The notes under the pieces are model-generated. The model made no database searches. It was not told the DNA's origin and saw only the letters and a list, made by a program, of their open reading frames with translations. A DNA stretch of 39,481 bases from Pirellulales bacterium (GTDB lineage: Bacteria; Planctomycetota; Planctomycetia; Pirellulales; S012-138): positions 1-39,481 of the forward strand of contig JALCBR010000040.1 in the NCBI GenBank assembly GCA_028066245.1, read 5' to 3'. The translations under genes were made by a program, and so were the position numbers. Every line of letters begins with the position of its first letter. The first letter of the stretch is position 1. This document shows positions 1 to 39,481 of the stretch, piece by piece.

Positions 1-1462
1 CCGTGAACTCTTTAGCCTCAAAGATAATCGATCGAGAGCGGAGAAGTTCTTCCGGATTGTAAAGAGTCAGACTACCTAGGACCCCCTGTTCGATATCACC
101 CTTATGAGTCCGAAAGATCGATAGCATAAACTCCAACGGCAGCCCGTTGGGATAATCAGCGATGGGGTAGTTATCGGCTGTTATCCCGTCAAAAACCCAA
201 ACCACGGAGCTGAAGCCCGGTGTCGAAGAGCCACCCTCCACGTAGCTGCGATACTCCCAAACGTTACCTACATTGACGCCCGCCCGCTTTTGCTCGCCAG
301 CTTTGTTGTTAAAGTAGAAGTCCGAAGCGTAAACCGGAACGCGTGCGGTCAGCAGCCCTTGCGGCGAAGTCAGCGGCAACACAACTTTGTGCAGCATCGG
401 GTTGCCAGATGCCAGGGTTCCTGGGGACAGTTCTCCATTCTCAAAGATGCTGACCGAGACGACATCGTCATCGGACACTCCTGTCACGGTCAATGCCGCC
501 GCGTCATATACATAGTCAGTGGTGCCGCTTGGATCGGTAACCTGCTCAGCCGGAGAGATTAAACACTTGTCGTTAATCACCAGGCTGTGGCCGGGGATTG
601 TCAAATCGTATCCGGCGTCCGTTTTCGTGAAGGAAGACACAGCGGCCGATTCAAACTTGGTTTCGATGTCATGGTTGTGGCCGTGCATGATCTCTGTCAC
701 ATTCCGCCGCCACTGGCCTCCCAGTTTTTTGAGCAACACCCGCGCTTCATGTCGGTGATTACTTTCGTATTCGGTTTGGCCGACAAGCGTGGGGTGCCGA
801 CCGTCGGCGTCCTGCGTGTAATCCCAACTGGCCTGCCGGGGATCGAACCCATGAACGTGGTCAATCGCTCGATTGACGAACAGGTAGCTGGCCAAGCCCA
901 TGCCTAAGAGCAGCAGTGTCGCCACGGCGCTAAAGCCAAAGGTTCGCCCCAGGATGATCTCCGAGGCACGCACAGGCTTCGTGACGACGGTATAGATGGT
1001 GCGTCGCGTAATGTCGTTGGGAATGCTGAACACGCTGAGGAACAGCACGATCATGGCGACCAATCCCGCGGCGGTGGTCATGACAAAGTCCATATAGAGC
1101 TTTGCGGGATCGTTGGTCGTGGGGTCCAAAAAGAACCCAGCAAAAGCCAGCAGGATCAAATAGATCACCAGCGCGACCCAGGCCCAGCGACGCATGGCTT
1201 CGCGGAAACAGAGAATCGTTAGTGAAGCAACGCGTCGCGGAGAGATCTTGACGAGGTCAACCGTCGCATCTGTGAATCTGCTGAAGACTGTGATCGTGCC
1301 GCGTTTCGGTCCGCGAAAGACGATGGAAATCAACCAAGAAAAAACCAAGCTCACACCGAGAATGGCCGCTATGGAAACGAGCCAGTGCCCGATTGCTCCC
1401 CAGCTTTCACCAACTCCAAAGAGCCAGGCCCAGAAATCAGGGATTCCTTGTTCAAGAACCAT
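1..1462 (-). CDS. ABC-2 type transporter permease (C-terminus beyond left edge)
   Basis: Membrane subunit of an ABC exporter, partnered with the ATPase gene 82 bp upstream on the same strand. The frame opens with ATG at 1462 and stays open to the window edge, so at least 487 residues are present and the stop is missing. The N-terminus has a hydrophobic segment (residues ~15-45). A cytoplasmic stretch and two more hydrophobic helices follow at ~95-150, and then the motif NDITRRTIYTVVTKPV. That motif, with permission-like 'TKPVRASEIILGR', is typical of ABC-2/NosY-like permeases. Another helix follows near residue 180, and then a long hydrophilic region rich in beta-type sequence, probably extracytoplasmic. 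The remaining helices should lie left of the window. The substrate cannot be told from sequence. The pairing and order (ATPase then permease) support one transcription unit. Confidence 0.8.
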   Translation of the reverse strand, partial: MVLEQGIPDFWAWLFGVGESWGAIGHWLVSIAAILGVSLVFSWLISIVFRGPKRGTITVFSRFTDATVDLVKISPRRVASLTILCFREAMRRWAWVALVIYLILLAFAGFFLDPTTNDPAKLYMDFVMTTAAGLVAMIVLFLSVFSIPNDITRRTIYTVVTKPVRASEIILGRTFGFSAVATLLLLGMGLASYLFVNRAIDHVHGFDPRQASWDYTQDADGRHPTLVGQTEYESNHRHEARVLLKKLGGQWRRNVTEIMHGHNHDIETKFESAAVSSFTKTDAGYDLTIPGHSLVINDKCLISPAEQVTDPSGTTDYVYDAAALTVTGVSDDDVVSVSIFENGELSPGTLASGNPMLHKVVLPLTSPQGLLTARVPVYASDFYFNNKAGEQKRAGVNVGNVWEYRSYVEGGSSTPGFSSVVWVFDGITADNYPIADYPNGLPLEFMLSIFRTHKGDIEQGVLGSLTLYNPEELLRSRSIIFEAKEFT

Positions 1463-1544
1463 GCAGGTATTCCATCAACTAATGCGAAGTTCGTTCGGTT
1501 GCTGTCAGTATGGACAAGGGGTGGGATTGCCGGGCGGAACTTTC

Positions 1545-2477
1545 TTAGCTGGCAGGAGTTCCGGGTGTGGGGACTTCGCCGGCAGCAGAACTGGCGCCGC
1601 TGATGCGTCGCCCGGGCCGAGCTTCGCTGTCACGGACAATTGTCAAGAAGAGCTCTTCGAGCGTACTTTGGGCACTTCCCATGGCGAGCACGTCGCCCTG
1701 ATGCTTGGCAATGACCTGCTTGATCTCTTCGTGGGCTGCTGGACTCAGGTTTGATGCGCGAATCTCAGTGACGTCTTCCATCTTGAGCAAGTCGTCTACC
1801 CTCCCCAACTCTTTGAGTTCGCCTTGATGCAAAATGGCGATCCGATCGCAGACGTCCTGCACATCAGCCAGCAAGTGGCTACACATCAAAATGGTCTTGC
1901 CATGATCGTCACGCAGCTTTTTGATCAGGTCTTTCATCTCTCGTGTGCCGATGGGGTCCAATCCAGAAGTTGGCTCATCGAGAATGATTAGGTCTGGGTT
2001 ATTGATCAAAGCTTGAGCCAGTCCGATTCGTCGGGTCATGCCTTTGGAGTATTCCTTCAGCTGTCGACGACGAGCCCACCCCAAGCCGACCATTTCGATT
2101 AGTTCAGAAACGCGGCGACGGCGCTCCTCTCCGGGAAGATCAAACAGCCGGCCATAGAAATGCAACGTCTCTTCCGCATTGAGGAACTTATACAGGTATG
2201 ACTCTTCTGGCAGGTAGCCAATCCGGTGGTTCTTGCCGACATCCGTGGCCGGCTTGTCAAAGACAAGCACGTCCCCATCAGTGGGAAACAGCAACCCTAA
2301 GCTGAGTTTGATGGTGGTGGTCTTGCCAGAGCCGTTCGGTCCCAGCAGGCCGAAGATCTCGCCTTTGTGAACTTCCAGGTCAAGCGACTTTAAGGCTTGG
2401 ACTTTTTGTCGGCCCCAAAAATCGCGATAAACCTTGGTAAGATTGCGAGTTTCGATAACGACTTCGGAAGCGGACAT
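1545..2477 (-). CDS. ABC transporter ATP-binding protein
   Basis: Nucleotide-binding subunit that powers the ABC-2 permease encoded just downstream. It has 310 residues from the ATG at 2477. A longer frame to 2573 adds 32 residues without family resemblance, so I reject it. Visible motifs in order are Walker A GPNGSGKT (47-54), signature-like YSKGMTRR (143-150, the SKGM variant usual in NatA/CcmA-type ATPases), Walker [14 protein letters not shown] (163-175) with the D-loop, and the H-loop His in CSHLL (~201). The C-terminal ~90 residues resemble the accessory domain of drug/Na+ efflux ATPases. A tail rich in Pro, Gly and Ala ends the protein. The upstream ribosome site is weak. Confidence 0.93.
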
Positions 2478-2937
2478 GAAGCGGAACCGAATGTGAAGAG
2501 GAGATTGGTCGATACGGGTGAGCCCGCCACCGAAGAATTGACGCGTTTGCGGCATTTTGCAACGCATGCACAACAGCCGGACGCGATTTGTTCGTTACGC
2601 AGAAATGGGGCAGAGAGTTCGCGGCATTCACGCTTCGAACCTAGCAGAGCGGACCATCTCACTATAAGAACGCTCGCAGGCCCTTTCAAGCGAGCCCAGC
2701 CTTCCTAACTCATTATTAAAAAAGCATTTGGGCTCACGCAGAGGCGTATCACACCGACTACGCGAGTTAACGCAAATATGCGGATATTCGATGTGGGATC
2801 GACCACTATTCCTAGCCGTTCGTCGAAAAACGCCGTGGTCGTATTTCACATCTAAGCCGCGCGAGAGCGAATCTCGCGCGGCTTAGAGATCGTGGCACTC
2901 ACAATGGCTGCTCGACCGGACAATGCCCGGTATGCGC
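2478..2937. other. Intergenic stretch between ABC ATPase and amidohydrolase
   Basis: These 460 bases carry no credible gene. The short frames here lack family resemblance. The only clear structure is the perfect palindrome at 2851-2887, listed separately. The promoter of the ABC operon (minus strand) should lie in this stretch, but I could not pick a convincing -35/-10 pair. Confidence 0.6.
2851..2887. repeat. Perfect 16-bp palindrome with 5-nt loop
   Basis: The arms 2851-2866 and 2872-2887 are perfectly complementary and enclose the loop GCGAA. The palindrome lies about 50 bp past the stop of the amidohydrolase, so it may act as a transcript end. No T-run follows on either strand, which argues against a classical intrinsic terminator. 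The inner core (GCGAGAG-GAATCTCGC) recurs at 19847-19863 in an otherwise different setting, which suggests a dispersed repetitive palindrome. Confidence 0.75.
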
Positions 2938-4725
2938 TCAAGGACTCCGTTGATAGACAATCCGCCCATCGACAATCGTGTACAGCACATCTGTCTTCAG
3001 CAGTAAGCTTGGGTCAATCTCTAGCAAGTTATGCGACAAGACGGTGATGTCAGCCAACTTGCCAACGCTGATTGAGCCCTTGTCATCCTCTTCAAAATTG
3101 GCGTAAGCCGCGTTGAGGGTTGAAGCCTTGATCGCGTCTTGGATGCTGACCCGCTCATCACCGAACCAGCCTTCGGCGGGTTCTGCGTTAACCGTTTGCC
3201 GCGTGACCGCGGCGTACAAAGCCAAGAGCGGGTTAATGGGATACTCCGCTGCGGACGTGCCGGGCCAGTCCGATCCGAATGCGAGTGTGGCTCCTGAATC
3301 TTGAATGCTGCGAAACGCGTAAGCCGTTTCACAGCGCTTGCGGCCTATTCGTAACTCCATCCACCGCATGTCATCGCTCAAATGGAACGGCTGAACCTCC
3401 GCGATGACACCTAACGGTCCCAGTCGGGCGAAATCCGATGGGGACAGCACTTGAGCGTGAACCAGGCGAAAACGACGATCGCGTGGCCCGTTCTGCTTTT
3501 GCAACTCTTCCAGGTAGTTTAGGAGCAGGTGATTCGCCTCGTCTCCGATCGCGTGAACGGTGAGTTGCAAGCCGGCTTTGTCTGCTTCCAACATGTGATT
3601 GAGAAACTGTCCCGGAACAACCTCTCCACGGTTGTTGGTCATCAGCTTCCGCCAGCTGCCACGATTGGTCGGATTATTCGAGTACGGTTCAAAAAACCGG
3701 GCTGAACTGGTTCCCATAATCCCATCGATGTGCCCTTTAAGCGCTCCCAGGCGAATCCAAGGATCACCAGACCCGACCTTGATTCCGCGAGCTTTGAGTT
3801 CAGGCCATCGATCCAACATGTAGCGGTAGTGAATCCGGATCGGAAGTTCACCGGCTGCATGCAATTCGCGGAAGATCTGCAATTGGCGATCGTCAGACAT
3901 ATCGCTGATGTTGGTGACGCCCGCCGCCGCAATCATCTCCAGAGCTCGCTTGGTTTGCTGCACTCGACGTTTCTTGGAGAACGCGCGGGGGGCCTTTAAG
4001 CGAAAGATGGTTGATGCTCTGTTGCCGCGGAACACGCCTGTCAACCCTTGGTCGTCGCGAAGAAATTCAACGCCATCCACCTGAGGGTCGTCCGGATCCA
4101 AGCCAGCGGCGACCAGCGCGGCTCGGTTCGCCGCGTATTCCGAGTTATCGAATTTGTTCAAGAAGACTGGATGGTCCTGGGTGAACTCCTCAATCAACCG
4201 CATGTCAGGACGAAATGGTTCACGGCGATCTTCGCCAGCGCTCCCCAAGGCCCATTGGTCGTAAGCGCCCCAGAGTCCGCCCACAATCCATTCGCCCTCG
4301 GGTAACTCCGTAGCCAGATCTTTGATCCGAGCGACAAACTCATCTTGGCTACCGACAGCCATGATGTTGAACTCATAGAATCGCGCTGCCGAGCTAAAAT
4401 GTGTATGAGTATCGTTAAAGCCGGGCATTACGAACGCACCTTCCAGATCGATCACTTCCGTTGTCGGACCGCGGAGGCTGAGCGCGTCAGCATTCTTTCC
4501 CACCACAACAATCCGACCATCGCGCACGGCGACAGCTTCCGCGCGTGGTGACTGGGCATCAACCGTCCACACAGTGGCGTTGTGCAAGATGAGATCGGCC
4601 TGTTCCGGTTGAACTTCAGAAGCCGCATGGGTGGCGCCTGCAGAGGGCACCAAACTCACCAAGGCGGCAAGACCAATCACAACCAGCGATTTGAAGAGAA
4701 TTTTTACAGCGTTATGTGTTCTCAT
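2938..4725 (-). CDS. Exported amidohydrolase, YtcJ-like
   Basis: A 595-residue metal-dependent hydrolase of the amidohydrolase superfamily (Amidohydro_3/YtcJ-like group). It begins with a signal peptide: a basic start, a hydrophobic core at ~10-28 and a likely cleavage after Ala-His-Ala at ~32-34. The metal-binding HxH lies in GFNDTHTHF (~102-110). Further family landmarks are KGHIDGIMG, HAIGDEANH (metal His) and FGSDWPGTSAAEYPINPL near the C-terminus (catalytic Asp region). The end reads LADITVLSHNLLEID...VDGRIVYQR, the usual closing beta-sandwich of this family. The ATG at 4725 is preceded by AGGA at good spacing. The family hydrolyses amide or related bonds in small molecules, and the substrate here is unknown. 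The signal peptide predicts action outside the cytoplasm. Confidence 0.9.
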   Translation of the reverse strand: MRTHNAVKILFKSLVVIGLAALVSLVPSAGATHAASEVQPEQADLILHNATVWTVDAQSPRAEAVAVRDGRIVVVGKNADALSLRGPTTEVIDLEGAFVMPGFNDTHTHFSSAARFYEFNIMAVGSQDEFVARIKDLATELPEGEWIVGGLWGAYDQWALGSAGEDRREPFRPDMRLIEEFTQDHPVFLNKFDNSEYAANRAALVAAGLDPDDPQVDGVEFLRDDQGLTGVFRGNRASTIFRLKAPRAFSKKRRVQQTKRALEMIAAAGVTNISDMSDDRQLQIFRELHAAGELPIRIHYRYMLDRWPELKARGIKVGSGDPWIRLGALKGHIDGIMGTSSARFFEPYSNNPTNRGSWRKLMTNNRGEVVPGQFLNHMLEADKAGLQLTVHAIGDEANHLLLNYLEELQKQNGPRDRRFRLVHAQVLSPSDFARLGPLGVIAEVQPFHLSDDMRWMELRIGRKRCETAYAFRSIQDSGATLAFGSDWPGTSAAEYPINPLLALYAAVTRQTVNAEPAEGWFGDERVSIQDAIKASTLNAAYANFEEDDKGSISVGKLADITVLSHNLLEIDPSLLLKTDVLYTIVDGRIVYQRSP

Positions 4726-4952
4726 CGTTTGGTCCTACGCAGGAGTGAAGAGGGGGCTTATTGACTGCCGCGTTGCCGCAACCGGGCCGTGTCATCCCAT
4801 CACCTTCCATATAGGTGAAGGCGCCCTGGCGGCTACTTAAGCTGGGCAACATCTTACCGCGCCTGGAAAAGCCGTGCGAGCAATCGTTGGCGTTACCATC
4901 TCACATGCGACTTAAATCACACGCCACAGGCACAAGGACATGACGACAAAAC

Positions 4953-7187
4953 TCAGCCGGTTTGCGGATCCGTTCCGTCACCGCGTTTAGTCAAAGTTCG
5001 AGTGAACTTACGAACTGAACGGGGTGAAACGCCCCCGGTGCCTGTACCGCTTCCAAAACTTGTTTTGCGGAACTTGCGAAGCAGCCGCAACCGTCCCCGC
5101 CCGTTGACGTAAAACACAATTCCCCACATGCCAACAAGGACGAGAGCGACGCTGGCGAGAGCGACACCTCCTAAGGTCAGCAAGCTGCTCCGCAGCGACT
5201 GCAGCGGCGCCACGGCTTCCTCTGGACGTTGCTGAACAACAACGGCCCAGCCTGTCGAAGATTTGGTGTTGCCGTGGTTGACTTCAACAGGCACGACGGC
5301 CGCCAACCAGGCGCCGGAGTCATCACCCGTCACCGGGTCTCGGTATTCCGTCTGCAATTGAAACTGGCGAACGCGCTCGCTTGGCTCGCCTTTGGAACTA
5401 ACCAGTTCTTGCAGTAGCTGAGTTTGTTCCTCGCTCAAGAAAATGGCGTCCTGCTGTGAGTTGCCGGCGTTCGCATCCGATGTTTCCTGACTGGAAAGGC
5501 CTTGCCGCAACCCCGGATGTTCGAGGATCGACCCTGCTCGTGGCTTGCGGTTGAACGAGGAGCCAGGGCTATCCAGATTGCTGTCCACCAACACAACGGT
5601 TTGATCGAGATCGGATGAATCTCGCTGTAATTCCAGGAAGCTACCAATCTCAACGGTCATGCCCAAGACTCCGAGAATCGAACTCGGTTGAGCCGGATCG
5701 CGAATGGGAACAGTAAACGCGACCTTCCTTGTTCCGCTCAGTTTGCTGCGAAACACAATCGAAAGATGTGGTTTGGTCAACGGTGGGTGAGATGTTCCCG
5801 CGGGAGCGTCAAATCCTTGGCCGTGAAAGTAGTCACGGTGGGACCAATTCTTCCCCAGAGTCTCGCCTTGCCTGACGGGATCAATCGCGTGTTGAACTCC
5901 TCTGGCGTCATCCAAAAACCAACTGGCCGATGGCAGATCCCCATGGCGTTCTCGAACGGAACGAATCCACTCGGCGAACTCCTCCTGGAATGGTTGCCCC
6001 CCGCTTCCTGATTCTTGGATGGTCCGTAACCAGGCAATCATCTGAGGATCATCAGCTTCCTCGCGCAAGGACCCCCAACGGCGCTCGATTTGTCCGACCA
6101 CCGCTTCGGACACATACATCGCCGTGCTGCGTGCGTTCTCCAGAGTTTCCGCAGTGATGGCCCTCTCAGACTCTCTTATCGCCGTGTTAAATCCCTGATA
6201 GGCGATCAACGAAAGCACAACCAGCAGCACGGCCGGGCCAATGGCGCCCAACAGCAGCATGGGCCGGCGCGAGCGACGCCGCGTGCGAATTTTGAGTTCC
6301 TCCAGAACCGCCTGCACGTTTTCGTATCGCCGTCCCGGTTTGGCAGCCAGGCAGCGGTCGATAATCTCGGCCAGGTGCCGATCCACCCCAGGCACGGTCC
6401 GGTGCAGAGCCGGTTTGGGCGATTGCTCGATCAGCCGCCGATAGGCTGCCAATCGCTTCTCTAAGGACGGCTCCTCGTCAATCCGTTCAACGTTTTCATT
6501 TGTACGGTGGGGCGGGGCACCGGTCAGCATGCAATAAAGCAAGGCGCCCAACGCGTAAACATCCCACCGCGCATCCGGGATGGCTTTTAGGTCGGCCTGT
6601 TCGGGAGCCATGTAGAACAGTGTTCCCAAAGCCGGACTCTGTTCGTGCGAGAGCCGTGATTGCCCAAAGTCGCACAGTCGGGGGCGTGTGTCTTCGTCCA
6701 GCAGAATATTCGCCGGCTTGAGGTCGCAGTGCAGAACGCCTTTGTTGTGTGAATGCACAAGCCCAATAGCGATCTCGCGAAACAAGTTCACGGCCTCGTC
6801 CACGGGCATCGCTCCATCCTTCTGAAGCAACTCTTCCAATGACCCGTGTTCGATGTACTCCATCACGTAAAAGGGAGGGTTGGAATCCCAGCCGACGTCC
6901 ACCAATTGCACGACGTAGCGGTCGGCAAACAAGAAGGCGAGCTTCTCGACCTCGCGCGAGAGCAGCGACCAATCCAGCCCTCCGCGATGTGTGTAGAACT
7001 TGATGGCCACTTTGCGACCGGTGTTGATCTCCGTGGCAACCCAAACTTCTCCGTACGCTCCTTCCCCCAGGAAGCTGTCAGCGACGTAGCCGGGCACATC
7101 CGTTGGCGGCTGCAACCGTTGCGAACTCAAATCGCGGCTGCGTTTGAGGTCTTGGCCCGATTGAAGTTGCGTCCGCTCTAAATCCAT
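4953..7187 (-). CDS. Membrane Ser/Thr protein kinase with Cache-like sensor
   Basis: A receptor-type Hanks kinase of 744 residues. I chose the ATG at 7187 because GGAG precedes it at 6 nt. The longer frame to 7262 would use TTG. The kinase domain spans ~37-298, with the glycine loop GEGAYGEV (41-48), the VAIK lysine 63, the catalytic loop HCDLKPAN (Asp155, with Cys in place of the usual Arg before Asp), DFG (173-175) and APE (194-196). A transmembrane helix follows (~310-331), then about 340 extracytoplasmic residues and a second helix (~670-694) with a basic cytoplasmic tail. The outer region contains GETLGKNWSHRDYF and ILGVLGMTVEIG, which resemble double-Cache sensor domains. It probably binds a small ligand outside the cytoplasm and signals inward. 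No target is evident nearby. Confidence 0.92.
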   Translation of the reverse strand: MDLERTQLQSGQDLKRSRDLSSQRLQPPTDVPGYVADSFLGEGAYGEVWVATEINTGRKVAIKFYTHRGGLDWSLLSREVEKLAFLFADRYVVQLVDVGWDSNPPFYVMEYIEHGSLEELLQKDGAMPVDEAVNLFREIAIGLVHSHNKGVLHCDLKPANILLDEDTRPRLCDFGQSRLSHEQSPALGTLFYMAPEQADLKAIPDARWDVYALGALLYCMLTGAPPHRTNENVERIDEEPSLEKRLAAYRRLIEQSPKPALHRTVPGVDRHLAEIIDRCLAAKPGRRYENVQAVLEELKIRTRRRSRRPMLLLGAIGPAVLLVVLSLIAYQGFNTAIRESERAITAETLENARSTAMYVSEAVVGQIERRWGSLREEADDPQMIAWLRTIQESGSGGQPFQEEFAEWIRSVRERHGDLPSASWFLDDARGVQHAIDPVRQGETLGKNWSHRDYFHGQGFDAPAGTSHPPLTKPHLSIVFRSKLSGTRKVAFTVPIRDPAQPSSILGVLGMTVEIGSFLELQRDSSDLDQTVVLVDSNLDSPGSSFNRKPRAGSILEHPGLRQGLSSQETSDANAGNSQQDAIFLSEEQTQLLQELVSSKGEPSERVRQFQLQTEYRDPVTGDDSGAWLAAVVPVEVNHGNTKSSTGWAVVVQQRPEEAVAPLQSLRSSLLTLGGVALASVALVLVGMWGIVFYVNGRGRLRLLRKFRKTSFGSGTGTGGVSPRSVRKFTRTLTKRGDGTDPQTG

Positions 7188-7606
7188 TCCATTCTCCGAC
7201 CATGGGGCGGAAGATGCCGCAACTATTTCGGAAACGACCGTCCGCAAAGGGCCACGCGACAACTCCGCGTTGCCCGCGGTGTTGGGTCAGGCCGAACGAA
7301 GGCTCTCAGGAAATCGTACCGGGAAAGTCAGATGGAATCCATTAGCGTGCTAGCAGGCTCAGGCGAACATCCGTTTTTTCAAGCCTGACTGGACGCTTAT
7401 TTCTCTTCTTCTGGAATCTCACATGCAGCTCGATCATCTAACAACCCCGTGAATTCCCAGGATGGATTCCCTTCATGGCGCAAGTGGGCCGAGATCTGCC
7501 GGCCGCGAAGATGCAACGGATTGCGCTCTCACTTGCCTCGTGTTGAAAAACGCCTCGCTGGCATTTCCAGAGCGTTGCGGACAGTCAATGGGAGCAACCG
7601 CAACGC
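7188..7606. other. Intergenic stretch between kinase and aroDE
   Basis: These 419 bases carry no credible coding frame and no RNA gene. The end next to aroDE holds the inverted repeat listed at 7570-7608. The rest should contain the kinase promoter on the minus strand, but no strong consensus was recognised. Confidence 0.55.
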
Positions 7607-7608
7607 TC
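7570..7608 (-). terminator. Hairpin at the aroDE stop codon, possible terminator
   Basis: Two perfect 11-bp arms (7570-7580 and 7598-7608) enclose a 17-nt loop. The arm nearest the gene overlaps the aroDE stop codon. On the minus strand a T-run appears only about 20 nt after the stem (complement of 7551-7557), so this is at best a non-canonical transcript end or 3' stabiliser. Confidence 0.4.
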
Positions 7609-9094
7609 AATACTTAACGGCACTGGTCGCTCGGGCAAGCGTCTCCCGCATTAATTTGATCGGCGGTTCTTGTCCCGCGAAGAGCTGGTACTGTAAAGCC
7701 GCTTGGCCAATGAACATATCGACGCCGCTGACCGTGTGACAGCCAACGTCAGCGGCATCCTTAAGCAAAAGAGTATTGGCAGGATTGTAGACGGTATCGA
7801 ATACGATCATGCCAGGGCCCAACGATTGTCTTTCGTAGGGCGATTCGTCGAGCTTGGGGTGCATGCCGATGGGCGTGCAATTGACGATGATCTCCACATC
7901 CAGCTCGTGTCGTTCTCGCCATTCAAAGACGCCACAGCCAACGCTTTCTGCCAGTTGTTCGGCCGTTTCCGTGTTTCGTCCACTGACAACCACGTCTGCA
8001 CCCGCGGCGTGCAGTCCAAACGCGATGGCCCGGGCAACACCGCCAGAACCCAAAATCAAGGCGGTCTTCCCGCTCAGATCCTCCTCTTTGCCATAGCGTT
8101 CTTTGGCCGCTTTGCGCAAACAAGCCATCGCAGCAGAGAAATCCGTGTTCGAGCCGACGAAGCCCCCCTCACCGTGGACAAGCGTGTTGACGGCTCCCAC
8201 GCCCGCGGCGCTCTCTTCAATCTTGGCAATATGGTCAATCACTGCCGACTTGTGCGGAATGGTGACAGACATCCCATGCAGGCCCAGTTTGGGGGCATCG
8301 CGAAGGAAATCGGTCACGTCTTCTCTCGGCACCCGAAACGGCACATACACTTTGTCGAGCTTCTGCTCCGCGAACGACACATTGTGGATCAGCGGTCCCA
8401 GTGAATGGCCAATCGGATCTCCGACAACGCCGTAGATCTCGGTTTCGGCGGTGATGTTATCGTAGCGGTAGATATCCCGCATTTCGTCAAAGGAGAGTTG
8501 GCCCGGTGCCAACGCCCGCTCGTGATTGAACGTGGCGTACGTAAACGGTGAGCCAAACTTTCCGCACAAGATCCGGCTGGGTGTCCCGATATCGCCCATG
8601 CACATCCCGACCGTGGGAATCTTGGCGGATTGCACCAATTCCAACATCCGCACGTTGTCGCTCGCATGGTTGGCCATGGTGGCGATTTTCACGATATCCG
8701 CATCCAAAGCCGCCAGGCGATCATAAACGGCTTCTAAGTCTTCCGGTGTCTTGCGGAAATCATGGTAGCTGATGATCCGCTTGGTCTTGCCGTAGCGGGG
8801 AATCTTTTCAGCAATGTCCCCTTCCAAGTCAATGTACTCCACGCCAGCGACGATTGCGCTGCGGAGCATGACTTGCCGGGCTTCTTCGTCCTGCTTGAAC
8901 CGTCCGCCGTCCTGTTCGCGACGAATCGCAATCACCACTGGGCAAGGACGTTTTTCGATCAATCGTTGCAGATTGACTTTGGTGCGCAGGTAATCCAGCC
9001 GCAACTCAACAAGCTGCGCGCCGCGCTCCACCAAGTGCTGATGTTCCAAGACGACATGTCGGTGCCGTCCACGACCAATACTGACGCAAATCAT
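7607..9094 (-). CDS. aroDE: Bifunctional 3-dehydroquinate dehydratase / shikimate dehydrogenase
   Basis: This protein catalyses steps three and four of the shikimate pathway: dehydration of 3-dehydroquinate and NADPH reduction of 3-dehydroshikimate. It has 495 residues from the ATG at 9094. A 19-residue longer frame would start at TTG. The N-terminal half (~1-212) is a type I dehydroquinase with SYHDF (His111) and the Schiff-base lysine in VKIATMA (Lys136). The C-terminal half (~218-495) is a shikimate dehydrogenase with GDPIGHSLGP (225-234), VTIPHK (Lys282), GAVNT, SNTDF, the dinucleotide loop GSGGVARA and NCTPIGM. Separate AroD and AroE are usual in many bacteria. The fusion recurs in planctomycetes, chlamydiae and plants. 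purA lies upstream on the same strand, 140 bp away. Confidence 0.96.
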   Translation of the reverse strand: MICVSIGRGRHRHVVLEHQHLVERGAQLVELRLDYLRTKVNLQRLIEKRPCPVVIAIRREQDGGRFKQDEEARQVMLRSAIVAGVEYIDLEGDIAEKIPRYGKTKRIISYHDFRKTPEDLEAVYDRLAALDADIVKIATMANHASDNVRMLELVQSAKIPTVGMCMGDIGTPSRILCGKFGSPFTYATFNHERALAPGQLSFDEMRDIYRYDNITAETEIYGVVGDPIGHSLGPLIHNVSFAEQKLDKVYVPFRVPREDVTDFLRDAPKLGLHGMSVTIPHKSAVIDHIAKIEESAAGVGAVNTLVHGEGGFVGSNTDFSAAMACLRKAAKERYGKEEDLSGKTALILGSGGVARAIAFGLHAAGADVVVSGRNTETAEQLAESVGCGVFEWRERHELDVEIIVNCTPIGMHPKLDESPYERQSLGPGMIVFDTVYNPANTLLLKDAADVGCHTVSGVDMFIGQAALQYQLFAGQEPPIKLMRETLARATSAVKY

Positions 9095-9234
9095 CTTCGC
9101 GAACTTCGCTAATAACCAAGCTGGCGAACGAACAATCGCTCGCGCGAACAACCACGTATTATGCTCGGGCTAGGCGGGAATCGGTAGCGGAATCTCATCG
9201 CCCGACGGTCAGAATTCAAAACGCCCCCAGCGAG

Positions 9235-10557
9235 CTAAACGGCAGCGTTCTCCGTTGCGGACGCGTTGAGAAAGATCGTCTGATCGCGGTCCGGGCCCAC
9301 GGAAACGATGTCAACCGGACGGTCAACCAACTCTCCGATCCGTTCCAAATACCTCAACGCCATGTCCGGCAAGTCCGAGGCGTTACGAACATCGGTGATC
9401 TCGCGTTTCCAGCCCGGAAGTGTCTCGTAGATCGGCTTTGCGGCGGCCAGGTCTTCATCATGGCTTGGGAACGTTGTGGTTCGTTCGCCATTGATGTCAT
9501 ATGCAACACAGATCTTTAGCTCGTCCATATCGCCCAACACGTCCAGCAACGCCACCGCCAAGGCGTCAACTCCTGACAACCGTGCGGTATAGCGAACCGC
9601 CACGGCGTCAAACCAGCCACATCTGCGCGGTCGACGGGTGACGGTTCCATACTCATCGCCGCGGTCACGGATGTGCTGACCAACTTCATCATCCAACTCC
9701 GTCACAAACGGTCCGCCACCGACGCGTGTGGAATATGCCTTGGCAACGCCAATCACGTGGTTCATGTATTTCCCAGGGACTCCGCTCCCCGGCGAGATAC
9801 CGACGCCGGAACTGTTGCTGCTGGTCACGTACGGAAACGTTCCATGGTCCAGGTCCAGCAGAGCCCCTTGCGCGCCTTCAAACAACAACCTGCGGCCCTC
9901 CTCCAGCGCGTCGTGCAGGAAGGTCGTTGTCTCACAAACAAAAGGCCGCAACTTTTCCGCGTACGACCGGTACTCGGCCAAGATCACATCTGCATCCAAA
10001 GGCGTGAACTCGCAGTCGGCATTCGTCGCCCCGGCAGAGAGCAGGCGGTTCTTCTCCTGCACAATTTGCTGCAAACGCTGAGCGAAACTCTCTCGATAGA
10101 GGTCGCCCAGGCGAATAGCATGGCTGCGCCCCACTTTGTCTCGATAGCACGGTCCGATGCCGCGCATCGTGGTGCCGATGGATTCGCCGCTGGCGGCAAT
10201 CACCTGGAATACACGTTCTTCCTCAAAGTGCCAGGGGAAGATCACATGCGCGCGATCACTGATCCGTAGATTGCCGTCAATGGCAACGCCACGCGTGCGG
10301 AGTTCCTCGATCTCTTCCAGCACTTTCTTGGGATAGAGAACGACTCCTCCGGTAATCACGCTGATCACGCCCGGATGCAGAATCCCGCTGGGAATCAGAG
10401 AGAGCTTGTACTTCTGACCGCCGGTCACAACAGTATGTCCGGCGTTTGCGCCGCCCTGATAACGGACGACGATCTCATGCCGCTCCGTCAGCAGATCAAC
10501 AATTTTCCCTTTGGCTTCATCACCCCATTGAAGCCCAATCACACACGTTCCTGGCAC
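9235..10557 (-). CDS. purA: Adenylosuccinate synthetase
   Basis: This enzyme makes adenylosuccinate from IMP, aspartate and GTP, the first committed step to AMP, in the cytoplasm. I place the start at GTG 10557, giving 440 residues with an N-terminus [13 protein letters not shown] that matches the family. The frame can be extended to another GTG at 10620, but those 21 residues look unrelated. Motifs are the phosphate loop GDEAKGK (the usual form is GDEGKGK), NAGHTVV with the catalytic His, [51 protein letters not shown] and [14 protein letters not shown]. The length is normal for the family (~430). aroDE follows on the same strand. Confidence 0.95.
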
Positions 10558-11036
10558 GGTAATCTCGAATCTTGGCAGACTGCTAAAGCGATGACCTTCC
10601 GCAGCAGCACACGTGAGCACGTAGGTTGGCTTTGCGCAGCCGGGAAAACATCGAGTCTATGTTGGTCGGGCTACACGGACAAGTCGCCGCGTTGCCTAGG
10701 GTGACGAATCCCACGGGTCTGTCAGAACGACCACCCGTCTATCCTCACATAGCTCCCAGTCGCTCCATGTCTTCCGTAAGCTGACCTTTCTATATTCCGC
10801 TCAGATCGTGTCCGGCCCTGTTGCGTCACTTTTTTGTTGCGTCGCCGACCCGCTGCCACCTACTATCGATCTTTGGCCCCGGTTGCGATGAGGTTGCCGC
10901 AGCACAGCGGTTCGCGGTCGGGGTCTCTTGCTGCGCTTATGGTATGCAACAACGCATCATCAGCGGAATACTCTCTCCATGGCCACCCACATCCGCGCGA
11001 CCTTCCCTGCACGGCGAGCCTTGTCGCGCAGCATCT
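10558..11036. other. Intergenic stretch between purA and CPBP protease
   Basis: These 479 bases hold no convincing gene or RNA. Short open frames are present on both strands but show no motif. The purA promoter should lie here on the minus strand. A T-run around 10831-10836 is not preceded by a clear stem. Confidence 0.5.
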
Positions 11037-11909
11037 TCACAGGCTCAGCTTTGACCAATCGATCATCTCAAAGCCCAGCCACATAATCGCGCAATCGATA
11101 AGAAAATGGCTCAGCCAAACGCCGCGGAGAGAGCCTGATCGGTGGTACATCCATGCCCAGATTCCACCGCCAACGGCAATACAAAGAGAGAAGAACCATG
11201 CCAGTGCGGACGAGTGCGGAAAAAACGTCAACAGCACGATTACGTGGTGGCCCATAAATGCCAGACTAGACAACACCACTGCCAGCCACAGCGGAATAAA
11301 TGCTTGCAGCCGGCGGAAGATGAACCACCGGAAGTAGTACTCTTCCAATAAGGAATGCAGTACGGAAAGGAATAACGCAAAGGCCAGGAACTTCCAGGGT
11401 GTGGTTAGTCCCAGGTCAACCACTTTGGCCGAAATCATCTCCGGACCGCTGGCCATCAACGGGCTTGTCTTCAGCCAGCCGTAATACAAGATCAGCATGG
11501 CGATGGAGATGACGACACCGAAGATGCCACCGACGATCACATCGCGCCGTGGGGAGCCACGTCGTCCAATCCACTGCACGCGGCGTCTTTCAATCAGCAG
11601 AAACGCCACTAACGGCAACGCAAGTTGAACCGCCTTGGCGCCTGAATAGACAGGCTGCACGATCTGGCTGCCGGCCAAAACATCGAAATACAGCCAGGTT
11701 CCCATGGCCGGGAGGATCATCGCCACAACCAGCACGATCAACAAGGCTCGCCGCGGGCTTTGCCACAACGAACAAGGTCGCAGGCGATCATCAAACGGAG
11801 CAATCAGCGTTGACACGTTGTTGGGCCCTTGACGGAGAGCGCGATAAAAACACGGCTGGCAACTGCGATGCCAGACCAGCAGCCATGTGTAACCGGCGTG
11901 AACATCCAT
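11037..11909 (-). CDS. CPBP family intramembrane metalloprotease
   Basis: A polytopic membrane protein of 290 residues from the ATG at 11909, with six or more hydrophobic helices between ~56 and 282. The motif LLEEYYFRWFIFRR (Glu189, Glu190, Arg194), the histidines in MGHHV (221-222) and SHFLID (His268) form the signature of the CPBP/Rce1 family of putative glutamate-dependent membrane proteases. The N-terminal ~50 residues are hydrophilic with a Cys-x-x-Cys pair (17 and 20). The true start is uncertain: GTG at 11951 extends the frame and an internal GTG (residue 32) could shorten it. Members often process prenylated proteins, bacteriocins or regulators. No partner gene is adjacent and the substrate is unknown. 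Confidence 0.82.
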   Translation of the reverse strand: MDVHAGYTWLLVWHRSCQPCFYRALRQGPNNVSTLIAPFDDRLRPCSLWQSPRRALLIVLVVAMILPAMGTWLYFDVLAGSQIVQPVYSGAKAVQLALPLVAFLLIERRRVQWIGRRGSPRRDVIVGGIFGVVISIAMLILYYGWLKTSPLMASGPEMISAKVVDLGLTTPWKFLAFALFLSVLHSLLEEYYFRWFIFRRLQAFIPLWLAVVLSSLAFMGHHVIVLLTFFPHSSALAWFFSLCIAVGGGIWAWMYHRSGSLRGVWLSHFLIDCAIMWLGFEMIDWSKLSL

Positions 11910-12492
11910 TCTGCTCTTTGCACAGAACGCCGGCCTCAATGAATCCCCCACTTGGTGCGGGCAACGCCTTGATCATAGCACGCGGGAATTCTGGGTTGGC
12001 TTTGAGAGGGCCGTTCCCATTGTGAGGGCTGTAAGACCGGTGTCGACTGATCTTCAGGCGTCAATCGCTGCGGGATATATCGCGCAGGATATGGATGGGA
12101 GACTCACCCGGCATGAATCGGATTTGGCGTACCGTTCTTGACGGGGGCGCCGCGTGTGACGATTGCTCGACCGCGCGAATGGAATAGGGCGCACATCCAT
12201 TGATGACGGAGCGTGCGGTACGTGCGTCACAGGCTGAACGCCACGGTTCCGGTGAATCCGGGACTGCCGATTGTGATTTTGAACATCAGGGAAATCCGTC
12301 AACTCAAGAGCAATCGCAGCAACTCTGCATGAGCCGAACGACGAAGAGAAGCATGGAAATCGGAGCACATAGGTTTCCCGGACGGACATTGACCACCGGA
12401 CCTTGCCCTGAACAGGTTCCGCACGAAGACCTGACCAGGCATCCTCAAGGAACGGCGCGGTCCCTACTCTCCCCGGAAAGGAGTTCGAGTCG
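11910..12492. other. Divergent intergenic region upstream of the BBP7 gene
   Basis: These 583 bases separate two divergently oriented genes and should hold both promoters. The frames present show no motif. The only clear signal is the ribosome binding site AAAGGAG, nine bases before the ATG at 12493. No RNA gene or riboswitch fold was recognised. Confidence 0.5.
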
Positions 12493-13737
12493 ATGAAGAT
12501 TCTCTCATTCAGCATGTTGGGCATGTTGATCTGCGCGGGAAGCGCGATGGCCCAATATCACCCGTACAGTGCACCGGCGGCTTTGCCCGTCCCGGCGCAA
12601 GGCACGGCACCTTCATCCTATTACGACAACCCACAGCCGGTGCCTCAACAGGAGTACCACGCTGAGGGAACACACTTGCACAGCCACAATGAATACATCA
12701 CCCCCGGCTGGGATGGCGGCTATGACGTCGGCTGCTCAAGCTGCGGAAGCGGCTGCGGATCCAACTGGTTCAGCGGATTTGGAAATGGCTGCGATGCCTG
12801 CGGTCCCAACTGGTACGGCCGCGTTGGCGGATTGGTGATGACACGCGACGACGCCGATCCAATCTGGACGAGCTTTAACAACACGGTCATCACCAGCGCT
12901 CTGTTGGGCACACCCAGTGTTGGCCCCGATTGGCAAGGCGGCTACGAAGCCAGCATTGGCCGGCGCTTGTGCAGCAATGTTTGGGTTGGCGCTACGTACT
13001 GGACGCTGGAGCCAGACAATCAGTCCGCCACAGTGTCTGATCCTGGCGGCATCATCAACTCGACATTCGACTTCCGCACCTTGGCCCTCAACGGTACTCC
13101 GGTCAATAGCTGGTATGACAGCGCCTTGGCCCATCGCCTGAGCCTGCGTTCGGAATTCCACAACGCGGAACTGAACTTCTTTGGCGACTTCGCCAGCAAT
13201 CCTTGCTCACGGCATCGCTTCAGTTGGTTTGGTGGAGCCCGCTGGTTCCGCTTCAAAGACGATTTCCTCTTCGAAACGGCCGACACCTCGACGACCTTTG
13301 GCGTTGACTTGGCCAATGAGGCTTATTGGAACATCAACGTCACCAACAACTTGATCGGTGGCCAGATTGGCGGTACCGCCGAGTACGCGCTGACAAACTG
13401 CTGGAGCGTTTACGCAACGCCGTCAGTTGGCCTGTATCACAACCGTATGACCTACAATAGCTCGATCCGCAGCGGAGACGGCTTCGTGGCATACAACATC
13501 GATAGCGACAAGAACGACTTCGCCGTGCTGAGCCAGATTGATTTTGGTTCTAGCTACAACGTCAACCAATGCGTCCGCGCTTACTTTGGCTATCGCCTGA
13601 TTTCCGCGGCGGGCGTCGCTCTCTCCGGCGAACAGATTCCGCCGTTGGGTGATGATCTGGAGAACATCCGGAACATCGATTCAGACGGCCACTTGTTCCT
13701 GCATGGAGGTTTCGCCGGCATCGAATTCCGCCGGTAA
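12493..13737 (+). CDS. BBP7 family outer-membrane beta-barrel protein
   Basis: A 414-residue exported protein with an N-terminal signal peptide (hydrophobic core ~4-18, cleavage probably after Ala-Met-Ala at ~18-20). A Pro/Tyr/Gln-rich linker follows, then a Gly-Cys cluster (CSSCGSGCGS...CDACGPNW, ~80-107). The long remainder consists of alternating strands typical of the planctomycete BBP7 family (beta-barrel protein 7): GGYEASIGRRL, VGATYWTLE, RFSWFGGARWFRFKDDF, GGQIGGTAEY and a last strand GGFAGIEFRR that ends in an aromatic/basic pair. The gene has AAAGGAG as ribosome site and is monocistronic, with a strong terminator downstream. The Cys cluster may form disulphides or bind the envelope. 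The family's transport role is not established. Confidence 0.88.
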   Translation: MKILSFSMLGMLICAGSAMAQYHPYSAPAALPVPAQGTAPSSYYDNPQPVPQQEYHAEGTHLHSHNEYITPGWDGGYDVGCSSCGSGCGSNWFSGFGNGCDACGPNWYGRVGGLVMTRDDADPIWTSFNNTVITSALLGTPSVGPDWQGGYEASIGRRLCSNVWVGATYWTLEPDNQSATVSDPGGIINSTFDFRTLALNGTPVNSWYDSALAHRLSLRSEFHNAELNFFGDFASNPCSRHRFSWFGGARWFRFKDDFLFETADTSTTFGVDLANEAYWNINVTNNLIGGQIGGTAEYALTNCWSVYATPSVGLYHNRMTYNSSIRSGDGFVAYNIDSDKNDFAVLSQIDFGSSYNVNQCVRAYFGYRLISAAGVALSGEQIPPLGDDLENIRNIDSDGHLFLHGGFAGIEFRR

Positions 13738-13826
13738 GGAATCCTTCAGAAAGTCATAGCACCACTTCCCGAGAGTAGGTGATTCAACGAGATCTTGCTC
13801 CCCCCAGAGCATGCCTCCCCGACGAG

Positions 13827-13865
13827 AGCCTTCGGCCGACATGATGTCCGGTCGAAGGCTTTTTC
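13827..13865 (+). terminator. Intrinsic terminator downstream of the BBP7 gene
   Basis: The stem AGCCTTCGGCCG pairs with CGGTCGAAGGCT through one G-U pair, with a short loop between. It is followed directly by a TTTT run (13860-13864) and more T. It lies 90 bp after the stop at 13737, so it probably ends this single-gene transcript. Confidence 0.8.
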
Positions 13866-13950
13866 CTTTGTTGCTAGGGGGCAGGTTGACCGACTTGGAG
13901 GTGCGGGAGCACTTGTCCGATCACCCTGAGATGGGAGCCCATGCGCCAGG

Positions 13951-14191
13951 CTCTCACGCGTACGGGTGAAATTGTCATTGGTCAAATTTGAGGGATGTTT
14001 CGTGCCGCCCTGCGCGCTGCCGAGCGCCATAGGAGGTTGATGGTTAACATGCTGCTGAACGTAACGTCGGGATTGGCGGTGATGTTTGCGGTCCCGTTGC
14101 TGGTTCATTGCATGGGCGTGAAGCGTTTGCTCCACCCCCCTGGAGGATGGAAAAATTTGACCAATGACAATTTCGCCCGTACGCCTGAAAG
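13951..14191. repeat. 241-bp element with 39-bp terminal inverted repeats
   Basis: The arms 13951-13989 and 14153-14191 are inverted copies that agree at 36 of 39 positions. Weaker similarity extends the arms outwards by another ~7 bp. The 163-bp interior is flanked symmetrically and lies directly after the BBP7 terminator. This is the layout of a non-autonomous mobile element (MITE-like). I see no transposase and no obvious target-site duplication. The interior contains AGGAGG followed by an ATG (listed separately). Confidence 0.65.
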
Positions 14192-14303
14192 CAGGGCGCG
14201 CGGGGAACGCTGCGGCAATTTCATCATGTGTCCGCGAAGCGATGGGACCTGCCGCCGAACGGAACATCAATCAAAGAGATGTTTTCGCTCCCTATCCAAC
14301 TGA
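14040..14303 (+). CDS. Possible small membrane peptide inside the inverted-repeat element
   Basis: I do not recognise this frame. It starts with ATG at 14040, three bases after a perfect AGGAGG (14031-14036). A second ATG at 14049 has 12-base spacing. It would encode 87 residues with a hydrophobic segment (~3-28) and then a basic, Cys-containing tail. The tail runs through the right-hand repeat arm, which argues against selection for a protein. Both strands are open here, so coding is doubtful and it may be a chance frame in a repeat. Confidence 0.2.
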   Translation: MVNMLLNVTSGLAVMFAVPLLVHCMGVKRLLHPPGGWKNLTNDNFARTPESRARGERCGNFIMCPRSDGTCRRTEHQSKRCFRSLSN

Positions 14304-14498
14304 AGGAGATTCACAGAGGGCACGGCACAAGAGTACCGCGTTGGCGAGCTGCGCGAGACTTAATCACGTGCGTGGGAATAGGCCGTAGCGGCAGCAATAC
14401 GAAAACGCGCCGCGCGAGCAATCTGCAACCCACTCAAATTCGCGCACGCTCAGGGCATGAAAACCCAGAGCTAAGGTTTGCGTTCATCAATGACTCAG

Positions 14499-15293
14499 CT
14501 ATGAACGTATCTGCACGTGCTCCATCGTGGGCCGGCTGCCCATCCGGCTTAGCGCGGGAAAGAGTGCGGTGGCAGCAAGATAACTTCCGAACAACATGGC
14601 GATGTAAAACAAGTCGCCCGCCCAAGTCATCTGTTGCCGATAGAAGGCAAGCCCCGCGGCGTAACACTGCATCAGACCTGCCGGCGTCAATTCATAAATG
14701 TTGTAGCGCAATGACAATTCGATCCAACTGCCGAAGTTGGTGATCAGAAAGAACAGCACTGATCCGACAGCGCCACCACCCAGCGCAATGCCCAAGAACC
14801 CGAGCTGTCCAGAAACTCCACGTTGTGAAAGCCGCTCGCAAGGTCGCCTCAGCAACGTCCCCAGTCCAACCAACAAGACATACGCTGGGTAACTGTAGAT
14901 CGCACCAGCGTAGAACCCCCAAGTCTCGGAATAGCCGAGCCGGTAAGCGATTTCGATAGCGACATCGCTCAAGACAATAGCTGTGATCGGAACGGCGAAC
15001 GCCCAACCCTTTCGGAAGAACGCGCCGGCAAAGAGCGAGATTGCCATCATCGGCGCGAAGTTCCAAAGTGGATGGCCGAATTGGAGCTGAGGCCGCGTCG
15101 CCACGGCAAACACGACCAGCACAACCGCCAGGCCAAACCGCGGCCAGCTTTGAGCGGCGCGGTCTTGGGGCAAGCGCGCATTTCGCGGTCCGCACCCAAG
15201 TTCAACCAGCGGAGTCGAGGCCACGGGCTTCGCCTGTTTCGTGCTGACGTCTGCCGATAAGGTCTCGCGGTCTACTTCTAGCGATTGCGACAT
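14499..15293 (-). CDS. DUF6580-like integral membrane protein
   Basis: A 264-residue protein from the ATG at 15293, preceded by GGAG at ~11 nt. Longer starts (ATG 15365, TTG 15401) give an unsupported N-terminus. The first ~50 residues are soluble. About six hydrophobic helices follow. The stretch WNFAPMMAISLFAGAFF and the later AGDLFYIAMLFG match the pattern I associate with the DUF6580/ECF-transporter-S-like family ('FTP..A..LFGGA'). A role in uptake of a small molecule is possible but not shown. It diverges from the WecA-like gene across a 319-bp gap. Confidence 0.65.
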   Translation of the reverse strand: MSQSLEVDRETLSADVSTKQAKPVASTPLVELGCGPRNARLPQDRAAQSWPRFGLAVVLVVFAVATRPQLQFGHPLWNFAPMMAISLFAGAFFRKGWAFAVPITAIVLSDVAIEIAYRLGYSETWGFYAGAIYSYPAYVLLVGLGTLLRRPCERLSQRGVSGQLGFLGIALGGGAVGSVLFFLITNFGSWIELSLRYNIYELTPAGLMQCYAAGLAFYRQQMTWAGDLFYIAMLFGSYLAATALFPALSRMGSRPTMEHVQIRS

Positions 15294-15612
15294 CAATGCT
15301 GGCGCTCCGTAGGTTCCCATTCCGTCACGCAAGGTTAGCACTGTTGATTTGTCAACATAATGCATGACTCTCACAGGAGTTGCCCTTGGCTCCTGGATCA
15401 ATGAACTGTCAGTCTATCATCGTCTTTGCCCGCCTCAAAGTGCCAAGGACTTTCCGGCGGCATGCGCTCTGAAAGACCACGGAAATTGTTGTTGCGTTCA
15501 TCGTGCTAGCAGGAACTCGCATTGACGGCGTTTTGCGCACTTGATACTAGCTTTCCACGGCTCGCTCCCAACGCCTTACTTCACCGTCGAGAATCCGCCC
15601 CGAGATTTGTGC
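15294..15612. other. Divergent intergenic region
   Basis: This 319-base stretch between the DUF6580-like gene (minus) and the WecA-like gene (plus) should contain both promoters. No strong consensus promoter, hairpin or repeat was recognised. Confidence 0.45.
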
Positions 15613-17124
15613 ATGGGTCCGTTGTGGATCACTTTCTTGATCACGCTCGTTGCTTCGCTTGCACTCACGCCGGCGGCTCGCTTCGCGGCAGCGCGGTTGG
15701 GAGCGGTTGACGCCCCTGACGGTCTGAGAAAGCTGCATTCCCGCAGCGTTCCCTTGTGGGGTGGGGTGGCCGTCTATGTCGCCCTGTTGATTGGTTTGAC
15801 CGTTGGGCAATGGGCTGGCTTTGGCGAAGGGACAGGGCTGGCCGAACTGGCGACGGTGCTGATCTTTGCAGCCGGATTCGTATGCTTGATCGGTTGTGTG
15901 GATGATAGCTGGGACCTCAACCCGCGTTTTAAGTTGTTGCTGCAAATTGTGGCCGTGTTGCCAATCGCGGCGGCTGGCTATGCCATTGATCGCGTGGTGA
16001 TCTTCGGAACGCCGCTGGAACTGGGTTGGCTGGGCGTTCCCCTGACTGTGCTCTGGCTGGTTGGCTGCATCAATGCTCTCAATCTGCTCGATGGCATGGA
16101 TGGCTTGGCCGCCACCGTCGGCCTATCAACAGCAGCAATGATGGCAGTGATCGCCACGACAATGGGACATCATCACGTGGCGATTATCGCCGTGGCACTT
16201 GCGGGCGCTCTGGCCGGATTCCTGGTCTACAACCTGCCGCCGGCCAGCATTTTCCTGGGCGATTCCGGCAGTATGGTAATTGGATTACTGGTGGGAATTT
16301 TGGGCATTCAAGGGTCGCTCAAGACGACGGCCACGCTTTCTTTAACGGTTCCCGCAGTTGTCCTTTCCATCCCCATGCTGGATACGGCCTTGGCGATCGT
16401 TCGTCGCCGACTGTTGGGAATGCCCATCGACGCGCCGGACCGCGGGCACATCCATCATCGGCTGTTGGAGCGAGGTCTCTCTGTATGGCAGGCGTTGTGC
16501 ATCATTGGAGCTTTGGTATTGGCGACGGGCGCGGCAGCCACAGCAGCAACCATCTTTCGCAACGACGCTCTGGCATGGATCACTGTTGTCACGCTGTTGG
16601 TCTTGTTGGTGAGGACCAGAGCGTTTGGCCATTACGAGTTTTCTTTGCTCAAGCTGCGCGTGGCGTCCGCAATGGCTTGGGCCGTGAACTTACTCGTTCA
16701 ACCCGGCCATGGACGCTCACGGCTGAGACGGAAGAAGTCCGCCGGGATGAGCTTTGCTGGCGCCTGGCAGGCGTTGTGCGAGGAAGCCGCGATTTGCGAC
16801 GTCAAGCAACTGGACCTAACGATTTGGGACGCCGAAGAATGTGTCGGTCGGCATTCCTGGGCAAATCTGGCGAAGCTGCCTGAAGGCGGCTTTGAATGGA
16901 CACTCGATTTTTGCTTTGGCGATTCTGGTCAAGTGAGTTGCGGGTTGCGAGCAACGGGACGGCAGTCAAGCGCAGCCCACGGCTGGAACATGCAGCGTTT
17001 AACAAGAACACTAACACTGTTCGGTGAATACTGGACGGCGCGGCCTATGGAGTTGCCGCGGGTACTGAGCATGACCGGCGAAGAGGCCCAGTTGCCAGTG
17101 ACTCCTCACAGCGAAGCGGCCTAG
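15613..17124 (+). CDS. WecA/TagO-type undecaprenyl-phosphate glycosyl-1-phosphate transferase
   Basis: A MraY/WecA-superfamily enzyme that transfers a sugar-1-phosphate (commonly GlcNAc) from UDP-sugar to undecaprenyl phosphate, starting polysaccharide synthesis at the inner membrane. It has 503 residues from the ATG at 15613. The longer frame starts with TTG and adds nothing family-like. About eleven hydrophobic helices span 5-335. Motifs are SVPLWGG (45-51), DDSWDLNPRFK (97-107, Mg2+/lipid-phosphate region), NALNLLDGMDGLA (154-166), FLGDSGS (214-220) and the WecA-type HIHHRL (279-284). A soluble tail of about 140 residues (365-503) follows the membrane domain and is absent from standard WecA/TagO. 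I do not recognise the tail. No other polysaccharide genes are nearby. Confidence 0.88.
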   Translation: MGPLWITFLITLVASLALTPAARFAAARLGAVDAPDGLRKLHSRSVPLWGGVAVYVALLIGLTVGQWAGFGEGTGLAELATVLIFAAGFVCLIGCVDDSWDLNPRFKLLLQIVAVLPIAAAGYAIDRVVIFGTPLELGWLGVPLTVLWLVGCINALNLLDGMDGLAATVGLSTAAMMAVIATTMGHHHVAIIAVALAGALAGFLVYNLPPASIFLGDSGSMVIGLLVGILGIQGSLKTTATLSLTVPAVVLSIPMLDTALAIVRRRLLGMPIDAPDRGHIHHRLLERGLSVWQALCIIGALVLATGAAATAATIFRNDALAWITVVTLLVLLVRTRAFGHYEFSLLKLRVASAMAWAVNLLVQPGHGRSRLRRKKSAGMSFAGAWQALCEEAAICDVKQLDLTIWDAEECVGRHSWANLAKLPEGGFEWTLDFCFGDSGQVSCGLRATGRQSSAAHGWNMQRLTRTLTLFGEYWTARPMELPRVLSMTGEEAQLPVTPHSEAA

Positions 17125-17405
17125 CGCCGACTGACATTCGTCCGTGCGGACAGACGTGCGCAAACGAGTGTTTGGCGGGATGGAACGCGCGGATAAGTGG
17201 GGCAACATGGCCGTGAATCGTCGCTGCGCATGGGCGTTTTTGCGAGAGGTTGGACTTTCGGCCACTCGTAAAGACTTCGCCTTCCCTCCAGTGGGGGGCG
17301 GATCTCGGGATATACAGGCGCGCACACGGTGACTACCACAGCGCTAGCCCTACAGGCGCGAAAATCTCTGTTTGTTCTCTGGATCGTTGATTACTTCAAG
17401 CTATT

Positions 17406-17996
17406 CTAGTCGTCCAACGTGCCCTTTGTGCTGGGCACACCGACCATACGTGGATCGCTCTCGACAGCCATCCGCATGGACCGGGCGGCTGCCTTGAAGA
17501 TCGCTTCGGCGATGTGATGGCTGTTGCCGCCGTGATGCAAGGTCGCGTGTAGATTGCACAACGCATTGCCGGAAACGGCCTGCCAAAACTCTTCCACGAG
17601 CTGGCAATCAAATTCCCCGATCTTTTCGGTTGGGAATTCGGCCAGAAAGACCAGGCTGGCCCGCCCGCCAAAATCAACGGCGACAGTGGCCAACGTCTCA
17701 TCCATCGGCAGCGTGAAGTGTCCGTAGCGTCGGACGCCGGACTTGTCACCGAGCGCCTCTCGCAACGCCCTGCCCAGACAGATGCCGACATCTTCCACCG
17801 TGTGATGCTGATCGACGTGCAGGTCACCCTGAGCTTCGATCTTCAGATCAAAGCAGCCGTGTCGGCCAAAGAGCGTCAGCATGTGGTCAAAGAAGCCAAC
17901 CCCGGTGGCAATTTGGACGTTGCCGGAGCCGTCCAGGTTGAGTTCGAGCCGGATCTCCGTTTCGGCCGTCTTTCGCTGAATGCTGGCGGTACGCAT
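17406..17996 (-). CDS. hisB: Imidazoleglycerol-phosphate dehydratase
   Basis: A histidine-biosynthesis enzyme that converts imidazole-glycerol phosphate to imidazole-acetol phosphate. Its 196 residues from the ATG at 17996 match the monofunctional form, without the phosphatase domain of enterobacterial HisB. Metal and active-site motifs are GFFDHML (34-40), [14 protein letters not shown] (~62-75) and the second half-repeat [17 protein letters not shown]. It ends at LDD. It is transcribed in the same direction as the pcm gene 97 bp upstream. No other his gene lies in the window, so histidine genes are scattered here. Confidence 0.96.
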
Positions 17997-18093
17997 TAAT
18001 CAGAATCACAAGGATGAGTTGCAGCCAAACGGCATGACTTGCGAACGAACCATTCTTGACCATTCAGAATGAGCGTTCGCCATGCAGGATAGT

Positions 18094-19332
18094 TCAGTTC
18101 GACTTGGAAAGGCGGAGGTTGTCAAAGTGGATTTCACCGGTGCCACCCAGCAGGCCAATCCGCAGGATGGCTTCCCGCGCCTGCGGCGGAACCCTGACTT
18201 GCAGTTTTTCTTCGCGCCAGTCAAAGCTGCCCCGCCAGGTTGCTGCAGGGTCTTCGCCCAGTAATCGACGATTTCTATCGTAGAAGCCGATTGCGGCGGC
18301 GGCAATCTGGAAAGAGTTCGTGCCGGGGCGAACGTTTTCCCCACGCACAGTAACCTCAAGCGTTAGCTGTCGGACCTTGGTTCCGTCAATTGGAAACGCC
18401 TGGAGTGCTTGGGAAAAGCGTCCTGCCTGCCGATTGACGAAAGCCATGTAGCGTTCACCGGCCGGCGATTCAGCATCTTCGCGCACTTCAAACTCTCGCG
18501 TGTAATGCCAGCCGACTGGCTTTCCATTCTTCTCCACGATTTCCTCAAAGCTCCCGTTGGTCAGCGACGGGTTGAGTGGGTCTGGCAGGACATCCCGTTC
18601 TTCTTCCGCGGCGCCTGTCATGGGAACAAACAGCGTAGGGAGCAGAGCCTCCTGGACGAGTTTTCCGTCCTGCTTGGTGAACAGGTAGAGCGTTTGTTGG
18701 TATCGCTCGCCCAGCGGGATCACCATCCGCCCTCCGTCTTTCAATTGATCCACCAAGGGCTGGGGAATATCTTCGGGCGAACATGTAACGATGATCTTGT
18801 CGAAAGGCGCATGTTCCGGCCAGCCTTTGTAGCCATCGCCGACTTTCACATGCACATTCTCATACCCAAGATTGCGCAGCTTTGCCTTGGCTTTCTTTCC
18901 CAACGATTCGACGATTTCGATTGTATAGACCTCTTTCACGAGTGGGCTGAGCACGGCAGCCTGATACCCGCTTCCGGTGCCGATTTCCAGGACAACGTCT
19001 TCGGCTTTGGGTTCCAACTGTTCGGTCATGTAGGCGACCACAAACGGCGGTGAAATGGTCTGGCTTGCACCAATGGCCAATGCCATATCAAAGTACGCCT
19101 GATTCAGGTGCTGTCGTGCGACGAACTCATGTCGCGGTGTTGACCGCATGGCATCCAACACGCGCTTGTCTTTGACACCTTCGGCTGCGATATAAAGCTC
19201 GACCATCCGACTTCGCAGCGTCGCGAACCTGTCTCGTTGCGCCATGGCTTGTCGTTCGCACACGCTTGAAAGTGAAACGGCCAAACCAACGAGTGCGACA
19301 AGCAGTGATTTCAAACAAGCATTCATGGACAT
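18094..19332 (-). CDS. pcm: Exported protein-L-isoaspartate O-methyltransferase with extra C-terminal domain
   Basis: Methylates isoaspartyl residues in damaged proteins, using SAM. It has 412 residues from the ATG at 19332, with AAGG 4-5 nt upstream. The N-terminus is a signal peptide (hydrophobic core ~8-22, cleavage near Ala-Met-Ala at ~29-31). The catalytic domain (~35-235) shows AIGASQTISPPFVVAYM (86-102), SAM motif VLEIGTGSGYQAAVL (114-128), VGDGYKGW and PLVDQLKDGGRMVIPLG. A second region (~260-412) begins LTNGSFEE and ends GEIHFDNLRLS, the start and end pattern of a carbohydrate-binding-like beta-sandwich. Ordinary Pcm is ~210 residues and cytoplasmic. An exported version lacks an evident SAM supply, so its role needs care. 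hisB follows. Confidence 0.9.
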   Translation of the reverse strand: MSMNACLKSLLVALVGLAVSLSSVCERQAMAQRDRFATLRSRMVELYIAAEGVKDKRVLDAMRSTPRHEFVARQHLNQAYFDMALAIGASQTISPPFVVAYMTEQLEPKAEDVVLEIGTGSGYQAAVLSPLVKEVYTIEIVESLGKKAKAKLRNLGYENVHVKVGDGYKGWPEHAPFDKIIVTCSPEDIPQPLVDQLKDGGRMVIPLGERYQQTLYLFTKQDGKLVQEALLPTLFVPMTGAAEEERDVLPDPLNPSLTNGSFEEIVEKNGKPVGWHYTREFEVREDAESPAGERYMAFVNRQAGRFSQALQAFPIDGTKVRQLTLEVTVRGENVRPGTNSFQIAAAAIGFYDRNRRLLGEDPAATWRGSFDWREEKLQVRVPPQAREAILRIGLLGGTGEIHFDNLRLSKSN

Positions 19333-19797
19333 GATCCTTCGCGATCCAACGACTGTTCGGGAAACAGTGACACCTCAACGAACGCTCAGGCTGGCCTAAG
19401 CACATGCCGGCAACAGGCAATGCCGCAGCATCGCGACCACGGCCAATGAGACGCCAATTCCTTGCCTGCCAAAAGGTTCCTGTCGAATTTAGCTCAGCAG
19501 CGATGCTCCGTCAAAATCGGCGTAAGCAGTCTTTCAGAGAGCAGCGTGTTGATTTGTCATTGGTGATGGGAATCTCCGGGACAAGCTTCCCCAATGCGGT
19601 GCTAACAGCACGGTGGGACATCGCTGTGAGATTCACCCTCATCAGGGCTCGCATCCGCCAACTAGCCTCTACGCTCTTCACCCCCAGTTCCACTCCCCAC
19701 CGCATGACGTTCGTTGATGGGCTAAAGCCGTGGGAAGGTAGTGAGGAGTTAGGGGAGCTGCATCGATTGTGCCAGCGAAGGGCTCTCCCCGCCCCCA

Positions 19798-19942
19798 AAC
19801 AGGCTGTTGAAGACACCCTCGTGGCGTTTTTTAACCCGAGCCAAATGCGAGAGTGAATCTCGCATGGCTCACAAATCGCGGCATATTTGTGTCACGATTT
19901 GGAGCCATCCGTGGGATTCACTCATGCGATCGACAGCCTGTT
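19798..19942. repeat. 145-bp structured repeat with inverted ends and nested hairpins
   Basis: The ends AACAGGCTGTTGA (19798-19810) and TCGACAGCCTGTT (19930-19942) are inverted copies matching at 12 of 13 bases. Two folds exist inside. Hairpin A pairs 19838-19852 with 19858-19870 and has a 2-nt bulge. Hairpin B pairs 19851-19878 with 19895-19923 in a long imperfect stem. They share bases 19851-19870, so they exclude each other. The core of A resembles the palindrome at 2851-2887. No transposase is present. It may be a MITE or REP-like unit, or a transcript switch ahead of the STAS gene. Confidence 0.6.
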
Positions 19943-20029
19943 GGTGAAATCGCCGCTTGGTCAGATTCAATTCCGCACATACTTTCCTTCACAGGGTCAA
20001 CGTAACTACAATAGGAGTAGGCGATTCGC

Positions 20030-20057
20030 TTGACAGCGCGAGGTCGCTTCCTATCAT
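20030..20057 (+). promoter_or_regulatory. Sigma70-type promoter for the STAS gene
   Basis: TTGACA at 20030-20035 (perfect -35) and TATCAT at 20052-20057 (five of six -10 bases) are separated by 16 bp. The transcript would start near 20064, leaving a leader of about 200 nt before the ATG at 20265. Confidence 0.6.
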
Positions 20058-20264
20058 GAGCGATCACTTTGGTCTGATCCCGGAATGCATTTACTGCATG
20101 CTTGGTGCAAGGCCAGCCACGTCACTTGAAATCTCTTTCTGAGGCGCAAGTCGCAGTTTGCAAAACGCGGTGCCGCTTGGCAGTTGCCTGTTCATACACG
20201 TGCGTGACCAATCTCTGCCTGTAATGAGCGGATGAGATCGTTGCGCCTTGAGGAGTCCTGTCTT

Positions 20265-20618
20265 ATGTCGGAAGCTCGGCATCTGGAAGTCGCCAATGTG
20301 GGCGATGTTACGGTCGTTCGCTTTGTTGACCGGAAGATCCTTGACGAGGCCAATATTCAACAGATCGGCGGTGAATTGTACGCCTTGGCGGAAGATGACA
20401 GCATCAGCAAACTGTTGTTGAACTTCTCCAACGTTGAGTTCCTCTCCAGTGCCGCGTTGGGCAAGTTGATCACCTTGGACAAGAAGTCCAAGACAAAAGG
20501 CTCCGTCCTTAAACTGAGTAATATCAAAGACGAGATCATGGAGGTCTTTCGCATTACGCGTTTGGATCGCGTGTTTGACATCTATGACGACGAAACCGAC
20601 GCTTTGAACGCGATGTAG
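20265..20618 (+). CDS. STAS-domain anti-sigma factor antagonist
   Basis: A 117-residue single STAS domain of the SpoIIAA/RsbV type. Its unphosphorylated form would bind an anti-sigma kinase and release a sigma factor or other partner. The ATG at 20265 has GAGGAG nine bases upstream. The frame could extend to 20232, but that start lacks such a site. The core reads LLLNFSNVEFLSSAALGKLITL, and the conserved phosphorylatable serine is Ser61 or Ser62. An RsbW-like kinase gene follows 199 bp downstream on the same strand and is the likely partner. No sigma factor gene is in the window. Confidence 0.9.
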   Translation: MSEARHLEVANVGDVTVVRFVDRKILDEANIQQIGGELYALAEDDSISKLLLNFSNVEFLSSAALGKLITLDKKSKTKGSVLKLSNIKDEIMEVFRITRLDRVFDIYDDETDALNAM

Positions 20619-20817
20619 TTGCGAGTGGGAAGCCGGTCCGGCCAAACAAATGCGTTTTCACCCAAGTTGCTAACTAGCCACTTGCTTCTGTCGCGGACAC
20701 GCCGGACGACAGCTTGCCAGCCAGAATTTGGATCAGTGCCAAGCGTCCACATGCGCAAGGAAAAATCTGGCAGACGAAACTCCAAGGGGGCCTGACGAAC
20801 GGACAAGTTCCTCAACC

Positions 20818-21300
20818 ATGGTGAATGCCTGGATCTGGAATTGGGAGATATCGATTCCCAGCCGACCGCAAGCCGGCACGGACCTTCTCGAAGAGATGAT
20901 CCAGCAGCTTGAGAAACGCAATTGGCTCCCCCATGACGTCTTCGGTATCCGTTTGGCAGCCGAAGAAGCTATCGTCAACGCCATCCGTCATGGAAACCAG
21001 TCAGACGCTGACAAGCACGTTCACGTTTCTCTCAAGATGACCGAAACTCGCTTTCGGTTGGAGATCCGCGACGAAGGCCCCGGCTTTGATCCCACGGACG
21101 TCCCTGATCCAACTGAGGACGATAATCTAGAAATCCCATCTGGTCGCGGAATCATGTTGATGCGCAACTTCATGTCGTTCGTTGAATACAACGAGACGGG
21201 CAATTGCGTGATCATGGAAAAGGAGCGAGGCCAAGGCAATGGCGACGCTCAGGACAGCACGCAAAAAGATACTGATGACGAACCCGACCCACTTGTCTGA
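20818..21300 (+). CDS. RsbW-like ATP-binding anti-sigma / switch kinase
   Basis: A GHKL-fold serine kinase of the RsbW/SpoIIAB type, 160 residues from the ATG at 20818. The longer frame to 20728 uses TTG. Visible boxes are N-box AEEAIVNAIRHGN (48-60, with catalytic-type Glu49/50 and Mg-binding Asn54), G1 DEGPGFDP (85-92) and G2 SGRGIMLMRNF (108-118). The last ~25 residues are acidic and probably disordered. It would phosphorylate the STAS protein encoded upstream and be titrated by it. A PP2C-type phosphatase at 38665 could in principle reverse the phosphorylation, but it is 17 kb away and no link is shown. Confidence 0.9.
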   Translation: MVNAWIWNWEISIPSRPQAGTDLLEEMIQQLEKRNWLPHDVFGIRLAAEEAIVNAIRHGNQSDADKHVHVSLKMTETRFRLEIRDEGPGFDPTDVPDPTEDDNLEIPSGRGIMLMRNFMSFVEYNETGNCVIMEKERGQGNGDAQDSTQKDTDDEPDPLV

Positions 21301-21378
21301 GCCGTGGACGCGATTGATGCACACCGATGCATCACGATTGGCGACAGGGCGTTGAGAACGCTCTCGAATTCGTTGCGT

Positions 21379-22002
21379 TTAAAACTCTCTGGCCTGGCCA
21401 CCGCTTGCCGCCGCAAATTGCTCTTCCAGAAACGCTTTGACCGGCGAAACACCCTGCTCATTGGGCAAGAGTTTGAGCATTTCTTGGTCGCCTGTCTGGC
21501 CTCCTGCTGAATCAATGAACGATACGTAGTCGGCGTCTGTCGAAAACACAAGCGTCACGGCGCGACCTTCTTTGGCAAACGTCACGCCAAACTTCCAGCG
21601 AATGGAATCGTCGTCCGGCAATGATCGTGGTGAGGTGCTCCAGTCGTAGAGCCGCTTCTGCAACAGTGCGCGGCGAAAATGAAGATTGCCGCCGGCTGTA
21701 CTGGCGTCGCGTGAATCACTGGTGAAATAGCTCAGCCCAGAAACGGTCAGTTGCGAAGCTGGATTTGCTTTGTCCGTTTCCTGCGGAACCAGCAGCGTCA
21801 CCGTCATCGTTGATTTGTTGCCGAAGAGTTCGGCCACATCACGCCCCCAAAAATCCAAGGCGTCTTGCGTGGACGCATATTGATACAGGACATTTCCGAG
21901 CGCCATCGCCACGCCCAGCAACAACACGCCAGCCACGATCCAAACTCCGGCGCGGGACGGTCTGGCATCTGCAGAAGCAAAATTTTCCGTGGGAGTCGCC
22001 AT
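21379..22002 (-). CDS. Hypothetical single-pass membrane protein
   Basis: A 207-residue protein that I do not assign to a family. The ATG at 22002 opens a short cytoplasmic N-terminus, and one strong transmembrane helix follows at ~19-38. The remaining ~165 residues are hydrophilic and likely extracytoplasmic, with beta-type sequence such as STMTVTLLVPQ, LTVSGLSYF and AVTLVFSTDADYVSF. The C-terminus overlaps nothing and converges with the RsbW-like gene, 78 bp apart. Codon use and an open frame of this length support a real gene. It could be a lineage-restricted envelope protein. Confidence 0.7.
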   Translation of the reverse strand: MATPTENFASADARPSRAGVWIVAGVLLLGVAMALGNVLYQYASTQDALDFWGRDVAELFGNKSTMTVTLLVPQETDKANPASQLTVSGLSYFTSDSRDASTAGGNLHFRRALLQKRLYDWSTSPRSLPDDDSIRWKFGVTFAKEGRAVTLVFSTDADYVSFIDSAGGQTGDQEMLKLLPNEQGVSPVKAFLEEQFAAASGGQAREF

Positions 22003-22151
22003 CGATCAAATCACGGCCGAGGATAGAGAATGGGCAAATGGACGTCAGGCTGGCCACTCGGTACTTCACGCCCTGGCACAGGCCATTATACTGACGGTTC
22101 CCCTTTTGGCGTGCCACTGGCTTTCAAATCAATCTCCGCTCGGACGGACCC

Positions 22152-22388
22152 ATGGCCAACGAATACGACCCCTATCGCGAAGCCCTGGTTGTGGAGGAAA
22201 CGACGCTCTGGCCGGATGAATATGAGAGCTGGGACGATGGAGACAAAACCAAAGTCGCCGCTTTGCTGCACGCATCTCCCGCGGAAGCCAGCGAAATGCG
22301 ATATGACCGCCAGCACACCGGTTTTTCCCGCGTGATCACCGTAACGGCGGAGGACTTGGACCGTGTGGGCGTGCATGAAGCCAGTTGA
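22152..22388 (+). CDS. Small acidic hypothetical protein
   Basis: A 78-residue acidic protein with an N-terminus ANEYDPYREALVVEE, many Asp, Glu and Trp residues and no membrane segment. I do not recognise a characterised family, though the sequence looks like a conserved small planctomycete protein. The start ATG at 22152 has only a weak purine stretch upstream. It diverges from the membrane protein gene at 21379-22002 and lies 231 bp before gltX on the same strand. Confidence 0.6.
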   Translation: MANEYDPYREALVVEETTLWPDEYESWDDGDKTKVAALLHASPAEASEMRYDRQHTGFSRVITVTAEDLDRVGVHEAS

Positions 22389-22494
22389 ATGGGCCTCGTT
22401 GAAATGAGCGCTTATTGACCAGACGCCGGCTGGCGCCAACACTCAGTTGCATCCTGCGGCGGTGGCCGGATCATCTTGCGACGAACCACTCCCG

Positions 22495-22523
22495 TTGACA
22501 AGTTGTCTTGATCGCGCAAGCAT
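22495..22523 (+). promoter_or_regulatory. Candidate promoter upstream of gltX
   Basis: A perfect TTGACA at 22495-22500 is followed after 17 bp by AAGCAT (22518-22523), a poor -10 (three of six). It lies about 97 bp before the gltX ATG. The -35 and spacing are good, the -10 is not. Confidence 0.3.
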
Positions 22524-22619
22524 TCACCGAATATCAACAGAACTCGCAGGCGATCAGTGTCCGGCGGGATGCACTCGGCAACCAAGTCGCGAGTATTCTC
22601 TTTTCTAGCGCTCAGTCTC

Positions 22620-24197
22620 ATGGTCCGCACTCGCTTTGCTCCCAGCCCCACCGGCTATCTCCACATCGGCGGCGTCCGCACGGCGTTGTTTAACTGGCTG
22701 TTTGCCCGCAAGCACGGCGGACAGTTTGTGCTGCGGATTGATGACACGGACGTTGGGCGGGAAGTTGCCCCTGCACTTGAGGCCATCTTGCATGGCTTCC
22801 GTTGGCTGGGGCTGGACTGGGACGAGGGGCCTGAAGTTAACGGACCATTTGAGCCGTATTATCAATCGCAGCGCAGCGAGTCACACAAACAGGCTGTCCA
22901 GCAGCTCCTGGCTGCCGGCGCGGCGTACAAAGACTATTCCAAGCCGGAAGAGTATCAGGCGGAACGCACAGCCGCCGAGCAAGAGAAACGCAACTTTCGC
23001 TACAGTCGCACCTGGGCCGCCTGGACGAACGAAGACGAGGCGCGGTTTGAGAGCGAAGGTCGCACGGCCGTCGTCCGGCTCAAAATGCCAGAGGAAGGCC
23101 AGATCATCGTTGATGATCTCATCCGCGGCCGTGTGGAATTCAACTGCGCTACCGAGCAAGATTCGGTAGTCGCCCGAGCGGATGGCTCTGTGCTCTATAA
23201 CCTGGCCAGCATTGTGGATGACCACGGAATGCAGATCACGCACGTGATCCGTTCGGAGGAGCACCTCAGCAACACACCAAGACAGATTTTTATCGCGCAA
23301 GGGCTTGGTTATGAGCTGCCGAAGTTCGCTCATGTGCCGTATGTGGCGGAGCCCAGCAGTCGTAACAAGCTCAGCAAGCGAAAGCTCGACAAGTATCTGA
23401 AGAATAAGGAGTTCGCCAAACTCAATGATCTGGGCCAGGCGATCGCCCAGCAAATTAGCCTGGCCACTTCCGCCGAGACGTTCAATCCGGTGATTGTCGA
23501 TTTCTACGAGCAGGTCGGCTTCCTGGCCGATGCGCTTGTCAACTACTTGCTGCTGCTCGGCTGGTCTTTGGATGATCACACGGAAGATTTCTCGCGGCAG
23601 CAGATGCTTGAGAGCTTCAGCCTGGAGCGAGTGAACAAGGCGCCGGCCAGTTTTGATCCTGCCAAGCTGGTTTCGTTCCAGGATCGCTACATGCAGAAAC
23701 TGCCGGTTAAGCAGAAGGTGGCCTTGGTGCTGCCCTACCTGCAACAAGCCGAGCTGGTGTCTTCCCCGCCGCCTTGTGAGACCAGCGACAAGCTCAAGGC
23801 AATCGTCGAGGCAGCCGGAGAGCGAATCAAAATTGCTGGCGACATCCTGGACTACACAGACTTCTACACAGCGGATGACAAACTTTCGTATGATGAGAAG
23901 GCGTTTGCCAAGCGACTCACGAAGCCGGATGATGCCGTACCATTGCTGACGAAATTCCGTTCAATACTCGCGAACACGCTGGACTGGTCCGCGGCCAACC
24001 TGGAACAAACACTCAAAGATTTCATGGAAGCGGAGGGAATTGGTTTTGGGCAGATCATCCACGCCCTGCGCGTCGCCACTACTGGCAAAGCCGTTGGCTT
24101 TGGTATGTTCGAGACGCTGGAAATCCTCGGCAAGGAAAGCACGCTGGCAAGGATTGACCGAGCACTCAGCCTGGCGACGAGTTCAATTGCGAGTTGA
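22620..24197 (+). CDS. gltX: Glutamyl-tRNA synthetase
   Basis: A class Ic aminoacyl-tRNA synthetase that charges tRNA-Glu. It has 525 residues from the ATG at 22620, which gives the classical N-terminus VRTRFAPSPTG. The longer frame to 22557 adds 21 unrelated residues. Motifs are the HIGH box APSPTGYLHIGG (7-18), RIDDTD in the Rossmann fold, DHGMQITHVIRSEEH and the KMSKS-type loop NKLSKRK (around 249-255). The C-terminal anticodon-binding part begins near residue 340. About 60 residues between the KMSKS loop and GWSLDD are longer than in E. coli. glnS follows after ~80 bp in the same direction, so the pair is probably co-transcribed. Confidence 0.95.
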   Translation: MVRTRFAPSPTGYLHIGGVRTALFNWLFARKHGGQFVLRIDDTDVGREVAPALEAILHGFRWLGLDWDEGPEVNGPFEPYYQSQRSESHKQAVQQLLAAGAAYKDYSKPEEYQAERTAAEQEKRNFRYSRTWAAWTNEDEARFESEGRTAVVRLKMPEEGQIIVDDLIRGRVEFNCATEQDSVVARADGSVLYNLASIVDDHGMQITHVIRSEEHLSNTPRQIFIAQGLGYELPKFAHVPYVAEPSSRNKLSKRKLDKYLKNKEFAKLNDLGQAIAQQISLATSAETFNPVIVDFYEQVGFLADALVNYLLLLGWSLDDHTEDFSRQQMLESFSLERVNKAPASFDPAKLVSFQDRYMQKLPVKQKVALVLPYLQQAELVSSPPPCETSDKLKAIVEAAGERIKIAGDILDYTDFYTADDKLSYDEKAFAKRLTKPDDAVPLLTKFRSILANTLDWSAANLEQTLKDFMEAEGIGFGQIIHALRVATTGKAVGFGMFETLEILGKESTLARIDRALSLATSSIAS

Positions 24198-24278
24198 TTG
24201 AGCACCTCTAGGTAAGATCCCAAACTTTCCACTTCACGTCCTCTAGCCTTCCGTCTCATTCTCTCATCCTTGCCCTTC

Positions 24279-26123
24279 ATGTCCTCGTCCAACTTCATTG
24301 AAATCGCCGCCGAAGAAGACTTCGCCGCCGGGCGGTTCACGCCCCCCATCCATACGCGATTTCCGCCCGAACCCAATGGATACCTGCACATCGGCCATGC
24401 CAAAAGCATCTGCCTGAATTTCGGTTTGGCGGAAAAGTTCGGCGGCAAGTGCAACCTGCGGTTTGATGACACCAATCCAACCAAAGAAAACGTTGAGTAC
24501 GTTGAGTCGATCCAGAGCGACGTTCGCTGGCTGGGATTTGATTGGGAAGATCGTCTGCTCTTCGCTTCGGATTATTTTGAAACGCTTTACGAATACGCGG
24601 TCAAGCTGATCAAAGCCGGCAAGGCATTTGTATGCGATCTTTCGCCTGAAGAGATGCGCGAGTATCGCGGAACGCTCAATGAGCCGGGGCGTGACAGCCC
24701 CTACCGCCAACGAAGTGTCGAAGAAAACCTCGATCTGTTCGCTCGAATGAGAGCCGGAGAATTTCCCGATGGCGCCTGCTCGCTACGGGCGAAGATCGAC
24801 ATGGCTGCACCCAACATCAACCTCCGTGATCCGGTGATGTACCGCATCCTGCATGCCACCCACCACCGCACAGGCGACGCGTGGTGCATTTATCCCACCT
24901 ATGACTTCACTCACGGCCAGTCGGATTCCATCGAGGGCATTACGCATTCCATCTGTACGTTGGAGTTTGAGAATCACCGGCCGCTGTACGATTGGTATTG
25001 CCGTGAGTTGGGCATCCATCATCCTCGGCAGATCGAGTTCGCTCGATTGAATCTGAACTACACGTTGATGTCCAAGCGGCGATTGCTGGAATTGGTCAAC
25101 GAGAAACATGTCCGGGGGTGGGATGACCCGCGGATGCCCACTATCTCCGGATTGCGACGCCGCGGCTACACGCCTGCATCGATCAGGGCGTTTTGCGACC
25201 GGATTGGCGTAGCCAAGTTCAACAGCACGATTGAATTCCCCGTGCTGGAACAGGCGATTCGCGAAGACCTCAACAAGACCGCCGCTCGCGTGATGGCCGT
25301 GTTACGGCCGGTGAAAGTCGTGATCGAGAACTACCCCGAGGGTCAATCGGAAGAATTGGAAGCCATTAACAATCCGGAAGATGAGAACGCCGGAACGCGA
25401 ATGCTGCCCTTTGGTCGCGAGTTATACATTGAGCGGGATGACTTCATGGAAGAACCCTCCAAGAAGTTCTTCCGGCTCTCGCCCGGTAAGGAAGTTCGTC
25501 TCCGCTATGCGTACTTCATCAAGTGCAACAGCGTGGTCAAGGATGAGTCAGGTGAGATCACAGAACTCCGCTGCTCCTACGCCCCGGAAACCCGCGGTGG
25601 CAACTCGCCTGATGGCCGAAAGGTTAAAGCGACCATCCACTGGGTCAGCGCGGAACACGCCGTCGGCGGGGAAGTTCGCCTGTATGAGTCACTTTTCAAA
25701 ACGGCCAACCCAACCGAGCCGCCCGCAAGCGGTGACTGGCGTGACAACCTCAATCCCAATTCGCTGGAAGTGCTGACAGACGTCAAGCTGGAACCCAGCC
25801 TGGCAAACCCGGCCGCCGGAGCTCGCTTTCAGTTCGAGCGGTTGGGGTATTTCGCTGTCGACCCCGATTCGACCGCTGGCAAGCCGGTCTTCAACCGGAC
25901 AGTCTCACTGCGAGACAGCTTTCAAACCAAGAAAAAGCAACCCCGCGTTCCCTTGGGCACCAAAGCCAGAACCGGCGAGAAGTGCCCAGAGACCGGCGTT
26001 TGGAAAGTTGCCGGTGCTCCCGCAGGCCCCGCCGCGAATGAAATCGTGAAAGTCAACCGTGGCGCTAAGATGCCAGCGCATGGTGAGAAGTCGATCACGT
26101 GGGAATTGTACGAGATTTCCTGA
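24279..26123 (+). CDS. glnS: Glutaminyl-tRNA synthetase with C-terminal extension
   Basis: Charges tRNA-Gln directly. It has 614 residues if the ATG at 24279 is used (24270 adds three). Motifs are [15 protein letters not shown] (HIGH box), RFDDTNP, the KMSKS-type MSKRR, the GlnRS beta-barrels, and the usual family end [11 protein letters not shown] (about 543-553). A further ~60 residues follow that standard GlnRS lacks. They include [11 protein letters not shown] and [17 protein letters not shown]. This Cys-Pro...Gly-x-Trp then Gly...Pro...Trp spacing resembles small YjzC-like or immunity-type modules. Having glnS next to gltX suggests direct glutamine charging, though GatCAB may also exist elsewhere. 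Confidence 0.95.
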
Positions 26124-26178
26124 CCTTGCCATGCGCATTCTGCGCAGAAAGACACCGCACAGCCCTTGCGAACGAAAG

Positions 26179-27462
26179 ATGCCCCATCGCACAACTACCC
26201 TGCACTACGGCCACGCCCAGGTTCTGGAGTTGCAGATCGAAGCCGATTCGCTGTTGGCTGACTGCACGCCGCGCGGAGAGCCGGTTGGCGATGTTGCCGC
26301 TGAGACAAAGAACGCTTTGGAGAATCCGCTGGACTATCCAAGCTGGTCGCAGACCGTCTATCCCGGCGATCGCGTGGTGATTGCCGTCGATCCGCAGCTT
26401 CCACAAGCAAGCGCGATCTTGGATGCGGTGATTGATGCCACCACCGCGGCAAGCGTTTCGCCGGAGGATATTACCGTGTTGTTCGCGGCCGAAGCGCCAC
26501 AGCACGAGACCGCTCAGTTGGATGAAGCTTCATTGGGGCTGCAAGCCGCGCGTCAGAATTGGCAGCGGGCGAGTGATTGGGCAAGTCAGGTCAAATGTCT
26601 GTTGCATGAACCCGACAACCGTTCGGAGCTGGCATTTGTGGCGACGACCGAAGAGGGCGAGCCGCTACTTGTCAATCGCGCTTTGGCAGATGCCGATGTG
26701 TTGTTGCCAGTGACCGTGACCAGAAGTCAGGATGCGCTGGGGTATTGCGGTCCTCACGGTCTGCTTTGCCATACGTTTGGCGATTCCACAACCATGCGAC
26801 GATTTCGCGCGTTTCATGCTGGCCAATCTCAACCACAAGCGTCGCGCTGGACGCAACGCAAAGCGGACGAAGCCGCCTGGGCGCTGGGTTTGAATTTCTG
26901 CTTGCATGTTTCCCCAGGCGTGAACGGCGGCATTCTTGAGATCCTGGCCGGCAAGAATGACTCCGTAGCGAAGAAATCCGCGCAAGCTTTCCAAAGTGCC
27001 TGGCGATACCGACTACCACGGTCAGCGGATCTCGTGATCGCCGCGGTGGATTCTCCCACGACCACCTGGTTGGAGGTTGCCGCTGCCGTAGACACGGCGG
27101 CTCGGCTGGTGAACCCTGACGGCGCCATCGTCCTGCTCACACAACTGACCGGTCCAGTGGGGCGTGCCGTGCAACGTCTGGCCCAAGTGGAATCTCCCGG
27201 CGAAGCGCTCGGATCACTGCAAACAGAGAGTGGAGAAGACGTCGTGGCCGCTGTCGCACTTGCACACGCCCTGGAACAGGCTCAGGTCTACCTCGTCTCG
27301 CAACTGGATGAGGATGAATGCCATGATCTGCATTTCATCCCTGTTGAAGATCCTGCAGACGTGCAGCGACTTGTCGCCCGCAGCCAAGCATGCGCCGTTG
27401 TCCCGTCGGCTCAGCTCGCGGACGTTCGATTGGAACACGAACCTGCGGACGCCAATGTGTAG
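26179..27462 (+). CDS. LarA-like (DUF2088) protein, divergent
   Basis: A 427-residue protein from the ATG at 26179. The longer frame begins inside glnS and lacks support. The N-terminal half resembles the lactate racemase LarA N-terminal domain (DUF2088) in order: a Rossmann-like start, VYPGDRVVIAVDP, VSPEDITVLFAAE, and NRALADADVLLPVTVTRSQDALGY...GPHG. The LarA hallmark DDxTRPTP is replaced by DPQLPQ, and the GYSGGRK-type stretch by ALGYCGPHG, so nickel-pincer chemistry is doubtful. The second half (SADLVIAAVDSPTTTWLEVAAAVDTAARLVNPDGAIVLLTQ) matches the later LarA-type domain. It follows glnS by 55 bp and converges with moxR, 24 bp apart. The function is unknown. Confidence 0.72.
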   Translation: MPHRTTTLHYGHAQVLELQIEADSLLADCTPRGEPVGDVAAETKNALENPLDYPSWSQTVYPGDRVVIAVDPQLPQASAILDAVIDATTAASVSPEDITVLFAAEAPQHETAQLDEASLGLQAARQNWQRASDWASQVKCLLHEPDNRSELAFVATTEEGEPLLVNRALADADVLLPVTVTRSQDALGYCGPHGLLCHTFGDSTTMRRFRAFHAGQSQPQASRWTQRKADEAAWALGLNFCLHVSPGVNGGILEILAGKNDSVAKKSAQAFQSAWRYRLPRSADLVIAAVDSPTTTWLEVAAAVDTAARLVNPDGAIVLLTQLTGPVGRAVQRLAQVESPGEALGSLQTESGEDVVAAVALAHALEQAQVYLVSQLDEDECHDLHFIPVEDPADVQRLVARSQACAVVPSAQLADVRLEHEPADANV

Positions 27463-27486
27463 GCAAAGCTCTGAACTTGTGGCTGC

Positions 27487-28500
<1,014 letters not shown>

Positions 28501-29192
28501 GGTACTTACCCGGTAGGTTGCCTATCTCTGAATGAACGGTAGCTGCCACAGCCAGATCAAACACTCGGCCGATTCTCTGGCTTCCCTGGAAGTTGCAGGT
28601 GTGCTTTCATCTTATAGCTCACGAAACTGTCCGCAATTGTCGATTGCAACGGAGATTCGATCGGTCCTAACGATTGTGTCGCCTTGGCTAACACGTAGAC
28701 AACCAAGTACGGCAAACTGTCGTCGGCTCCAGCTCGAGGACATCGCCGTCAGTCGCTTTTGATTTGTGTGTGGCTCGTGCCAGAGATTTGCTGTGGTCAT
28801 ACGGCGCTCTGAAGATGGGCAAACCTCTGGCGTCTCGTCCAGCTTGCTGGCGAATGTGAATGCAGTGAAACTGTAACCTTAGGAACCCAGGCCATATGGT
28901 GGCCAAATTTGCGGTGATACGCGCGAGCGGGGCGAGTCTTCCTTCTCACTCCCATCGCAGGTTGTGTGTCCTAGGAAGGGGATTCCGCCACACACTTACC
29001 CCGGTTGACATGACCAGAGGGTCACCCTACGATGACGAATTCTCCTGATACCTCAGCCTTGTGGTGGCGAATCTAAGTCTCACAATGGCACCATGTTCTG
29101 ATTGGCGGCATCGTGTCCTGACCAGCCCGACGATGAAGATCGGCCTGTGAAGGGACGGTCCCCGAGGTTGAGACGGAAAGACGCGGACTCCC
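28501..29192. other. Divergent intergenic region between moxR and rpmF
   Basis: These 692 bases have no credible gene. Frames on either strand show no motif or ribosome site. The only clear signal is the promoter for rpmF at 29005-29033. No riboswitch or RNA gene was recognised in the 150-nt rpmF leader. Confidence 0.55.
29005..29033 (+). promoter_or_regulatory. Sigma70-type promoter for rpmF-fabD-fabG
   Basis: A perfect TTGACA at 29005-29010 and TACGAT at 29028-29033 (four of six -10 bases) are separated by exactly 17 bp. The expected start near 29040 leaves a leader of about 150 nt before rpmF. Confidence 0.6.
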
Positions 29193-29372
29193 ATGGCAGT
29201 ACCAAAACGAAAGCACAGCAATTCGCGAACAAACAAACGGCGTTCTCATGACAACGTCAAGTCGCGGCAGTTGCAAACTTGCCCACAGTGCAGCGTTCCC
29301 GTCCCATCTCACGTCATCTGCCCGAATTGCGGATATTATATGGGCCGGAAGCTTGTTGAGATGGAAGACTGA
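29193..29372 (+). CDS. rpmF: 50S ribosomal protein L32
   Basis: A 59-residue ribosomal protein of the large subunit. The ATG at 29193 opens the family start AVPKRKHSNSRTNKRR. A zinc ribbon follows with CPQC (30-33) and CPNC (43-46). The end is GYYMGRKLVEMED. The four cysteines indicate the zinc-binding (C+) form of L32. It lies upstream of fabD as in many bacteria (rpmF-plsX-fabH-fabD), but plsX and fabH are missing here. A good promoter lies 160 bp upstream. Confidence 0.95.
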   Translation: MAVPKRKHSNSRTNKRRSHDNVKSRQLQTCPQCSVPVPSHVICPNCGYYMGRKLVEMED

Positions 29373-29547
29373 TCGCTCTGAGTTCTGGCACAATCGGAGC
29401 TGAGATCGCGCCTGCTGTTTTCGCAGAGCAATGGCTTGTCGGCGACGCCACGCAAGATGGATGGCTTGAAAAGCTCAAGTCGCGTCCATGGGCAGTATCA
29501 CGCGCCGCCAAGGTTCCGGAAGTCGTTCTGTTTTCTAGGGATGTCCC

Positions 29548-30453
29548 ATGAGCAAGGTGGCATTTTTGTTTCCCGGTCAAGGCGCTCAGGCCGTCGGGAT
29601 GGCCGCGCAATTGCACGAATCACATGAGGAAGTTCAGACGCTCTTCTCTCAGGCGAACGAAATCCTGGGCTATGACCTGGCGTCACTGTGCTTCGACGGG
29701 CCGGCAGACGACTTAAACTCGACTGTGCATAGTCAGCCAGCGTTGTTCGTGGCCAGTCTAGCTGCGCTGATGTCGCTGAAGAAGGAATCGCCCGATGTGA
29801 TGGAAAGCGTAGCCGCTGCAGCCGGCTTGAGCTTGGGCGAATACACCGCCTATGTGTTTGCCGGATCGATGAGCTTTGAGGATGGCTTGCGGTTGGTGCA
29901 AAAGCGAGGCGAAGCCATGCAGGCGGCCGCTGACGTCACTCCCAGCGGGATGGTTAGCGTGATTGGCCCAAGCATTAACGAGGTACATGCCCTTTGCGAT
30001 CAGGTCCGCGGTGAAGACATTATGCAAATTGCCAACTTCCTTTGCCCCGGCAATACGGTGTGCTCCGGTCATGCCGCGGCTTGTGAACGGTTGCTGGCCG
30101 CTGCGGAAGAATCCGGAGCCAGAGCGGTCAAGCTGACGGTCGCCGGCGCATTTCATACTCCGATCATGCAACCAGCAGACGAACGGCTCGCCGAAGCTCT
30201 CCAGGGCGTGGGTATTCAATCCCCACGGTTGCCTGTGATTTCCAATGTCGATGGCCAGTCACACGCCAGTTCCTCTGAGATCAAAGATTTGCTGGTCAAG
30301 CAACTCATTCAGCCGGTCCGGTGGGAAGATTCTATAAGGGCGATGATTGCTGACGGATTTACACATTTCTACGAGATTGGCCCCGGCCGCGTGCTCAGAG
30401 GGTTGATGCGGCGCATCGACCGCGGTGTGAACTGCGACAACATTGCCTGTTGA
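29548..30453 (+). CDS. fabD: Malonyl-CoA:ACP S-malonyltransferase
   Basis: Loads malonyl groups onto acyl carrier protein for fatty acid synthesis. It has 301 residues from the ATG at 29548, preceded by AGGGA. Motifs are FLFPGQGAQAVGM (7-19), the active-site nucleophile GLSLGEY (Ser95), the conserved Arg in LVQKRGEAMQ and the catalytic His in AGAFHTPIM (about 206). It ends with the family pattern YEIGPGRVLRGL followed by ~15 residues. It lies 175 bp after rpmF and 248 bp before fabG in the same direction. The gaps are long for an operon, so internal promoters are possible. Confidence 0.96.
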   Translation: MSKVAFLFPGQGAQAVGMAAQLHESHEEVQTLFSQANEILGYDLASLCFDGPADDLNSTVHSQPALFVASLAALMSLKKESPDVMESVAAAAGLSLGEYTAYVFAGSMSFEDGLRLVQKRGEAMQAAADVTPSGMVSVIGPSINEVHALCDQVRGEDIMQIANFLCPGNTVCSGHAAACERLLAAAEESGARAVKLTVAGAFHTPIMQPADERLAEALQGVGIQSPRLPVISNVDGQSHASSSEIKDLLVKQLIQPVRWEDSIRAMIADGFTHFYEIGPGRVLRGLMRRIDRGVNCDNIAC

Positions 30454-30701
30454 ACGTGGGAAAGAGCCGCACATGTGTACTCGATAAAGAACAATGATTG
30501 CGTGCCCAACGCGGCTTCAGCCAGTGGGGAGACGTACAGCAGGCGGCGGGAAGTGCGAAGCACGCCTTCGGCAGACTCGACCTTCCCGGGCTTTGGCTTT
30601 AGAATCCGGTTCATAATTCTTGGCAGAAGAAGCGTGCGATCCCCAATGATCGTGAGCAGAGCCAACTCTACCTAAGTGCTTTCATCTCTAGTGGTTTCAT
30701 C

Positions 30702-31478
30702 ATGGCAAAGACAACCGATGTCGGCGTCTCCGCGGATCTTTCCAATCAGGTTGCGTTGGTCACAGGAGCATCTCGAGGGATTGGCCGAACGATTGCCGAA
30801 GCCTTGGCCGCATGCGGGGCGAAAGTGGCTTGTGTCGCCAGGAACGAAGAACGGCTGCAGGAGGTCGTGGAGAGCATTAGCTCAGCCGGAAACGTCGCTC
30901 AAGCTTGGACTTGCGACGTTAACGACAAGGATTCGATCGAAAAGGTCGTGGATCGCGTCGCCGAAACGTGGGATCGGTTGGATATCCTCGTCAACAACGC
31001 CGGTATCACCCAGGATACGTTGTTGCCACGAATGTCTGATGAGCAATGGGACGATGTCGTGCGGACAAACCTCCGCAGCGTCTTTCTCTTCACGAGGGCG
31101 GCCACGCGGCACATGATGAGCCAACGTTATGGGCGCGTCATTAACCTCTCAAGCGTCTCCGGTGTCGTCGGCAACAAAGGCCAATCAAACTATGCGGCAA
31201 CGAAAGCCGGAATCATCGGCTTCACCAAGTCCGTGGCCTTGGAATTGGCCGGCCGTAAGGTTACGGCCAACGCTGTCGCTCCGGGCTTTATCGAAACCGA
31301 CATGACCGCCGCACTCGGGGACGCCCTCAAGGACGAAGCCAAGAAACGAATCCCTTGCAAACGGCTCGGCTCGTCAGAAGACATCGCCGCCGCAGTTGTA
31401 TTTCTTGCCAGTAGCGGCGCTGCCTATCTGACGGGACAAACCCTCGTCGTTGATGGCGGCATGACGCTGGGACCGTGA
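30702..31478 (+). CDS. fabG: 3-oxoacyl-[ACP] reductase
   Basis: NADPH-dependent reductase of fatty acid elongation, a short-chain dehydrogenase of 258 residues from the ATG at 30702. Visible are the cofactor loop TGASRGIG (21-28), NNAG (98-101), the catalytic Ser151, Tyr164 and Lys168 (NLSSVSG...SNYAATKAG), PGFIETDMT and the closing YLTGQTLVVDGGM. It follows fabD. The usual next genes (acpP, fabF) are absent: after the stop comes a convergent selenoprotein gene at 123 bp. Many short-chain dehydrogenases resemble FabG, but the linkage to fabD supports the name. Confidence 0.92.
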   Translation: MAKTTDVGVSADLSNQVALVTGASRGIGRTIAEALAACGAKVACVARNEERLQEVVESISSAGNVAQAWTCDVNDKDSIEKVVDRVAETWDRLDILVNNAGITQDTLLPRMSDEQWDDVVRTNLRSVFLFTRAATRHMMSQRYGRVINLSSVSGVVGNKGQSNYAATKAGIIGFTKSVALELAGRKVTANAVAPGFIETDMTAALGDALKDEAKKRIPCKRLGSSEDIAAAVVFLASSGAAYLTGQTLVVDGGMTLGP

Positions 31479-31601
31479 AAGGGCGAGCGTCCGTGGATTC
31501 TGACGACCTGCTGTCACCACGTCGTCGTTGGGGCTGGATACCAGCGACCATTGCCACATGCGTATTCGCGCGCTGGGCTCTGTTACCCCTATCTGACTGG
31601 C

Positions 31602-31847
31602 TCATGAGTTGGCGGAAAGCCGCTGACCAACGAGGTCTACCATGTGGTCTTCTTGTGGGAACTCCCCGGTGTCCAGCTTGGAATACACCAGCTCTCCGTC
31701 GAGCTTGAGCTCAAAGGCGCCGCCGCCGGAGGGAATCAGCGTCAGGCCGGAAATCTGTTGCTTGTATGCTTCCAGGAGCTTGGTCGTCAAACTGACGGCC
31801 TGAGGCTCGTAATTTCACATAGAGCAGTAGCGTAGCTCAACGTTCAC
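31602..31847 (-). CDS. SelW-like (Rdx family) selenoprotein, Sec encoded by in-frame TGA
   Basis: A thioredoxin-fold redox protein of the SelT/SelW/SelH family, 81 residues if the TGA at 31815-31817 is read as selenocysteine. It starts at GTG 31847, with GGAG seven bases upstream. The N-terminus reads NVELRYCSM-Sec-NYEP, giving the family redox motif Cys-x-x-Sec straight after the first beta strand. The rest (PSGGGAFELKLDGELVYSK, TGEFP) is typical Rdx sequence and is in the same frame. Without readthrough the open part would begin at a TTG and lack the first strand and the redox site. A SECIS-like hairpin follows the TGA. A Cys-to-stop mutation or base error is the alternative. The gene converges with fabG and lies 280 bp downstream of ettA on the same strand. 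Confidence 0.82.
31776..31808 (-). promoter_or_regulatory. Candidate bacterial SECIS element inside the selenoprotein gene
   Basis: On the minus strand, 21 nt after the UGA, a 5-nt apical loop AGUUU (31793-31789) sits on the stem CGUC/GACG. A C-A mismatch, two G-C pairs, a small internal loop and an outer GAGC/GCUC stem (31808-31805 with 31779-31776) follow. A G in the first two loop positions and 16-37 nt spacing from the UGA are, as I recall the bacterial SECIS consensus, the required features, and both are met. SelB would bind it to direct Sec insertion. Confidence 0.65.
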
Positions 31848-31931
31848 AGATGTTCTCCGCAGAGTGGGACAGACGAAGCCCCGCAGTTGTGAATTGACTT
31901 AAATGATGATTCGTTGTTTTGAACCGCCGAA

Positions 31932-31960
31932 ATGATCGCGTGCCAGCGCTACATGGTCAA
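31932..31960 (-). promoter_or_regulatory. Candidate promoter for the selenoprotein gene
   Basis: Reading the minus strand, TTGACC (31960-31955) is followed after 17 bp by GATCAT (31937-31932, four of six -10 bases). It lies about 85 bp before the GTG start. It is only a sequence match. Confidence 0.3.
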
Positions 31961-32126
31961 TGGTGAGTATGCGTTTGCTCCGGCTGTTAGCGTTTTTTCT
32001 TGTTCGGCTTTTCCGGGCGGTGGCCTTGGACAGCTTCGCGAATTTAGTCAACTTTTCTTACCGGCTTGCCCTGCGCCAACGAATCGCTTGTGTCATGGCG
32101 CGAATTGAGAGCAATTCCCATGTGGA

Positions 32127-33803
32127 TCATTTCCGCACGAGCTTCTTGTAGCGGAACCGTTTGGGCTGATCCGCATCTTCCCCCAATCTCCTTCTGCGTT
32201 CTTCCTCATAGATCTGAAAGTTGCCTTCACACCAATTGGCTATGCCGTCGCCTTCAAACGCAAGGATATGCGTGGCGATCCGGTCGAGAAACCAGCGATC
32301 GTGGCTGACGACGACAGCACAGCCGGCGAAGTTGACCACTGCGTCTTCCAGAGCGCGGAGCGTGTCAACATCCAGATCATTGGTTGGTTCGTCCAGCAGC
32401 AACAAATTGGCTCCGCCACGAAGCAACTTGGCCAGGTGCACGCGGTTCCGTTCTCCGCCGGAAAGATTGCCGACTCGCTTTTGTTGATCCTGCCCAGTGA
32501 AGTTAAATCGAGCACAGTAAGCGCGCGCATTGATGGAGCGCCCGCCGAGATCAATCGTCTCGTATCCTCCAGAAATCTCTTCGTAGACCGTGTTCTCCGC
32601 AACCAAATCGTCACGCGATTGATCGACGTAGCCAAGTTCCACCGTCGAACCAATCCGTAGCGTTCCGCCATCAGGCTGTTGCTCTTGCGTGATCAATCGC
32701 AAGAGTGTGGTTTTGCCGGCGCCATTGGGCCCCACAATGCCAACGATTCCGCCGGCTGGCAGCTTGAACGACAGGTTCTCAAAAACAATGCGATTCTCAT
32801 ATTGCTTTGTCAGGCCGTCTGCCTCGACAACAAGATCACCCAAACGCTTGCCCGGCGGGATCTGGATCTCCAGTTCGTCGTTTCGCTCCTCGAATCGCTC
32901 GGACGCCATTTCTTCATAAGCGCTGATCCGGGCTTTGCTCTTAGCCTGACGCGCGCGGGGTGCCATGCGAATCCACTCCAATTCCCGGGCCAGCGTGCGT
33001 TGCCGGGCTTGCTGAGCTTTCTCTTCCTGGGCCAGGCGGTTTTGTTTTTGTTCCAGCCAGGAGGAATAATTTCCCTCCCAGGGAATGCCGCGTCCGCGAT
33101 CCAGCTCCAGGATCCAACCGGCAACGTTGTCGAGGAAGTAACGATCGTGCGTTACAGCAACGACCGTGCCGGGATAGTCGGCCAAGTGCCGCTCCAGCCA
33201 GGCGATGCTCTCGGCATCCAGGTGGTTGGTCGGTTCGTCAAGCAGGAGCAAATCAGGACGAGTCAGCAGCATCTTGCACAGCGCAACCCGGCGACGCTCG
33301 CCTCCAGAGAGCTTGGTCACATCCGCATCGCCAGGCGGCAGGTTCATGGCATCCATGGCGATTTCGATATGTCGATCCAGTTCCCAGGCGTCCTTGGCTT
33401 CGATATCGTCCTGGACGCGAGCCTGCTTTTCCAGAAGTTTTTCCATTTCTTCCGGTTCCATCGGCTCACCAAGCTGCATGCTGATTTCTTCAAACCGCTT
33501 CAGCAGGTTGCGCGTCTCTTCAACGGCTTCCTCGATATTGCCGCGGACGTCCTTTTCCGCATTGAGCTGAGGCTCCTGCGGGACAAACCCCCGCGTGTAC
33601 CCATCGGCCAGCTTGGCGACGCCGTCAAACTCGGTGATTTCACCGGCCATGATCTTGAGCAGCGTGCTCTTGCCGGCACCGTTGCGGCCCAGCACGCCGA
33701 TCTTGGCGCCAGGATAGAACGCGAGCCAGATATCCTTGAGAACTTCTCGCTGCTCAATCTTCTTTGTGAGATCGTGGATTTCAAAAATGTATTTCGCACC
33801 CAT
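32127..33803 (-). CDS. ettA: Energy-dependent translational throttle protein EttA (ABC-F)
   Basis: A soluble ABC-F ATPase that binds the ribosomal E site and gates entry into elongation according to ATP/ADP status. It has 558 residues from the ATG at 33803. Domain 1 has Walker A GRNGAGKST (39-47), signature LSGGERRRVALC and Walker B LLLLDEPTNHLD. Between the domains lies the charged P-site tRNA interaction motif (AQEEKAQQARQRTLARELEWIRMAPRARQAKSKARISAYEEM). Domain 2 has GPNGAGKTT, LSGGERNRVHLAKLL and LLLLDEPTNDLDVDT. The inserted arm region (about 95-150) and the overall length fit EttA rather than Uup or YheS. It is monocistronic, divergent from the winged-helix gene. Confidence 0.95.
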   Translation of the reverse strand: MGAKYIFEIHDLTKKIEQREVLKDIWLAFYPGAKIGVLGRNGAGKSTLLKIMAGEITEFDGVAKLADGYTRGFVPQEPQLNAEKDVRGNIEEAVEETRNLLKRFEEISMQLGEPMEPEEMEKLLEKQARVQDDIEAKDAWELDRHIEIAMDAMNLPPGDADVTKLSGGERRRVALCKMLLTRPDLLLLDEPTNHLDAESIAWLERHLADYPGTVVAVTHDRYFLDNVAGWILELDRGRGIPWEGNYSSWLEQKQNRLAQEEKAQQARQRTLARELEWIRMAPRARQAKSKARISAYEEMASERFEERNDELEIQIPPGKRLGDLVVEADGLTKQYENRIVFENLSFKLPAGGIVGIVGPNGAGKTTLLRLITQEQQPDGGTLRIGSTVELGYVDQSRDDLVAENTVYEEISGGYETIDLGGRSINARAYCARFNFTGQDQQKRVGNLSGGERNRVHLAKLLRGGANLLLLDEPTNDLDVDTLRALEDAVVNFAGCAVVVSHDRWFLDRIATHILAFEGDGIANWCEGNFQIYEEERRRRLGEDADQPKRFRYKKLVRK

Positions 33804-34054
33804 GCGATGACTAGTAGATTAATTGAGATTGTCGAGTCGGACATCGCAACGAAGGGAAAGGCGGCGCACGGCCGCGCTCCGGTACTCGCGCTTCGACCTT
33901 CCGCATGCACACCGGAATTATATAACAGGATGACGCCCGTGGTCAGGGGGGATGTTCGGCTTGCCATGACAACACATTCACTCGGCGGGTTTCACCGCAG
34001 GCGTTACGTCTTTTGCTGTCTTGTCAATCACCGCACTCACTGCACGTTGACCCA

Positions 34055-34588
34055 ATGAAGAAGGGAAGCCGCACGTACGTCGTCGATCAACCAAGTCAAC
34101 TCCGCGAGCTCGCATCGCCCGTCAAACAAGTCATCTTGGACGCGCTCGCTTCGGCCGCTGGTCCATGTTCGATTCGCGAGCTCGCTAAGGACGTCAATCG
34201 CGCGGCCGATTCGCTGTATTATCACCTGCGGTCTCTGGTGAAGTCCGGGCTTGTTATTCCGGCAGGCACGCGGACGGAAAATGGCAAGCCCGTGGCGCTT
34301 TACACCGGCGCGGGGCGAAGGTTTAAGATCAAGTACGACTTCCGCATCCCCCGATTCAAGCACCTTATCCGCTCAATCTTCAGGGCGACCATTCGTCTGG
34401 CTAATCGAAATTTTGAGCGCGGGCTTGACCTTGACAATGTGCGTTTCGATCCGCGGCATCGCAACCTGTATCTGATGCGCATGGAAGCATGGCTCTCTCG
34501 GCAACACCTTGCCGAGGTCAATCAGAAGATCAACGAGATCAACAAGATACTGGTCGACAATTGTGGCCCTTCCGAAGGCGAGCGCTGA
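34055..34588 (+). CDS. Winged-helix transcriptional regulator, ArsR-like
   Basis: A 177-residue DNA-binding protein from the ATG at 34055. The longer frame to 34013 has no support. Residues ~15-75 form a winged helix: LASPVKQVILDALASAAGPCSIRELAKDVNRAADSLYYHLRSLVKSGLV, with the recognition helix at RAADSLYYHLRSL, followed by a wing (RTENGKPVALYTGAG). The rest is basic and then helical, ending in HLAEVNQKINEINKILVD, likely a dimerisation coiled coil. This resembles the ArsR/HTH_20 helix-turn-helix proteins. No ligand-binding domain or metal cysteines are evident. It diverges from ettA and sits upstream of a degraded TPR gene. Confidence 0.8.
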   Translation: MKKGSRTYVVDQPSQLRELASPVKQVILDALASAAGPCSIRELAKDVNRAADSLYYHLRSLVKSGLVIPAGTRTENGKPVALYTGAGRRFKIKYDFRIPRFKHLIRSIFRATIRLANRNFERGLDLDNVRFDPRHRNLYLMRMEAWLSRQHLAEVNQKINEINKILVDNCGPSEGER

Positions 34589-35399
34589 TCGGTTTTCGTC
34601 GCGATCTCTCCGTTGGCGATGAAAAACCGCCGGTAGGGCAACTTGGGATGCGACAGTAAGCCCCCCCGAGCGTCTCCCGGTGCCCTGATTCAAGAAAGAG
34701 TGGCATGAACTTAGATTGAAAAATATAAGTAAATTTCAATACTTCAATCTCACACGGACGCCTCCCACCCTGCAAATGGGAGATGCCGAGGCAGCACGGC
34801 AGTTGTTCCAGCGCGCGATGGAAATCTGGGACGGACAGAACGCGCCCCATCCCGTGTACACCGTAGGCGTGATGACCAACTTGGCGGCCCTTCACATGCA
34901 AGATAGCACGATCGACGAAGCGCTCTTGCTCTACAAGTCCGCCGTGAAGATTCAAGAAAACGCATTCGGCAAAGACAGCGCCCGCTTGGCAAACCTGCTA
35001 CGGGAACTACGCGTCGACACTTCGCCAGGCGGACAGAACCGAAGAAGCAAAGAAGATTGAACAGCGGCTCATTCGGCTAACGGGCGGCTGAAGTGCACCA
35101 CAGCAAGTCATTGAGATGTGCGGGTCGCCACACTGCTGCCGTATGAGTTGACCTACCACCCGAAGTTGGCCCGCAGAGATCTCAGCACCGAGTCTTCCAG
35201 ATCTCGCCGCCGCGTTTTCGCAAAGACCCGCACCCAGCGATCAGCCAATCTCCTGGTTTCTCTACGTTTTTGGGATGGCGCGACAAGCGAGGAAAGGACG
35301 GCCGGCGACGACCTATCAATCGCGGTTGCATTAGCATACAATGATGCGAGATTCTGCATTCTGTTTAACATCCCGTTCTCTCATTCCTTTGGATTCCCT
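34589..35399. other. Accessory stretch around the TPR remnant
   Basis: An 811-base stretch without an intact gene. It holds the TPR remnant (34716-35091). The rest (34589-34715 and 35092-35399) shows no gene, RNA or repeat that I can support. A TACAAT at 35337-35342 could be the -10 of the HMA gene promoter, but no good -35 is at the right distance. Confidence 0.5.
34716..35091 (+). pseudogene. TPR-protein remnant with frameshift and missing 5' end
   Basis: A tetratricopeptide-repeat fragment. The frame beginning near 34779 (MGDAEAARQLFQRAMEIW) gives one TPR and then a second (TNLAALHMQDSTIDEALLLYKSAVKIQENAFG). Near 35003 the frame fails. Moving one base restores NYASTLRQADRTEEAKKIEQRL and a stop at 35089-35091, exactly the expected TPR continuation. 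One extra G in the sequence explains this. Nothing coding is found upstream, where the DNA is AT-rich (34700-34750). So the 5' part of the original long TPR protein is gone. A base-calling error could explain the frameshift but not the missing 5' end. Confidence 0.6.
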
Positions 35400-35930
35400 A
35401 TGAAGCTCAAGTTGATGACTGCTGCCCTCACAGCATGTTTCATGATTGTTGCCGCCGGCGAAGTTCAGGCAGAAACAACGGTGACTCTGTCTGAAATGCA
35501 TCTTTGCTGTTGGCTGTGCGAAAGCGGTGTTGAGGAAGCCGTCAAGAGTGTCGATGGGGCCAGTGTCATTGTGAATCGTGAGGAATTGAATGCGGTGATA
35601 ACGGCCACCGATGATTCAGTTGCACAAAAGGCTCTCGATGCGGTTGCTGCAGCCGGATTTCATGGCAAGAGCGATCACGAGACAGTCATTCAAAAGGCCA
35701 ACCTGGGACTCAAGGCTGGCAAGGTACAACGCCTGGCTTTTACGGGGCTTCACAATTGCTGCGGCGGGTGCCACCAAGCAATCGTGAAAGCGATTGAAGC
35801 AATCCCAGGCGTTAAGGCGCACAACACCAAGGTCAATCAAGACGCTCTGGTCGTCGAGGGAGATTTTGACGGTAGAGCACTGGTTAAATCTCTCTTTGCT
35901 GCCGGGTTCCATGTCGAGCTAGAGAAGTAG
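35400..35930 (+). CDS. Exported tandem HMA-like protein
   Basis: A 176-residue protein from the ATG at 35400 (the frame extends upstream to 35118 without family resemblance). It has a signal peptide: hydrophobic core ~5-19 and cleavage near Val-Gln-Ala at ~22-24. Two ferredoxin-like heavy-metal-associated domains follow, at ~26-90 and ~98-175. Each first loop has Cys-Cys-x-x-Cys (HLCCWLCES near 35 and HNCCGGCHQA near 120), extending the normal HMA Cys-x-x-Cys by one. The second halves (VIVNREELNAVITATD, ALDAVAAAGFHG, ALVVEGDFDGRALVKSLFAAGFHVE) fit HMA strands 2-4. It may bind Cu, Zn or another soft metal outside the cytoplasm. No transporter is adjacent. Alternatively the cysteines could form disulphides. 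Confidence 0.8.
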   Translation: MKLKLMTAALTACFMIVAAGEVQAETTVTLSEMHLCCWLCESGVEEAVKSVDGASVIVNREELNAVITATDDSVAQKALDAVAAAGFHGKSDHETVIQKANLGLKAGKVQRLAFTGLHNCCGGCHQAIVKAIEAIPGVKAHNTKVNQDALVVEGDFDGRALVKSLFAAGFHVELEK

Positions 35931-36438
35931 CTTGCAGAGGCAGACAGGATCGATTTCTTCCATTCCTTTGAATCGACGCGCAAAGCTGCCCTATCAATCC
36001 ATTCGTGCGGGGTTCGCAGTGTCTCACACTTCGCGGCGTGCCTTCGACTGACTCCGGGATCGTCTGGCATGGTCAGCGGAACGTTCCCTAGCTTTGTTCA
36101 ATTGTGCAGCAGTCGGATGTCTCGGCGGAGGGAGCGTCCGGATGAACGACAAGTCTGTCGTGTGCCGAGAGATGCCCAGACTCTGGATGAGCTACTCAAA
36201 GTTCGCTGTGAGCCTTGGCTCTTGGATGTCAATTGAAGCGTCCGCACGTGATCTATTTGGCGGTCCGCCACATTTTCGATCACGTGAGGTTGGGTTTCAA
36301 ATCGCTTCAAGCCCATCAGAGAGTATTGATCGGCCGGCTCGTCCTCGGGCGGGATTCCCAACCAATCATAATAGGGATCAAATGCCGGCCTTTCGCAGGC
36401 GGAGTTCGAAAGTGAGTCTTGCCCATCGGCGTGTGGCT
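35931..36438. other. Convergent intergenic stretch before acs
   Basis: These 508 bases carry no intact gene. The right half contains the degraded domain listed at 36206-36433. From 35931 to 36205 nothing recognisable was found on either strand. Confidence 0.5.
36206..36433 (-). pseudogene. Remnant of a planctomycete-specific N-terminal domain
   Basis: Translation of the minus strand gives AFDPYYDWLGIPPEDEPADQY, then SLMGLKRFE...VIENVADRQIDHVRTLQL. To my knowledge this matches the opening of a domain recurrent in planctomycete proteins (the 'WLGIPPEEQPP.HYRLLG...F..DP.VI..AA..RM..LR' pattern, often before kinase or membrane regions). After Gln at 36206 the similarity stops. The frame runs on without the expected 'LLNE..AAR.CLL' continuation. 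No start codon with a ribosome site is present, and the 5' side runs into the end of acs. It is best read as a decayed gene piece. Confidence 0.5.
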
Positions 36439-38370
36439 CTAGTCCTCTTCTCCTCGCAGCTTGGCTAGCACGCTGTAGTCTTCCAGCGTTGACGTATCTC
36501 CAACGGTTTCCCGTCCGGCGGCGATGTCCCGCAAGAGCCGGCGCATAATCTTGCCACTGCGTGTTTTGGGAAGAGCTGCTGTGAAGCGGATGTCATCTGG
36601 CGAAGCGTGCGCGCCGATCATCTTTCGCACATGCTGCCGCAGATCGGTCCGCAGCTCATCGGTTGGTTCCCCCTCAGCGAGCGTCACAAACACAGCAACG
36701 GCTTCGCCCTTAAGGTCATCTGGACGACCCACTGCGGCTGCTTCCGCGACATGCGCATGGCCGACCAGGGCGCTTTCAATCTCGGTGGTGCTCAGGCGAT
36801 GCCCGGACACGTTGAGGACATCGTCCAAACGTCCGTAAATCCAAAGATAGCCATCCTGGTCACGCATGGCGTTGTCACCGGCCAGGTAAGCTCCCTCAAT
36901 CGTGCTCCAATATTGTTTGCGGTAGCGTTCATCATCTCCCCAAATTCCACGCAACATGCCCGGCCAAGGTTGAGTGAGGATTAGCATGCCTTGTTCACCA
37001 GGGCCGCATTCGTTGCCGTTTTCGTCAACGATCTTCGGCACAACACCAGGCAGCGGGCGGCAGCAACTGCCGGGTTTGGTCGGAGTCGCACCAGGCAAGG
37101 GACTAAGCATGATGCCGCCGGTTTCCGTCTGCCACCAGGTATCAACAATCGGGCAGCGCTCGCCGCCGATCTTCTTGTGGTACCACATCCAGGCAGCAGG
37201 GTTGATCGGTTCGCCAACGGAGCCCAACAACCGCAGGCTGGAGAGATCATATTTCTCCGGCCATTTGTCGCCCCACTTGATGAACGCACGGATGGCGGTG
37301 GGAGCGGTGTAGAAGATGGTCGCTTTGTATTTCTCAACGACTTGCCACAGGCGCCCTTCATCGGGAAAGTTAGGCGCGCCTTCGTACATCACACTGGTCG
37401 CCCCCGCGGAAAGAGGGCCATAGACGATGTAGCTATGTCCCGTGATCCACCCGCAATCGGCCGTGCACCAATAGATATCATCTGGACGATGATCAAAGAC
37501 CCACTCGAAGGTCTTCTTCGCCCACAAATTGTATCCGGCGGTTGTGTGCCGAATGCCTTTGGGCTTGCCCGTGGAACCACTGGTGTAAAGCAAGAACAAC
37601 GTGTGCTCGCTATCCATGGGCTCCGCCGGACAATCAGCGGCAACGTCCGCGATCAGGTCATGCCACCAATGGTCGCGCCCAGCTTGCATCTGGATCTTGT
37701 TCTCACACCGCTTGAGCACAATGCAATGTTTGACGGTTGGCGATTTATCCAGCGCGTCGTCAACGTTCTTCTTCAACGGCAGGATGGAACCGCGTCGCCA
37801 TCCACCGTCGGCAGTGATCACAAGTTTCGCTCCGGCGTCGTTGTTGCGATCGGCGATGGCTTCGCTAGAAAAACCTCCAAAGATGACCGAGTGTGCCGCG
37901 CCGATCCGCGCGCAGGCTAACATCGCGATAGCCAACTCGGGCACCATCGGCATATAGATGGAAACACGGTCCTCTGATTCAATCCCTAGCGCCTTGAGTG
38001 CGTTGGCGAACTTGCAGACTTCCGCGTGCAACTCCGTGTAGGTCAAGGTCCGTGTGTCGCCAGGCTCGCCTTCCCAATAGAAGGCGATCTTGTCGCCCAG
38101 CCCAGCATCCAGTTGTTTGTCCAAGCAGTTGTAGCTGACGTTTGTCTTGCCACCATCGAACCACCGGGCAAAAGGCAACTGCCAATCAAGAACCTTGTCA
38201 AAAGGTTCAAACCAGTGCAGTTCATTGCGTGCCGCTTCCGCCCAAAACGATTCGGGATCGTCGTTGACTGACTGCCAAAGTTGCTGGTATTGATCCATCG
38301 AACGCACACGCGCGCTTTGTGAGAACTCTTGCGGAGGAGCGTAAAGTTGCTGGCCTTCAACGGTGGACAT
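36439..38370 (-). CDS. acs: Acetyl-coenzyme A synthetase
   Basis: Activates acetate with ATP and CoA to acetyl-CoA in the cytoplasm. I chose the ATG at 38370 (643 residues) because GAGG lies about six bases upstream. The ATG at 38382 would add four residues. Motifs are the N-terminal [56 protein letters not shown], the P-loop [36 protein letters not shown] and the C-terminal [14 protein letters not shown], whose lysine is the known acetylation-controlled residue. Length is normal for Acs. No deacetylase or acetyltransferase gene is nearby. It is monocistronic in view. Confidence 0.97.
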
Positions 38371-38664
38371 GGTAAACCTCATGCGACTGGTCTTGCAGCA
38401 TAGACGGATGGTCAGCGAGCATCTTTGTCATGTTCTAAGTTGCTAGTGGCGGACTGTCAAAGTCTGCGCACCGTACGACGGGATCTGTTTTCGGCTTGCC
38501 GTAATCAGTGAAAACCGTCAATCTTATGATTGCTCATTCGCATCGAGTTGTGGTCGTCGAGATATCTTCATCGCGAGTGCGCGACGCGAACGTAGCAGCC
38601 CTCCGTACGCCGTACATTTCAGCGCGTGCGAAGAATCCGCAAGTCGTCAGGAGGACGCGGCCGG

Positions 38665-39481
38665 GTGTCGCCCGATTCTAAAAAGTCGTCACGGGCACGA
38701 AGGAAGGCAGCACCGCCAGCTCGTCTCGTGTCGCCGGATGATTCTCGTTTCTTGTTTGACGTTGCCGACGAAGGGCTGCATCGAACGATTGGCGTTGGAA
38801 TCGCCTGGATGCATTGCCGCCGCTCGCCCACAAAGACCATCAACGAAGATTCCACTGGACTGATTCCGGTCAATCAATCCTCAGCCGTTTTCGTGGTCGC
38901 AGATGGTGTAGGAGGGCATTCTGCAGGCGAGCAAGCCTCGAGAATGGTCGTTGAGTATCTCCGCGACGCTGTTGCGGATGCCGTAGCTAACGACCAGCTC
39001 CTTCGTACTGCCATTCTCAACGGGCTGGAACGTGCCAATCAAGCCGTCCTCGATCTGAAGTTGGGGTCAGCGTCAACCGCCGCTGTAGTGGAAGTCAGCG
39101 GACCAGTCGTTCGTACATATCACGTCGGTGACTCTGGAATCGTGATCTGTGGTTCGAGGGGCAAGATGAAGCTGCAAACGATCGCGCATGCGCCGGTTAG
39201 CTATGCTGTTGAGGCCGGGATCCTCAACGAGAAGGAAGCGATGCGACACCAAGACCGACATCTGGTATCCAACGTCGTGGGAAGTTCTGAGATGAGAATC
39301 GAGATCGGGCCGACGACAACCTTGGCTCCGCAAGATACACTCATGCTTGCCAGTGATGGCTTGTTCGACAATTTGTATCCAGATGAGATTGTCGAACTCA
39401 TTCGCAAAAGGTCACTTCCGGAAGCTGCGGCTCGTCTGGGCACCGTGGTCGGTGATCGGATGGCAGGAATCAAGTCAGGGA
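38665..39481 (+). CDS. PP2C-type protein phosphatase (C-terminus beyond right edge)
   Basis: A metal-dependent (PPM/PP2C) Ser/Thr phosphatase, cut by the window edge. 272 codons are visible from GTG at 38665, which has GGAGG ten bases upstream. Motifs in order are NEDS (metal/phosphate region), VVADGVGGHSAGEQAS (metal-binding Asp), TAAVVEVSG, YHVGDSGIVI and LMLASDGLFDNL (metal-binding Asp). The first ~60 residues before the catalytic core are basic and low in motif. Such phosphatases reverse Hanks-kinase or partner-switch phosphorylation. The kinase and STAS genes in this window are possible but distant partners, so this is only a suggestion. Confidence 0.88.
   Translation, partial: MSPDSKKSSRARRKAAPPARLVSPDDSRFLFDVADEGLHRTIGVGIAWMHCRRSPTKTINEDSTGLIPVNQSSAVFVVADGVGGHSAGEQASRMVVEYLRDAVADAVANDQLLRTAILNGLERANQAVLDLKLGSASTAAVVEVSGPVVRTYHVGDSGIVICGSRGKMKLQTIAHAPVSYAVEAGILNEKEAMRHQDRHLVSNVVGSSEMRIEIGPTTTLAPQDTLMLASDGLFDNLYPDEIVELIRKRSLPEAAARLGTVVGDRMAGIKSG

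Follow-up and report, generated by a model that had tools for sequence, protein, structure and literature searches.

Bacterial SelW-like selenoproteins with a CxxU redox motif have been described since at least 2005 and constitute a known family (PMC1088965, PMC1794560, PMC2398784, PMC13188914). The Sargasso Sea paper called the function of the SelW-like proteins unclear and noted an interaction with glutathione (PMC1088965), and the bacterial decoding of selenocysteine (Sec) by SelA, SelB, SelC and SelD has been summarised (PMC1794560). The window analysed here, a stretch of 39,481 nucleotides of contig JALCBR010000040.1 from a Pirellulales bacterium, includes a gene that has in common with the bacterial SelW-like genes (SELENOW-like, PF10262 Rdx, TIGR02174) the protein family, the size, the CxxU motif with Sec in the second position and a SECIS hairpin located just 3′ of the UGA. 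There is no essential difference between them, and the window gene is another, fairly ordinary member of this long-described family. It is almost certainly an intact planctomycete SelW-like selenoprotein gene with the UGA recoded as Sec.

The minus-strand frame was translated as 81 residues interrupted by a single internal TGA (Table 1). The readthrough product is VNVELRYCSM-U-NYEPQAVSLTTKLLEAYKQQISGLTLIPSGGGAFELKLDGELVYSKLDTGEFPQEDHMVDLVGQRLSANS-stop and its redox motif is Y-C8-S-M-U11-N-Y. The nearest in-frame stop upstream is a TAA at 31901, 17 codons 5′ of the GTG. The preliminary description, made from the letters alone, had proposed a frame that is open on both sides of the TGA, a GTG start with GGAG seven bases before it, and truncation of the gene by a standard gene caller. 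Translation and inspection of the sequence confirmed the frame and the start. As for the truncation, the list of stop-based open reading frames holds only a 62-amino acid piece after the TGA (31602-31790, TTG start), so a stop-based gene caller cuts selW down to its C-terminal 62 codons. A promoter-like match upstream of selW (31960-31932, 9 of 12) was too weak to be used.

Table 1. Location of selW, its signals and its neighbours in the window (the coordinates of selW include the terminal TGA).
Feature	Position	Strand	Remarks
SelW-like (Rdx family) selenoprotein gene	31602..31847	-	81 residues, GTG start, TGA stop at 31602-31604
In-frame TGA read as Sec	31815..31817	-	residue 11, second position of C8-S-M-U11; codon comparison with relatives
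Resolving Cys codon TGC	31824..31826	-	Cys8 of the CxxU motif; translation and alignment
Putative ribosome binding site GGAG	31855..31858	-	7 bases 5′ of the GTG; from sequence only
Bacterial SECIS-like hairpin just 3′ of the TGA	31782..31800	-	stem CGUCA/UGACG (31797-31793 paired to 31789-31785); apical loop with a G in its 5′ part
ABC-F type ATPase (EttA-like), upstream neighbour	32127..33803	-	about 280 bp from selW; EttA-like label inferred from the ABC_tran / ABC_tran_Xtn architecture
FabG-like short-chain dehydrogenase, downstream convergent neighbour	30702..31478	+	annotation

The readthrough product aligns with the Pfam Rdx profile along almost all of its length (70.3 bits, cut-off 22.6, 1.6e-19) and matches TIGR02174 with 66.2 bits (cut-off 34.2). 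Both scores exceed the curated cut-offs and, as the preliminary description had anticipated, the TGA aligns with the Sec/Cys of the conserved redox position of the family. The frame around the TGA is not due to chance, given the significance of the Rdx match and the location of the TGA at the conserved redox position. The protein also produced a near full-length match to NF041051 (SelTWH_Campy, SelT/SelW/SelH family (seleno)protein), of which it is a neighbour and not a member, since the score of 79.6 bits is below the curated cut-off of 88.

An AlphaFold2 model built from an alignment with 30 relatives, with Cys substituted for Sec, reached a mean pLDDT of 95 and a pTM of 0.82; the model from the single sequence was poor (pLDDT 51). 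The former includes a strand at residues 2-8 and a helix at residues 14-28. In it, the first strand ends with C8, and U11 lies in the turn leading to helix 1, the usual redox position. A comparison with PDB structures returned bacterial Rdx/SelW-related chains as the 21 best matches, followed by MIEN1 and mouse SelW. The SelW-related 2FA8, 2OBK and 3DEX were the best of all (query TM 0.80-0.90). The window protein is thus predicted to adopt the thioredoxin-like Rdx fold. The solved CxxC Rdx proteins 2FA8, 2OBK, 3DEX, 2P0G, 2OKA and 2OJL share this fold (query TM 0.79-0.90) at about 21-32% identity. Sequence alignments place a Cys at the position of the window protein's Sec in 2FA8 and 3DEX, and the same is presumably true of 2OBK, 2P0G, 2OKA and 2OJL. 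The fold is also common to mouse SELENOW (2NPB), although the sequence match is weak (E 0.3). Mammalian SELENOW has a CxxU motif, and the eukaryotic SECIS is located in the 3′UTR.

A codon-by-codon check of the 87 relatives in which the codon could be aligned showed TGA at the identical position in 83, which include Planctomycetes, Bacilli and records labelled Poribacteria and Sumerlaeota. The remaining four are distant and carry TGC there, i.e., they encode CxxC proteins. All additional loci inspected beyond these 87 kept the TGA. TGC/TGT or random stops at this codon accompanied by decay of the frame, which the preliminary description had named as signs against a selenoprotein, are not the pattern observed: the frame is intact in the relatives, with no case of decay. 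When 392 genomes of the phylum were searched, most matches contained an in-frame TGA, the position of which was checked for those matches that were fetched as loci.

The hairpin that follows the TGA was absent from the earlier reading and is the strongest evidence added in favor of Sec. It comprises nucleotides 15-33 after the UGA, with an apical GUU and the loop about 22-26 nt past the UGA. Folding of the 22-nt SECIS piece gave -7.5 kcal/mol (z -3.2), and over 70 nt the structure was moderately unusual (z -1.8). The z value against synonymous shuffles was about -1.0. The strong evidence for the SECIS is comparative rather than derived from folding of a single sequence. Among 116 unique sequences, the inner pairs 18-30, 19-29, 20-28, 21-27 and 22-26 form in 107, 110, 116, 106 and 116, respectively (91-100%), and 91% of the sequences have a minimum free energy below the average of their synonymous-codon shuffles. 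Two of the pairs (Ala17-Thr21 and Val18-Leu20) join third codon positions, which are weakly constrained by the protein. At Ala17/Thr21 the combinations GCC..ACG, GCT..ACA and GCG..ACC preserve the pair as C-G, U-A and G-C, and at Val18/Leu20 GTC..TTG and GTT..CTA/TTA preserve it as C-G and U-A; the counts of these compensatory synonymous changes ignore the kinship of the sequences, and the changes fall in several separate lineages.

Codon usage in the same segment is biased. Ser19 is encoded by AGT in 94/103 sequences, versus 26 of the 429 Ser codons located further 3′ in the same genes, and Val18 is GTC in 90/101. Sequences of the planctomycete branch mostly encode the AVSLT segment as GCC GTC AGT TTG ACG, which forms the SECIS, and the SECIS consensus of planctomycete selW emerges cleanly from the comparative set. 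The Bacilli selW genes have a different stem, GCG AGT TTC GC, that pairs around the same loop. The codon bias together with the covariation points to selection on the RNA and not on the protein alone. A minority of sequences (L034, L076, L086, L094, L101 and others) has GTG AGC CTG ACC, which breaks pairs 18-30 and 21-27; in these the hairpin is shifted by a few bases and has the loop CGUGA. A scan of the window with Rfam produced no match at gathering thresholds. Bacterial SECIS elements are poorly represented in Rfam.

The genes selA, selB, selC and selD, whose absence had been considered beforehand as an argument against Sec, are all present in the window's own genome, a 97.5% complete draft of 186 contigs. 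Profile searches identified SelA (549 bits), SelB (397 bits) and SelD (293 bits), each above its curated cut-off, and a tRNA-Sec with anticodon UCA (71.5 bits). The other RF01852 matches that were checked are ordinary Ser/Leu tRNAs; therefore, the number of RF01852 matches is unfit as a test of presence. This genome very probably decodes UGA as Sec. Within the order, selA scored over the cut-off in 14/17 genomes with a TGA-containing selW versus 10/41 without it (Fisher one-sided p=6e-5), a statistic that is indicative because the genomes are related. The three genomes with TGA-containing selW and no selA over the cut-off are MAGs of about 670-790 contigs. The SelD of the window's genome lies in an 840-residue frame (L018:1393-3915, minus strand) with an N-terminal oxidoreductase-like part and the active site CGGCGSK, and its sequence fits the known Ndh-SelD fusion type. 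Proteins of this type always carry CxxC (PMC2398784). A search of the same genome for a Sec-containing formate dehydrogenase (TIGR01591; L139-L146), the obvious candidate for a second selenoprotein, did not find one: none of the matches exceeded the cut-off or contained an internal stop.

The comparative evidence supports well the recoding of the UGA. The proposal of an expressed selenoprotein made in the preliminary description agreed with all computational tests, and the insertion of Sec in the host organism would proceed as follows. The ribosome would start at the GTG at 31847, and the SECIS hairpin (31800-31782) would recruit SelB bound to Sec-tRNA-Sec at the UGA (31817-31815), where Sec would be inserted. 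Translation would then run on and end at the TGA at 31602. The product would be a small oxidoreductase of the thioredoxin-like type. Sec11 probably acts as its attacking nucleophile, with Cys8 as the resolving thiol; this redox cycle and its substrate are proposed by analogy with the family.

A pseudogene, or a sequencing error that changed a Cys codon (TGC/TGT) to TGA, would look no different in a single draft genome, one base change from TGC being enough, and the four distant homologues do have TGC at the Sec codon. Nonetheless, the TGA is identical in the other 83 relatives, which come from independent assemblies and phyla, the SECIS is conserved and covaries, the frame is open to its end and the Sec machinery is intact. 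Since both the codon and the SECIS are conserved, this explanation is in practice refuted, with a negligible probability. Decoding of the UGA outside the Sec pathway, by code reassignment or by near-cognate readthrough to Trp or Cys, would leave an open frame that, taken alone, looks the same. However, selW itself terminates at a TGA, the genome possesses a tRNA-Sec with the UCA anticodon, SelA and SelB, and the hairpin after the UGA is conserved at synonymous sites, all of which makes non-Sec decoding very improbable. Pseudogene formation, sequencing error and code reassignment were rejected on the conserved TGA, the SECIS, the Sec machinery and the TGA terminator.

A further alternative is compatible with Sec insertion and differs in the substrate only: SelW could work in selenium supply, for example by passing reduced selenium on to SelD or by protecting SelD, instead of being a general thiol oxidoreductase. 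This role is possible, if on balance unlikely, and is suggested by the gene neighborhoods. The gene selD directly adjoins selW in 28/66 loci with longer flanks (L043-L108). Twenty of these are of the planctomycete type; 19 have a SelD-domain match downstream on the same strand at 26-254 bp, and one has an Ndh-SelD on the opposite strand. In all eight Bacilli loci selD is divergent upstream and selA lies downstream of selW, with selB further upstream in six. Examples are L054, L060 (Aquisphaera insulae strain JC669) and L073, and, for Bacilli, L098-L100, L102-L104, L106 and L107. The occurrence of different selW-selD arrangements in two groups suggests a functional coupling to selenium use. Against it, the sel genes of the window's genome are on other contigs with no linkage to selW, none of 16 order-level relatives shows linkage within 1.5 kb, and the linkage may mean no more than that the genes depend on selenium alike or are transferred together. 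Since neither the window's genome nor its closest relatives show it, the linkage is a lead, and a testable one, to the function of bacterial SelW-like proteins. It is rather doubtful that the Sec form of bacterial SelW serves selenophosphate synthesis by SelD as a dedicated partner rather than acting as a general antioxidant; if true, this would explain the position of selW next to selD in many planctomycetes and within the sel clusters of Bacilli, as well as why Cys almost never replaces Sec in the planctomycete selW branch. A partial search of the literature found no statement on a functional link between SelW and SelD. The ABC-F ATPase and FabG genes that flank selW in the window were not among its most recurrent neighbors in related loci and gave no functional clue; the ATPase is probably not functionally linked to selW.

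The selW-selD adjacency may be less ordinary than the window selW, and the same may be said of a UxxU form of the gene, in which both redox positions are TGA. A 2026 review gives SELENOW-like proteins as CxxU with one Sec, and the UxxU form is absent from its entry (PMC13188914). A pattern search of 298 genomes located this form in three planctomycete-related MAGs only: L064 (3001-3231), L069 (3001-3231, the same as L155 and L156) and L176 (G459). The SECIS is conserved in them. The first UGA is about 31 nt 5′ of the SECIS loop, and a single SECIS might in principle suffice for the two codons. L064 and L069 belong to two soil MAGs whose DNA is about 85% identical, and both genomes have strong tRNA-Sec matches. 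L172 (G498), a very close relative of L176 whose flanks match at 92-97% identity, carries TGC at the first position and is therefore CxxU.
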